From Acidimicrobiia bacterium (GTDB lineage: Bacteria; Acidobacteriota; Vicinamibacteria; Vicinamibacterales; UBA2999): DNA of 55,674 nucleotides. The position numbers were made by a program, and so were the translations under genes. Below the pieces are notes generated by a model. It was given only the letters and a program-made list of their open reading frames with translations, was not told where the DNA came from and ran no database searches. Where the stretch lies: positions 1 to 55,674 of the forward strand of contig VFZG01000005.1 in NCBI GenBank assembly GCA_016871275.1, written 5' to 3'. Shown one piece after another: positions 1 through 55,674 of the stretch. Position 1 is the stretch's first letter. Every line of letters starts with the position of its first letter.

Positions 1-705
1 GAGGGCACCAGCGCGATCTATCCCATGCCGTTCGTCCTGACCTGGCTGGCGGGTGTGGCGCACTTCCTGGAGAGGGACGAGTCGCGATCGCTGGCCATCG
101 CGGGCACCGGGCTGGCGGTCGGCATGCTCACCCATCCCACGGCGCCGCTCACCATGGTCTGGTTGTGCGTGCTGACGCTGGTGGTCGTGCCGATGAGGCG
201 CGACGGCTCGTTGAAGAACCTCTTGTGGTTCGGCGCGCCGATGGCCGTAATGTTCGTGCTGCTGGGCCTCTACTACGGGTTCTACCCAGACACCTATAAC
301 GACACCTTTGGCCGCTGGGCGATCTTCAAGGCGCACCTGCGCTTCCCGCTCGACGGCCTCGCCGCGCAGGTGAACTGGAATACGCTCGGGAATCGGGCGT
401 CGATCTTCTGGGGCCTGCTTGATCCCTCGTTCCTGTTCTTCACGCACGAGGCGCGTGGCGTTGCGCCGCTCCCAATGATCATGGTGGTGTTGCTCCCACT
501 GGGCATCATCCAGGTGCTCACGCGGGAGTCGGGGCGGCGGCGCGCGCTCGTGCTGGCGGCGGCCCTGGTGCCCGTGATCGTGAATGCGACCTTCGGCGTC
601 GCGCGTGACCTTGGCAGCAACGTGCCGGCCATGGTGGGGCTGTCGCTGGTGGGCGCGGCCGGCGTGCAGTGGCTGGCGCGCCGGTTCAACCTACTGCCGC
701 CGTAG
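1..705 (+). CDS. Membrane glycosyltransferase-like protein (GT39/ArnT type), 5' end outside window
   Basis: The reading frame is open from the first base, so this is the C-terminal 234 residues of a longer protein; the ATG at 25 is internal. The visible part is a string of hydrophobic segments separated by short Arg-rich loops, as in the multi-pass C-terminal half of lipid-linked-sugar glycosyltransferases. A loop motif WGLLDPSFLFFTHEA closely matches FWSFFDPAFLFISG in the convergent gene at 957-2492, so the two are paralogues. The usual soluble C-terminal domain is absent: the protein stops right after the last membrane helix and an ARRFN tail. The 3' end overlaps, on the other strand, a leftover C-terminal tail of a related gene. 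The glycosyltransferase role is inferred from this general resemblance; donor and acceptor cannot be told. Confidence 0.6.
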   Translation, partial: EGTSAIYPMPFVLTWLAGVAHFLERDESRSLAIAGTGLAVGMLTHPTAPLTMVWLCVLTLVVVPMRRDGSLKNLLWFGAPMAVMFVLLGLYYGFYPDTYNDTFGRWAIFKAHLRFPLDGLAAQVNWNTLGNRASIFWGLLDPSFLFFTHEARGVAPLPMIMVVLLPLGIIQVLTRESGRRRALVLAAALVPVIVNATFGVARDLGSNVPAMVGLSLVGAAGVQWLARRFNLLPP

Positions 706-957
706 CAGTGTCAGGGGCCGCTCTCCTGACAGACTCTCCGGCGCCGACACGAGCGTCCATCCGTCTCGTGGCGCAAACGCTGCGCTCTCAACGACGGCGA
801 ACGAACCCGCCGCTACGCCGTTCAACTCCGCGACGTCGCCACCGAAGCAGCGCGTCCGGCTGAGCAGGTCCTCGCGGCCATTCTTCGTGCAGTAGAACCG
901 CCACTTGGCGCTGACGTCATAGAGCGGCGTCGTCAGGGCGACCTGCTCGACGCCGCT
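691..957 (-). pseudogene. Orphan C-terminal tail of a glycosyltransferase-like gene
   Basis: This minus-strand frame has no start of its own and ends with TAG at 691-693. Its translation (about 88 codons) contains KWRFYCTKNGREDL followed by a region ending in GWTLVSAPESL. The neighbouring gene at 957-2492 ends with YWRFYALASGRPDLIDHPV and GWRKVLSSGDP in the same order and spacing, so this looks like the soluble C-terminal domain of a second copy. It is in a different frame from that gene and directly downstream of its stop. A tandem duplicate reduced to its tail by deletion is the simplest reading; a frame-disrupted C-terminal extension of the intact gene is the alternative. Confidence 0.5.
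709..731 (+). terminator. Inverted repeat after the first gene
   Basis: TGTCAGG (709-715) and CCTGACA (725-731) form a 7-bp stem with a 9-base loop, starting 4 bases after the stop codon at 703-705. There is no T-run, so it would be a weak or factor-dependent terminator. It lies inside the remnant frame on the other strand. Confidence 0.35.
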
Positions 958-2492
958 CAGGGCAACGGCTCGCGAGCGAAGACGTCGAAAGACGGAGGCC
1001 CGCCGGGGTCGCCCGACGACAGCACCTTCCGCCACCCGGCACCGGCCGCGATTGACTGACAGTCGAGAGCGCCTGTGCCGCACACCAGCTTCGAGCCTGA
1101 TGGCGCGTCCGGCGGATGACCGTCGAAGTACACAGGGTGGTCGATCAAATCCGGCCGGCCGGATGCCAGCGCATAGAACCGCCAGTATCGCCGGGCAAAC
1201 GGAATGCGTTCGCTGATCAACACTGGCCGGGCCCCGTGCAGCGGCTCCCCTGCAATCACCGGCACGTACGCACCGCGGATGTTGCCGCCGAACCAGGTGC
1301 CAACGCTGTCGCGATAGCGATACGAGTAGTCGGTATGGAATCGCGCAAACTGCAGCGGGATCGACGCCAGCAGCAGCAACACCGCCAGTTGCTCCGCGCT
1401 GCGGCCGCCGAGCATCATCGCGGCGCCGATGGCGGCCACCAGCACGCCAAACGGAATCGCGAACATCAACCGGTTCATCTCAATCGCCCCCGAAGCCACT
1501 GCGGCCAGTGGCGAGAGCACAAAGCCTGCACCGATGACCCAGAACACCGGCCGGCGGCTCTTCGCAATCCAGTAGAGACCCACCGGCAGCAGGACCGCGA
1601 ACGCGGCTGGAAAGAACCCGGCTTGACGTGTCGAGTTGATGAGGCTCGAATCACCAGAAATAAACAGGAACGCAGGGTCAAAGAACGACCAGAAGAGCGA
1701 CACGCGGGTGCGGATACCCTCGACACTCGACACCTCCGGCGCGCTCGAAAACTCACGATAGGAGCCGACTATCTGCGCCACGCGTTCCGGATGGGCGCCA
1801 TACCAGATCAGCATCGGCACCGCCGCGATTGCGAAACCGGCGATCAATGCGGCCGCACTCGATAGGCCGTGGCGCCGCAGGAGCAGCATGGCACTGGCGG
1901 CCAGGTACAACGGCATCATGATGACGCACGCCAGGTAGGTATAGAGGCCAAGGCCGAGCCAGGCTCCCGTCAGCATGCCTCGCGGGACGGTCGGCTTCTT
2001 CTCGTACTCAATCAGCGTCCACAGCCACAGCAAGATGACCGGGATGGAATACATCGGGCTCAGGGCGAGCCGCGCGCGAATGAAATGCACCGGCGTGAAC
2101 GCGATCATGCCCGCGGCCATCAGGCCCAGGGGTGTGCTTCCACACAACGCCCGCACCAGCACGAACATCACGACCACATCCAGCACGCCGACCAGCGCCG
2201 TGGCATAACGCGCCGATGCTTCGCCGAACGGCGCCACCTTCAGGATGGCGGCCGTCGCATAGACGATCGCGGGATCACGACCGGCTGGAAACTCCGGCTC
2301 CGTGAAAAACACCGGCAGGAACCGGCCCGACAGGTCGCGGCCGCCCTGCGCAATCGACTGCGCTTGGAGCGCAAACTGCGCCTCGTCGTGCATGACGTGC
2401 GGGGGGACGTCGGCGAGATTCCTGGTGTACAGCCAGCCGGCAAGTACCACCAGCACGACGGCTGCGAGCACCGCTGTGGTGCGGGGAGACAT
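957..2492 (-). CDS. Multi-pass membrane glycosyltransferase-like protein (GT39 family-like)
   Basis: 511 residues. An N-terminal helix (about 8-25) is followed by an acidic loop PPHVMHDEAQFALQAQSI; the His-Asp-Glu near the first extracytoplasmic loop is typical of GT-C enzymes (PMT/ArnT fold), which take sugar from a polyprenyl carrier. About ten more hydrophobic segments follow, then a soluble domain from about residue 400 with paired cysteines (KLVCGTGALDC). It starts at ATG 2492, 27 bases after the stop of the small secreted-protein gene upstream, and probably shares its transcript. It is paralogous to the gene at 1-705 and to the tail remnant at 691-957. Function in envelope glycan or protein glycosylation is inferred from fold-level resemblance only. 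Confidence 0.65.
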   Translation of the reverse strand: MSPRTTAVLAAVVLVVLAGWLYTRNLADVPPHVMHDEAQFALQAQSIAQGGRDLSGRFLPVFFTEPEFPAGRDPAIVYATAAILKVAPFGEASARYATALVGVLDVVVMFVLVRALCGSTPLGLMAAGMIAFTPVHFIRARLALSPMYSIPVILLWLWTLIEYEKKPTVPRGMLTGAWLGLGLYTYLACVIMMPLYLAASAMLLLRRHGLSSAAALIAGFAIAAVPMLIWYGAHPERVAQIVGSYREFSSAPEVSSVEGIRTRVSLFWSFFDPAFLFISGDSSLINSTRQAGFFPAAFAVLLPVGLYWIAKSRRPVFWVIGAGFVLSPLAAVASGAIEMNRLMFAIPFGVLVAAIGAAMMLGGRSAEQLAVLLLLASIPLQFARFHTDYSYRYRDSVGTWFGGNIRGAYVPVIAGEPLHGARPVLISERIPFARRYWRFYALASGRPDLIDHPVYFDGHPPDAPSGSKLVCGTGALDCQSIAAGAGWRKVLSSGDPGGPPSFDVFAREPLP

Positions 2493-2519
2493 GCTAGGAC
2501 CGCGCCGACGCCGCTGGAC

Positions 2520-3065
2520 TCAGCCCTTCTTCAATTCATCGATCAGCGCCTGCAGGGCTCTGGCATAGGCGGCATCGGCTTCGGCGTGCGCCTTCAGGTA
2601 ATCGGCCTCGGACATCTTGTCCTCTCGCCAGCTGCCGTCAAAGCGCATGGTCTTCGTCGCGACATCGTGCGAGTCAGCGGGCCCCTGCTTCTGATCCGGC
2701 CTGGCCTTGATGCCGTCGGGCCCAAGGTCGGTGACAAAGTGCCTGGACTCGACGATCGAGGCGCTGTTGAGGTCGATGTAGACCTCGCGGTAATCCTTGC
2801 GGATCAACTTCTCGTTGACCACCGCCGGCGCGGTCGTTTTGGCCCACACCACCATCAGCTGGCCGGGGAACGCCAGCGCCCCGACAAACTCCTCCCTGGA
2901 GTCGGGCATGCGCGCGGCGATGCTTTCGAGTTTCTTCGCGCTCAGCAGCTGCGAAAGCTCCCTGGCGGGGGCGGCGGATTTGGGTTCTTGCGCGACGGCG
3001 GCGGTGGCAAACACCGCGCACAGCGCGATACCTGACAACCATGAGTCGGGGCGGTGACAGTGCAT
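2520..3065 (-). CDS. Small secreted protein of unknown function
   Basis: 181 residues with a clear signal peptide: after MHCHRPDSW comes the hydrophobic stretch LSGIALCAVFATAAVA followed by QEP. I place the start at ATG 3065; the longer open frame upstream is Arg/Pro-rich and overlaps the next gene. The mature part is hydrophilic, with a central segment (AFPGQLMVVWAKTTAPAVV) that looks like beta structure, and a helical, acidic C-terminus. No known motif was recognised. It follows the DUF948-like gene by 64 bases and precedes the glycosyltransferase-like gene by 27, so it probably belongs to the envelope operon beginning at uvrB. Confidence 0.65.
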   Translation of the reverse strand: MHCHRPDSWLSGIALCAVFATAAVAQEPKSAAPARELSQLLSAKKLESIAARMPDSREEFVGALAFPGQLMVVWAKTTAPAVVNEKLIRKDYREVYIDLNSASIVESRHFVTDLGPDGIKARPDQKQGPADSHDVATKTMRFDGSWREDKMSEADYLKAHAEADAAYARALQALIDELKKG

Positions 3066-3129
3066 GCCCCCATTTACCACACCTTGTGCCGCCGGAGCCA
3101 ATAAAGACACGGACGGCATCGAAGGCGGA

Positions 3130-3567
3130 TCAGCCGATGAACAGCGATTCTTCCTCTTCAACCGCCGCCCGCGGCGCCGACCGGCGCCGGGACACCTCTC
3201 GCAGGCCGTTGAAGGCGTCGAAGGCGGCCTTGATGCCGGCGACAATGGCCATTCCCTGGCGGGCCGGCCCGGTGACGAACTCCTCCGCCACGGCGAGGGT
3301 GTGGTCGACGCGTTCCACGAGCTCGCCGAACACGTGGTCGACGCGTTCGATCTGCTTATTGGCCATCGAGGCCGCCCGCACGGCTTCGGTTGACAGCACC
3401 GTGAGGTTGGACACCAGTGGCTTCAGATCGCGATCGAGCTCGATGGAGATCTCCTCCACGCGCCTGACGAGGCGAATCCCGGCGATCAGGGTGAGGACCT
3501 GGACGATAGCCAGGATGACCACCGCAAACGCGATGATGCCGAGAGACAGCTCGCCGTTGGCACTCAC
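3130..3567 (-). CDS. DUF948-like membrane-anchored protein
   Basis: 145 residues. One N-terminal membrane helix (about 8-30, LGIIAFAVVILAIVQVLTLI) is followed by a long amphipathic helical region with heptad spacing (RRVEEISIELDRDLKPLV). The C-terminus is Arg-rich and then acidic (VEEEESLF). This is the layout of DUF948/YtxG-type proteins, which often sit beside YtxH genes, as here. Its ATG overlaps the stop of the YtxH gene by four bases (ATGA), so the two are translationally coupled. The role is unknown; a scaffold or envelope-stress role is often suggested for the pair. Confidence 0.7.
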   Translation of the reverse strand: MSANGELSLGIIAFAVVILAIVQVLTLIAGIRLVRRVEEISIELDRDLKPLVSNLTVLSTEAVRAASMANKQIERVDHVFGELVERVDHTLAVAEEFVTGPARQGMAIVAGIKAAFDAFNGLREVSRRRSAPRAAVEEEESLFIG

Positions 3568-3836
3568 GCCTGGTCTCCGCCCTCGCGGGCCCGCTGGAAC
3601 GCCTCGCGTCCGCTATCCACTGCGCTCGCGAGGTTGTCGCGCTGGCTGCGGTAGTAATCGCGGCCCTGTTCCATGGCCTCCCGTGCCTTGGCCTTGCCCT
3701 CGCGGGCCTTCTGTCCGATGAGCTCGCGCGTCTCCTCGCCAGACGCGGGCGCGAACAGCAACGCCACCGCCGCGCCGGTGAGGGCGCCGAGTACGAATGC
3801 CACCATCACGCTGCCTGAAGAATTGTCTCTCGCCAT
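3564..3836 (-). CDS. YtxH domain protein
   Basis: 90 residues. The N-terminal helix VMVAFVLGALTGAAVALLFA is followed at once by PASGEETRELI, the YtxH signature (glycine-zipper-like helix, then APxSGxETR). The rest is a charged coiled-coil-like helix. It sits in the MlaD-YtxH-DUF948 run: its start overlaps the MlaD stop by one base (TGATG) and its stop overlaps the next start (ATGA). YtxH proteins are small membrane proteins without a firm biochemical function; their place here suggests an accessory role in the Mla lipid system. Confidence 0.75.
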   Translation of the reverse strand: MARDNSSGSVMVAFVLGALTGAAVALLFAPASGEETRELIGQKAREGKAKAREAMEQGRDYYRSQRDNLASAVDSGREAFQRAREGGDQA

Positions 3837-4876
3837 CAGAAGATGCTCACTTTTACGTTCAGGTACTTCTTGGGGTCCTTCTTGATTGCGGCGACCAGCG
3901 CGCGAACCTCACTGATGGCCTGGTTCATGTTCTCATAGAGCTGCTTGTCTTTCAGCAGCTGGCCGGCCGTACCCTGCCCGCTGTTGAGGTCCTGCAGCAC
4001 CGCGTCGAGGCGCGCCGTCATCGAATCGAGCCGCTTGTAGAGGGCGTCGTCGGTCAACAGCTTGCCGGCGGTGCCCTCGCCGCGGGCCAGCCTGCCGGTG
4101 ACGCCTTCGATGTTCTCGGTGGTCGAGGTCAGGCGCGTGGCCAGCGCCGGATCGTTCAGTAGCTGCCCGATACTGCCCTCGCCGTTGCGCACCTTCGCAG
4201 TAATGGCATTCAGGTTGGCGACCGACGCGTTGAGCTCGGTATAGAGCTTGTCGTCCGTCGTCAGTCGGCCCATGGTGCCGCGTCCGTCGGCAATGGATTT
4301 TGCGACCCGTTCGGAAGCGCCGACCAGCGCCTCGAACTCGCGGTACAACGAGTCGTCTGTGAACAGCTTGCCCACCGTGCCGCGGCCCTTGCGCATGTCT
4401 TCCACCAGCCGGCGGGCCTCGTTGATGCTGGCATTCGCCTGGGTGGTCAACTGGGCGATGCTGCCTTCAGCGATGCCGGCCGGGACGTAGCCCCATTCCG
4501 GAATCGGCGTGCCGCCAAGTCCTGAGCTGATGTCCACCGCGCCTTCGCCGAGCAGCGAAATCGTGCCCAGGACCGCCAGTGAGCGGTCGGTGACCAAAGG
4601 CCGGAAGTCATCCTTCACGCTGAACACGACCTCCACACCCTGCCCCGAGAGAATGACCTCATCTACGGCGCCGACCTGTACGCCCGCGACCCTGACCGGC
4701 GAACCGGCCATCAACCCGGCGACGTTGTCGAACTTCGTCTTCAGCAAGTAGTTCTGCCAGGGGAACCCGCCGCCGCCGCCAACGGCGAAGATCAGCAGGC
4801 CCGTCATCACGAGCGCGAAGACGGCGATCACGCCGAACTTGAGTTCGGACCAGGCGAGTGAACGTGTGCGTGGCAT
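3836..4876 (-). CDS. mlaD: MlaD-like MCE-domain lipid transport protein with five 34-residue repeats
   Basis: 346 residues. It has a short cytoplasmic tail, one membrane helix (about 14-33), and an MCE domain (about 42-118) with the typical LMAGSPVRVAGVQVGAVDEV stretch. MCE proteins form hexameric rings that carry phospholipid between the inner and outer membranes. The C-terminal part is five copies of a repeat with the pattern GxGTxGxLxxDxxLYxxx starting at residues 164, 198, 232, 266 and 300, exactly 34 residues apart. These probably form a helical needle or tunnel extension. The gene lies 15 bases after mlaF and is followed by ytxH with a one-base overlap. The E. coli MlaD protein (183 aa) has no such repeats. 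Confidence 0.85.
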   Translation of the reverse strand: MPRTRSLAWSELKFGVIAVFALVMTGLLIFAVGGGGGFPWQNYLLKTKFDNVAGLMAGSPVRVAGVQVGAVDEVILSGQGVEVVFSVKDDFRPLVTDRSLAVLGTISLLGEGAVDISSGLGGTPIPEWGYVPAGIAEGSIAQLTTQANASINEARRLVEDMRKGRGTVGKLFTDDSLYREFEALVGASERVAKSIADGRGTMGRLTTDDKLYTELNASVANLNAITAKVRNGEGSIGQLLNDPALATRLTSTTENIEGVTGRLARGEGTAGKLLTDDALYKRLDSMTARLDAVLQDLNSGQGTAGQLLKDKQLYENMNQAISEVRALVAAIKKDPKKYLNVKVSIF

Positions 4877-4891
4877 GGCGCTCTTTCTGTT

Positions 4892-5737
4892 TTACGACAA
4901 AAACGTTTGCAGATAGGCATCTTTCGAGTGCCGCAGTTCCCAGGCCGACCCCTCGAAGGCCACCCGGCCTTCACGGATCATCACGAAATCCGCTTCTTCC
5001 ACCTTCTGTTCGGACGCTTCCACGAGCTCGACTTCGCGGCCATTCCTGCGGGCCTCGTGCGAGGCGATATAGAAGGCATCCCGCAACTGGTGCGTGACCA
5101 GCACCGAGGTGACCTGCTGCAAATCGCGCAGCTTGACAATCTCGGTATCCACCGACAAACACGTCATCGGGTCGAGGCCGGTCGTCGGCTCGTCGTACAA
5201 CAGCACCTTCGGTCGCGTGATCATCGCGCGGGCAATGGCCACGCGCCGGCGTTGCCCGCCGGACAGCGCGGACGGCAGCTTGTCGATGTGCTCCGCCAGG
5301 CTCACGAAACCGAGGACTTCCTCAACGCGCTCGCGCACCTCGCTCAGCGACAGGTCGGAATCCTCATAGAGCTTGAACCCGACATTCTCGCCAACGGTCA
5401 GTGAGTCGAACAACGCGCCTTCCTGGAACACCATGCCCATGTGCTCGCGCACGCGCATCAACTGCGCCTCGGTCATGGTGTCGACGCGCTGCCCGAGCAC
5501 CCAGATGGTGCCCGAGTCGGGCTTGAGCAGGCCGAGCATCAACTTCAGGATCGTCGACTTGCCGGCGCCGCTGGCGCCCAGGAAGATCTTGGTGTGACCG
5601 AACCTGACGTCGAAGGTGACGTCGCGCAGAATCACCTTCTCGTCGAACGCGAGAGTGACCCTGTCGAACAGCGCGACCGGCGCGTGCGCCTCGACGAGTT
5701 CGGCCGGCGGACCGGCGGTGACGTCCCTGGTCGCCAT
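4892..5737 (-). CDS. mlaF: MlaF-like ABC transporter ATPase
   Basis: 281 residues. Walker A is GASGAGKST, the signature is LSGGQRRRVAIARA, Walker B is VLLYDEPTTGLDP and the switch His is in VTHQL, so all ABC ATPase elements are present. It powers phospholipid movement by the MlaE permease and MlaD ring at the inner membrane. An insert of about 25 residues after the switch His (HEARRNGREVELVEASEQKV) is longer than in E. coli MlaF. I chose ATG 5737, which overlaps the mlaE stop by one base; the open frame upstream is a shadow of mlaE. Confidence 0.88.
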   Translation of the reverse strand: MATRDVTAGPPAELVEAHAPVALFDRVTLAFDEKVILRDVTFDVRFGHTKIFLGASGAGKSTILKLMLGLLKPDSGTIWVLGQRVDTMTEAQLMRVREHMGMVFQEGALFDSLTVGENVGFKLYEDSDLSLSEVRERVEEVLGFVSLAEHIDKLPSALSGGQRRRVAIARAMITRPKVLLYDEPTTGLDPMTCLSVDTEIVKLRDLQQVTSVLVTHQLRDAFYIASHEARRNGREVELVEASEQKVEEADFVMIREGRVAFEGSAWELRHSKDAYLQTFLS

Positions 5738-6509
5738 CAGAACAGGATCGAGATCAGGAACCGCGTGAGGAAGAAGTCCACGATCAGCACGACCACGGAC
5801 GAAGCCACCACGGCGTTGGTGGTGGCGCGGCCCACTCCCTGCGTGCCGCCGGACGTGCGGAGGCCGACGTGGCAGCCAATCGTGACGATGACGAATCCCA
5901 GGAAAAACGGCTTGATGATGCCCATCCAGACGTCCTGGATGTAGAGGCCCTCGACCACCGAACTCCAGTAGACCCCCGACGCCACGCGCAGCTGCGTCAA
6001 GGCGATGATCCACCCGCCCAGCAAGCCGACCGCATTGGCGACCACCGTCAGGATCGGGCACATGATGAACCCGGCCAGGACGCGCGGCACGACGAGCTTG
6101 CGCACGGGATCGGTGCCCAACGCGCGAAGCGCGCTGATCTGCTCGGTCACGACCATCGAGCCGAGCTCCGCCGCAATGCCGGAGCCGACGCGTCCCGACA
6201 GCATCAGCGCCGTCAGCACCGGCCCCAGCTCCTTGATCATCGACGCGCTGATCAACCGGCCCACGAACGGACGCGCGCCGAACTGGTCGAGCGTCATGCC
6301 CGATTGCAGCGCCAGCACCGCGCCGGTGAAGAAACCGGTGAGCAACACCACCGTGAGCGAGCCGAGGCCGATGATGTCGATCTGTTCCATCACATCGCGG
6401 AAGTAGAACGGACGGCTGACCGCTGCGCGCCCGGCTGCGAAGCACAGCCGGACGTACTCCTGCACCTCCAGCAGCGCCTTCTTGACGAACTCGACGGCCC
6501 AGTTGCCGC

Positions 6510-6513
<4 letters not shown>
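5737..6513 (-). CDS. mlaE: MlaE-like ABC lipid transport permease
   Basis: 258 residues and about five membrane helices. The family block is clear: [27 protein letters not shown] followed shortly by [10 protein letters not shown], the MlaE/TTG2B permease signature. It forms the inner-membrane channel of the MlaFED complex. The start at ATG 6513 overlaps the uvrB stop by four bases (ATGA); an upstream in-frame ATG at 6543 would overlap uvrB by 34 bases and is less likely. Translation coupling puts this operon behind uvrB. Confidence 0.88.
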
Positions 6514-8516
<2,003 letters not shown>

Positions 8517-8540
8517 CGGCTGCGTGTGCAGTAGCACTCC

Positions 8541-8546
8541 ATCGTA
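8541..8546 (-). promoter_or_regulatory. -10-like box for uvrB
   Basis: TACGAT on the minus strand, 24 bases before the uvrB ATG at 8516. Transcription starting about 7 bases downstream would give a leader of roughly 17 bases with no evident Shine-Dalgarno. No convincing -35 box is seen. Confidence 0.35.
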
Positions 8547-8577
8547 CTACGGTCCGCCTCCGCGGCACGCTCGCCGA

Positions 8578-8599
8578 GCCGGGCTCTTACGAGCCCGGC
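8578..8599 (-). terminator. Hairpin with the VWA stop codon in its loop
   Basis: GCCGGGCTC and GAGCCCGGC form a perfect 9-bp stem. The four-base loop reads GTAA on the coding strand, a GNRA-type tetraloop that contains the TAA stop of the VWA gene. There is no U-run. It could end transcription or protect the mRNA 3' end. Confidence 0.55.
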
Positions 8600-9474
8600 C
8601 GGTAGGGGCCGTAGTAGCCCTTGCGGGCGCGGACTCGAAGGTCGGAGCGTTTCAGCTTGATGTCCACCTTGCGCCACGCGCCGTCCGTCACCCGGTTCGT
8701 GGACTGATAGCCGACGTGATACTGCCCTTGCACCTCTGCCAAAACCCTATCGTAGGCGCTGTCCACGTCCTTCATGGCCGTTGGGAAGAACGCCTGGCCG
8801 CCGGTGGTCTCAACCAGCTGACGCAGTGTCATCTGCAGCTGCTGGCGCGCCGACCCCGCGTTGTCGATGAGGCCGATGGCATAGACCGTCACATCGGACG
8901 CCTTCAGCAGCGTCAGCGTGTCCGACAGCGAGAGCGCCGAGCGCGTGTCGTCGCCATCGGTGTACATCACCAGGACCTTGCGGCCGTGCTGTGAATCGGC
9001 GCCATCGAGATAGGTGCCCAGCGCGTCGTACAGCGCGGTAAAGCCGTCGGGCTTGCGCTGCCGGATCCGCTCCACCAGCCGCGGAAAGTCGCGTTGCGGA
9101 TAGCGCGTCACGCGCACCTGCGCGTCGAAGTCCACCAGCGTGACGTCCTCGGCCGCCGGCAGCCTGTTCACGAACTTGATGGCGGCGCCCTGCGCCAGCT
9201 TCATGTCCTGCTGCATGCTGCCGCTGGCATCCACCAGCAGCCCCAGGTGCATCGGCGGCGCGGACCCGCCGTCACCGGGCGCGAAGAACTCGACCGACTG
9301 CGCCTTGCCGTCCTCCAGCACCTCGAAGTCATCCTTCGTCAGCCCGGCGACGACGTTGCCTTTGCGATCGGTCACCGTCACAGCGAACGTGGTGAGGTCG
9401 ACGCCGGTGCGAAACACCCGCTGGTCAGGCGCGACGGCCACAAACCCGGCCAACACAGCCACGGCGGCCTTCAT
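8587..9474 (-). CDS. Secreted VWFA-related protein of the acidobacterial type
   Basis: 295 residues. A short hydrophobic N-terminus (AAVAVLAGFVAVA) acts as signal peptide or anchor. A beta-rich domain follows (FAVTVTDRKGNVVAGLTKDDFEVLEDGK), which is the signature of the acidobacterial VWFA-related family. Then comes a VWA domain with a full metal site: DASGSM near residue 88, a Thr in GFTALYDAL, and TDGDDT. It probably binds a protein partner at the cell surface. GTG 9477 followed by ATG 9474 are both possible starts; a TAGAAT box lies 6 bases before the GTG. It diverges from the DHH gene. Confidence 0.8.
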   Translation of the reverse strand: MKAAVAVLAGFVAVAPDQRVFRTGVDLTTFAVTVTDRKGNVVAGLTKDDFEVLEDGKAQSVEFFAPGDGGSAPPMHLGLLVDASGSMQQDMKLAQGAAIKFVNRLPAAEDVTLVDFDAQVRVTRYPQRDFPRLVERIRQRKPDGFTALYDALGTYLDGADSQHGRKVLVMYTDGDDTRSALSLSDTLTLLKASDVTVYAIGLIDNAGSARQQLQMTLRQLVETTGGQAFFPTAMKDVDSAYDRVLAEVQGQYHVGYQSTNRVTDGAWRKVDIKLKRSDLRVRARKGYYGPYRPGS

Positions 9475-9483
9475 CACCCGCGG

Positions 9484-9489
9484 ATTCTA
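9484..9489 (-). promoter_or_regulatory. -10 box of the VWA gene, leaderless arrangement
   Basis: TAGAAT on the minus strand lies 6 bases before GTG 9477 and 9 before ATG 9474. Initiation 6-8 bases downstream would put the mRNA 5' end at the start codon. Confidence 0.45.
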
Positions 9490-9534
9490 GCAACTTCGCG
9501 GCCTGTGGCGCCGAAGCGCTGGGGGAGGTGGGTC

Positions 9535-9540
9535 TATAAT
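9535..9540 (+). promoter_or_regulatory. Consensus -10 box of the DHH gene, leaderless arrangement
   Basis: A perfect TATAAT lies 9 bases before GTG 9550. The expected transcription start (about 9547) leaves at most a few untranslated bases and no room for a Shine-Dalgarno. There is no recognisable -35 box. Confidence 0.55.
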
Positions 9541-9549
9541 TGCCGGATA

Positions 9550-10953
9550 GTGCGTTGTCTTGCGGTCTGTCATACGGAACCGGTCGTTCGGCTCCTCGAG
9601 GCAGTCCTGAGTCCGTCGGCCGAGCTCGCGGTCCTGGTGGAAAGCCGGGCGCTGGCCCGCAAGTTCGAGTCCTCAGAGCTCCCCGTGTCCGTCGATGAGG
9701 CGGATCGCGTCGACAGTTACGTGAAGATCGGTGTGCATCCCATGATGCCGGTCCTCATCGAAGACAACGGCCGCACCGGTTTGCGCAAGATCCTGGCGGC
9801 GGTTCGCAGCGCCGGCGGCGCGTTGATCTACGTGCTCGGCACCAGCGTTGCCGATGTGCTCAAGGCCGAATCGCTCCGCGCCGACTATCCCGAAGTCACC
9901 ACCATCACGCTGGCCGAGCTCGCCGGCTCCTCGCTGCTCACCGAACTGGGCCGCTCCGTGACGCGGCAGCGCGTTCAGCAATACCAGCGCTATATGGACG
10001 ATGCGGATCGCGTGCTGATTCTGACGCACAACGACCCCGACCCGGACGCCATGGCCAGCGGGCTCGCGCTGCGCACCGTCCTGCGCCGCACACGGCAAAC
10101 GGCGGTGATCGGCTGCCTCGCACCCGTGACGCGGCCCGAGAACCTGCGGATGGTGAAGCTGCTCGACCTCAAAATCGAGACGATCGCGCCGGACCAGCTG
10201 AAGCACTTCGACAAGATCGCGCTGGTTGACGTGCAGCCGCACTATTTCCAGGGCCTGCTGCCCCACGTCGACCTGGTGATTGACCATCATCCCGAGCAGT
10301 CCGGCCACAACGCCGTCTTCCAAGACATCCGGCCCGGCTACGGCTCGACGGCGACAATTCTTACCGAGCATCTGCGGGCCGTCGACATGGACATCTCCGA
10401 GCGCACCGCGACGGCGATGCTGTATGCGATCAAGTCCGATACGCTGTTCTTCAACCGCCACGCCAACCGTGCCGACATCGAGGCGTTCTCGTACCTGTAT
10501 CCTTTGGCCGATGCCAGCGCGATTCGGAAGATGGAGGGCGCCGAAATCACCGCCGAGCGCCTCGATTACCTGATCAAGGCGTGGCAGCACGGCCGCATGA
10601 TGGATCACGTGTTCTGCTCGTTCCTCGGCGAACCGCCTCGCGAAGACTTCATCCCCTACGTTGCCGACTTCTACCTGCAGCTCGAAGAAGTGCAGTGGAC
10701 GGTCATCAGCGGCGTGGTCAACGATCAGTTCGTGGTGTCGGTGAGAAACCTCGGCTACACGAAGAACGCCGGCGACTTCGTGCGGCGGTGGTTCAACGAC
10801 ACCGGCAGTGCCGGCGGACACCGCACCATGGCGAAGGCGGTGGTGCCGCTCGAGGCCTTCCAGGCGAAGTTCGGGACCTGCGAAGGCAGCCGCATCAACC
10901 AGCGGATGCTGGAGCTGGTGCTCGAGTTCCTGCATGAGGCAAAGGAGAAGTAG
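9550..10953 (+). CDS. DHH-family phosphoesterase with an extra N-terminal Rossmann-like domain
   Basis: 467 residues from GTG 9550. The DHH part begins near residue 150: motif I LTHNDPDPDA, motif II VDVQP, motif III IDHHPEQ and motif IV IKSDTLFF, followed by a DHHA1 domain with the substrate loop SAGGHR. All Mn-binding Asp/His residues are present, as in NrnA/pAp-phosphatase-type nano-RNases that hydrolyse short oligonucleotides or linear dinucleotides. The first 140 residues are extra relative to NrnA (about 320 aa). Their alternating beta/alpha pattern (GGALIYVLGTSVADVLKA) looks like a degenerate TrkA-N/Rossmann domain, possibly a nucleotide sensor. The stop codon TAG is the first three bases of a heptamer repeat array. 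Confidence 0.8.
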   Translation: MRCLAVCHTEPVVRLLEAVLSPSAELAVLVESRALARKFESSELPVSVDEADRVDSYVKIGVHPMMPVLIEDNGRTGLRKILAAVRSAGGALIYVLGTSVADVLKAESLRADYPEVTTITLAELAGSSLLTELGRSVTRQRVQQYQRYMDDADRVLILTHNDPDPDAMASGLALRTVLRRTRQTAVIGCLAPVTRPENLRMVKLLDLKIETIAPDQLKHFDKIALVDVQPHYFQGLLPHVDLVIDHHPEQSGHNAVFQDIRPGYGSTATILTEHLRAVDMDISERTATAMLYAIKSDTLFFNRHANRADIEAFSYLYPLADASAIRKMEGAEITAERLDYLIKAWQHGRMMDHVFCSFLGEPPREDFIPYVADFYLQLEEVQWTVISGVVNDQFVVSVRNLGYTKNAGDFVRRWFNDTGSAGGHRTMAKAVVPLEAFQAKFGTCEGSRINQRMLELVLEFLHEAKEK

Positions 10954-11010
10954 CCGGTAGCCGGATGCCGGTAGCCAGAACGACTTCCGGGTACCGGTTC
11001 CGGATACCGG
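10951..11010. repeat. Heptanucleotide repeat array with inverted second arm
   Basis: Four 7-base units run from 10951: TAGCCGG, TAGCCGG, ATGCCGG, TAGCCAG. The TAG of the first unit is the DHH stop codon. After a 10-base spacer, 10989-11010 is an imperfect inverted copy (its reverse complement starts CCGGTATCCGGA), giving a stem of about 22 bp. The array fills nearly the whole gap to the next gene. Confidence 0.75.
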
Positions 11011-11019
11011 CGGGGCGTG

Positions 11020-12327
11020 ATGTGCGGCTTCGCGGGGCTCGCCAACCTCGACGGCGCCCCTGCCGACGCGAGCGTTGTGGCCGCGATGACACACCTGGTC
11101 GCGCATCGTGGTCCTGACGATCGAGGCGAGCACACGTTCTCGCTGCGCGGTCGGGGCGTTGACTGCGCCGTCGGCTTCCACCGCCTGAAGATCCTCGACC
11201 TCAGCGACCGGGGCCATCAGCCGATGGCCAGCCCATCCAGTGACGTGATCCTCGCGCTCAACGGCGAAATCTATAACGCCTTCGACTACCAGGCCGAGCT
11301 CGACGCCGCCGGCGTGTCGTTGCGCAGCCGCAGCGACGCCGAGATCGTGCTTCATCTCTACGAACGGTATGGCCTGGAAGGCTTCTTGGATCGCCTGAAC
11401 GGCATGTTGGCGATGATGATCGCCGACCTGCGGCGTCACCAGATTCACCTCGTCCGCGATCACTTCGGGATCAAGCCGCTCTCCTGGACTCGCGTCGGCG
11501 CGAGCATCCTGTTTGCGTCTGAGGCCAGGGCGTTCCTCGCCCACCCCGGCTTCACCGCGGCGATTGCCGAACGTCACCTCGACGAGCAGCTCGCCTTTCG
11601 GTACGTCGCCGGAGGCGCATCGCTGTTGAAGGGCGTACACCTGCTGAGACCGGGACATCGCCTCCGGATCACGCCGGATGGCGTGACGACGACTCGGTAT
11701 GCGTCGATCCCGGACGCCACAGACGCGGGCCTGACGCCCGAAGCCGCCGTGCGCGCCACCCAATTCCAGCCGGACGCCAAGTTGGCACGCTTGCGGCCGG
11801 GTGCGAACCTGGCCGCAGCCATCGAGCGCCGCCTCGACATCTTCTCCGAGGGCGGCGGCGATCACCTGTCGAACTGGCTCAACTACGAAATGCAGACGTT
11901 CCTGGTCGACGTGTTGATGCGGCAGGACAAGATGCTGATGGCCCACGGCACCGAAAACCGGGTGCCGTTCCTCGATCGCCGGATCGTCGCGTTCGCGCGC
12001 ACGCTGAAGGCATCTCACCTGATCGGCGATGCCGGCAAGGCCATCGTCAAGGCACTCGCCCGCCAGGTGTTTCCGCCGGCGTTTGTCGACCGCGCGAAGG
12101 GTGCGTTCAACCTGCCGTTGTCGCAGTACTTCCGGGGCCGGCGGTTCGGTGAGTTGATGGAGGAGGCGTGGCTGCCCGGCATGAAGCGGCGCGGCCTGGT
12201 GAGCGAGACGGCGGTGCGGGCCTTGTGGCGGCGATCGCTGTCGGCGCCGGCCTTGACCGAGGTGCTGTGGATTCCCGTGGCGCTGGAGGTGTGGGCGCAG
12301 CAGTTCGTCGATGGCAGGCGGGCCTGA
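11020..12327 (+). CDS. Asparagine-synthase-like protein lacking the ATP pyrophosphatase core
   Basis: 435 residues against about 600-650 for AsnB. The N-terminal glutaminase domain (1-210) is complete: with the ATG at 11020 the nucleophile Cys is residue 2 (MCGFAGL), and Arg55, NGEIYN (81-86) and SRSDAE (104-109) are in place. The protein then jumps from the start of the synthetase domain (about 245) to its last third (about 283: LNYEMQTFLVDVLMRQDKM, then ENRVPFLD). The SGGxDS pyrophosphatase loop and the second ATP-site block are missing, so it should not make asparagine or another amide; it might still hydrolyse glutamine. The frame is intact throughout. A GTG at 11017 is also in frame but would displace the Cys. 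Real truncated paralogue or assembly collapse cannot be separated here. Confidence 0.75.
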   Translation: MCGFAGLANLDGAPADASVVAAMTHLVAHRGPDDRGEHTFSLRGRGVDCAVGFHRLKILDLSDRGHQPMASPSSDVILALNGEIYNAFDYQAELDAAGVSLRSRSDAEIVLHLYERYGLEGFLDRLNGMLAMMIADLRRHQIHLVRDHFGIKPLSWTRVGASILFASEARAFLAHPGFTAAIAERHLDEQLAFRYVAGGASLLKGVHLLRPGHRLRITPDGVTTTRYASIPDATDAGLTPEAAVRATQFQPDAKLARLRPGANLAAAIERRLDIFSEGGGDHLSNWLNYEMQTFLVDVLMRQDKMLMAHGTENRVPFLDRRIVAFARTLKASHLIGDAGKAIVKALARQVFPPAFVDRAKGAFNLPLSQYFRGRRFGELMEEAWLPGMKRRGLVSETAVRALWRRSLSAPALTEVLWIPVALEVWAQQFVDGRRA

Positions 12328-12337
12328 CGGCCCGCCT
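12316..12337 (+). terminator. Hairpin with the AsnB-like stop codon in its loop
   Basis: AGGCGGGCC and GGCCCGCCT make a perfect 9-bp stem around the loop TGAC, whose TGA is the stop codon of the AsnB-like gene. The arm ends one base before the stop codon of the convergent trans-sulfuration gene, so it can serve both strands. No U-run is present. Confidence 0.6.
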
Positions 12338-13501
12338 CTAAGCGAGCGCGTGATCGAGGTCCGCGATCAGATCGGAGGCGTCTTCGAGGCCGATCGACAG
12401 GCGGATCATGCCCTTCGACACGCCTGCCTTCGCAAGCTCCTCGTCGGTCAGTCCGTACTGCGACGTCAGCATAGGCAGGCTGCAGATGCTCTCCACGCCT
12501 CCCAGGCTGGCCGCCCGCTTGATCACCTTCAACCTGTCGAACACGCGATAAGCGCCGTCCTTGCCGCCCCTCACGTCAATCGTCACCATACCACCGAAGC
12601 CGCTCATCTGGCCTTTCGCAATGGCGTGATCCGGGTGTGACGCGAGGCCCGGGTAGTAGATGCGCTCGATGTTGCGGTGCGACTCGAGGAACCGAGCCAC
12701 CGACAGCGCGTTGGCGTTGTGCTGCAAGACGCGCAGCGGCATGGTCTTCATGCCCCGCCCGAGTGCGAACGCGGGCATCGGATCCATGATGCCGCCCAGC
12801 AACCGCCGCATTTTCGCCATGGGCGCGAGCAGCGCCGTGGCACCGGACAGCACGCCGCCGGTGACGTCGCTGTGGCCGTTGAGGTACTTCGTGCAGCTTT
12901 GCATCGACAAGTCGATGCCCATCGACAGGATCGGCTGGTTGACGGCGCTGGCAAAGGTGTTATCCATGCCCGACAGCACACCGGCCTTCCGGCAGGCCGC
13001 CGCCACGGCGCGGATATCGATGCACCGCAACGTCGGGTTGATCGGCGACTCGAACCACACCAGCTTCGTCTTCGGGCCAATCACCATCGACGGATCCTTC
13101 AGCTCGTCGATCGACACGAACCGCCTGGCGATGCCAAGTTTGGGCAGCAGGTCTTCGAGGATGTGGAAGGTGCCGCCGTAGATGGCCGAGCAGCAGATGA
13201 TCTCGTCGCCGGCTTTCAGCAGGGTGATGAACGCCGTTGCGATCGCCGCCATGCCGCTGCTGAACAACAGCGCGCGCTCGGCCCCGTCCACGGCCGCCAG
13301 CTTCTGCTCCACCGCGACCACGGTGGGATTCTCGTAGCGCGAGTACAGGTAGCCGTTCAGTGTGCCTTCCTGGTACTGCTCGACGTCGGCGACCGAGGCG
13401 AACACGAAGGTGCTGGTTTCGTAGATCGGTGTGGTCAGCGAGGGGGTCTGGCCGGTATCGATCCCTTCACCGGCGTGAATCAGCTTGGTGGCCTGCTTCA
13501 T
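12338..13501 (-). CDS. PLP-dependent trans-sulfuration enzyme (cystathionine gamma-synthase/lyase family)
   Basis: 387 residues, normal for the Cys/Met metabolism PLP family. The PLP lysine lies in SCTKYLNGHSDVTGG. Other family marks are YSRYENPT, the SSGMAAI phosphate-binding turn and WFESPINPTL. These enzymes act on gamma-substituted amino acids (O-acyl-homoserine plus cysteine, cystathionine, or methionine). The reaction cannot be fixed from sequence, so no symbol is given. It follows the patatin-like gene on the same strand, separated by a heptamer repeat array that fills the region before its ATG. Confidence 0.85.
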   Translation of the reverse strand: MKQATKLIHAGEGIDTGQTPSLTTPIYETSTFVFASVADVEQYQEGTLNGYLYSRYENPTVVAVEQKLAAVDGAERALLFSSGMAAIATAFITLLKAGDEIICCSAIYGGTFHILEDLLPKLGIARRFVSIDELKDPSMVIGPKTKLVWFESPINPTLRCIDIRAVAAACRKAGVLSGMDNTFASAVNQPILSMGIDLSMQSCTKYLNGHSDVTGGVLSGATALLAPMAKMRRLLGGIMDPMPAFALGRGMKTMPLRVLQHNANALSVARFLESHRNIERIYYPGLASHPDHAIAKGQMSGFGGMVTIDVRGGKDGAYRVFDRLKVIKRAASLGGVESICSLPMLTSQYGLTDEELAKAGVSKGMIRLSIGLEDASDLIADLDHALA

Positions 13502-13511
13502 GGAGGAACAG

Positions 13512-13596
13512 TATCCAGTAGCCGGTCGCCAGTAGCCAGAAAAAACCCGGCGTTTCTCTGGTCACCGGCTACTGACTACCGGATACTGGCTACTGA
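13512..13596. repeat. Heptanucleotide repeat array, inverted pair, entering the patatin 3' end
   Basis: Units CAGTAGC, CGGTCGC, CAGTAGC run from 13516 to 13536. Units GCTACTG, ACTACCG, GATACTG, GCTACTG, the inverted form, run from 13568 to 13595. The 29-base arms 13512-13540 and 13557-13585 match at 22 of 29 positions. The last codons and stop (13576-13578) of the patatin-like gene are inside the right arm. Confidence 0.75.
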
Positions 13597-14988
13597 CTCA
13601 CCAGAAGCGCCGAGGAACGGCTCGATGAACTGCCGGTAGGTATCCTCGTATCCCCGCTCCATGAGCTCGTCGAGGGAGTGCAGCCGGTCGGACCGTTCGT
13701 CGTACGCGCCCGCCAAATCCAGTGGACGGACGGGATTGTGCGACGGTCGGATCAGGTACAGCCCCTGGAACCGATGGTGCAGGTGGCGCGCCGCATCGGA
13801 GAGCGCCGCGGCTTCGCAGGAGCCAAGCTGTTCACCGATGCGGCCGAGGCCATCGAGGCGCGCCGGCCGAAGCTCGTGCGGGCCGGGCGGCTCCGGCGTG
13901 GCCGTGACGATCATGACCTGCTCGGCGCCGGCCGCGGCGGCCTCCTCAATCAACCGGCCAATGCTCGATGGCCGATCGCTCAGGCGGTGTGTCTCGCCGC
14001 GCCAATATGAATCCGGCGCGAAGCGAACCAGGCGAGGCTCGCTGACCCCGGGCAGGCAGAGCGCCGCCGCAAGCACGTCCGCCAGAAACCCCTGGGTGCC
14101 GCTCGCCAGATCCTGGGCTTCGGCGCGGCGCAGGGCGCTCACGCTGCCCGGCGCGGGAAACAGCATCTTGCGGTACGGATCGCGCACCAGTCCGAACACC
14201 ATGTCCCGGCTGGCATCGAGGTCGTGCACGACCATCAGCAATTCGCGAAAGCCTGGCTGCCCCAGGTTCTCGCCCAGCAACTCGGCGTAGCGCCGGCTGA
14301 GATCCTCCGCCGCCGGTGTCTTGATCGAGGCGCCGCCCTTCAGGAGACGCCAGACCGTTTCGGTGGCCTGCTGCACGGCGACGCCCGCACCAATCGGCGC
14401 GCCGAGCAACGAGCACAGCCGGCTCCCGGACGATCGTCGCGACAACGGCGAACGCCACCACGCGATCCAGGCGCCGAGGCCGAGGACGATCAGCGCCAGG
14501 GTGGAAAACAGCGCTGCCAGCCGAGGGATCCAGGTTGGCAGCATGGCCGGCATGAAGGCCTGATGGATGAAGTAGACAAACCCGTCCACGAATGAGGCGC
14601 CGGCCTCGAGCCCGGCCATGCCCAGCAGCAGCGAGAACGGAAAGACCACCACTCCGAGCAACAGCACGGCGGCGGGAATGGCGAGCACGATCAGCAAGGC
14701 GATCGACAACCATCGCAGGACGGTGAACGGCCACCGCCAGTGATAGAGCGTGGCGACATGGGCGGATCGCCAGAAGCCCGAGGGCTCCCAGAGCTGGGCG
14801 CCGCCATCGACGGCCGCGAGAACCGCGGCCAGCGTACCCACACCGCGGCCGCCGACCAGGTCGATCTTGACGCCCGCCTCCTGCAGCGCCCGCAGCGCGC
14901 CGGCGTGGTACGCGCCGTCCGCGCCCGTGCCGGTGAACAGCAGCGCGGTGCGTCGCTCTGGAGAATATGAATCGCGAGGCTCGGTCAA
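13576..14988 (-). CDS. Patatin-like membrane protein without a catalytic serine
   Basis: 470 residues. The N-terminus has the patatin oxyanion loop GTGADGAYHAGAL (residues 20-32). The expected nucleophile elbow GxSxG is GRGVG (47-51), so Ser is replaced by Gly. No Asp-Gly dyad follows in the region LPGVSEPRLVRFAPDSYW where it would be expected. Two or three membrane helices (about 81-118 and 150-175) split the domain, which is unusual. A pseudoenzyme is likely: it may bind lipid or act as a scaffold. The last residues (SVASIR) are encoded by the heptamer array. It lies 51 bases downstream of greA on the same strand. Confidence 0.65.
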   Translation of the reverse strand: MTEPRDSYSPERRTALLFTGTGADGAYHAGALRALQEAGVKIDLVGGRGVGTLAAVLAAVDGGAQLWEPSGFWRSAHVATLYHWRWPFTVLRWLSIALLIVLAIPAAVLLLGVVVFPFSLLLGMAGLEAGASFVDGFVYFIHQAFMPAMLPTWIPRLAALFSTLALIVLGLGAWIAWWRSPLSRRSSGSRLCSLLGAPIGAGVAVQQATETVWRLLKGGASIKTPAAEDLSRRYAELLGENLGQPGFRELLMVVHDLDASRDMVFGLVRDPYRKMLFPAPGSVSALRRAEAQDLASGTQGFLADVLAAALCLPGVSEPRLVRFAPDSYWRGETHRLSDRPSSIGRLIEEAAAAGAEQVMIVTATPEPPGPHELRPARLDGLGRIGEQLGSCEAAALSDAARHLHHRFQGLYLIRPSHNPVRPLDLAGAYDERSDRLHSLDELMERGYEDTYRQFIEPFLGASGESVASIR

Positions 14989-15039
14989 AGGTCTGCGCTC
15001 TCTGAGCCTGCTGCGGCCCTGGAAAGTCGCTCCGCGGCC

Positions 15040-15501
15040 CTAGTCGTCGTGGATCGTAACGAGCTTCAGTATCTCAAACTTTCGCGTGCCGTTGGGGGTC
15101 GTGACGGTGACGTCATCGCCCTCTTCCTTGTTGAGGATGGCGCGGCCGATGGGCGAGGACGTGGAAATGAGCCCCTTCTCGGCATCCGCGTCTTCCGGCA
15201 TGACCAGCTGGTAGACCATCTCCTGGTCCTTCTCGCGGATGGTCACCGTCGAGCCGAAGCCGGCCTTGCCGTGCGGAATGCGGTCGAGATTCATCAGCGC
15301 GATCTCGCTCATGCGCCGCTTGAGCATGGCAATGCGCGCGTTGATGTAGGTCTGGCGCTCCTTGGCCGCCTGGTACTCGGCGTTCTCGCGCAGGTCGCCC
15401 AGCTCGCGCGCGCGCTGGATCTCCTTGGGGAGTTCCATGTGCAGCTCGCGCTCGAGGGCGTTGACCTCGTCTTCAAATCTCTTGAGAAGCTTTTCCTTCA
15501 T
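15040..15501 (-). CDS. greA: Transcription elongation factor GreA
   Basis: 153 residues. The N-terminal coiled coil carries the acidic tip motif GDLRENAEY, which enters the RNA polymerase secondary channel and triggers cleavage of backtracked RNA. The C-terminal FKBP-like domain includes the signature SPIGRAILNKEEGDDVTV. Length is close to E. coli GreA (158). ATG 15501 is preceded by a TACACT box (15516-15521). It diverges from the rRNA methyltransferase gene; patatin and the trans-sulfuration gene follow on the same strand. Confidence 0.92.
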   Translation of the reverse strand: MKEKLLKRFEDEVNALERELHMELPKEIQRARELGDLRENAEYQAAKERQTYINARIAMLKRRMSEIALMNLDRIPHGKAGFGSTVTIREKDQEMVYQLVMPEDADAEKGLISTSSPIGRAILNKEEGDDVTVTTPNGTRKFEILKLVTIHDD

Positions 15502-15515
15502 CGCTCAAACTTCGG

Positions 15516-15521
15516 AGTGTA
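15516..15521 (-). promoter_or_regulatory. -10 box of greA
   Basis: TACACT on the minus strand, 14 bases before the greA ATG, giving a leader of about 7-8 bases. Confidence 0.45.
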
Positions 15522-15553
15522 GCACAGCGTTTCTCGCCCGGCCTCTTGCCGGA

Positions 15554-15559
15554 CATAAT
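15554..15559 (+). promoter_or_regulatory. -10 box of the rRNA methyltransferase gene, leaderless arrangement
   Basis: CATAAT lies 6 bases before GTG 15566, so the transcript should begin at the start codon. It shares a 64-base divergent region with greA. Confidence 0.45.
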
Positions 15560-15565
15560 AATCGG

Positions 15566-16342
15566 GTGATTACCAGCAGGCAGCACCCTCTGGTGAAGGA
15601 GTTTCGCGAGCTGGCCCGGGCCGCAGGTCCCCTGATGCTGCTCGACGGCTGGCACCTGCTCGGTGAGGCCGCGACGGCGCGCGTCACGGTTGAGAAGATC
15701 GCCATCTGCGGGTCCCCCAGCGACCGCGAACAGTCGATCGTCGATGCCCTGCGGCGCTCGGGAGCACAGGTGGCACAGGTGTCCGGGGCGGTGTTGAACG
15801 CGTTGTCGCCGGTGGACTCCCCTTCCGGCGTGGTCGCATCGGCGCGCATTCCGGCGATGGCGTCGGCATCGGTGCTGGCGCCCGCCCCTGCGCTCGTGCT
15901 GGCGGCCGCCGGCCTGCAGGATCCCGGCAACGCCGGCGCCATCATTCGATCTGCGGCCGCGGCCGGTGCTACCGGCGTGGTACTCGATGCACTCTCGGCC
16001 GATCCGTGGAGCTGGAAGGCGCTGCGCGCCTCGATGGGCAGCGCCTTTCACCTGCCGGTGGTCCGCAGCCGCGCCCTCGGCAGCCTGGTCAAGGAGTGGA
16101 AGAACGCCGGCGTCCGCATCTTCGCCACCGTACCGCGCGGCGGCACGCCGATGTATGGGGCCGACTTCTCCGGGCCGTCCGCCGTCCTGCTCGGCGGCGA
16201 GGGCCGCGGCATTCCGGATGAGTTGCTCGCCATCGCCGACGTGCGCGTCAGCATCCCGATGCGCGGCGCGATCGAATCATTGAATGCCGCGGTGGCCGCC
16301 GCGGTCTTGCTGTATGAAGCGCAACGCCAACGGTCCGGTTGA
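15566..16342 (+). CDS. SpoU/TrmH-family RNA 2'-O-methyltransferase
   Basis: 258 residues. It has an N-terminal substrate-binding domain beginning ITSRQHPLVKEFRELA, typical of RlmB/TsnR-like enzymes. The knotted SPOUT domain follows with its three motifs: DPGNAGAIIRSA, LGGEGRGIP and IESLNAAVAAAVLLYE. These bind S-adenosylmethionine and place a ribose methyl on rRNA or tRNA. The exact target is not clear from sequence. The GTG start at 15566 gives the usual N-terminus; the longer open frame upstream overlaps greA. rarA follows after 29 bases. Confidence 0.85.
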   Translation: MITSRQHPLVKEFRELARAAGPLMLLDGWHLLGEAATARVTVEKIAICGSPSDREQSIVDALRRSGAQVAQVSGAVLNALSPVDSPSGVVASARIPAMASASVLAPAPALVLAAAGLQDPGNAGAIIRSAAAAGATGVVLDALSADPWSWKALRASMGSAFHLPVVRSRALGSLVKEWKNAGVRIFATVPRGGTPMYGADFSGPSAVLLGGEGRGIPDELLAIADVRVSIPMRGAIESLNAAVAAAVLLYEAQRQRSG

Positions 16343-16371
16343 GGCGAGGCGGACGGTCCCCCGGGAATGAC

Positions 16372-17697
16372 ATGAGTCTCTTCGACAAACAACCCGCGCC
16401 GGTCGACCCGAAGACGGTCCCGCTCGCCGAACGGATGCGTCCACGCTCGCTCGATGAGGTCATCGGCCAGGACGCACTCGTGACGCCTGGCCGTCCGTTG
16501 CGCGAGATGATCGATCGCGATCTACTTCAGTCGATCATCCTCTGGGGCCCGCCGGGTACCGGCAAGACGACGCTGGCGCGCCTGATTGCCGACCTCACCA
16601 AAGCGGAGTTCGTCGCCTTCAGCGCGGTGCTGGCCGGCATCAAGGACGTGAAGGAGGTCATGGCCGCGGCCGAACAGCGCCGCCGCCTCACCGGACGCCG
16701 CACCATTGTCTTTGTCGACGAGATCCACCGCTTCAACAAGGCGCAGCAGGATGCGTTTCTGCCCCGCGTGGAAAGCGGCGACATCGTCCTGATCGGCGCG
16801 ACCACGGAGAATCCGTCGTTTGAAGTGAACGCGGCGCTGCTGTCGCGGTCGAAGGTGTTCGTCCTGAAGCCGCTCGACGAGGCTGCGATTGTTGCGATCC
16901 TGCGCACCGCGCTGACCGATGCCGAGCGCGGCCTCGGCACACTCCATCCTGAGGCAGACGACGACTCGCTGGGGGCGATGGCGCGCTTCGCCAACGGCGA
17001 CGCGCGATCGGCGTTGAACCTGCTGCAGCTGACAGTGTCATCGGCGAAGCAGCCCGCCGGCCGCCCCCGCATCGATCGCACGCTGCTCGAACAGGTGCTC
17101 ACCAACAAGGCGTTGCTCTACGACAAGAGCGGCGAGGAGCACTACAACCTGATGTCGGCGCTGCACAAGTCGATGCGCAATAGCGACGCGGACGCGTCGA
17201 TCTACTGGCTGGCACGAATGCTCGAGGCCGGCGAAGATCCGAAATACGTCGCGCGCCGGCTGATTCGGTTTGCGTCGGAAGATATTGGCAACGCCGATCC
17301 GCAGGCTCTGGCGATCGCAGTCACTGCCAAGGACGCGGTGCACTTCATCGGCATGCCCGAAGGCAATACCGCGCTCGCCCAGGCGGTGCTGTATCTGGCC
17401 ACGGCGCCGAAGAGCAACGCCGTCTACCTGGCCTATAACGCGGCGGCCGACGCCGCCAGGAACGATGTGGCGGCACCGGTGCCGCTGCACATTCGCAATG
17501 CGCCGACGAAGCTGATGAAGCAGCTCGACTACGGGAAGGGCTACCAGTACGCCCACGACCAGCCCGATGCCGTCGCGAACATGGATTGCCTGCCGGAGAA
17601 CTTAAAGGGCCGGGAGTTCTACAAGCCCACGGAGTTCGGCTTTGAGAAGGAAGTAAAGAAGCGGCTCGAGTGGTGGAAAAGGAGACGACTGGATTAG
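16372..17697 (+). CDS. rarA: Replication-associated recombination ATPase RarA (MgsA)
   Basis: 441 residues. AAA+ ATPase with Walker A GPPGTGKTTLA, Walker B VFVDEIHRFNKAQQDAFLP and sensor 1 IGATTENPSFEVN, all diagnostic of RarA/WRNIP1. The C-terminal tetramerisation domain includes the family block YDKSGEEHYNLMSALHKSMR and a terminal GREFYKPTEFGFE. It acts at stalled replication forks. The start MSLFDKQ at 16372 is preferred over an in-frame codon at 16339. Its TAG stop abuts a heptamer array. Confidence 0.93.
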   Translation: MSLFDKQPAPVDPKTVPLAERMRPRSLDEVIGQDALVTPGRPLREMIDRDLLQSIILWGPPGTGKTTLARLIADLTKAEFVAFSAVLAGIKDVKEVMAAAEQRRRLTGRRTIVFVDEIHRFNKAQQDAFLPRVESGDIVLIGATTENPSFEVNAALLSRSKVFVLKPLDEAAIVAILRTALTDAERGLGTLHPEADDDSLGAMARFANGDARSALNLLQLTVSSAKQPAGRPRIDRTLLEQVLTNKALLYDKSGEEHYNLMSALHKSMRNSDADASIYWLARMLEAGEDPKYVARRLIRFASEDIGNADPQALAIAVTAKDAVHFIGMPEGNTALAQAVLYLATAPKSNAVYLAYNAAADAARNDVAAPVPLHIRNAPTKLMKQLDYGKGYQYAHDQPDAVANMDCLPENLKGREFYKPTEFGFEKEVKKRLEWWKRRRLD

Positions 17698-17757
17698 TTG
17701 CTGGTTGCTGGGCATTTCCTCGCAACCAGTAACCAGCAGCCAACGACCAGCACCCGC
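17697..17757. repeat. Heptanucleotide repeat array between convergent genes
   Basis: GTTGCTG, GTTGCTG run from 17697 to 17710, the first G being the last base of the rarA stop. The inverted side has CAACCAG, TAACCAG, CAGCCAA, CGACCAG (17723-17750). The arms can fold into an imperfect hairpin spanning the whole gap before the PQQ dehydrogenase stop. Confidence 0.72.
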
Positions 17758-17758
17758 T

Positions 17759-19477
17759 CTACGGCAGCGCGAACGCGTAGACGCGGCCCTTCGCGATGCC
17801 GCCCATGATCGCGATGTACTGCTTGCCGTCCAGCGCATAGCTGATCGGCGTGGCCGTGCCGCCCGCCAGCAGCTGCGTTTCCCACAGGGTCTTGCCGCTC
17901 ACCGGATCGAGTGCCATGAACTTGCCGCCGCCGTTGCCGACGAAGATCAGCTGACCGGCCGTCGACAGGGCGCCGCCGGCGGGCTGAAATGGAATCCTCC
18001 ACGCCTGCTTGTTGGCGATCGGGTCCCACGCCACGAAGAATCCGCCCGGCGCCGGCGCCTTCGGATCGGCCGGCGGCGGCGTCGGGATCGCTCCCGGCCC
18101 GCGGCGGAGGCCGAGGTTCCACTGCCCTTCCTTGAATTCAAACTTCTCTTCCGACGCAAACACCGAGCTCGTCTCCTGGCCCGGGTAGTAGACCAGCCGG
18201 GTGACCGGGTTGAACGCCATTGGTGGCCAATGGTGAGCGCCCACCGGAGACGGCGACAAACGCACCGGCGTGTTGCGATAGCGCGCCTCTTCGGTTTCAA
18301 CCGGGCGGCCGGTGTCCTTGTCGATCGATCGCGCCCACGACGTGTAGGCAAACGGTTCGCCCGAGATCATCTTGCCGGTCACCCGGTCCAAAACGTAGAA
18401 GAAGCCGTTCTTCGGCGCCTGCATGATCACCTTGCGCGTCTGATTTCCGATCGGCAGGTCAGCCAGAATCATCGGCTGCGCCGCGTTGTAGTCCCAGTGA
18501 TCGCCAGGCACCGTCTGGTAGTGCCAGACGTACTTGCCGGTGTCGGCGTTGAGCGCCACGATGGACGCGAGATACAGGTTGTCGCCACCGCCGGGACTGC
18601 GGTGGTGCGCGTTCCACGGCGAACCGTTGCCGGTGCCAAGGTAGACGTAGTTCAGTTCGGGATCGTAGGCAATACCGTCCCATGGGGTGCCACCGCCGCC
18701 GTACTTCCACCACTGGCCGTTCCACGTCTTCGCGGCCGCTGCCATCGACTCGTCTTCAAAGCCCTTCGCGGGATCGCCCGGGATGACGTACCACTTCCAC
18801 GCCTGCTTGCCGGTTTGCGCGTTGTACGCGGCCAGGAATCCTCGGACGCCGTACTCCGCGCCGCCCTGCCCAATCACCACGTTGCCTTTGATGACGCGCG
18901 GCGCGCCGGTAATCGTGTAATCCGAGTTCGGCGGGGTCGTCTGCACCGACCAGAGAACCGCGCCGGTCTCGGCGTTCAGCGCGACCAGCCGGCCGTCGAG
19001 CAGGCCGACATACACCTTGCCGTCATACAGAGCGACGCCGCGATTCACGGGGCCGCAGCATGGACGCGGTCCCATGGCCGGAAATCCACCGCGGACCAGG
19101 GCCGGGTCCCACTGCCACTTGATCCGCTGCGTCCGCAGGTCGATCGCGTAGACCTGGCTCCACGTCGACGTCCCGTAGAGCACGCCGTTGAAAACCAGCG
19201 GTGTGGTCTCGAGTTTGCCCTCGGAACCCACTTCAACCGACCACGCCTCCCGAAGGCGGCTCACGTTGTTCTGGTCGATCTGCTTGAGCGGACTGTGATG
19301 AGTTTCCGCATAGTCGCGCCCGTAGCCGACCCAGTCGCCATCGGCTGGTGTCAGCAGCGTCGCGTCATCGACAACCCTCGCCTGCGGCGCCGGCGCCGCG
19401 ACAACCGACAGAGAGAGTGCCACGGCAATTGCCGCGCCTGCGGCAAGCACGAACGTTTTCCCATTCAAGGACATCAC
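17759..19477 (-). CDS. Secreted PQQ-dependent alcohol-dehydrogenase-like quinoprotein
   Basis: 572 residues. Signal peptide 1-33 (LAAGAAIAVALSLSVVAAPA). The mature protein is an eight-bladed propeller with repeated tryptophan-docking motifs (AWSVEVG, LDPVSGKTLWET). It has the vicinal disulfide CC at 140-141 that covers PQQ and the catalytic stretch GDHWDYNAAQP. The catalytic Asp is present. The position two residues later is Asn rather than the Asp that marks lanthanide-dependent enzymes, which argues for a calcium type. There is no C-terminal cytochrome c domain, so electrons must pass to a separate carrier. No pqq genes are in the window. Its start overlaps the esterase stop by four bases. 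Confidence 0.82.
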   Translation of the reverse strand: MMSLNGKTFVLAAGAAIAVALSLSVVAAPAPQARVVDDATLLTPADGDWVGYGRDYAETHHSPLKQIDQNNVSRLREAWSVEVGSEGKLETTPLVFNGVLYGTSTWSQVYAIDLRTQRIKWQWDPALVRGGFPAMGPRPCCGPVNRGVALYDGKVYVGLLDGRLVALNAETGAVLWSVQTTPPNSDYTITGAPRVIKGNVVIGQGGAEYGVRGFLAAYNAQTGKQAWKWYVIPGDPAKGFEDESMAAAAKTWNGQWWKYGGGGTPWDGIAYDPELNYVYLGTGNGSPWNAHHRSPGGGDNLYLASIVALNADTGKYVWHYQTVPGDHWDYNAAQPMILADLPIGNQTRKVIMQAPKNGFFYVLDRVTGKMISGEPFAYTSWARSIDKDTGRPVETEEARYRNTPVRLSPSPVGAHHWPPMAFNPVTRLVYYPGQETSSVFASEEKFEFKEGQWNLGLRRGPGAIPTPPPADPKAPAPGGFFVAWDPIANKQAWRIPFQPAGGALSTAGQLIFVGNGGGKFMALDPVSGKTLWETQLLAGGTATPISYALDGKQYIAIMGGIAKGRVYAFALP

Positions 19478-20229
19478 GGTCTCCCAAGCGAAGATTGTAA
19501 ACCAACGACGCGGCTGATGAAGACGTTCATGCCCCGCACTACTTCGCGTGGGATGTCATGTTCTCCCTCGAACGGCAGCCACGTCACGTCCATTCCTGAC
19601 GCCTTCACACGCGCCTGAAAGCGCTCCATCTGCGCGAACGACAGCACGTCGTCGCCGCGTCCATGCGCGATGAAGACCGGCAGCAGCCGCCGGCCGGCGA
19701 AGTGTGCGGCCCAGGTCTCCTCGTGAACCGGCGTGCCGCCGAGCAGGATGAGTCCTGCGAGGTCGTGATCAGTGTTGAAGGCGATCTCGGCACTGACCAT
19801 CGCGCCCTGGGAGAAGCCGCCGATGATGAGCGGCCCCTCCACATCCCTGACCAGGTCGAGCACCAACTGGGCAGCGACGCGGATGCCGTCGGGGTCCTGG
19901 TCGGAGAAGTCCGGAAACCGCTGCCCCGGCGGGATGTTGCCTTCGATGTCGAGCCGCCACCACCCGCGTGGCGCCGTCTGAAGCACGCGCAACGGCGCTT
20001 GCGGAAAGACCATGCGGGTCGAGCCAGGAAACTGAAACATCGGCACGAGCTGCAGCCACTGGTCGGCCCGGCCGCCGTAGCCATGAAGAAGGACAACCGT
20101 GGGCGGACCGTTGCCGCCGCGGACGATGGCCTCGAGCGGCGACGTCGGCGAGCGCAGCCACAGCAACCCGGCCCCAACTGCGACCGTCAAGGCGGCAACG
20201 AGCAGCGTGCGAAGTCGGAGCACGATCAC
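19474..20229 (-). CDS. Alpha/beta hydrolase, phospholipase/carboxylesterase type
   Basis: 251 residues. An N-terminal signal-anchor (about 6-26) precedes the fold. The catalytic triad is readable: nucleophile Ser in GGFSQGAM, Asp in HGRGDDVL and His in EGEHDIP. The oxyanion loop is LLHGYGGRADQW. These marks fit the dienelactone-hydrolase/phospholipase-carboxylesterase family. The substrate is unknown. It lies 23 bases after mutL and overlaps the PQQ dehydrogenase start by four bases, so the two probably act together in the periplasm. Confidence 0.8.
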   Translation of the reverse strand: MIVLRLRTLLVAALTVAVGAGLLWLRSPTSPLEAIVRGGNGPPTVVLLHGYGGRADQWLQLVPMFQFPGSTRMVFPQAPLRVLQTAPRGWWRLDIEGNIPPGQRFPDFSDQDPDGIRVAAQLVLDLVRDVEGPLIIGGFSQGAMVSAEIAFNTDHDLAGLILLGGTPVHEETWAAHFAGRRLLPVFIAHGRGDDVLSFAQMERFQARVKASGMDVTWLPFEGEHDIPREVVRGMNVFISRVVGLQSSLGRP

Positions 20230-20252
20230 AGTCTCAACGATGATCGGGTGGA

Positions 20253-22007
20253 TCAGATACGGTCAAAGTTCTTCTCAATCTCACGCCTGGTGATGCGGAG
20301 CATCACCGGACGACCATGCGGGCAGACCGTTGAATAGGCGGTCGCCCGCAGCTCCTCCAGGATGTGGTGCATCTTCTCGAGCGTCAGCGGGTAGTGCGCC
20401 TTGACCGCGGCATGACAGGCGGTGGTCGCGGCAATCTGCTTCAGGGCATCCTCGATGCGCAGTCCGCGGTCGAGGCCCTCGAGGTCGTCGGCCAGCGCCC
20501 GTATCGCCGCGTCGCACTCATCCGGCGGCAACAGCGCCGGCACGGAAGAGATGCGAATGCTGTCGCCGCCAAACTCCTCGATCTCGAATCCGACACGGGC
20601 CAGCACCTCGGTCTTGGATACCAGCGCGGATCGTTCAGCAGCAGGCAGGTCAATGACAACGGGAATCAGCAGCCGCTGGCTCTCAAGCGACTCTGTCGTC
20701 AGCCTCTCCATGATGCGCTCGAACAGCACCCGCTCATGGGCCACGTGCTGATCGATGATGCACAGCCCCTCGTTGTCCATCGCGATGATGAACGTGTCGC
20801 GAAACTGGCCAAGGGCGATCATGGGACGGACGTTCGACGAAGGTTCAACATCGTTCGTCGAACGTTCGACGGCGTTCGACGGACGTTCGACATCGTTCGA
20901 GGGACGGCCGGCAGGTTTCGACCACCGTGACGGAAAGCTCCCACCGGCAAGCGCGCCCGGAATGGACGGCTGCATCGGCCGGGCCGGCAGCAGGTCGCTC
21001 GTGCGCAGCGTCAGCTCGGGCGCCGGGCCCTTCCCCAGGGCATCTCCCACTGCGCGCCTCACCAGTTCGTGCACCAGCGACTGCTCCTTGAATCGCACTT
21101 CGGCCTTGGTGGGATGGACGTTGACGTCGATCCGATCGGGCGGCACCTCGAGGAACAGGTGTACCTCGGGGCTCCGTTCCTTGTTTGTCGCCACGCTGTA
21201 GGCGTCCAGGATCGCGTGCGCGATGGTGCGGTCCTTCACGACGCGCCGGTTGACGAAGACGTGTTGCGGGCCCCGGACCGGTCCCTGCTCCGCCAGCGCG
21301 GCGATGACACCGTGGAGTCGAATGCCGCCACTCTCGCGCTCGACCGGCACCAGGTCGTGCCTGTCTCCGTAGATTTGATACAGCCGATCCGACAGGCTCG
21401 TCACCGGCGGCACGGCCATCACCTTCCGGCCGGAACTGGTGAGTGTAAAGCCGACCTCGGGATAGCCCAGCGCCAGCTGTGTCACGAACTTCGACAGCTG
21501 CGCCGCTTCCGCGGCATCCGACTTCAGGAACTTCCGGCGGGCCGGCAGGTTGTAGAAGATGTCGGCGACTTCGACCATCGTGCCTTCGGGGCTGCCGGCC
21601 TCGACCACCGACTCGATGATGCCGGCACGCACGCGAATCTCGGTGCCGCTGGCGCTGCCCCGCGCGCGCGTGCGAAGGCGGAAGTGCGACACCGACGCAA
21701 TCGACGGCAGCGCCTCACCGCGGAACCCCAGCGTCACGATGGCGCCGAGATCGTCGGCGCGCGTAATCTTGCTCGTGGCATGCCGCTCGAGGGACAGCCG
21801 GGCGTCCTCCGGATCCATGCCGATGCCGTCGTCTTCCACACGAATCAGCTTCTTGCCGCCGTACTCCGCGGTGATGACGATCCGCGCAGCCTGGGCATCG
21901 ATGGCGTTCTCGACCAGCTCCTTGACGACCGAGGCGGGACGCTCGACCACTTCGCCGGCGGCGATCTGGTTGGCGAGGTCGTCCGGCAGCTTGCTGATTC
22001 GGCCCAC
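20253..22007 (-). CDS. mutL: DNA mismatch repair protein MutL, endonuclease type, with a repeat-built linker
   Basis: 584 residues. The N-terminal GHKL ATPase shows VVKELVENAIDA, DDGIGM and GFRGEALPSI. The C-terminal domain has DQHVAHERVLFE, close to the DQHA(X)2E(X)4E endonuclease motif, and CPHGRP, so it should be a nicking MutL as in bacteria without MutH. The linker at about 367-394 is four seven-residue repeats of the form R-P-S-N-D-V-E, encoded by 84 bases of tandem repeat (20823-20906). The start is GTG 22007 (GRISKLPDDLANQIAAGEVV); in-frame codons further upstream are less typical. It follows ppdK by 70 bases. Confidence 0.92.
   Translation of the reverse strand: MGRISKLPDDLANQIAAGEVVERPASVVKELVENAIDAQAARIVITAEYGGKKLIRVEDDGIGMDPEDARLSLERHATSKITRADDLGAIVTLGFRGEALPSIASVSHFRLRTRARGSASGTEIRVRAGIIESVVEAGSPEGTMVEVADIFYNLPARRKFLKSDAAEAAQLSKFVTQLALGYPEVGFTLTSSGRKVMAVPPVTSLSDRLYQIYGDRHDLVPVERESGGIRLHGVIAALAEQGPVRGPQHVFVNRRVVKDRTIAHAILDAYSVATNKERSPEVHLFLEVPPDRIDVNVHPTKAEVRFKEQSLVHELVRRAVGDALGKGPAPELTLRTSDLLPARPMQPSIPGALAGGSFPSRWSKPAGRPSNDVERPSNAVERSTNDVEPSSNVRPMIALGQFRDTFIIAMDNEGLCIIDQHVAHERVLFERIMERLTTESLESQRLLIPVVIDLPAAERSALVSKTEVLARVGFEIEEFGGDSIRISSVPALLPPDECDAAIRALADDLEGLDRGLRIEDALKQIAATTACHAAVKAHYPLTLEKMHHILEELRATAYSTVCPHGRPVMLRITRREIEKNFDRI
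20823..20906 (-). repeat. Tandem repeat (4 x 21 bases = 12 x 7) in the mutL linker
   Basis: Four 21-base units, each built of three degenerate 7-base units (CGAACGA, CGTCGAA and the like). Because 21 is a multiple of three the frame is kept, giving four copies of R-P/S-S/T-N-x-V-E. Confidence 0.8.
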
Positions 22008-22077
22008 TACCAGCACCCCGACGGCGTGAACCACGCCGGTCGCGTCGACACGCTCGCGTTGTGCATGAGGTAACGAA

Positions 22078-24849
22078 TCAATCCCCGACCTTGACGCTCA
22101 GCGCGGCCTGCGCTGCTGCGAGCCTTGCCACCGGCACGCGGTAGGGCGAACAGCTCACGTAGTCCAGGCCGACGTTGTGGAAGAAGTGTACGGACGAGGG
22201 GTCGCCGCCGTGCTCGCCACAAATGCCCAGCTTGAGATCCTTGCGGGTCGAACGGCCCTTCCTGACCGCGATGTCGACCAGCTGGCCCGTTCCCGCACCG
22301 TCGAAGCTCGCAAACGGGTCCTTCTCCAGAATCTTCTTGTCCTGGTAAATGCGCAGGAACTTGCCGACGTCGTCGCGCGAGAAACCAAACGCCATTTGCG
22401 TGAGGTCGTTGGTGCCGAACGAGAAGAACTGCGCTTCCTTCGCCACCTCGTCGGCCGTCAGCGCACCGCGCGGCACTTCGATCATGGTGCCGACGAGGTA
22501 CTTGATCGTAACGCCCTTCTCTTTCATGACCTCTTCGGCGACCCGCTCGACAATCGCCTTTTGGTCGCGCAGCTCGCGAACGTCGCCGACCAGCGGAATC
22601 ATGATCTCGGGCACGACCTTGAAACCTTCCTGGTTCAACTGGCAGGCGGCTTCAAGGATGGCGCGCGTCTGCATCTCCGTGATCTCGGGGTAGGTAATGC
22701 CGAGACGCACACCGCGATGGCCGAGCATGGGGTTGAACTCGTGAAGCTGCTCGACACGGGCGAGGAGCGCCTTCTTCTCGGCGAGCTCGCTGCCCTGCTG
22801 CCCCTTGGATTCCATGACGGCGATTTCCACCATCAGGTCTTCGCGCTTCGGCAGGAACTCGTGCAGCGGCGGATCGATAGTTCGGATCGTGACCGCCTCG
22901 CCCTTCATCCCCTTGAAGACACCATAGAAGTCTTCGCGCTGCATCGGCAGCAGCTCGTTGAGTGCCGCGCGCCGATCCGCCTCATTGTCCGCCAGGATCA
23001 TGCGCTGGACGATGGGAATGCGGCCGTCGCCGAAGAACATGTGCTCGGTGCGGCACAGCCCAATGCCACGGGCGCCGAACCCGTAGGCAAGCTCAGCCTG
23101 ATCAGGCTGGTCGGCGTTGGCGCGGACGCCGAGCCGGCGGAACTTGTCGGTCCAGGACAGCAGCGTGTTGAAGCGGCCGTAGATGGCTGAATCCGCCGCC
23201 TTCATCTTGCCGGCGACGACCTGCAGAATCTCGCTTGGCTGCGAGGCGATCTTGGCGATCTTCACGTCGCCGGTGAGACCGTCAAAGGCCACGAAATCGC
23301 CTTCCTTGACGGTCTTGCCCTTCACCGTGAAGGTCTTACCGTGTTCGTCGATGCGCAACTCACCCGCGCCGACCACCGACGGCTTACCCATCTGCCGGCC
23401 GACGACCGCTGCGTGCGACGTCATGCCGCCCGTCGCGGTGAGCACGCCCTGCGACACCCACATGCCGTGAATGTCATCCGGCACCGTCTCGCGGCGCACC
23501 AGGATGACGGGTTCGCTGCGATTCGACCACTCGACCGCGGTGTCGGCCGTGAAGACCACCTTGCCGCACGCGGCGCCGGGCGACGCCGGCAGGCCCTTGG
23601 TGACGGCCTCGTGCTGCTGCCACTCTTTTGGATCGAATCCAGGCGCGAGCAACTGCGATAGCGCTTCCGGATCGACCAGCAGCAACGCCTCCTTCGGCGT
23701 CACCAGCTTCTCCTTCACGAGGTCGGTCGCAATGACGACTGCCGCATATCCGGTGCGCTTGCCGCTGCGGGTCTGCAGCATGTACAGCGTCTCGTCCTGG
23801 ATCGTGAACTCGAAATCCTGGATGTCCTTGTAGTTGCGCTCGAGCCGCGTCGTGATCTCGCGCAACTGCGTGTACGCCTTCGGCATCACGCGCTCGAGCT
23901 CGGCAATCGGCTGCGGCGTGCGAATGCCGGCGACCACGTCCTCGCCCTGGGCGTTGATCAGGAACTCACCGAAGAATTCCTTCGCGCCGGTCGCGGGATT
24001 GCGCGTGAATCCAACGCCGGTGCCCGAGCGATCGCCGGTATTGCCGAACACCATCATCTGCACGTTGACGGCGGTGCCGATCGAGTCCGGGATGTCGTAG
24101 ATGCGGCGGTATTCCCTCGCGCGCGCGTTGTTCCAGGAGCGGAACACGGCGTTGCGCGCGCCGCGCAGCTGGTCCATCGGATCCTGGGGAAACTCCTTCT
24201 TCGTCTCGGCCTTGACGAGCCTCTGGTAGGCAGCCACCACTTCCCGCAACGCGGCTTCATCGAGGTCGGTGTCGAGCTTCGCGTGCCTGGCGTGCTTGAC
24301 GCTGTCGAACTCGTGCTCGAACTTCGCCTTCGCAATCTCCAGAACCACGCTGCCGAACATCTGAATGAAGCGGCGATAGCTGTCGTAGGCAAAGCGGCCG
24401 TTGCCGGTCCACACCTTGAGGCCTTCGACGGTCTTGTCGTTGAGGCCGAGGTTGAGAATCGTGTCCATCATGCCGGGCATCGAGAACTTTGCGCCCGATC
24501 GCACCGACACCAGCAGCGGCTTCTGCTCCGATCCGAGCTGGGCCCCGGCGGTCTTTTCCAGCTTGCGCAACGCCACGACCATTTCGTTCTCGATGTTCAG
24601 CGGCAGCTTCGACTTGTTGGAGTAATAGATGTTGCAGGCGTCGGTGGAAATCGTGAAACCCGGCGGCACCGGCAGCTTCGCGTTGGTCATTTCGGCCAGG
24701 CCAGCGCCTTTGCCGCCGAGCGTGTCCTTCATCGACCGGTTGCCGTCAGCCTTACCCGCCCCGAAACTGTAGACGAACTTCTTTGGCCCCTTGGCGCTCT
24801 TCGAACCCTTGGCACCCTTGGAACCCCTCGACCCTTTACTCTTTGCCAT
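22078..24849 (-). CDS. ppdK: Pyruvate, phosphate dikinase
   Basis: 923 residues. It interconverts pyruvate + ATP + Pi with PEP + AMP + PPi. Seen: the N-terminal ATP-grasp domain (FVYSFGAGKADGNRSMKDTLGGKGA), the swivelling phospho-His segment GGMTSHAAVVGRQMGKP with its Thr next to the catalytic His, and the C-terminal PEP-binding barrel ending with the active-site Cys in LGICGEHGGDP. About 22 extra N-terminal residues are a Lys/Ser/Gly repeat (SKG, AKG) before the usual start KKFVYSFG. It sits 6 bases after glyS, a gene order seen in several bacteria. Confidence 0.95.
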   Translation of the reverse strand: MAKSKGSRGSKGAKGSKSAKGPKKFVYSFGAGKADGNRSMKDTLGGKGAGLAEMTNAKLPVPPGFTISTDACNIYYSNKSKLPLNIENEMVVALRKLEKTAGAQLGSEQKPLLVSVRSGAKFSMPGMMDTILNLGLNDKTVEGLKVWTGNGRFAYDSYRRFIQMFGSVVLEIAKAKFEHEFDSVKHARHAKLDTDLDEAALREVVAAYQRLVKAETKKEFPQDPMDQLRGARNAVFRSWNNARAREYRRIYDIPDSIGTAVNVQMMVFGNTGDRSGTGVGFTRNPATGAKEFFGEFLINAQGEDVVAGIRTPQPIAELERVMPKAYTQLREITTRLERNYKDIQDFEFTIQDETLYMLQTRSGKRTGYAAVVIATDLVKEKLVTPKEALLLVDPEALSQLLAPGFDPKEWQQHEAVTKGLPASPGAACGKVVFTADTAVEWSNRSEPVILVRRETVPDDIHGMWVSQGVLTATGGMTSHAAVVGRQMGKPSVVGAGELRIDEHGKTFTVKGKTVKEGDFVAFDGLTGDVKIAKIASQPSEILQVVAGKMKAADSAIYGRFNTLLSWTDKFRRLGVRANADQPDQAELAYGFGARGIGLCRTEHMFFGDGRIPIVQRMILADNEADRRAALNELLPMQREDFYGVFKGMKGEAVTIRTIDPPLHEFLPKREDLMVEIAVMESKGQQGSELAEKKALLARVEQLHEFNPMLGHRGVRLGITYPEITEMQTRAILEAACQLNQEGFKVVPEIMIPLVGDVRELRDQKAIVERVAEEVMKEKGVTIKYLVGTMIEVPRGALTADEVAKEAQFFSFGTNDLTQMAFGFSRDDVGKFLRIYQDKKILEKDPFASFDGAGTGQLVDIAVRKGRSTRKDLKLGICGEHGGDPSSVHFFHNVGLDYVSCSPYRVPVARLAAAQAALSVKVGD
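24784..24846 (-). repeat. Nine-base codon repeat encoding the basic PPDK N-terminus
   Basis: Units such as TCCAAGGGT and GCCAAGGGT repeat with period 9, giving SKG/AKG triplets. This is a period-9 array and so distinct from the 7-base arrays elsewhere. Confidence 0.65.
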
Positions 24850-24855
24850 TACTGC

Positions 24856-27027
24856 CTACTTCTCCTCAGGAACGATTTCAGACACATCGGCCAGCTGAAG
24901 GATCAACCCCTCGAGCCGCCTCAACAATCGAAGCCGCGCATCGCGCAACTTCACATCATCCGTCATGACCATGACATCGTCGAAGAACTTCGCCACCGCG
25001 GGTCCGGCCTTTGCCGCCTCGGCGAACGCCTGCCGATAGCCGGCGCCGGACGACACCGCGGCGTCAATCACAGGGGCCAGGCGAGCGACTTCACGCGCGA
25101 GCGCGACTTCGGCACCATCGACAAGCGTCCCGCCGAGCTCCGGCGCATTCGCATCGAGGTTCCTGGCGATATTCCGGACGCGCTTGAACAAGCCCGCCAG
25201 CTGCTTGAAGTCCTCCGATTCCGTGAACTCCGGCAGGGCCTCGAGCTTGCGCTTTGCAACCAGCGGGCTGACGCCGGCGGGATCGCCGTGCGTCACCGCG
25301 CGGACGTTGCGCGGGTCGTAGCCGCGCTGCTCGAGCAGGTAGCGCACCCGATCGATCATGAACGACCAGAAGGCCTCGTCCGGCTGCGCTTCGACAAGGT
25401 GCCCAAGCGTCAGGCGCAAATCCAGCCCGGTGAGCTCGGGCAGGTCCACCATTATGCGTACCACGCCTTGCGCCGCCCGCCGCAAGCCATATGGATCGCG
25501 TGATCCCGTTGGTCGTTCACCAGCTGCAAACATGCTGGTCAGCGTGTCGAGCTTGTCTGCCAACGCCACCGCCGCCCACGACACCGCGGCCTGACCAAGT
25601 TGCTCTCTGACGGGTGGCGCGGTTGGCTCCACGCCAACCGGCAGATAGTGGAAGTAGATCGCCTTCCAGACTTGCTCGGGCCGCCCGTCTGCGCGAGCGT
25701 AGATCCCGCCCATGGTGCCCTGTAGCTCGGTGAGTTCGCGCACCATGTCTGTCGCCAGGTCCGCCTTGCACAACTGCCCCGCCTCGCGCGCGAACGGCTC
25801 TGCCTGCGGCGTTTTCAAGACCTTCGATGCAATGTGGCCGGCACGCGCCGACACCCGCTCTGACTTCTGCAGGTAGGTGCCGATCTTCTTGTGGAACAGC
25901 ACGCTATCAAGCCGCGCGGCGTGCTCCGCAAGGCACTGCTGGCGGTCGCTCTGGTAGAAGAACTGCGCGTCCCGCAAGCGCGCCGCCAGCACCCGTTCCA
26001 TGTTGCGCGACACCACCTCGGGGTGGTCGGGCTCCATGTTCAAGACGGCCAGGAATACCGGCAGCAGCTTTCCCTGGTCGCTATTCACCGGGAAAAAGTG
26101 CTGATGGTGGATCATCGTCGTCGTCAGCACCTCCTCCGGCAGCTTCAGGAACTCGTCGCTGAACGTGCCTGACGCGACCACCGGGTACTCCACCAGGTCG
26201 GGGACCTCGTCGAGCATGCCCTGCCCAACCAGCGACCGCGCAATGCGTCCGCCGCGGCGGCGGGCCTCAGCGTCGAGCTCCCGGGCGATGCGATCGTGAC
26301 GCTCGCTGCGATCGAGGATCACGAAGTGCTCGGCGAGGCGCCTGCGGTAGTCGTCGAAGTGCTTGACCTTCACGGCGCGGCCCGGCCGCCCGGTCGTGGT
26401 CAGGAACCGGTGACCATAGGTGCTGGAACCGGCGATCACCTCCTGGACGCGGGAACTCGTTGCCAGCGGCGACCGGCCGATGGAATACGGCACCACGCGG
26501 CCGCCATAGAGATACAGCAGCCATCGAATCGGGCGGCCGAACGGCAGGTCGCCCTTGCCGTCGTTCAGGATCGCATCCCAGCGCATCTGCTTCGGGAACG
26601 ACATGCCGCGGAGCACCGCGGTCAACACGTCTGGCAACACGTCCACCGCCGCCTTGCCACGCTGGTGCTTGCGCACCGCGATGTATGCGCCCCTCGGCGT
26701 CGTCACTTGCTCGATCTGTTCGTCGGTGGCGCCCTGCTTCTTCACGAAACCCGCGCCGGCGGGCGTGAGCGTGCCGTCGGCCGCAAACGCCGCAGCGACC
26801 GGCGGGCCGGTGACGAGTTCTTCGAGGTCTGTCTGACGCTCCGCGATCTTCGCCGAACGTACCGTCAATCGTCGCGGTGTGCTGAAGGTCTCGATGGGCT
26901 CGTCCGTCGAGAGCCGTGCTTCCTTCAGCGTGGCCTCGAACACGTTGCCGATCTGAATCGTCAACGCCGGAAGCCAGCTTGCCGGGATTTCCTCCATCCC
27001 GATTTCGAGGAGCAGATCGCGATCCAT
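24856..27027 (-). CDS. glyS: Glycyl-tRNA synthetase beta subunit
   Basis: 723 residues. It begins MDRDLLLEIGMEEIPASWLP, the conserved start of GlyS. Other family blocks are FSTPRRLTVR, FPKQMRW and a C-terminal DALR-type anticodon-binding domain (DVMVMTDDVKLRDARLRLL). The alpha2beta2 enzyme charges tRNA-Gly. ATG 27027 overlaps the glyQ stop by one base (TAATG); the open frame upstream is a shadow of glyQ. Confidence 0.95.
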   Translation of the reverse strand: MDRDLLLEIGMEEIPASWLPALTIQIGNVFEATLKEARLSTDEPIETFSTPRRLTVRSAKIAERQTDLEELVTGPPVAAAFAADGTLTPAGAGFVKKQGATDEQIEQVTTPRGAYIAVRKHQRGKAAVDVLPDVLTAVLRGMSFPKQMRWDAILNDGKGDLPFGRPIRWLLYLYGGRVVPYSIGRSPLATSSRVQEVIAGSSTYGHRFLTTTGRPGRAVKVKHFDDYRRRLAEHFVILDRSERHDRIARELDAEARRRGGRIARSLVGQGMLDEVPDLVEYPVVASGTFSDEFLKLPEEVLTTTMIHHQHFFPVNSDQGKLLPVFLAVLNMEPDHPEVVSRNMERVLAARLRDAQFFYQSDRQQCLAEHAARLDSVLFHKKIGTYLQKSERVSARAGHIASKVLKTPQAEPFAREAGQLCKADLATDMVRELTELQGTMGGIYARADGRPEQVWKAIYFHYLPVGVEPTAPPVREQLGQAAVSWAAVALADKLDTLTSMFAAGERPTGSRDPYGLRRAAQGVVRIMVDLPELTGLDLRLTLGHLVEAQPDEAFWSFMIDRVRYLLEQRGYDPRNVRAVTHGDPAGVSPLVAKRKLEALPEFTESEDFKQLAGLFKRVRNIARNLDANAPELGGTLVDGAEVALAREVARLAPVIDAAVSSGAGYRQAFAEAAKAGPAVAKFFDDVMVMTDDVKLRDARLRLLRRLEGLILQLADVSEIVPEEK

Positions 27028-27923
27028 TACGACCGCCTCCCTGATCCCTGCCCGTCGATCCCTGTTCCCTCTCCCGCGTAGGCCTGGCAGATCGTTAGCG
27101 CAAGCTGCCGCACCCGCAGGATATAGGCCATGCGCTCGGTGACACCCACGCTGCCGCTCGAATCCAGCAGGTTGAACAGATGCGAGCACTTCAGGCAATG
27201 CTCGAGCGCCGGCAGGATCAGGTTCGCTTTCAGCAACTCCTCGCCGAACTTGTAGTTCTCGTCGAACTGCTGGCGATGGAACGACGAATAGCGCTCGGCG
27301 TCGATGCCGGTCCCCTGATTGAACGCGTACTTCGACTGCTCGACTTCCTCGCGCAACCTCACCTCGCCGTAGGTCTTGCCGCCCCCCCACGCCATGTCGA
27401 ACACGTTGTCGACCTTTTGCAGGAACATCGCAAGGCGTTCCATGCCATAGGTGATCTCGCAGGAGATTGGCGAGAGATCCATGCCGCCCACCTGCTGGAA
27501 GTAGGTGAACTGGGTAATCTCGGTCCCGTCGAGCATCACCTGCCAGCCAATGCCCCAGGCGCCGAGCGTCGGCGACTCCCAGTTGTCTTCTTCGAAGCGG
27601 ATGTCGTGATGCCGCGGGTTGATGCCGACTGCCTCGAGGCTGTCGAGATAGATCTGCTGCACTTCATCCGGGGACGGCTTCAAGATCACCTGCAGCTGAT
27701 GGTGCTTGAAGAGGCGGTTCGGGTTCTGGCCGAAGCGTCCGTCGTCCGGACGCCGCGACGGCTGGATATAGGCCACGTTCCACGGTGTCGATCCGAGCAC
27801 GCGTAGCAGTGTCTCGGGATGCGAAGTGCCGGCGCCGACTTCGACGTCGAGCGGCTGCTGAATGAGACAGCCCTGCGACGCCCAGAAGTGCTGCAGTGTG
27901 AAAACCAGATCCTGAAAAGTCAC
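27027..27923 (-). CDS. glyQ: Glycyl-tRNA synthetase alpha subunit
   Basis: 298 residues. The class II catalytic subunit is unmistakable: TFQDLVFTLQHFWASQGC, YIQPSRRPDDGRFGQNPNR and a central WGIGWQVMLDGTEITQFTYF block. It pairs with GlyS, which follows directly. After the usual end (RQLALTICQAYA) it carries a Gly-rich tail GEGTGIDGQGSGRRS encoded by five 7-base repeats. recO precedes it by 16 bases. Confidence 0.95.
   Translation of the reverse strand: MTFQDLVFTLQHFWASQGCLIQQPLDVEVGAGTSHPETLLRVLGSTPWNVAYIQPSRRPDDGRFGQNPNRLFKHHQLQVILKPSPDEVQQIYLDSLEAVGINPRHHDIRFEEDNWESPTLGAWGIGWQVMLDGTEITQFTYFQQVGGMDLSPISCEITYGMERLAMFLQKVDNVFDMAWGGGKTYGEVRLREEVEQSKYAFNQGTGIDAERYSSFHRQQFDENYKFGEELLKANLILPALEHCLKCSHLFNLLDSSGSVGVTERMAYILRVRQLALTICQAYAGEGTGIDGQGSGRRS
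27036..27070 (-). repeat. Five heptamers forming the GlyQ C-terminal tail
   Basis: Units AGGGAAC, AGGGATC, GACGGGC, AGGGATC, AGGGAGG read without interruption on the minus strand. Since 7 is not a multiple of three, each unit is read in a different frame, giving a non-repetitive Gly-rich tail. Confidence 0.75.
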
Positions 27924-27939
27924 GTCCTGAAGTGTCCTG

Positions 27940-28584
27940 TCATGGGCGCCGCAGCTCGTTCAGCACGCGAACGGACCGGGGCTCTCTGTCGAGATGCATC
28001 GCGATCAGCTTCCGATGTATCAACTCAATCTCACGCAACACGCAGCTGCTGGCGCCCAGCGTCTCAACGTCGCGCGGCGCGACCCTCCGCACGCCCTCCA
28101 GGAACGTCGCCGCGTCGCTGGAGACGGACAGCGTCGTCGGATACACGCCCTGCAGCCGCAACAACCAGCACTCGAAGTAGCGCGCCAGCGCGTCGACCGG
28201 CACACCGGCCACCAGCGCATCGAGCGCGGCGGTGCCAAGCCGGTAGAGCCGCTCGTCCGCATCGGCCTCCGCAGCCCACTCGTCGATCAACTCCGCGAAG
28301 TAGTGACTGTATCCCAGCGCTTCGGGACTCGTCGCCGACATCGGTGACCGCACCGGCTCGGCATAATTCAATCCGACCAGGTCGCGCCCTTCCTTCTCGA
28401 CGTACGACACGCGCACCTCGGTCATCGGTTCGAGCGCTGCGCCAAACCGCTTGCGCGACTTTCTCGCATTGGGTGCGACGCCCCGCTTCTTGCCGCGATC
28501 CCGTGTCAGGAAGACCACGATGCGGTCCGCTTCGCCCAGCTTGTAGGTGCGAAGGACGAGGGCCTCGGCCGAATACAACGGCAT
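27940..28584 (-). CDS. recO: DNA repair protein RecO
   Basis: 214 residues. The N-terminal OB fold starts MPLYSAEALVLRTYKLGEADRI, typical of RecO, with the basic strand TRDRGKKRGVAPNARKSRKR that contacts DNA. The helical C-terminal domain follows. RecO loads RecA on SSB-coated gaps with RecR. No CxxC zinc cluster is present where many RecO proteins have one, and the protein is about 30 residues shorter than average. The ATG at 28584 is 11 bases after the mgtE stop. Confidence 0.88.
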   Translation of the reverse strand: MPLYSAEALVLRTYKLGEADRIVVFLTRDRGKKRGVAPNARKSRKRFGAALEPMTEVRVSYVEKEGRDLVGLNYAEPVRSPMSATSPEALGYSHYFAELIDEWAAEADADERLYRLGTAALDALVAGVPVDALARYFECWLLRLQGVYPTTLSVSSDAATFLEGVRRVAPRDVETLGASSCVLREIELIHRKLIAMHLDREPRSVRVLNELRRP

Positions 28585-28595
28585 GCCGTAGCTCG

Positions 28596-29969
28596 CTATT
28601 GTACTTGCACCAGATATCGCAGGAACACCGTCGCCAGGCCCAGGAACGAGGCAAACCCCACCACGTCCGTGAAGGTCGTGATGAACACCGACGAGGCCAG
28701 CGCCGGGTCCACCTTGAGCGCCTTCAGCCCCAGCGGTACCAGCGTGCCGGCCGTCGCCGCCACAAACAGGTTGACGACCATGGCCATGCCGAGCAGCAGA
28801 CCCAGCATGGGCTCGCCCCTGAACAGCCAGGCGACGCCGGCTGCCACCAGCCCCAGCACGACACCGTTGCCGAGACCGACCACGGCTTCCTTGATGACGG
28901 CCTTCCGCGCGCTGGACCACGACAACTCTCCGAGGGCGAGCGCGCGCACCACGACGGTCAGCGTCTGGGTGGCGGCATTGCCGCCCATCCCGGCCACGAT
29001 CGGCATGAAGATCGCCAGCGCCGTCACCTGCTGAATCGTCCCTTCGAACATCGCCACTACCGATGCGGCGACGAAGGCCGTCACCAGGTTGATGCCCAGC
29101 CACGGCAGCCGCTTGCGCAGCGACTCGACCGCCGGCGTGGCAATGCGCTCGTCACCCGACACGCCGGCCAGGCGCAACAGGTCTTCGGCAGCTTCGTCCT
29201 TGATGACGTCAATGACGTCGTCCACCGTGACAATGCCGACAAGCTTGTTCTCCTCATCGACAACAGGCACGGCGAGGAGGTTGTACGACGCCACCTGTCG
29301 CGCGACCTCTTCCTGGTCGGTGTCGACCCGGACGCTCGTCACCTCCGGCGTCATGATGCGCTTCAGCGGCGTCTCCGGCGACACCAGCAGCAGCCGGCGC
29401 AGCGACGTCACGCCCACAAGGTGCCGGCGCGCATCAACGACGTAGAGATAGAAGACCATTTCGACGTCGCGGGAGCCCTGCAGCGCGGTGATGGCCTCAC
29501 CCACCGTCACGTCCTCGTTGAGCGCGAAGACCTGCGGGTTCATGATGCGGCCCGCGGTCTGCTCGCCGTACTCGAGCAGGCTCTCGACCTGGCCCGACTC
29601 GCGCCGGCGCATCAACTCGAGCACCTCGACCGACAGCTCCTCCGGCAGGTAATCGATCAGCGCCGCCGCATCGTCTGATGGTATTTCTTGCAGTAACTTC
29701 GCAATTTCTTCCGCGGAGCGCCCGGTCAGCAGTCTGGCGCCTGCCTCCGGGCCCATTTCGCTGACCGTTTCCATGGCCAGCCGGCTACTGCGCTCGACCA
29801 GAAGTGAAAACATTGCCTGTCGCTCGGTGTCGAGCAGCGAATCAAATACCTGCGCAAGGTCAGCAGGATGCTGTTTCTGCAGCAGGTTCAGCAGATTGGC
29901 CGTCGCGCCAATGCGGAGGAGCCGCTTGACGGAGTCGAGCACGACGTCAATTCTGCGCTGCAGAGCCAT
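28596..29969 (-). CDS. mgtE: Magnesium transporter MgtE
   Basis: 457 residues, the standard layout. An N-terminal helical domain (about 1-130) is followed by two CBS domains (RIMNPQVFALNEDVTVGEAI and RIMTPEVTSV), a plug helix, and five membrane helices with the selectivity stretch PIVAGMGGNAATQT. MgtE lets Mg2+ in down its gradient and closes when cytosolic Mg2+ binds the CBS domains. It is inserted between era and recO, a pair that is usually adjacent. Confidence 0.95.
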   Translation of the reverse strand: MALQRRIDVVLDSVKRLLRIGATANLLNLLQKQHPADLAQVFDSLLDTERQAMFSLLVERSSRLAMETVSEMGPEAGARLLTGRSAEEIAKLLQEIPSDDAAALIDYLPEELSVEVLELMRRRESGQVESLLEYGEQTAGRIMNPQVFALNEDVTVGEAITALQGSRDVEMVFYLYVVDARRHLVGVTSLRRLLLVSPETPLKRIMTPEVTSVRVDTDQEEVARQVASYNLLAVPVVDEENKLVGIVTVDDVIDVIKDEAAEDLLRLAGVSGDERIATPAVESLRKRLPWLGINLVTAFVAASVVAMFEGTIQQVTALAIFMPIVAGMGGNAATQTLTVVVRALALGELSWSSARKAVIKEAVVGLGNGVVLGLVAAGVAWLFRGEPMLGLLLGMAMVVNLFVAATAGTLVPLGLKALKVDPALASSVFITTFTDVVGFASFLGLATVFLRYLVQVQ

Positions 29970-29992
29970 GAGATCCGCGCAATTTTACCAGC

Positions 29993-30907
29993 CTACCTGC
30001 GCTTTCCAGAAGGTAATCCCATCGAATCCAGCGTGCGCTCGTCGTCTCGCCACGACTCTTTGACCTTCACGTGGAGATCCAGGAACACCCTGGCGTCGAA
30101 GAACGTCTCGAGCTCTTTGCGGGCCGCGGTGCCGATTGCCTTGATGCGTGAGCCGGCCTTCCCTACCAGGATGGGCTTCTGGGTGTCGCGTTCGACGAGA
30201 ATCGTACAGTAGAAGCGCATCAACCCCTTCGGGTCGGGCTCTTCGAACCTGTCCACGACCACGGCGGTCGAGAACGGCAGTTCGTCACGCGTCTGTTGCA
30301 GGACCTGCTCGCGTACGAGTTCAGCAACGAAGAAGCGCTCGGGCTGGTCGGTCAGGTAGTCTTCCGGATAGATCGGATCACCGTCGGGCAGGTGCTTCAG
30401 CAGGACCTCTTCGAGTCGGTCCACGTTGTCGCCGGTCTTTGCCGACACCGGCACGAGATCTTCGAATCCCTCATCCTGGTATTCAACCAGTCGCGGCAGC
30501 AGCGCGGGCTTGTCCACCAGGTCCGCCTTGTTGAGCACGAGGACCTTCGGCACCTTCGAGCGCCTGACGAGGTCCAGCAGGAAACGATCACCGCCACCGC
30601 TCGGTTCGCTCGCATCGACGACGAGGGCGATCGCATCCACTTCGCCCATGGTGTCGAGCGCGGTATCGACCATCCGCACGTTCAGTCGGTGTAGTGGTTT
30701 ATGGATGCCTGGCGTGTCGAGGAAGACGATCTGTCCGATGGCCGGACTGCCCGACGGCCCGACAACCTGTTTGACGCCGACAATGCGATTGCGGGTGGTC
30801 TGCGGCTTATCCGAGACGATCGCGAGCTTCTGGCCGACGAGGCGATTGAGGAGCGTGGACTTGCCGGCGTTGGGCCGGCCCACCAGGGCAACGAAGCCGG
30901 ACTTCAT
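29993..30907 (-). CDS. era: GTPase Era
   Basis: 304 residues. G1 GRPNAGKST, G3 DTPG and G4 NKAD are present. The C-terminal KH domain has VGKAGSRIKAIGTAARKELE followed by LDLHVKVKESWR. Era binds the 3' end of 16S rRNA during 30S assembly. Its start overlaps the CorC gene stop by four bases (ATGA), and ybeY and phoH lie upstream in the same unit. Confidence 0.96.
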   Translation of the reverse strand: MKSGFVALVGRPNAGKSTLLNRLVGQKLAIVSDKPQTTRNRIVGVKQVVGPSGSPAIGQIVFLDTPGIHKPLHRLNVRMVDTALDTMGEVDAIALVVDASEPSGGGDRFLLDLVRRSKVPKVLVLNKADLVDKPALLPRLVEYQDEGFEDLVPVSAKTGDNVDRLEEVLLKHLPDGDPIYPEDYLTDQPERFFVAELVREQVLQQTRDELPFSTAVVVDRFEEPDPKGLMRFYCTILVERDTQKPILVGKAGSRIKAIGTAARKELETFFDARVFLDLHVKVKESWRDDERTLDSMGLPSGKRR

Positions 30908-32202
30908 GCCGGCTGTGCGGTGTCGGTCGTCACGGGTTCGAGGCGCTTCATGCGGACCCGCGTGATGCGGCGCTGTTCCGTCTCCACGACCTCGACGTCC
31001 AGCCCATCCATCTCGAGGTGCTCACCCACCGCCGGGACGCGGCCGAGGCGCGACAGCAGGAACCCGCCCACTGTTTCGAACCCGTGCCCTTCGATGTCGA
31101 CCTTCATCAGGTCCGCCATCTCTTCCACATGCACGCTGCCGCTGAACAGGAAGCTGCCGTTGCCCTCCTCGACAATCCGCTCGACCTCCACGTCGTATTC
31201 GTCACGAATCTCGCCGACGATCTCCTCGATCAGGTCTTCGACGGTGACGAGCCCCGCGGTGCCGCCGTACTCGTCGACGACGATCGCACTCTGCAGGCGC
31301 TTCCGCTGGAACTCCTTCAGCAGATCGGGCACGCGCTTGGTCTCGGGCACGAAGTGCGCCGCCCGCACGTATGGAGTAATGGGGCCGGTATGCGATGCGC
31401 CCGGTTTCAGCATCAAGTCCTTGATGAAGACGAAGCCTTGGACGTTGTCGAGCGTGTCCTTGAAGACCGGGATGCGCGAATACTGCTGGTCGCGGAACAG
31501 TGTCAGTAGCTGGGCCACCGTCGCATCGCTCTCGATCGCAATGATGTCGGGCCGCGGCGTCATCACCTCGCGGACCATGGTCTCGCGGAAGTCCGCGAGG
31601 TTGCGCAGCAGTTCGCGCGCCTGACCTTCCTGTGCCGCTTCAACGGTGTCCCCCGCTTCGGGCGCGTCACTCGCCGCCGGCGCGGAGGCCGCCTTTTCTG
31701 CCGGCGGCGGCGTGTGCGGCACATGCCCGTTGCCATTGCCATTGCCGCGTACCCCTGATGGATTGCGCCTGGCGCGGGGGGTGCCGAGCCGCAGCAACGC
31801 CGACGTCAGCGGCCGCAGCACGCCGGCGATCGCATCGAACGACGGCAGCAGCACGTCCAGGACACGCTCGGGATCCTGCCGCACGATCAGCAGCGGCATG
31901 AGATGCTCGCACGCCACGACGATGGCGACGATCGTCAGGACGAGGACCGGGAAACCGCCGGGCTCGACGCCGGTGACCCGGGCCAGCAAGGCCGCGGCAA
32001 GAATAGTGACGGCGCTGATCAGCAGCCGGACGGGAATGAACAGCCGGCGCGGATCTTCGAGGTACGGGCCCAGCGCATCATCGCGATCGGTGCGCTCGGC
32101 ATGGATGCGCAGCGACAGCCGCATCAGCGCATTGAACGCTGCTGAGACGGTGCCGAGGTAGGTGACGGCACATCCCAGGAGGAACAATAGAAGTGGAGTC
32201 AC
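30904..32202 (-). CDS. CorC/HlyC-family CBS-domain membrane protein
   Basis: 432 residues. An N-terminal membrane part (about 1-130, DUF21/CNNM-like) leads to two CBS domains (VMTPRPDIIAIESDATVAQL and VVDEYGGTAGLVTVEDLIEE) and a C-terminal CorC-HlyC domain. The family is linked to Mg2+/Co2+ efflux. A linker of about 60 residues between membrane and CBS parts is low-complexity: GNGNGNG from a six-base repeat (31730-31746), then Pro/Ala-rich. It is coupled to ybeY upstream and era downstream by four-base overlaps. Confidence 0.85.
   Translation of the reverse strand: MTPLLLFLLGCAVTYLGTVSAAFNALMRLSLRIHAERTDRDDALGPYLEDPRRLFIPVRLLISAVTILAAALLARVTGVEPGGFPVLVLTIVAIVVACEHLMPLLIVRQDPERVLDVLLPSFDAIAGVLRPLTSALLRLGTPRARRNPSGVRGNGNGNGHVPHTPPPAEKAASAPAASDAPEAGDTVEAAQEGQARELLRNLADFRETMVREVMTPRPDIIAIESDATVAQLLTLFRDQQYSRIPVFKDTLDNVQGFVFIKDLMLKPGASHTGPITPYVRAAHFVPETKRVPDLLKEFQRKRLQSAIVVDEYGGTAGLVTVEDLIEEIVGEIRDEYDVEVERIVEEGNGSFLFSGSVHVEEMADLMKVDIEGHGFETVGGFLLSRLGRVPAVGEHLEMDGLDVEVVETEQRRITRVRMKRLEPVTTDTAQPA
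31730..31746 (-). repeat. Six-base microsatellite in the CorC linker
   Basis: GGCAAT repeated nearly three times on the coding strand, giving Gly-Asn repeats in a disordered linker. Confidence 0.6.
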
Positions 32203-32669
32203 CGTTTGTTGTCTGTGCCGTATGTGCCTTCGGTGGCCCGTTCGATGAGCCCCCCCGGCAGACCGGCCTTCTTCCTCAACCGTGCTTCAGCCCGCGCCAT
32301 GCGGCCCTCGTCGGCGTCGTGATCGTAGCCCAGGAGGTGCAGGAGGCCGTGTAACGAAAGCACCTTCAATTCGGTGGCCAGGGAGTGCTTCGCACACTTG
32401 GCCTGCGCCGCGGCGACGCCCGCCGCAATGACGATATCCCCCAGAAAACCGCGGGAATCGGACGGGAACGACAACACGTCGGTCGCGTAGTCCTTGCCGC
32501 GGAACTGGCGGTTGAGCGATCGCATGCGCCGGTTCGACACGATGGCGATGCACAGATCGCCCTTGGCGCGGGCCGGCGCGATCCGCCTCAACCACGGCCC
32601 AAGCCCCTGTGTCTTGGCCCTGGAGGAGTCCGGGGACGTCACGCTAACGTGTAGACGGGCCGCTGCCAT
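32199..32669 (-). CDS. ybeY: Endoribonuclease YbeY
   Basis: 156 residues. The zinc-binding motif is [15 protein letters not shown], with all three His. The upstream strand [12 protein letters not shown] is also conserved. It matures 16S rRNA 3' ends and supports ribosome quality control. It overlaps phoH by 26 bases and corC by four. Confidence 0.94.
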
Positions 32670-33603
32670 AAGCGTCGTAGGCTTTCACAATCGCTTGCAC
32701 GAGTTTGTGGCGGACCACGTCGCGCTCGTCGAAATACACGAACGAGATGCCGTCGATCTTGCCGACCACTTCCATGGCCTGCACCAACCCCGACGTGCGC
32801 CCGCCAGGCAGATCGATCTGTGTGACGTCACCGGTGACCACCGCCTTGGAGCCGAAGCCCAAACGCGTCAGGAACATCTTCATCTGCTCGGTGGTGGTGT
32901 TCTGTGCTTCGTCCAGGATCACGAACGCGTCGTTCAGCGTGCGGCCGCGCATGAAGGCCAGCGGCGCCACTTCGATCGCGCCACGCTCCAGGTACTTCTC
33001 CGCCTTTTCGACGTCCAGCATGTCGTACAGCGCGTCGTAGAGCGGCCGCAGATACGGGTTCACCTTCTCCTGCAGATCGCCCGGCAGAAAGCCGAGCTTC
33101 TCGCCGGCCTCGACCGCCGGCCGCGCCAGGATGATGCGGCTGACCTTCTTGGCAAGCAGATAGCTCACCGCTTGCGCCATGGCGAGGTAGGTCTTGCCCG
33201 TCCCGGCGGGGCCGATGCCGAAGACGATGTCGTGCTGATCGATCGCTTCGAGATACCGCCGCTGGTTCGCCGACTTGGCGGCAATCCGACGCTTGCCGGC
33301 CGTGCGGAGCTGTCCGTCCTTCAGGAAGTGATCGCGAAGATCGACGTCCGTTTCGCCGGCCACCAGTTGCGCCGCCGTCTTGACGTCCCGGTCGGAAATC
33401 GAATGGCCCTGCTCGATCAGCTCACCCAGCTGTTCGACCAACCGCGCGACTTTCGCCGTGTTGCCCGCATCGCCTTCGACCAGGAGTTCGTGACCCTGGG
33501 TGCGGATGCGGACCTTCAGGAGGGATTCCAGTTGACGCAGGTTGTCGTCGTAGGCTCCAAACAGCGTGGAGACGCCAGCCTCGGGAACGGTGACCTTGCG
33601 CAT
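32644..33603 (-). CDS. phoH: PhoH-like ATPase
   Basis: 319 residues. An N-terminal KH-like part ([18 protein letters not shown]) precedes the P-loop ATPase domain, with Walker [12 protein letters not shown] and Walker [12 protein letters not shown]. The family block [19 protein letters not shown] is also clear. PhoH often travels with ybeY and is thought to act in RNA metabolism. ATG 33603 has no close Shine-Dalgarno; an AAGGAG lies 23 bases upstream. This looks like the first gene of the operon running down to 17759. Confidence 0.92.
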
Positions 33604-33697
33604 TGACGCCGTGCTGATGCTCGTATCTCCTTGTGCTACAGCGACTTAAGAAACATGACGCGCTCCAAGCCTAGCACGTTTCCGGTCCGACAGGCTA

Positions 33698-34213
33698 TCA
33701 GGCCACCAGCGACCGGGTCAGCGCTGCGGCTGGCATCGCTTTGCAGGCCGAGAGGTTCTGACCGGCCCACATCGCCGTGAAGTCGCCGATGCCCCCGGCT
33801 GCGATCACCGGAATTGGCACCGCGTTGACGATCTGCCGGACCAGCGCAAAGGTGCCGACCTGGTTATTGAGATCGTCCGAAAGAAACATCCCGCGATGGC
33901 CGCCGGCCTCGTATCCCTGTGCGATCACCGCATCGACGCCGTTGGCTTCGAGGTGCAACGCCTCGCTTCTCGTTGTCGCCGAGGACAGAATCTTCAAGCC
34001 CCAGCTCTTCACACGGGTCATCAGCGCCTTGGGTAGCAGCCCGAAGTGAACACTCACGACCGGCGGCTTGAATGCCCCGAGGACATCGGCGGCGGGTTCG
34101 TTGAACGGCACACGTTGGGGCCCTGGCTGGATCGATGAAGGGTCGACACCAAGCTCGGCGAAGCATGGTGCCAGCAGCCTGCGCCACTCGGCATCACGTG
34201 CCGCGGCCGGCAC
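33698..34213 (-). pseudogene. Nitronate monooxygenase remnant, N-terminus and internal segment lost
   Basis: A 171-codon frame that reads as the middle of a nitronate monooxygenase: DAEWRRLLAPCFAELGVD, VSVHFGLLP and QGYEAGGHRGMF (FMN-phosphate region), ending at IPVIAAGGIGD. It then passes directly to WAGQNLSACKAMPAAALTRSL, which matches the extreme C-terminus of the family. About 85 N-terminal residues and roughly 120 internal residues are missing, including the second phosphate-binding loop. The GTG that opens the frame is not a native start. The lost parts make activity very unlikely. Confidence 0.75.
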
Positions 34214-34358
34214 CGGCTGCGTCGCCGATCTTCACAAGCGAGGGCTCGTATCCGACCGGCGGATCCTTCCCGTCGTCGAGCCTGCAGCCGAAGGTGGAGA
34301 GCTGGACCTCTTCGAGCTGCAGCGTTCCGCACGAAAACAGCAGCGGCGTATCAGTGAG
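34194..34358 (-). pseudogene. N-terminal fragment of a gamma-glutamylcyclotransferase (AIG2-like) gene
   Basis: In the frame following the aspS stop, about 54 codons read TDTPLLFSCGTLQLEEVQLS, then FGCRLDDGKDPPVGYEPSLV and KIGD, ending at TGA 34194-34196. This matches the start of AIG2-like gamma-glutamylcyclotransferases. The substrate-loop Tyr of YGTL is Cys here. The codon before TDTP is CTC, with a GGAGG at the right distance upstream, so the original ATG seems to have mutated. The catalytic Glu region is gone: the nitronate monooxygenase remnant begins where it should continue, so one deletion probably fused the two. Confidence 0.65.
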
Positions 34359-34382
34359 GTCCCTCCGGTCGTCTCTCTTCTG

Positions 34383-36146
34383 TCAAATATTCTTGATCGA
34401 CAGTTCGCGGAGCTGCTTTGGATCCACCGTCGACGGCGCATTACACATCAAATCGACCGCCTGTGTGGTCTTTGGGAACGGGATCACTTCGCGGATCGAC
34501 GTCTCGCCAGCCAGCAACGCGCAGATCCGATCCAGGCCGAGCGCCAGGCCGCCATGCGGCGGCGTGCCGTACTCAAGCGACTCGAGGAAGAAGCCGAACC
34601 GGTTCCTGGCGTCTTCGTCCGACAGGCCGAGCAGGCGGAACACCTTCGCTTGCGTTTCGCGGTCGTGGATACGAATCGAACCGCCGCCCAGCTCCCAGCC
34701 GTTGAGAATCACGTCGTAGGCCTTCGCGAGCACTTTGCCCGGATCGGATTCGAGCATGTGCAGGTCTTCTTCGCGCGGCGCCGTGAACGGATGGTTCACC
34801 GAGTCCCAGCGCTTCTCGTCGGCGTTCCAGTTGAACAACGGAAAATCGGTGAGCCAGCACAGCTCCCACTTGCCTGCGGGGACGAGGTTCTCCTTCTTCG
34901 CCACCAGCAGACGGAGCTGGCCGAGAATCTTCGACGCGTGGTCAGGCGCACCCGAGGCGAGCACCAGGAGGTCTTCCTTGTTCGCGCCGGCCGCCTCCAG
35001 TGCCTTGCGGGCGCCCTCCTCGCCAATCGCCTTCGCCGACACCTGCACGCCTTCGCCCGTGTAGCGCGTGTAGATCAGCCCGCCGGCGCCCGCCTGCTTG
35101 GCCAGGTCCACCAGCTCGTCGACCTCACGGCGTGAATACTTCGCGGCGTTGGGAATCACGAAGCCGCGCACCGTGCCGCCATGTTCGACCGCTTCGCGGA
35201 AGATGCCGAACGGCGAGGCCTTGAACAGCGGCCCGAAGTCCTGGATTTCGAGGCCGAATCGAAGATCCGGCTTGTCGGAACCGTACTTCGATATCGCCTC
35301 TGCGTACGGCATGCGCCGGAACGGGCGCCGAATCCCGACGCCAATTTCCCGGAAGCACGCCGCCAGCGCGCCTTCGACGATCTCAAACACCAGCGGCGGC
35401 GTGGCAAACGACATCTCAAGGTCCACTTGCGTGAACTCCAGCTGCCGGTCGGCGCGCAGCGCCTCATCGCGGAAGCACCGCGCGATCTGCACGTAGCGAT
35501 CGAAGCCGGCAATCATCAGGATCTGCTTGAAGATCTGCGGCGACTGCGGCAGCGCGTAGAACTCGCCCGGATGCACGCGCGCCGGCACCAGAAAGTCACG
35601 CGCGCCTTCCGGCGTCGACTTGGTCAGAATCGGCGTCTCGATCTCGTAGAAGCCCTGCTCGTCGAAATACTTCCGCAGCGCCATGGTCAGGCGGTGGCGC
35701 AGGCCGATATTGTGCTGCAATTGCGGACGCCGCAGATCCAGATAGCGATACTTCAGCCGCGTCTCCTCCGACACGTTCTGGTCCTCGGCGATCGAGAACG
35801 GCGGGGTCTTGGCCTCGTTCAGGATCCGCAGCTCGCTCGCCCGCACCTCCACTTCGCCGGTCGGCAGTTCCTTGTTGATCGTGTCGTCGGAACGGCGTTC
35901 GACCTCGCCAATCACCGCGACGACGAACTCGGAACGGGCGCGCTTGGCGGTCTCGAGCAGCGCCTCGTTCCCTTCAATCACGACCTGCGTCAGACCATGA
36001 CGATCGCGGATATCGAAGAACAGCAGCGAGCCCATGTCGCGCACGCGATGCACCCAGCCCAGCAGGACGGCGCCTCTGCCGACGTCGGCAGGACGGAGCG
36101 CGCCGCACGTATGAGTTCGCGCCAGGGAGCCTAGTTGCTCAGCCAT
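34383..36146 (-). CDS. aspS: Aspartyl-tRNA synthetase
   Basis: 587 residues, the bacterial length. The N-terminal OB anticodon domain has LGWVHRVRDMGSLLFFDIRD. Class II motifs follow: motif 2 in FRDEALRADRQLEFTQVDLE and motif 3 GLALGLDRICALL. The GAD insert is present between them. It charges tRNA-Asp; whether it also charges tRNA-Asn cannot be told. Its ATG overlaps the hisS 3' end by 8 bases. Confidence 0.96.
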   Translation of the reverse strand: MAEQLGSLARTHTCGALRPADVGRGAVLLGWVHRVRDMGSLLFFDIRDRHGLTQVVIEGNEALLETAKRARSEFVVAVIGEVERRSDDTINKELPTGEVEVRASELRILNEAKTPPFSIAEDQNVSEETRLKYRYLDLRRPQLQHNIGLRHRLTMALRKYFDEQGFYEIETPILTKSTPEGARDFLVPARVHPGEFYALPQSPQIFKQILMIAGFDRYVQIARCFRDEALRADRQLEFTQVDLEMSFATPPLVFEIVEGALAACFREIGVGIRRPFRRMPYAEAISKYGSDKPDLRFGLEIQDFGPLFKASPFGIFREAVEHGGTVRGFVIPNAAKYSRREVDELVDLAKQAGAGGLIYTRYTGEGVQVSAKAIGEEGARKALEAAGANKEDLLVLASGAPDHASKILGQLRLLVAKKENLVPAGKWELCWLTDFPLFNWNADEKRWDSVNHPFTAPREEDLHMLESDPGKVLAKAYDVILNGWELGGGSIRIHDRETQAKVFRLLGLSDEDARNRFGFFLESLEYGTPPHGGLALGLDRICALLAGETSIREVIPFPKTTQAVDLMCNAPSTVDPKQLRELSIKNI

Positions 36147-37476
36147 GTCGAAGTATCTCTACCAGATTCGCGCGAGGCACCGATTGCTGCTCGCCAGTCT
36201 TCATATTCCTGATTGCGACGGTGCCGTTGGCCAGCTCGTCGCCACCGATGACCGCGACGAATGGAATGCCGCGTGCCGCCGCATACTTGAATTGCCGTTC
36301 GCCCACCTTCTTGCCGTCGTCCGAGGGTGACTCCGGGTAGAGCTCGACGCGCACACCGGCCCTGCGCAGCTCGGTCGCGAACTCGAGATAGAGCGCGGTG
36401 CGATTCGCGAACCACTGCACCACCATGACCTCCGCGGGAGCCGAGACGGCCGACTCCGGAAACATCTTCCGCTCGCCCATGACGACCAGGATCCGCTCGA
36501 GCCCCAGGGAAATCCCGCTGGCGGGGATGTGCTCTCCCGAGAACATCCCGATCAAACGGTCGTACCGGCCGCCGCCGCCCATGCTGCCCGCCAGATCGGC
36601 GACGCGAATCTCGAAGATCGGACCGGTGTAGTACGACAGGCCGCGCGCCAGGCTGCGATCCAGCACCAGGTGCGGCCCCGCGCTGGTGCTCTTGCACAGC
36701 GTGAATACCTGCTGCAGCTCCGCAATTCCTGCCTTGCCGTCGTCATTGAGCACTGCAGATTGTGCCGTCATCCAGGCATCGAGATCGGCCGGGGGCGTCC
36801 CATTCAGCTGTTCGAGCAGCGTCTCTGCGACATTTGGGGCCAGCCCCCGTTCGCTCAGCTCAGTGCGGACGCCATCGATGCCGATTTTGTCGGCCTTGTC
36901 CATGATCACCAGGGCCGGCCCGTGCAGTTCGGCGGGTACCCCGGCGTGCGCCAGGACGGCATTCAGCAGCTTCCGGTGATTGATGACGATCTGAAAGTCC
37001 GTGAAGCCCAGCGCCACGAACACATCCGCGGCGGCAGACAGCAGCTCGGCCTCGACCGTCATCGACGTCGAGCCAATCGCATCGACGTCGCATTGGTAGA
37101 ACTCGCGGAACCGACCCTTCTGCGGGCGATCCGCGCGCCACACCGGCTGCACCTGGTAGCGCTTGAAGAACTTCGGCAGCTTGCTGCGGTACTCGGCCAC
37201 CACCCGCGCCAGCGGCACCGTCAGGTCATACCGGAGCGCGAGATCGGCCTGCCCTGTCTCGGCGCCTTCTCCGCGCTTCAGGATCTTGAAGATCAGCCGA
37301 TCGCCTTCTTCGCCGTACTTGCCCTGCAGCGTCTCGAGGTTCTCAACCGACGGCGTTTCGAGCGGCTCGAAACCGTATTTCTGATACACGTCGGCAATCA
37401 CGCCGATGACGAACTGCCGGCGCCGCACGTCTTCCGGCAGGAAATCGCGCATCCCGCGTGCTGGTCCGGTATTCAC
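36139..37476 (-). CDS. hisS: Histidyl-tRNA synthetase
   Basis: 445 residues. It starts with the family N-terminus RGMRDFLPEDVRRRQFV. Motif 2 is in YQVQPVWRADRPQKGRFREF, and the histidine-specific loops are LARGLSYYTGPIFEI and GGRYDRLIGMF. A C-terminal anticodon domain follows. The start is GTG 37476, which overlaps the stop of the carbonic-anhydrase-like gene as GTGA. Both codons lie in a GAAGTGA heptamer at the end of a five-unit array. Confidence 0.95.
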   Translation of the reverse strand: MNTGPARGMRDFLPEDVRRRQFVIGVIADVYQKYGFEPLETPSVENLETLQGKYGEEGDRLIFKILKRGEGAETGQADLALRYDLTVPLARVVAEYRSKLPKFFKRYQVQPVWRADRPQKGRFREFYQCDVDAIGSTSMTVEAELLSAAADVFVALGFTDFQIVINHRKLLNAVLAHAGVPAELHGPALVIMDKADKIGIDGVRTELSERGLAPNVAETLLEQLNGTPPADLDAWMTAQSAVLNDDGKAGIAELQQVFTLCKSTSAGPHLVLDRSLARGLSYYTGPIFEIRVADLAGSMGGGGRYDRLIGMFSGEHIPASGISLGLERILVVMGERKMFPESAVSAPAEVMVVQWFANRTALYLEFATELRRAGVRVELYPESPSDDGKKVGERQFKYAAARGIPFVAVIGGDELANGTVAIRNMKTGEQQSVPRANLVEILRHG

Positions 37477-37507
37477 TTCTCACTTCTCTCTTCCACCTTT
37501 TCACTTC
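37473..37507 (-). repeat. Five heptamers supplying the stop/start junction of two genes
   Basis: On the minus strand the units are GAAGTGA, AAAGGTG, GAAGAGA, GAAGTGA, GAAGTGA. The last unit contains the TGA stop of the upstream gene and the GTG start of hisS, and the purine-rich units before it may act as ribosome-binding sequence. The array also encodes the last eleven residues (tail ending EERSEK) of the upstream protein. Confidence 0.78.
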
Positions 37508-38009
37508 CAGCGTAGTCGAGCCGGTAGGCCACGTAATTGTCGGCATACCACCGAATCTCTGCGACTTCTTCGTCGGTCAGCTGACGCCTCACGGTGCCCG
37601 GACGGCCCATGACCAGCGACCTTGCGGGAATCCGCGTGCCTTCGGTAATCAGCGTGCCGGCCGCGATGACGCAGTCAGGCTCGATGTGCACGCCATTCAG
37701 CAGCACCGCACCCATGCCAATCAGCACGCGGTCCTCGATGGTCGTGCCGTGCACCACCGCTGAGTGCCCCACCGTCACGTCATCGCCGATCAGCGTCGGA
37801 TGCGTGTCACGCATCACGTGCACCATGGTCAGATCCTGGATGTTCGTGCGCTTGCCGATGCGAATGTGGTTCACGTCGCCACGCAGGACCACGTTCATCC
37901 AGACGGATGATTCAGCGCCAATCTGCACGTCGCCGATCACCTGGGCGCTTTCATCGACGTACGCCGAGGCGTCAATGGTCGGCGTCACGCCTTTGAAAGG
38001 GCGAATCAT
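37473..38009 (-). CDS. Gamma-carbonic-anhydrase-like hexapeptide protein
   Basis: 178 residues. Left-handed beta-helix with hexapeptide repeats ([29 protein letters not shown]) and metal-ligand histidines in [11 protein letters not shown] and VGHSAVVHG, as in YrdA/PaaY/CamH proteins. Members are Zn/Fe/Co carbonic anhydrases or close relatives of uncertain activity. ATG 38009 overlaps the dcd stop by four bases. The C-terminal tail is encoded by the heptamer array shared with the hisS start. Confidence 0.85.
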
Positions 38010-38560
38010 ATCTTCGGCAGTGTGACGCCGCGCTGGGCCTGGTACTTGCCCTTCTTGTCCTGGTACGAAATCTCGCAGGGCTCGTCGCTCTGGAAGAACA
38101 GCACCTGCGCAATGCCCTCGTTGGCGTAGATCTTGGCCGGCAGCGGCGTGGTGTTCGAGATCTCGATCGTGACGTGGCCTTCCCACTCGGGTTCGAACGG
38201 CGTCACGTTGACGATGATGCCGCAGCGGGCGTAGGTCGACTTGCCCAGGCAGACCGTCAGGACGTCCCGCGGAATACGGAAGTACTCGACCGTCGACGCC
38301 AGCGCGAACGAGTTCGGCGGGACGATGCATTCATCGGCTGTGATATCGACGAACGACCTCGGATCGAAGTGCTTCGGGTCCACCACCGTGTTGAACACGT
38401 TGGTGAACACTTTGAATTCATTGCCAACCCGGCAGTCGTAGCCGTATGACGACACACCGTACGACACGACGCCCTGGCGGACCTGGCGATCCTCAAAGGG
38501 CGCGATCATCCCGTGCTCGAGCGCCATTTTGCGAATCCACTTGTCGGCCTTGATCGCCAT
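38006..38560 (-). CDS. dcd: dCTP deaminase
   Basis: 184 residues. The active-site segments are [20 protein letters not shown] and [11 protein letters not shown], giving the Ser, Arg and Glu that bind dCTP and activate water. The product dUTP feeds dTMP synthesis. Whether it also hydrolyses dUTP (bifunctional form) is not clear. It lies 33 bases after ndk and is coupled to the carbonic-anhydrase-like gene. Confidence 0.93.
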
Positions 38561-38593
38561 GAACCCTCGCAGTGAACCTTGGCCCGAACGCCC

Positions 38594-39004
38594 CTACAGT
38601 TCCATCCCTCGGAAAAAGTAGCCGAGCTCGAACGAGGCGGTCTCCGGAGCGTCCGACCCGTGGGTGGCGTTGTTGTCAATCGAGGCGCCGAAGTCCTTGC
38701 GAAGCGTGCCGGCCTCGGCCTTCGCCGGATCGGTGGCGCCCATCTGGTGACGCCACTTCCTGATCGCGCCGTCGGACTCGAGACACATGACCACGCAGGG
38801 GCCCGACGACATGAAATCCGTCAGGGCGCCAAAAAATGGCCGCGCTTTGTGCACGTAGTAGAAGCCTTCGGCCTCGGCCTTCGACATGTGAATCATGCGC
38901 ATTGCGCGAATCTGGAAGCCGTTGGCTTCAATGCGGGCGAGGATCTTCCCGGTGACGCCGCTCTTGACCGCATCTGGCTTGATGATTGCCAAGGTTCGTT
39001 CCAT
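38594..39004 (-). CDS. ndk: Nucleoside diphosphate kinase
   Basis: 136 residues. The opening [20 protein letters not shown] and the phospho-His motif [12 protein letters not shown] are diagnostic. It balances NTP and dNTP pools using ATP. The start is ATG 39004; a consensus TATAAT (39014-39019) lies 9 bases upstream, inside the end of pheA, so ndk probably has its own near-leaderless transcript besides read-through. Confidence 0.95.
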
Positions 39005-39013
39005 AACCGATCG

Positions 39014-39019
39014 ATTATA
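39014..39019 (-). promoter_or_regulatory. Consensus -10 box of ndk, near-leaderless
   Basis: TATAAT on the minus strand, 9 bases before the ndk ATG. It overlaps the pheA stop codon (39015-39017). Confidence 0.55.
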
Positions 39020-40175
39020 GCTGAGCCGCATGGTGGCGCGGCAGTTCGCGCGCCGGATAGCAGCCGAGGACCTTTACGAACGTCGTTCGTTCCGCCAGGC
39101 CGGCCAGGGCGGCCTGCATCCGCGGCGAGGCGATGTGCCCCTCGACATCGATGTAGAACACGTACTCCCACGGCGTCCCGGGCCGCGGCCGTGACTCGAG
39201 CTTGGTGACGTTCAGCCCCTCATCCGCAACGACGTTGAGGCACCGGACCAAGGCGCCGTGCTCATGCCGGGTCGAGAGCACCATCGACACCTTGGCGGCG
39301 ATCCGAGGGTCGCAGTCGGCCGGTGTCGCCGACACGACCACAAAGCGCGTGTAGTTCACGGCCTGGTTGGCGATCTCGCGCTTGAGCACGGTCAGCCCGA
39401 AGTGGGCGCCGGCCTCCTCGCTCGCAATGGCGGCCTCGGTGGGGCTCTTCAGGTCGCGAACATGACGCGCGGCCAGCGCGGTGTTGGCGGCGCTGACACC
39501 TTCGCAGTCCTTCAGCGTCGACAGGAACTCGCTGCATTGTGAGAGCGCCTGCGGATGCGAGTGAATCCGCCGCAGCGACTCGACGGGCACGTCGGCCACG
39601 CCCAGCAGGCAGTGGCGGACGTCCACGATCTCCTCGCCGACCAGCGCCAGGTTGAACCTTAGGAGGAGATCGTACGACTCGTACACCGATCCAGCCGTGG
39701 TGTTCTCCATCGGCAGCACCGCGCGATCGACCCGGCCCTCGATCACCGCCTCGAGCATCTCTTTGAAGCTGCCGTAGGACTTGAAGCCGACCGGGCGCTG
39801 CGCCACCGCGAAATGCTGCAGTGCCGCCTGGTGGCCGTAAGCCCCCTCGGTGCCCTGGAACGCCACGCGCAGTTCCTGCTCCGCATCCGCGTCGCGGGCG
39901 TGCAGCACATCCTGCTGCCGCCGAACCGAGTCGTCGAGGATTTCGCGGAAGATGCGGCGCACGAACGCCGGATCGAGGCCGAGCCGCTCGCCGTAGCTCG
40001 AGCGATGCTGCAGCAAGGCCGCTTCGCGGTCGGCATCGCGCACCGGTCCGTCACCGTCGGCCTTCACCTTGGCGATCTGCCGCGCCAGCCGTGCCCGCTC
40101 GCCGAGCGCCGACACCAGCACGCCGTCGATGTCGTCGAGACTCTTCCGTAAAGTCGCAAGTTCCTGGTTGCTCAT
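39015..40175 (-). CDS. pheA: Bifunctional chorismate mutase / prephenate dehydratase
   Basis: 386 residues. The N-terminal chorismate mutase helix bundle covers about 1-90 ([20 protein letters not shown]). The prephenate dehydratase domain has [23 protein letters not shown] and the catalytic TRF in [11 protein letters not shown]-terminal ACT domain includes [11 protein letters not shown] (ESRP motif), the allosteric Phe site. Together they turn chorismate into phenylpyruvate. ATG 40175 follows directly after the U-tract of an intrinsic terminator. The leader carries a Phe-rich ORF, so expression is probably controlled by attenuation. Confidence 0.95.
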
Positions 40176-40213
40176 AAAAACAAACGCCGCCTCAGGTGTC
40201 CCTGGGCGGCGTT
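40176..40213 (-). terminator. Intrinsic terminator (attenuator) ending at the pheA start codon
   Basis: Stem arms AACGCCGCC and GGCGGCGTT pair perfectly (9 bp). Inside them CAGG and CCTG add four pairs around a GACA loop with one bulged A. TGTTTTT follows and then the pheA ATG. In the antiterminated state the 5' arm can pair with 40257-40265 in the leader ORF. Confidence 0.88.
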
Positions 40214-40248
40214 CCTTGATCCGTTGAAAGCCTGTTCTGCGCTCGGAC

Positions 40249-40317
40249 CTAGACCCCGCCACCCACGGCACTAAAGCCGTCAATGGTAAACGGAGTGAAG
40301 GAGCGAACCAACCTCAC
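40249..40317 (-). CDS. Putative Phe leader peptide of pheA
   Basis: A 22-codon ORF from GTG 40317 to TAG 40249-40251. It contains three Phe codons in nine (FTPFTIDGFSAVGGGV, residues 7-22). A TATACT box lies 7 bases before the GTG, so the mRNA probably starts at the GTG. The codons for Val-Gly-Gly near the end contain the segment (40257-40265) that can pair with the terminator 5' arm. A ribosome stalled at Phe codons leaves that segment free, while one reaching the stop codon covers it. Seen: ORF, Phe codons, promoter box and pairing. Inferred: regulation by charged tRNA-Phe. Confidence 0.75.
   Translation of the reverse strand: MRLVRSFTPFTIDGFSAVGGGV
40257..40265 (-). promoter_or_regulatory. 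Antiterminator arm of the pheA attenuator
   Basis: TGGGTGGCG on the minus strand can pair with CGCCGCCCA at 40203-40211 (nine pairs with one U-G). That is the 5' arm of the pheA terminator, so the two structures exclude each other. Confidence 0.65.
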
Positions 40318-40324
40318 CAGCCGC

Positions 40325-40330
40325 AGTATA
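40325..40330 (-). promoter_or_regulatory. -10 box of the pheA leader
   Basis: TATACT on the minus strand, 7 bases before the leader-ORF GTG and 32 bases after the sucD stop. No clear -35 box. Confidence 0.55.
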
Positions 40331-40362
40331 CCCGAATCCTCAAGCGTCCGGCCTTCGAGCCC

Positions 40363-42407
<2,045 letters not shown>

Positions 42408-42416
42408 AAGAGGGAT

Positions 42417-42446
42417 AGTGTACAGGCCAAGAGGCGAATGGGCCAA
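42417..42446 (-). promoter_or_regulatory. sucCD promoter, near-leaderless
   Basis: -10 TACACT (42417-42422) and -35 TTGGCC (42441-42446), 18 bases apart, on the minus strand. The GTG start is 9 bases after the -10. The TTGGCC is one of two copies created by the repeat. Confidence 0.5.
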
Positions 42447-42456
42447 TAGGTGAATA
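42425..42456. repeat. Four octamers overlapping the sucC promoter
   Basis: Units GGCCAAGA, GGCGAATG, GGCCAATA, GGTGAATA read in tandem on the plus strand. They duplicate the TTGGCC that serves as -35 for sucC. Confidence 0.6.
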
Positions 42457-42494
42457 GCAGAACCACGGAGAGCCGCCGGCCGTAGAGACTGCTC

Positions 42495-42578
42495 ATGAGC
42501 ACTTTTCTCAAGGACCTGCGTTACGGCGTGCGGCAGTTGTGGCTAAGACCGGGCATGGCCCGGGCACGAGACTGCTGA
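42495..42578 (+). pseudogene. N-terminal scrap of an ADOP-type (MacB-like) permease gene
   Basis: Twenty-seven codons then [23 protein letters not shown] is the hallmark N-terminus of acidobacterial duplicated orphan permeases, which are normally about 800 residues. The rest is absent, and the next 14 bases lead into a second broken gene on the other strand. Confidence 0.65.
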
Positions 42579-42591
42579 CCCGGCCCCCAAC

Positions 42592-43113
42592 TCACCGGGC
42601 AGGTCCCATGCGCGTGACGACGCCGTTGTGAACGATCGCCAAGCCGTCCTCGAGGCCAGCCCAGACGCGGCCGGCGCCATCCTCGGCGAGGCTGCGAACG
42701 TCGTTGCCGCCCACGTCCTTCGCGCCGAACAACGACAACATGCCATCACGGTGGCGAGCCAGACCGTCACCGACTATACCCACCCAGACCGGGCCATCTG
42801 ACCCCTGCATCAGTGTGCGGACATTCGCGGATGGGAGGTCGAGAAGGATGGGTGTGAACCGGACGCCGTCGAAGCGAGACAGGCCAACGAACGATCCGAC
42901 CCAGAGGTATCCGTCGCCGCCGATCATCAATTCGGTGAGGGACTGGTCCGGCAGACCTTCGTCGGCGGTCCACTGCTCGACGGTGTAGCCGCGGGATGCG
43001 CCGGACAGAACCGGCCTGCCCTGTCCATACGAAAGGGTGTACGAGGCCAGCAGAACGACGGTCAGAAGCACGAGCCGGAGTAGTGTCCGTGACACGCGCA
43101 TCAAGGCAATCAT
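42592..43113 (-). pseudogene. N-terminal fragment of a two-component sensor with beta-propeller repeats
   Basis: 173 codons. The signal peptide (LLRLVLLTVVLLASYTLSYG) is followed by GYTVEQWTADEGLPDQSLTE and blades with GYLWVGSFVGLSRFDGVRF and GRVWAGLEDGLA, the start of Reg_prop-type hybrid histidine kinases (usually over 900 residues). It stops after about three blades; propeller remainder, kinase and receiver domains are missing. It meets the ADOP scrap tail to tail, suggesting one deletion removed both genes' 3' parts. Confidence 0.7.
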
Positions 43114-43119
43114 CGCTCG

Positions 43120-43308
43120 CTATTCCAGGACTGGCGAGCCTCGCCTCTGACCCGCGAGCATGTTCGATGCGGGACACCGCTTCGCTCGAGGCAGTGTTGG
43201 CTTTGCCCGGCTCCGCCGGGCGAAAGTCTTGAAGGGCCGGCCTGGAAACTTGACAGATTTGGCGGGAATCCGGCCCCTCAACACTCCAGGGCGTGTGCGG
43301 AACACCAC
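43120..43308. other. Non-coding block with hairpin, possible dispersed repeat
   Basis: Between the sensor fragment and mdh. It contains a strong hairpin, GCCCGG (205-210 past 43000) and CCGGGC around CTCCG, with flanking TTT/AAA pairs (43202-43225). A minus-strand frame of 62 codons is open across it, but the composition (very Arg/Pro/Lys-rich) argues against a protein. I recall similar text in unrelated acidobacterial intergenic regions, which suggests a dispersed element; this cannot be verified here. Confidence 0.3.
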
Positions 43309-43355
43309 TACTGCGAGGACGAATCGAGAGTCTCAGAACGCCAGCGTCAGTTGCA

Positions 43356-43380
43356 GCGCGGGGGGCGGAAGCCCCCGCGC
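43356..43380 (-). terminator. GC-rich hairpin after mdh
   Basis: GCGCGGGGG (43356-43364) pairs with CCCCCGCGC (43372-43380), 9 bp, beginning 10 bases after the mdh stop. No U-run follows. Confidence 0.55.
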
Positions 43381-43390
43381 TCCAGACGTT

Positions 43391-44323
43391 CTACACGCCA
43401 ATCACGTCGACCAGCTCCTTCACGGCACCGGCGGACTTGTTGAACGCGGCCTGTTCTTCGGCCGTGAGCTTGATCTGCACGACCTGCTCCACACCCTTCG
43501 CGCCCAGCTTGACCGGGACGCCCACAAACAGGTTGTTGATGCCGTATTCGCCCTGAAGGTAAACGGAGCACGGCATGATCTTCTTCTGATCCTTGAGGAT
43601 CGCCTCGACCATCAGTGCCGCCGATGCCCCCGGCGCATACCAGGCGCTGGTGCCCACCAGCTTGGTGATCTCGGCGCCGCCGTTAGCGGTGCGTTCGCAG
43701 ATCGCCTTGATACGGTCCTCGGGCAACAATTCCGTAATCGGAATACCAGCCACGGTGGTGTATCGCGGCAGCGGCACCATGGTATCGCCGTGACCGCCAA
43801 GGACGAACGACGAGATGTTCTCGACCGACACGTTCAGCTCCATCGCGATGAAGGTGCTCATGCGGGCCGAGTCCAGCACGCCGGCCATGCCGATCACACG
43901 CTCCCGCGGGAACTTCGACAGCTTGAACACCGCCTGCGACATCGCATCGAGCGGATTGGCCACCGGGACGATGATGCAGTTCGGGGAATGCTTGACGATC
44001 TCCGCCGTCACGTCCTGCATGATCCTGTAGTTCACGTTCAACAGGTCGTCGCGGCTCATGCCCGGCTTGCGCGGCATGCCGGAGGTGATCACGACGACAT
44101 CGGAGTTGGCGCTTTCGGCGAAATCCCTGGTACCCACGCCAATCACGCGCGACGCGGACCCTTCAATCGGGCACGACTCGTAGATGTCGAGCGCAACGCC
44201 TGCCGCTTTCGTATCCGCAATGTCAACCACGACCACGTCGGCGAGCTCTTTCTGCGCAATTGAACGCGCGACTGTTGCGCCAACATTTCCCGCACCGCCG
44301 ACAACCGTCACTTTCCGATTCAT
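43391..44323 (-). CDS. mdh: Malate dehydrogenase (LDH-like type)
   Basis: 310 residues. NAD-binding [13 protein letters not shown], substrate loop [13 protein letters not shown] with the Arg that selects malate over lactate, and catalytic His in [12 protein letters not shown]. It oxidises malate to oxaloacetate in the TCA cycle, next door to sucCD. ATG 44323 has a GGAG at 8 bases. It diverges from serA across a 198-base region with palindromes. Confidence 0.95.
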
Positions 44324-44373
44324 GCATCTACTCCGTTAGGTCAGATTCCCTCGATCACACGCCGATCAACTTG

Positions 44374-44411
44374 CAGTTTTCCGCAGTGGCTGTGGAAAAC
44401 TGTGTGGAAAA
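44374..44411. promoter_or_regulatory. Inverted repeat and paired TGTGGAAAA sites between mdh and serA
   Basis: CAGTTTTCC (44374-44382) and GGAAAACTG (44394-44402) are perfect inverted arms 11 bases apart. TGTGGAAAA occurs twice (44391-44399, 44403-44411), spaced 12 bases. Its complement TTTTCCACA is one change from the DnaA box TTATCCACA. It may be a binding site for DnaA or another regulator of the divergent promoters. Confidence 0.5.
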
Positions 44412-44462
44412 GACCGCGAGAAGACCGTGTAACGCGCGGCTTTCGGCACAAATCAGCGGATT

Positions 44463-44478
44463 GCACCATCCATGGTGC
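44463..44478. promoter_or_regulatory. 16-bp palindrome at the serA -35 position
   Basis: GCACCAT and ATGGTGC flank CC as a perfect 7+7 palindrome. It ends 22 bases before the TATTAT -10 (44501-44506), so a dimeric repressor or activator bound here would cover the -35 region. Confidence 0.55.
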
Positions 44479-44500
44479 GCTACGCGGGCAACAAACCCGA

Positions 44501-44506
44501 TATTAT
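44501..44506 (+). promoter_or_regulatory. -10 box of serA
   Basis: TATTAT, 15 bases before ATG 44522. The ATG that follows it immediately (44507) would be upstream of or at the transcript start. Confidence 0.45.
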
Positions 44507-44521
44507 ATGTGTTCTGCCAAC

Positions 44522-46105
44522 ATGCTCATTGTTGTCGCCGACGATCTTCCGAAAGCCGCACTCGAACTGCTCAAAGCCGAAGGCTGGGACGTGGATGCAA
44601 AGTCCGGCCGCCCTCCCGAGGAACTCGCCAGGGACATCGTGAGCGCCGACGCGCTCGTCGTCCGAAGCGCCACCAAGGTCACGCCGGACATCATTGCCGC
44701 CGGGAAGAACCTGAAGGCGATCGCGCGGGCAGGCACGGGTGTCGACAATGTGAACGTCGAGGCTGCCAGCGCGCGCGGCATCGTGGTGATGAACGCGCCC
44801 GGCGCCAACAGCATCAGCGTGGCGGAGCTGGCGATGGCGCAATTACTGTCGCTTGCCCGAAAGCTCCCGGCCGCCGACGCGTCGATGAAGCAAGGTAAGT
44901 GGGACAAGAAGAGCTTCCTCGGGGAAGAGGTTCGCGGCAAGCTGCTCGGACTCGCCGGACTCGGCCGCATTGGCCAGGAAGTGGCGCGCCGCGCCCAGGC
45001 GTTCGAAATGAGCGTGATCGCGCACGATCCGTTCATCTCGTCCAGTATTGCCGGCAGCCTGGGCATCGAGCTGGTCTCGCTCGAGGACCTCTGCGCGCGT
45101 GCCGACTACCTCTCGCTCCACATGCCGGCCACGCCGCAGACCCGGCACACCTTTAATGCCGAACGCCTGGCCAGGTGCAAGAAGGGCCTCAAGCTCATCA
45201 ACACGGCGCGCGGCGAGTTGATCGACGAAGCCGCGCTCGCGGAAGCGATCAAGAGCGGCCACATTGGCGGAGCGGCACTCGACGTCTTTACCGCTGAACC
45301 CACTACCGATCACACGCTCCAGCAGTTGCCACAGGTCGTGGCCAGCCCGCACATCGCGGCGTCCACGAAGGAGGGCCAGGAGCTGGTGGGCGTGGAAACC
45401 GCCACCGCCCTGCGCGACTTCCTGAAGACCGGCATTATTCGTAACGCGGTCAATTTCCCGTCCGTGGCGCCCGAGGAGTATTCGAAGATCCAGCCATACA
45501 TCAGGCTCGCCGAGCAGCTCGGTTCGCTCGTTGGGCAGATGGGGCCCGGCAGCATTGAGTCCCTCAGTGTCCGGTATTACGGCCAGCTTGCCGGCGACAC
45601 CCACCCGCTCATTCTGAATGCGGCCCTCCTCGGCCTGTTCCGCGCCATCCTGTCCGAGGCGGTCACCGAGGTGAACGCCCGGTCGGTCGCCAAGGCCCGC
45701 GGCATCGAGCTCACCGAGTCGCACAGCGATCGGTCGCGCAACTTCGTCAGCATGCTCTCGCTGAAACTTCGCACCAGCACGGACGAACGCCACGTCGAAG
45801 GTACCGTGGTGGCCGGCCATGGCCCCCGCCTGGTCTTGCTGAATGGCGTTCCTCTCGACGCGCAACTAAAGGGAACGTCGATCTTGTTCATGAATAACGA
45901 CGAACCCGGCGTGATCGGCGGAATTGGCACGATTCTTGGCAAGCATGGCGTGAATATCGCCAACTTCGCCCTGGGGCGCAGCGAAACCGGCGCGGTGGCC
46001 GCGGCGAACGTAGACGAATTGCCGGACCAGCGGATCGGTGAGCACGTAATGGATGAGATACGCGCGCTCAAGCCGGTCAAGAATGCCTGGCTGGTGCGCG
46101 TCTGA
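44522..46105 (+). CDS. serA: D-3-phosphoglycerate dehydrogenase
   Basis: 527 residues, the long bacterial form. The N-terminus is LIVVADDLPKAALELL. The NAD site is GLAGLGRIGQEVARRA, with catalytic Arg and Glu in INTARGELIDE and the His region SPHIAASTKEGQ. An ASB domain and a C-terminal ACT domain (FMNNDEPGVIGGIGTILGKH) for serine feedback follow. It commits 3-phosphoglycerate to serine. ATG 44522 gives the typical start; ATG 44507 adds five residues. Confidence 0.95.
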   Translation: MLIVVADDLPKAALELLKAEGWDVDAKSGRPPEELARDIVSADALVVRSATKVTPDIIAAGKNLKAIARAGTGVDNVNVEAASARGIVVMNAPGANSISVAELAMAQLLSLARKLPAADASMKQGKWDKKSFLGEEVRGKLLGLAGLGRIGQEVARRAQAFEMSVIAHDPFISSSIAGSLGIELVSLEDLCARADYLSLHMPATPQTRHTFNAERLARCKKGLKLINTARGELIDEAALAEAIKSGHIGGAALDVFTAEPTTDHTLQQLPQVVASPHIAASTKEGQELVGVETATALRDFLKTGIIRNAVNFPSVAPEEYSKIQPYIRLAEQLGSLVGQMGPGSIESLSVRYYGQLAGDTHPLILNAALLGLFRAILSEAVTEVNARSVAKARGIELTESHSDRSRNFVSMLSLKLRTSTDERHVEGTVVAGHGPRLVLLNGVPLDAQLKGTSILFMNNDEPGVIGGIGTILGKHGVNIANFALGRSETGAVAAANVDELPDQRIGEHVMDEIRALKPVKNAWLVRV

Positions 46106-46117
46106 ACAGGAAACCCT

Positions 46118-46189
46118 CGGGCTCCGGACTTCGGGCTACCGGACAGCCGGTCGAACTTTGCACAAGCCGTAGCCCGTCGCCCGTAGCCC
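46118..46189. repeat. Heptanucleotide repeat array between convergent genes
   Basis: Left: CGGGCTC, CGGACTT, CGGGCTA, CCGGACA (46118-46145). Right, inverted: GTAGCCC, GTCGCCC, GTAGCCC (46169-46189). The two sides can form an imperfect stem. The block starts 12 bases after the serA stop and ends 5 bases before the stop of the next gene on the other strand. Confidence 0.75.
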
Positions 46190-46194
46190 GCCGG

Positions 46195-46743
46195 CTAAGG
46201 CAGCCGAATGGATTGAGCCACGCCTGCCGAATCAGCGATCGTCACCGCCGCCTCTTCGACTCGCACCACCGAGTAACCGTTGGACAGCTTATCGCCCGCC
46301 TTCACGAGCACCATGGTGCCGTTGTCGATCAGGATCGCCGTGAGGACGGCCACGCCGTTCTCGGTGTTTGACGCGATCCCTGACAAGCGAAATACCGGCA
46401 TCGCAGGTGGCGGCGGCTCGAGCGCGGCCATCGGCGTCACGTCAACGGCATCCCGCAGGCCGCTGCGCGTGGCCGTGCGCTCGCCGTACACAAACGGATT
46501 GCGGCCCTTGGCGGGGACCGTTGGCCGGCTCATGAAATCGCGGAGGCGTGCGGTGCTCGGGACGGAGGTATCGGTCGATCGACCTGCGTGAAGCCGATTG
46601 ACCGATCCGCGTGAGGTCTGCAGGGCCACCGGACCGCGCCGGGACACCGGCGCGTCCCTCGTAATGACAGACTGAATCCAGCCGGCGGTCGCAACCGTCG
46701 CCAGCACCAGTCCCACGGAGCGCGGCGTCAACGAGAAGTGCAT
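46195..46743 (-). CDS. PilP/GspC-like periplasmic protein, function uncertain
   Basis: 182 residues. One N-terminal membrane helix (SVGLVLATVATAGWI) is followed by a disordered Arg/Ser-rich stretch, an NPFVYGER segment and a small beta domain: FRLSGIASNTENGVAVLTAI, LVKAGDKLSNGYSVVRVEE. This resembles the homology region of GspC/PilP proteins of type II secretion and type IV pili, in which such repeats pack against the secretin. No other pilus or secretion gene is near, so it is an orphan. It diverges from kdsB over 93 bases. Confidence 0.5.
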   Translation of the reverse strand: MHFSLTPRSVGLVLATVATAGWIQSVITRDAPVSRRGPVALQTSRGSVNRLHAGRSTDTSVPSTARLRDFMSRPTVPAKGRNPFVYGERTATRSGLRDAVDVTPMAALEPPPPAMPVFRLSGIASNTENGVAVLTAILIDNGTMVLVKAGDKLSNGYSVVRVEEAAVTIADSAGVAQSIRLP

Positions 46744-46825
46744 GGTCGATTCTGAGCCTCCAGAATACGAGATGTTGGACGTCGAGAGAAGCGCCAGGGT
46801 CCACCGGCACCGCAATACCGTGTGG

Positions 46826-46831
46826 TATACT
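46826..46831 (+). promoter_or_regulatory. -10 box of kdsB, leaderless arrangement
   Basis: TATACT, five bases before GTG 46837. The predicted transcript start falls on the start codon. Confidence 0.55.
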
Positions 46832-46836
46832 TCGCC

Positions 46837-47604
46837 GTGCACCCCAATTCGGTCGAGCGTCTGCCTTTTACGCTGACTGAATCGTCGGTCCTCGCCGTCA
46901 TCCCCGCGAGGTACCAGGCAACCCGTCTCCCCGGAAAGATTCTCGCGGACATCGCTGGCAAGCCGATGATCGAGCACGTGTACCGGCGCGCGTCCGCCGC
47001 GGCGCGCATACACGGCGTGCTCGTGGCCACCGACGACGAGCGCATTGCCGGCGCTGTGCGGGCGTTTGGCGGCGCCGCGATCATGACGCGGACGGACCAC
47101 GCCAGCGGCACCGACCGCATTGCCGAGGCCGTCAGCCAGTTGCCCTGCGGCATCGTGGTCAATGTCCAGGGCGATGAGCCGCTGCTGGAGCCCGGCGTCA
47201 TCGACGCCGTGGTGGAACCGCTGCTCAATGACAGTTCCGTCGAAATGAGCACGGTGTCGCGGCCCTTCAGGAATCGCGAAGAGTTCGAAAACCCCAACGT
47301 CGTCAAGGTCGTGACCAATGACTTCGGCAATGCGATGTATTTTTCCCGGGCCCTGATCCCCGGATCGGCACACGTCGGCTTGTACGCATATCGGCGGCAG
47401 ACGCTGTTGCGGTTAGCGGCGACCCCTGCCGTTGGCATCGAGCTCGACGAGCGCCTCGAGCAGCTCCGGGCGCTGGTCAGCGGCATCGACATCCGCGTCG
47501 TCCCCACCCCTCACATGGTGGCCGGCGTGGACACTCCGGAAGATCTCGAACGCGTTCGCGCCATGTTCCCTGCTGCGGGACTAGTAGCTTCGATTCGGAC
47601 ATAA
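46837..47604 (+). CDS. kdsB: 3-deoxy-manno-octulosonate cytidylyltransferase
   Basis: 255 residues. Nucleotidyltransferase N-terminus VLAVIPARYQATRLPGKILA, TRTDHASGTDRIAEA and VVNVQGDEPLLEP are all KdsB marks. It activates Kdo with CTP for lipid A core assembly. The start is GTG 46837; family alignment would also allow a later start, since the first 15 residues are not conserved. pyrG, which makes its CTP, follows after three bases. Confidence 0.93.
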   Translation: MHPNSVERLPFTLTESSVLAVIPARYQATRLPGKILADIAGKPMIEHVYRRASAAARIHGVLVATDDERIAGAVRAFGGAAIMTRTDHASGTDRIAEAVSQLPCGIVVNVQGDEPLLEPGVIDAVVEPLLNDSSVEMSTVSRPFRNREEFENPNVVKVVTNDFGNAMYFSRALIPGSAHVGLYAYRRQTLLRLAATPAVGIELDERLEQLRALVSGIDIRVVPTPHMVAGVDTPEDLERVRAMFPAAGLVASIRT

Positions 47605-49262
<1,658 letters not shown>

Positions 49263-49263
<1 letters not shown>

Positions 49264-50090
49264 TGACGGTCCGCACCGTACGCGCCGGAGCTGTATCCCT
49301 CGGAACGGGCCATCCGCTGGCGTTCGTCCTCGGGCCCTGCGTGATCGAAAGCACGCAGCACGCGATCGACACCGCGAAGGCGCTCAAGCAGATCGCCGCC
49401 GCTGTCGGCGTCCCCATGGTGTTCAAGGCGTCGTTCGACAAGGCCAATCGCACCTCGATCGCCTCGTTCCGCGGCCCCGGTCTTGAAGAAGGCCTGCGCG
49501 TGCTGGCCAAGGTGAAGGCGCTGACCGGGCTGCCGATCCTCACAGACATTCACGACGCGTCGCAGGCGGCGCCGGCCGCGGCGATCGCCGACGTGTTGCA
49601 GATCCCGGCGTTTCTATCGCGCCAGACGGACCTGATCGTGGCCGCCGCGAAGACCGGCAAGGCGATCAATCTCAAGAAGGGCCAGTTCCTCGCACCCAGG
49701 GACATGAAGCACGCCATTGCCAAGGTCACCGACTCCGGCAACAGCCAGGTGATCGTCACCGAGCGTGGCGTGTCGTTCGGTTACAACAACCTGGTGGTCG
49801 ATCCGCGCGCCTTCCCCATGCTGCGGGCGTTTGGCTACCCGGTGATCTTCGACGTCACGCACAGCCTGCAGCTGCCCGGGGCCGGAGACGGTGTCACGGC
49901 GGGACTGGCGGAGTACATCGAGCCGCTGGCTCAGGCCGGTGTAGCGGCAGGCGTGGATGGCGTGTTCATGGAAGTACACGAAGAGCCCAGCCGGGCCAGG
50001 AGCGATGCGGCCAATGCCCTCCGACTCGATCGCCTTGAGCCCCTGCTCCGCCGGCTGGTCGCGCTTGATAAGATCGTGAAAGATGCCTAG
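49263..50090 (+). CDS. kdsA: 3-deoxy-8-phosphooctulonate synthase, metal-dependent type
   Basis: 275 residues from GTG 49263, overlapping the pyrG stop (TAGTG). It condenses PEP with arabinose-5-phosphate to Kdo-8-phosphate. Conserved blocks: VFKASFDKANRTSI, LPILTDIHD, LKKGQFLAP and VIFDVTHSLQLPG. FVLGPCVIES carries Cys at the metal-ligand position, marking the metal-dependent class (Asn in the metal-free E. coli type). The substrate-making enzyme kdsD is next. Confidence 0.95.
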
Positions 50091-50113
50091 TCACGCGATC
50101 GCCCACCCCGCCG

Positions 50114-51073
50114 ATGCCTGACCTGTCCCTGGCCCGCAAGGTCCTGCAGACCGAAGCGGCCGCGGTGTCGGCGCTTGCCGATCGGCTGGACGATCGCTTC
50201 GTGCGCGCCGTGGACCTGGTCCGCCACTGCCAGGGCCGCGTGATTGTCACCGGCATGGGCAAGTCCGGCATCGTCTGCCGGAAGATCGCCGCGACGCTCG
50301 CCAGCACCGGCACGCCCGCCTTCTTCCTGCATCCCGCTGAAGCCGTTCACGGTGATCTCGGCGTCATCCAGGCAGACGACGTGGTGATCGCGATGTCGTA
50401 CAGCGGCGAAACCGAAGAACTGACGCGAGTGCTTGAAACGCTCAAGCGAATCGGTGCCCCACTCATTGCGCTGACCGGTGCCCTCCATTCGACGCTGGCA
50501 CTGGCGGCCAACGTCGCTCTGGACTGCAGTGTCTCGGAAGAAGCCTGCCCGATGAACCTCGTCCCGACGGCGAGCACCACGGCGGCCCTCGCCATGGGCG
50601 ACGCGTTGGCGATGACCGTGCTGGTTGCCAAGGGCTTCAAACCCGAGGATTTTGCGAACCTGCACCCCGCCGGAAAGCTCGGCAAGCGGTTGATGCGGGT
50701 CGATCAGCTGATGAAGGGCGGCGACCAGCTGCCGGTCGTGCAGCTGCACACGCCGATGCGCGACGTGATCTACGAGATGTCCCGCAAAGGCCTTGGCATG
50801 ACCTGCGTGGTCGAAAAGGATGGGCGCCTGGCCGGCATCATCACCGACGGCGACCTGCGGCGGAAGATGGCGGCGATGCAGAACCTGCTCGAGCTGACGG
50901 CGCGCGACTGGATGACCGCGAATCCCGTCACCATCGCGCAGACGACGCTGGCGGCCGAGGCGCTGGCGCTGATGGAACAGCGCAAGATCACCTCGATCGT
51001 CGTGATCGACGCCGGCCGTCGCGTGGCCGGTGTCGTACACCTCCACGATCTCTGGCGGACCGGGATGGTATGA
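50114..51073 (+). CDS. kdsD: Arabinose-5-phosphate isomerase
   Basis: 319 residues. The SIS domain has VIVTGMGKSGIVCRKIAATL and MSYSGETEEL. The active-site His is in AEAVHGDLG, and the TASTTAALAMGDALA segment is conserved. Two C-terminal CBS domains follow (MRDVIYEMSRKGLGMTCVVE and DWMTANPVTI). It turns ribulose-5-phosphate into arabinose-5-phosphate, the KdsA substrate. The KdsC phosphatase that usually follows is absent here. lapB follows after 25 bases. Confidence 0.93.
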   Translation: MPDLSLARKVLQTEAAAVSALADRLDDRFVRAVDLVRHCQGRVIVTGMGKSGIVCRKIAATLASTGTPAFFLHPAEAVHGDLGVIQADDVVIAMSYSGETEELTRVLETLKRIGAPLIALTGALHSTLALAANVALDCSVSEEACPMNLVPTASTTAALAMGDALAMTVLVAKGFKPEDFANLHPAGKLGKRLMRVDQLMKGGDQLPVVQLHTPMRDVIYEMSRKGLGMTCVVEKDGRLAGIITDGDLRRKMAAMQNLLELTARDWMTANPVTIAQTTLAAEALALMEQRKITSIVVIDAGRRVAGVVHLHDLWRTGMV

Positions 51074-51098
51074 GCCACCGAGGGCGCGGGCCGCACCG

Positions 51099-52322
51099 AT
51101 GAACGTCGGCGAATCGCTTCCGTTTCTCGCAGCGCTCGTCACACTGCTGCTCGGCCTCGCCATCGGCAAGGCCTGGGAGCGCTACAAACTGCGCGACGGC
51201 AAATGGATCGACCGGCGGCGCGCCCGTGACTCGCACCACTACGTGCTTGGGCTCAACTTCCTGGTCTCGAACCAGATTGACCTCGCCATCGAAGAGCTGA
51301 GCCGCGCCGCCCGTGTCGACAGCGACGCGCTCGAGATTCACCTGATTCTCGGCAACGTGCATCGCGAGCGCGGACAGGTGGCCCGCGCCATCCAGGTGCA
51401 CCAGGCGTTGTTGCAGCGCGCCAAGCTGACCAAGGTCGAGCACGCCTACATCCTGCTGTGCCTGGGCCTGGACTTCAAACGGGGCGGCTTCGTGGATCGC
51501 GCGCTGGCCGCCTTCAACGAAGTGATCCGCATGGATCCGACCAACCAGTACGCGCTGCTGTATCTCGAGAAGCTGCACGAGGAGCAGCACCAGTGGGCCG
51601 ACGCGCACCGGATCCGCACGCAGCTGGTCGACCTGAGCGGCCCGGACACCCAGCCTCGCAACCAGGCGATTCTCGGCTTCCTCGAGAACGAACTCGGCAA
51701 GGAAGCCTTGAGCGTCGGCGATCGTGGACGCGCCCAGCGGCATTTCCAGGCGGCCATCGAGCAGGAGCAGGACACGACGCCCGCGTATCTCAATCTGGGC
51801 GACGTGCGTTTCATTCAGGGCGATCTGCAGGGCGCCGAGGCCGCGTGGGACGGACTCATCGCCCGATCTCCTGAACGGGCCTACCTCACGTTCGAACGGC
51901 TCGAGCGCCTCTACGAGCAGCTGGCGCAGCCACACCGCTTTGAGGAACGCTGCGCGAAGCTGATCGCCGCCAACTCACAGGACTGGCGCGCGCGGCTCGC
52001 GATGGGCCGGCACATGGCCGCCCGCGGCAAGGATGCGGACGCCTTCGAATTCCTGCTGGCGGCACTCGAGCAGAACCCGCACGGGCTCACCGTCCACCAG
52101 GCGGTCTGGAACGTGCTGCTGAAGCTCGACCTCAATCGCGCTCTCGTGCAGCGTTACATCGAAGCGGCCCGGTCGTCGGTGTTCTTCCTCGACCCGCATG
52201 TCTGCACCAAGTGCCACTACCGCAGCACGGATCTGCTCTGGCAGTGCCCGCACTGCCATGAATGGAACTCGTTCGTGGAAGAGCGCATCGCACCGGCCAA
52301 AGAGGCCACGGTGGACATGTGA
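51099..52322 (+). CDS. lapB: LPS assembly protein LapB (YciM)
   Basis: 407 residues. An N-terminal membrane helix (about 8-24) is followed by RARDSHHYVLGLNFLVSNQ, a run of TPR repeats, and a C-terminal rubredoxin-like zinc ribbon CTKCHYRSTDLLWQCPHC followed by HEWNSF. In E. coli LapB brings LpxC to FtsH for degradation and so sets LPS output. Its place behind the Kdo genes fits that job. ATG 51099 was chosen because the frame upstream overlaps kdsD. Confidence 0.92.
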   Translation: MNVGESLPFLAALVTLLLGLAIGKAWERYKLRDGKWIDRRRARDSHHYVLGLNFLVSNQIDLAIEELSRAARVDSDALEIHLILGNVHRERGQVARAIQVHQALLQRAKLTKVEHAYILLCLGLDFKRGGFVDRALAAFNEVIRMDPTNQYALLYLEKLHEEQHQWADAHRIRTQLVDLSGPDTQPRNQAILGFLENELGKEALSVGDRGRAQRHFQAAIEQEQDTTPAYLNLGDVRFIQGDLQGAEAAWDGLIARSPERAYLTFERLERLYEQLAQPHRFEERCAKLIAANSQDWRARLAMGRHMAARGKDADAFEFLLAALEQNPHGLTVHQAVWNVLLKLDLNRALVQRYIEAARSSVFFLDPHVCTKCHYRSTDLLWQCPHCHEWNSFVEERIAPAKEATVDM

Positions 52323-52330
52323 CGCTCGTG

Positions 52331-52939
52331 TCACCCTGATTTCTGCTTGCTCTTGAGCGAAGCGATCAACGCGTCGACCTGCGCGTTGGTCGCTTCGAAA
52401 CTGCCGTCGTTGTTGATCACGTGGGTCGCCTTCTTGACCTTTTGCTCGATCGGCAATTGCGCAGCGAGGCGCTTCTCGGCGTCTTCCCTCGACAGCTTGT
52501 TGCGTTCCATCAGGCGCTGCAGCTGCATGGCTCGCGGACACGCCACCACCACGATCGCGTCGAACTCCTTCTCGCGCCCGGTCTCGAAGACCAGCGGGAT
52601 GTCGGCGACGGCGAACGGCGTTCGCTTGGGAAGCGCGCTGAAGAACTCGTTGATCGCCCTGATCACGGCCGGGTGCACGATGGCCTCGAGATCGAGCCGC
52701 GCGCGCTTGTCCTTGAAGACGATTTGCGCAATGCGAATGCGGTCCATGGTGCCGTCGCGACGCACCGCATCCGGCCCGAACCGCTTGCGGATCGCCGCCA
52801 GTGCCGGCGTGCCGGGCAACACGACTTCGCGAGCCAGCAAATCGGCGTCCACGACGGGAGCGCCGGCCTCCCGAAACCGGCCGGCGACATAGCTCTTGCC
52901 TGTCGCAATGCCGCCGGTGAGCGCAATCTTCCGAATCAC
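52331..52939 (-). CDS. coaE: Dephospho-CoA kinase
   Basis: 202 residues. P-loop ALTGGIATGKSYVAGRF, DADLLAREVV and the lid segment VVACPRAMQLQRLMERN are typical. It adds the 3'-phosphate that completes coenzyme A. It converges with lapB across 8 bases and overlaps the folD stop by four bases. Confidence 0.94.
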   Translation of the reverse strand: MIRKIALTGGIATGKSYVAGRFREAGAPVVDADLLAREVVLPGTPALAAIRKRFGPDAVRRDGTMDRIRIAQIVFKDKRARLDLEAIVHPAVIRAINEFFSALPKRTPFAVADIPLVFETGREKEFDAIVVVACPRAMQLQRLMERNKLSREDAEKRLAAQLPIEQKVKKATHVINNDGSFEATNAQVDALIASLKSKQKSG

Positions 52940-53853
52940 ATCGCCACCTTTCGCGCCGCCCTGAGTTCCGCCGCGGTCACGGTGTTCTTCAGCACCATCG
53001 CGACGGTGATGGGACCAATCCCGCCGGGCACCGGCGTCAACGCGCCGGCCACGGCATCCACGTCCGGATGCACGTCGCCCACCAGCACGCTGCCCCTCTC
53101 GGCGAACTGCGCGCGCTGGCGGCTGCCCTCAGGGAAAATTCTCTCGACCTCGGCCTGGGCCGTCAATGCGTTGATACCGACGTCAATGACCGTCGCTCCC
53201 GGCTTGATGTAATCAGCGGTCACGAACACGGGCCGGCCGATGGCGGCAACCAGGATGTCTGCAGTCCTGGCGACGGCGGCGACATCTGGCGTCCTCGAGT
53301 GGCATACGGTCACGGTGGCGTCGCGGTGCAGCAGCAGCAGGGCCATGGGCTTCCCGACGATGTCGCTACGTCCCAGGACGACGGCGTGCTTACCGCGCAG
53401 TTGAATCCCCTCCCGTTCCAGCAGCTCGATGCAGCCCGCGGGCGTGCACGCCACCGGGGCCGGGCGCTTCTGGACCAGGAGGCCAACGTTGCAGGGATGG
53501 AATCCGTCCACGTCTTTAGACGGATCGACCGCGTCGAAGACGCGTGTTTCAGCCTCCGCGCCCATGCCCTCGGGCAATGGCGACTGCACCAGGATGCCGT
53601 CAATCGCGTCATCGGCGTTCAACCGCCGAACCAGTGCGAGCGCCTCGTCTGCTGACGCCGAGGCGTCCAGCCGGAACAGCACCCCTCGGCAACCAGCCTC
53701 GTTGACGGTCTTGATCTTGTTGCGAACGTAGACTTCGGACGCAGGGTTGTGACCGGCCAGCACCACGCCAAGCCCGGGTGGGCGGCCGTATCGCTGCTGG
53801 AACAACGCAATGCGCGGCGCGACATCCTCCCGGATGCGCGCCGCGCACGCCAC
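52936..53853 (-). CDS. folD: Methylenetetrahydrofolate dehydrogenase / cyclohydrolase FolD, start uncertain
   Basis: 305 residues from GTG 53853. Catalytic Lys region YVRNKIKTVNEAGC, DGILVQSPLPEGM, DPSKDVDGFHPCNVG and the NADP site VLGRSDIVGKPMA are all present. It interconverts methylene- and formyl-THF. The conserved RLDG that opens FolD proteins lies upstream of this GTG, and no ATG, GTG or TTG is available there. An ATA at 53872-53874 overlapping the permease stop as ATAG would restore it, so a rare start is possible. Confidence 0.9.
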   Translation of the reverse strand: MACAARIREDVAPRIALFQQRYGRPPGLGVVLAGHNPASEVYVRNKIKTVNEAGCRGVLFRLDASASADEALALVRRLNADDAIDGILVQSPLPEGMGAEAETRVFDAVDPSKDVDGFHPCNVGLLVQKRPAPVACTPAGCIELLEREGIQLRGKHAVVLGRSDIVGKPMALLLLHRDATVTVCHSRTPDVAAVARTADILVAAIGRPVFVTADYIKPGATVIDVGINALTAQAEVERIFPEGSRQRAQFAERGSVLVGDVHPDVDAVAGALTPVPGGIGPITVAMVLKNTVTAAELRAARKVAM

Positions 53854-53870
53854 ACCGTCGAGCCTTCGGG

Positions 53871-55583
53871 CTATGCCTTCTCTCCAGTGGTTTTGGTCAG
53901 GACGAAGCCGACCGCCCAGACCGCAACCGACACGCCCAGGAAGCGCAAGCCGAACGCGTCGGCTTCTTCGGCCGTGACGTTGATCTCGGACCACTTCGCG
54001 GTGGTCTCGTTGGTGATGCCGAGCTCAGTCATGAAGCCGAGCACCGCAATGCAGGCCGCGTTGAAGATCAGCAGCAGGCCGAATGTCGTGATGAAGTTCG
54101 CCAGGCTCTGCATTGGCGTCCGCGCGTTGTGCTCCTTCTGGTTCACGAGCGGGCTATGCGTGCGTCCGTAGACCCAGTAGATGATCATGCCGAGGTCGAG
54201 CCACAGCAGGAAGCGCACCCAGGTCAGGACTGGCAGGCTCAACATCAGGTACGCGCACGACAGGATGCCCAGGACAGGGAACACCGCGCCGAACGGCACC
54301 CGGAACGGGCGTTTGGCTTCCGGCCGCTTGGCGCGCAGCACCAGCACCGCCGCGCACACCACCACGAACGCAAATAGTGTGCCGATGCTGGTCATTTCGC
54401 CGACGACCTGGATCTGCGTCAGGCCGGCGACGAGCGCCACGATGACGCAGGTGATGATGGTCGTGATGTAGGGCGTACCGAACTTCGGGTGGACCTTGCT
54501 GACGGCCGGCGGCAGCAGGCGATCGCGGCTCATCGAGAAGAAGATGCGCGGCTGGGACATCAGCATGACGAGCAGCACGGACGTGATACCTGCCACGGCG
54601 CCCGCGGACACCAGGCCGGCCGCCCAATCCTGCCCAATGAACGCCAGGGCGTATGCCACGGGCGCGTTCAGGAATTTGACCGACTCATCCTGCGCCACCA
54701 TGCTCACGCCGGGCAACGACGCTTCGCTGGCGCGAAATTCAATGACCGGCACGATGCCGCTGAGCACCGCGCCCACGGCCAGATACAACACCGTGCAGAT
54801 GACCAGCGAGGCGATGATGCCAATCGGCAAGTCGCGCTGCGGATTCTTGGCTTCTTCGGCGGTCGTTGAGACCGCGTCGAAGCCGATGTACGCGAAGAAC
54901 ACGACCGCCGCTGCGGCCATGATGCCCGGCCACCCGTACGGCGTAAATGGCGTCCAGTTGTCAGGCTCGACGTAGCTGACACCGGCCGCAAGGAAGAACA
55001 GCACCGCGGCGACCTTGATGGCCACCATCACGGCATTGAAGCGTGCCGATTCTCTGACGCCTATCACCAGCAGGATCATGATCAACAACACGATGATCAC
55101 GGCCGGCAGGTTGATGATGCCCGCGGGGGGCGCGGCGGCCAGTGCCGCCGGCAGCTCGATGCCGAAGCCGGCCAGCAGCCGCTGCATGTAGCCGCTCCAA
55201 CCGATGGCCACGGTCATGGAACCCACCGCGTATTCGAGGATCAAGTCCCAGCCGATCATCCACGCCACCAGCTCGCCGAGCGTGGCGTAGGCGTAGGTGT
55301 AGGCGCTGCCGGCAATCGGGATCATCGACGCGAACTCGGCGTAACAGAGCGCCGCAAACGCGCACGCCAAGCCGGCCGCGAGATACGACATCGTGATTGC
55401 CGGGCCGGCCTGGTTTGCCGCGGCCGTGCCGGTGAGCACGAAAATGCCGGTGCCAATAATGGCGCCGATGCCCAGCAGGGTCAGGTCCCATGCAGACAGG
55501 CTGCGCCTGAGCGCCTTTCCTCCATGCTCGACGTCGCCGACGAGTTGCTCGATCGACTTGGTCTTGAACAGATTCGAATCCAT
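53871..55583 (-). CDS. APC-family amino-acid permease (cationic amino-acid transporter type)
   Basis: 570 residues and about 13 membrane helices. LTLLGIGAIIGTGIFVLTGTAA at the start is the TM1 substrate-binding break. FFAYIGFDAVSTTAEEAKNP in TM6 is the signature of YfnA/CAT transporters. It likely takes up amino acids with a proton; the substrate cannot be set. The C-terminal region ends in a helix and a short charged tail. A TATAAT box and a GGGAGG ribosome-binding site precede ATG 55583. Confidence 0.87.
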   Translation of the reverse strand: MDSNLFKTKSIEQLVGDVEHGGKALRRSLSAWDLTLLGIGAIIGTGIFVLTGTAAANQAGPAITMSYLAAGLACAFAALCYAEFASMIPIAGSAYTYAYATLGELVAWMIGWDLILEYAVGSMTVAIGWSGYMQRLLAGFGIELPAALAAAPPAGIINLPAVIIVLLIMILLVIGVRESARFNAVMVAIKVAAVLFFLAAGVSYVEPDNWTPFTPYGWPGIMAAAAVVFFAYIGFDAVSTTAEEAKNPQRDLPIGIIASLVICTVLYLAVGAVLSGIVPVIEFRASEASLPGVSMVAQDESVKFLNAPVAYALAFIGQDWAAGLVSAGAVAGITSVLLVMLMSQPRIFFSMSRDRLLPPAVSKVHPKFGTPYITTIITCVIVALVAGLTQIQVVGEMTSIGTLFAFVVVCAAVLVLRAKRPEAKRPFRVPFGAVFPVLGILSCAYLMLSLPVLTWVRFLLWLDLGMIIYWVYGRTHSPLVNQKEHNARTPMQSLANFITTFGLLLIFNAACIAVLGFMTELGITNETTAKWSEINVTAEEADAFGLRFLGVSVAVWAVGFVLTKTTGEKA

Positions 55584-55621
55584 TCACCCTCCCAGGTGTC
55601 GTACCGCTGGCAAACCCCGGC

Positions 55622-55627
55622 ATTATA
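55622..55627 (-). promoter_or_regulatory. -10 box of the permease gene
   Basis: TATAAT on the minus strand, 38 bases before the ATG, with GGGAGG just before the start. This is a normal leadered promoter, unlike most others in the window. Confidence 0.5.
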
Positions 55628-55674
55628 CGGGGGATCCGAAGGATTTATTCGAGAATGCGCAGGAATGCGCGGCA

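Follow-up and report, generated by a model that had tools for sequence, protein, structure and literature searches.

The leader region of pheA

What lies in front of pheA in this genome? Within the window, by which we mean the whole analysed stretch of 55,674 nucleotides, pheA occupies positions 39015-40175 of the minus strand and encodes a chorismate mutase/prephenate dehydratase, as judged from matches to PDT (3e-52) and CM_2 (1.1e-21) and a weak match to the ACT domain (5e-05) that stays below the cut-off. It is the presumed target of the features upstream of it, which are all read on the minus strand and are preceded by sucD and sucC. A putative -10 box, TATACT (40325-40330), is followed after 7 nt by a GTG at 40317, which opens a leader ORF of 22 codons ending with TAG (40249-40317; VRLVRSFTPFTIDGFSAVGGGV) and lies 45 nt beyond the end of sucD. 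Three Phe codons stand in the frame of this ORF, at 40299-40297, 40290-40288 and 40275-40273. Its last codons contain the 5' strand of an antiterminator (TGGGTGGCG, 40257-40265), which pairs at all nine positions, one of them as G-U, with 40203-40211; the upper part of the antiterminator hairpin extends over 40214-40256. The strand so bound belongs to an arm (40201-40213) which the antiterminator has in common with a terminator, whose 3' arm (40183-40196) has counterparts at 14 other loci. The terminator stem comprises 13 bp with one bulged A, and its U-tract (TTTGTTTTT, 40176-40184) runs without a gap into the pheA ATG at 40175. A preliminary description of the same stretch had proposed the box with its 7-nt spacing, an ORF of 22 codons, three of them for Phe, the pairing of its end with the downstream arm and a terminator reaching the pheA start codon, and every one of these parts was recovered at the positions given here.

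Folding of the 150-nt leader yields -70.3 kcal/mol (z -4.0), a value equalled by 0 of 200 shuffles. For the antiterminator hairpin (40266-40201) it is -30.3 kcal/mol (z -3.23), with one shuffle in 200 as good, and for the duplex between leader end and arm -21.1 kcal/mol, equalled by 2% of 1000 shuffles. The Phe count of the ORF, taken alone, has a p of about 0.07. A generic scan of 38000-43500 listed no two-hexamer sigma-70 promoter, and the hairpin of the pheA leader is absent from the three terminator-like sites it returned, probably on account of the bulge in the stem. With such a Phe count, and with neither promoter nor terminator in the generic scan, the claim made here rests on the comparison with relatives. 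No Rfam family reached its gathering score anywhere in the window, and the 10 matches obtained up to E 10 in two leader loci (L123, L010) each fall far below the gathering score of the family concerned. The covariance model of the Rfam Phe leader family, which we take to be RF01859, was unmatched both in the whole window at gathering score and in these two loci up to E 10, as were the T-box and the known riboswitch families in the window and the leader loci.

Conservation among pheA loci

A search of 149 genomes for pheA gave 24 full-length loci, the window included, which were read over 330 nt upstream; four near-full-length matches (G017, G062, G076, G085; 34-38% identity) lie outside this set. 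A leader ORF with Phe codons, an antiterminator hairpin and a terminator occur together at 14 of the 24 loci, in three genera: five in the genus of the window (L001, L003, L005, L007, L009), four in g10 (L010, L011, L012, L018) and five in g21 (L013-L017), the leader starts of L007 and L018 having been set by hand. The ORFs carry 2-5 Phe codons each, and the peptides of the relatives include MRHTAFPFVFTFAGFTAGREAV, VTTMRCTAVFAAAVFFFAGRVTV and VSFAARFFNSFTNSGGFNSRPGSRV. The element is absent at L004 and L008 of the window genus and at L019-L025, where L019 has, by eye, an apparent remnant. At L006 (G003) the terminator is kept and the leader ORF is cut to three codons, GTG AAC GTC TAG, which reflects either a real loss, leaving pheA mostly terminated, or an error of assembly. 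L003 and L005 have low-complexity insertions between leader and terminator, by which the leader ORF of L005 is extended to 40 codons.

A covariance model, R1, built from 12 of the pheA leader loci, matches at pheA in 15 of 43 genomes of the family, that of L006 among them. Across the order, Vicinamibacterales, it matches 25 of 162 genomes, 15 of them at pheA and all of these in g1, g10 and g21; no further genome among the 162 has a match at this gene. As the model derives from 12 of its own pheA matches, only those at L003, L005 and L006 (34.6, 42 and 52.3 bits) are independent. Among the weak R1 hits in the family whose loci were opened, seven (L127-L132, L134) are leaders of aroDE and three (L142, L144, L147) leaders of his genes, others, including L143, L145, L146, L150 and L151, are by reading strong terminators after unrelated genes, and L148, L149, L152 and L153 contain nothing recognisable.

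In the 14 leader ORFs, TTT and TTC make up 55 of 337 codons in frame and 14 of 646 out of frame (5/323 and 9/323 in the two other frames). The Fisher p for this excess, 1e-15, is overstated because the sequences are related; one leader per genus, combined, gives 4e-5, and the Phe count of L012 alone, like that of the window, a p of about 0.07. In 12 of 14 loci the end of the stop codon lies 24-30 nt beyond the last Phe codon, and in all 14 the stop and the terminator arm are 27-45 nt apart. The best fold pairs the 3' end of the leader with the terminator arm at 14 of 14 loci, in a hairpin that extends past the stop codon. Its z values range from -4.33 to 0.15 and are below -1.7 in 12 of the 14, the hairpin of L005 being no better than shuffles (z 0.15) and that of L009 weak (z -0.76). 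The duplex of leader and arm has a mean energy of -19.4 kcal/mol with its own partner, and when arms are swapped between genera the mean is weaker in five of six swaps; the leaders of g10 pair slightly better with the arms of g21 than with their own (-20.7 vs -19.5). Fewer than 5% of shuffles form as good a duplex at seven of the 14 loci, and at the other seven 6-19% do. The arms change together, as in L003 with GCUUCC in the arm and GGGAGC in the leader, and in four pairs near the terminator apex both partners have changed. The preliminary description had named in advance, as evidence against an attenuator, Phe codons or an arm without conservation in relatives; in fact these codons and the two pairing arms are retained amid sequence that otherwise drifts, which supports its attenuator reading. 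The ORF, its codon bias, the two mutually exclusive hairpins and their conservation are matters of observation.

At the upstream end the loci differ. A box resembling a -10 element (TATACT, TATAAT or TATGAT) precedes the leader start by 6-7 nt at six of six loci of the window genus that have a leader or a remnant of one (L001, L003, L005, L006, L007, L009), a distance that leaves no room for a Shine-Dalgarno site, and the leader ORF of this genus is probably translated from a leaderless RNA. The earlier proposal of a leaderless ORF may hold for the window genus, but in the other two genera the leader starts at the sucD stop, overlapping it in g10 (in L018 a later ATG is possible) and following it by 2-3 nt in g21. 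The contact of the U-tract with the start codon, from which an additional influence on initiation had been suggested, is real in the window, but the corresponding distance is 10-60 nt at the 14 other loci with a terminator, so that a second effect of this kind would be a peculiarity of the species.

A probable ribosome-mediated attenuator and its rivals

How is this arrangement to be understood? Four of the features by which attenuators are recognised are found here: by comparison, a short ORF with codons for the end-product amino acid; an intrinsic terminator before the first structural gene; an antiterminator that uses the 5' arm of the terminator and begins in the last codons of the leader; and a geometry in which a stall at the key codon frees the antiterminator strand and a ribosome at the stop covers it. 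When the ribosome is placed at the last Phe codon, with the nascent RNA reaching to the terminator loop, pairing of the arm with the leader end amounts to 0.47-0.82. When it is placed at the stop with the full RNA, the terminator reaches 0.74-1.00, the arm still being partly paired with the spacer (0.00-0.73). Once complete and at equilibrium, the RNA favours the terminator, with the antiterminator at 0.00-0.11, which would be natural for a device acting during transcription; the mechanism thus needs the order of transcription.

We weighed three other explanations. The hairpin could serve sucCD as an ordinary operon terminator, the ORF upstream of it being a chance frame; this notion draws on the 45 nt between sucD and the leader start, on the presence of sucD upstream of pheA at 17 of 24 loci, among them all 14 with the element, and on the unexceptional Phe count of the window ORF. 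However, a hairpin ending at the pheA ATG would leave pheA without a promoter; at L003 and L005 the element keeps its place next to pheA, with sucD about 610-640 nt away from it; at L004 sucD directly abuts pheA and there is no hairpin; and neither the in-frame Phe excess nor the conserved antiterminator would be explained, which makes this origin very improbable. We give just as little credence to a leader ORF acting mainly on translation, with its stop or the hairpin gating the access of ribosomes to the pheA start. The window, with a U-tract that touches the ATG and no Shine-Dalgarno site between them, would suit such a role, but the 10-60 nt at the 14 other loci do not, and a GC stem with a U-tract has the form of an intrinsic terminator. 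Least probable of all is direct recognition of Phe or tRNA-Phe by the leader RNA, acting as a riboswitch or T-box to which the ORF is irrelevant. While a structured leader with a terminator would be common to such an RNA, an in-frame codon bias is not expected of it, and the Rfam search returned no family at gathering score and, in the leader loci, only matches far below it.

We are thus largely confident that the pheA leader is a classical ribosome-mediated transcription attenuator sensing charged tRNA-Phe. The steps from promoter use and translation to stalling, termination and a response to Phe are inferred from the sequence, and would proceed as follows. Transcription would begin just upstream of the leader ORF, which would be translated probably without a Shine-Dalgarno site. 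With ample Phe, the ribosome would reach the stop codon and mask the last codons of the leader, leaving the 5' arm of the terminator free; the terminator would then form and RNA polymerase stop before pheA. With Phe scarce, the ribosome would wait at a Phe codon, and the last codons of the leader could pair with the arm as it emerges, so that the antiterminator would block the terminator and pheA would be transcribed. Support for an attenuator at pheA also comes from the same genome, which has leaders fitting the genes behind them elsewhere, one ahead of the aroDE-trp cluster that contains codons for Phe, Tyr and Trp, and one with His codons before hisI-hisG.

Leaders of aromatic and histidine genes in the order

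The leader before aroDE in the window genome, MRSRAVTNRTVPTFAPYAAWWYWCPSAEANRSV, combines Phe, Tyr and Trp codons with a terminator and stands at the head of a cluster on contig C1 (about 28729-39000; L179, L311). The genes follow in the order aroDE-trpE-trpG-trpD-trpC-(trpF)-trpB-trpA-chorismate mutase-DAHP synthase-prephenate dehydrogenase, where trpF is named by position only and the aroD half and tyrA are below curated cut-offs. The trpE start lies 98-113 nt after the aroDE match in nine of nine genomes of the genus, and the cluster from aroDE through trp to tyrA is probably one transcript. A protein search matched aroDE in 41 of 43 family genomes. From 34 loci taken (L154-L183, L128, L129, L130, L132), 32 were used, without L166 and L172, where the protein match starts only within the coding sequence. 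At all 32 readable loci aroDE is preceded by a leader ORF that contains Trp and Tyr codons and by a terminator, and the ORF as called also contains Phe at 27 of them. Aromatic codons account for 206 of 990 in frame and 68 of 1916 in the other frames, an excess that arises partly by construction, since the choice of frame relied on a W/Y motif.

The corresponding model, R2, matches 142 of 162 order genomes and 82 of 86 genera, the genomes of the 32 source loci included. Twenty hits, from 20 genomes in 14 other families, were inspected, and all 20 show a W-rich leader frame and, by reading, the start of an aroD-like protein after the hit. In the phylum, R2 matches 41 of 42 members of the order and 17 of 354 others, 13 of the latter over only part of the model. 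The aro terminator stem covaries beyond shuffles, with 14 double-change cells, a count that 0 of 500 shuffles reach. In the column-shuffle test the aro antiterminator has 85.7% of its cells paired, which is no excess over the shuffles (85.3%; 137 of 500 do as well); 16 of 500 shuffles equal its covariation score, and slid controls are 42-54% paired.

Before hisI-hisG the window genome has a His-rich leader, VHHAHHNQHHRSPNGPAGACA (contig C31; L284, L313). Among 42 genomes with a hisG match, 30 loci were looked at, and a His-rich leader and a terminator, the latter by reading, lie upstream of hisG in 29 of the 30, the window genome included; no leader was seen at L267, which is cut by a contig end. 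The names hisI and hisG are by profile in the window genome only. Outside the order (L254, L257, L258), Trp-rich leaders occur before trpB-like genes and a His-rich one before a hisZ-like gene; the trpB-like fragment has no Pfam match and the hisZ-like one matches the histidyl-tRNA synthetase domain, so both names rest on reading.

Upstream of pheS, leuA and ilvB (7, 8 and 8 loci of the genus, 420 nt each) no pair of an ORF over threshold and a terminator-like hairpin was found, and the pattern thus looks selective. The pheS of the window genome (L317) is preceded by an ORF containing three Phe but lacks a terminator, L320 has a hairpin without an ORF, and several leuA and ilvB loci have hairpins without a leader ORF. 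At the window-genome leuA (L328) there is no attenuator; the divergent gene upstream resembles, by eye, a LysR-type regulator.

This acidobacterial lineage thus seems to control other aromatic genes and histidine genes in a way similar to pheA. For the order, we rather favour two tiers of leader-peptide control, in which an F/Y/W leader, opened by a shortage of any of the three amino acids, would govern a supraoperon aroDE-trpEGDCFBA-aroQ-aroF-tyrA, with genes of the common pathway and of the Trp and Tyr branches, and a Phe-only attenuator, in three genera, would govern the stand-alone pheA. Our literature search found no described counterpart of an attenuator integrating three aromatic amino acids.

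How does this compare with known systems? The pheA attenuator of enteric bacteria (pheL), as portrayed in the available part of PMC11802643, likewise has a leader peptide before a chorismate mutase-prephenate dehydratase and is controlled by charged tRNA-Phe; the acidobacterial leader differs in having no Rfam match, in belonging to a different phylum, and in starting at a -10-like box (window genus) or at the sucD stop (g10, g21). The nearest precedent that we found for the F/Y/W leader is the AroR leader of Corynebacterium glutamicum, which has Phe-Tyr-Phe before aroF, heading an aromatic-pathway operon, and for which Tyr supply is reported to be without effect (Neshat et al. 2014, per the same part of PMC11802643). 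By comparison with what is said there, the acidobacterial leader adds tandem Trp codons and heads an aroDE-trp-aroQ-aroF-tyrA cluster. Large aromatic clusters with predicted attenuators are likewise described from Enterococcus faecalis and Streptococcus pneumoniae, whose Phe/Tyr gene clusters are supraoperons thought to be under attenuation; the accessible portion of the source (PMC1173090) mentions no leader peptide that combines codons for Phe, Tyr and Trp, unlike the acidobacterial case. A precedent for a leaderless leader ORF is provided by trpL of Sinorhizobium meliloti, whose leader transcript has the start codon of its peptide at the very 5' end, according to an extract of PMC7298713; that system is alphaproteobacterial and concerns Trp, and the acidobacterial start is judged leaderless from the spacing of the -10-like box. 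Outside Proteobacteria, comparative work of a similar kind has predicted Trp attenuators of this class in Actinobacteria, for whose His and Phe operons the section of PMC1262725 at hand reports no conserved RNA structures upstream. Among the full-text matches listed, with most subscription journals outside this scope, none described a pheA attenuator or a multi-aromatic one in Acidobacteria. The pheA leader is thus a probable case of a known class of device, in a phylum for which the literature search found no report.

For the biology of these bacteria this means that attenuation can be assigned to particular amino acids and genes in Acidobacteria, with enough conservation for testing. That a single genome carries three such leaders suggests attenuation as one of the principal ways in which the group controls amino-acid synthesis, and with the F/Y/W leader it can be tested whether three signals are integrated by one ribosome.
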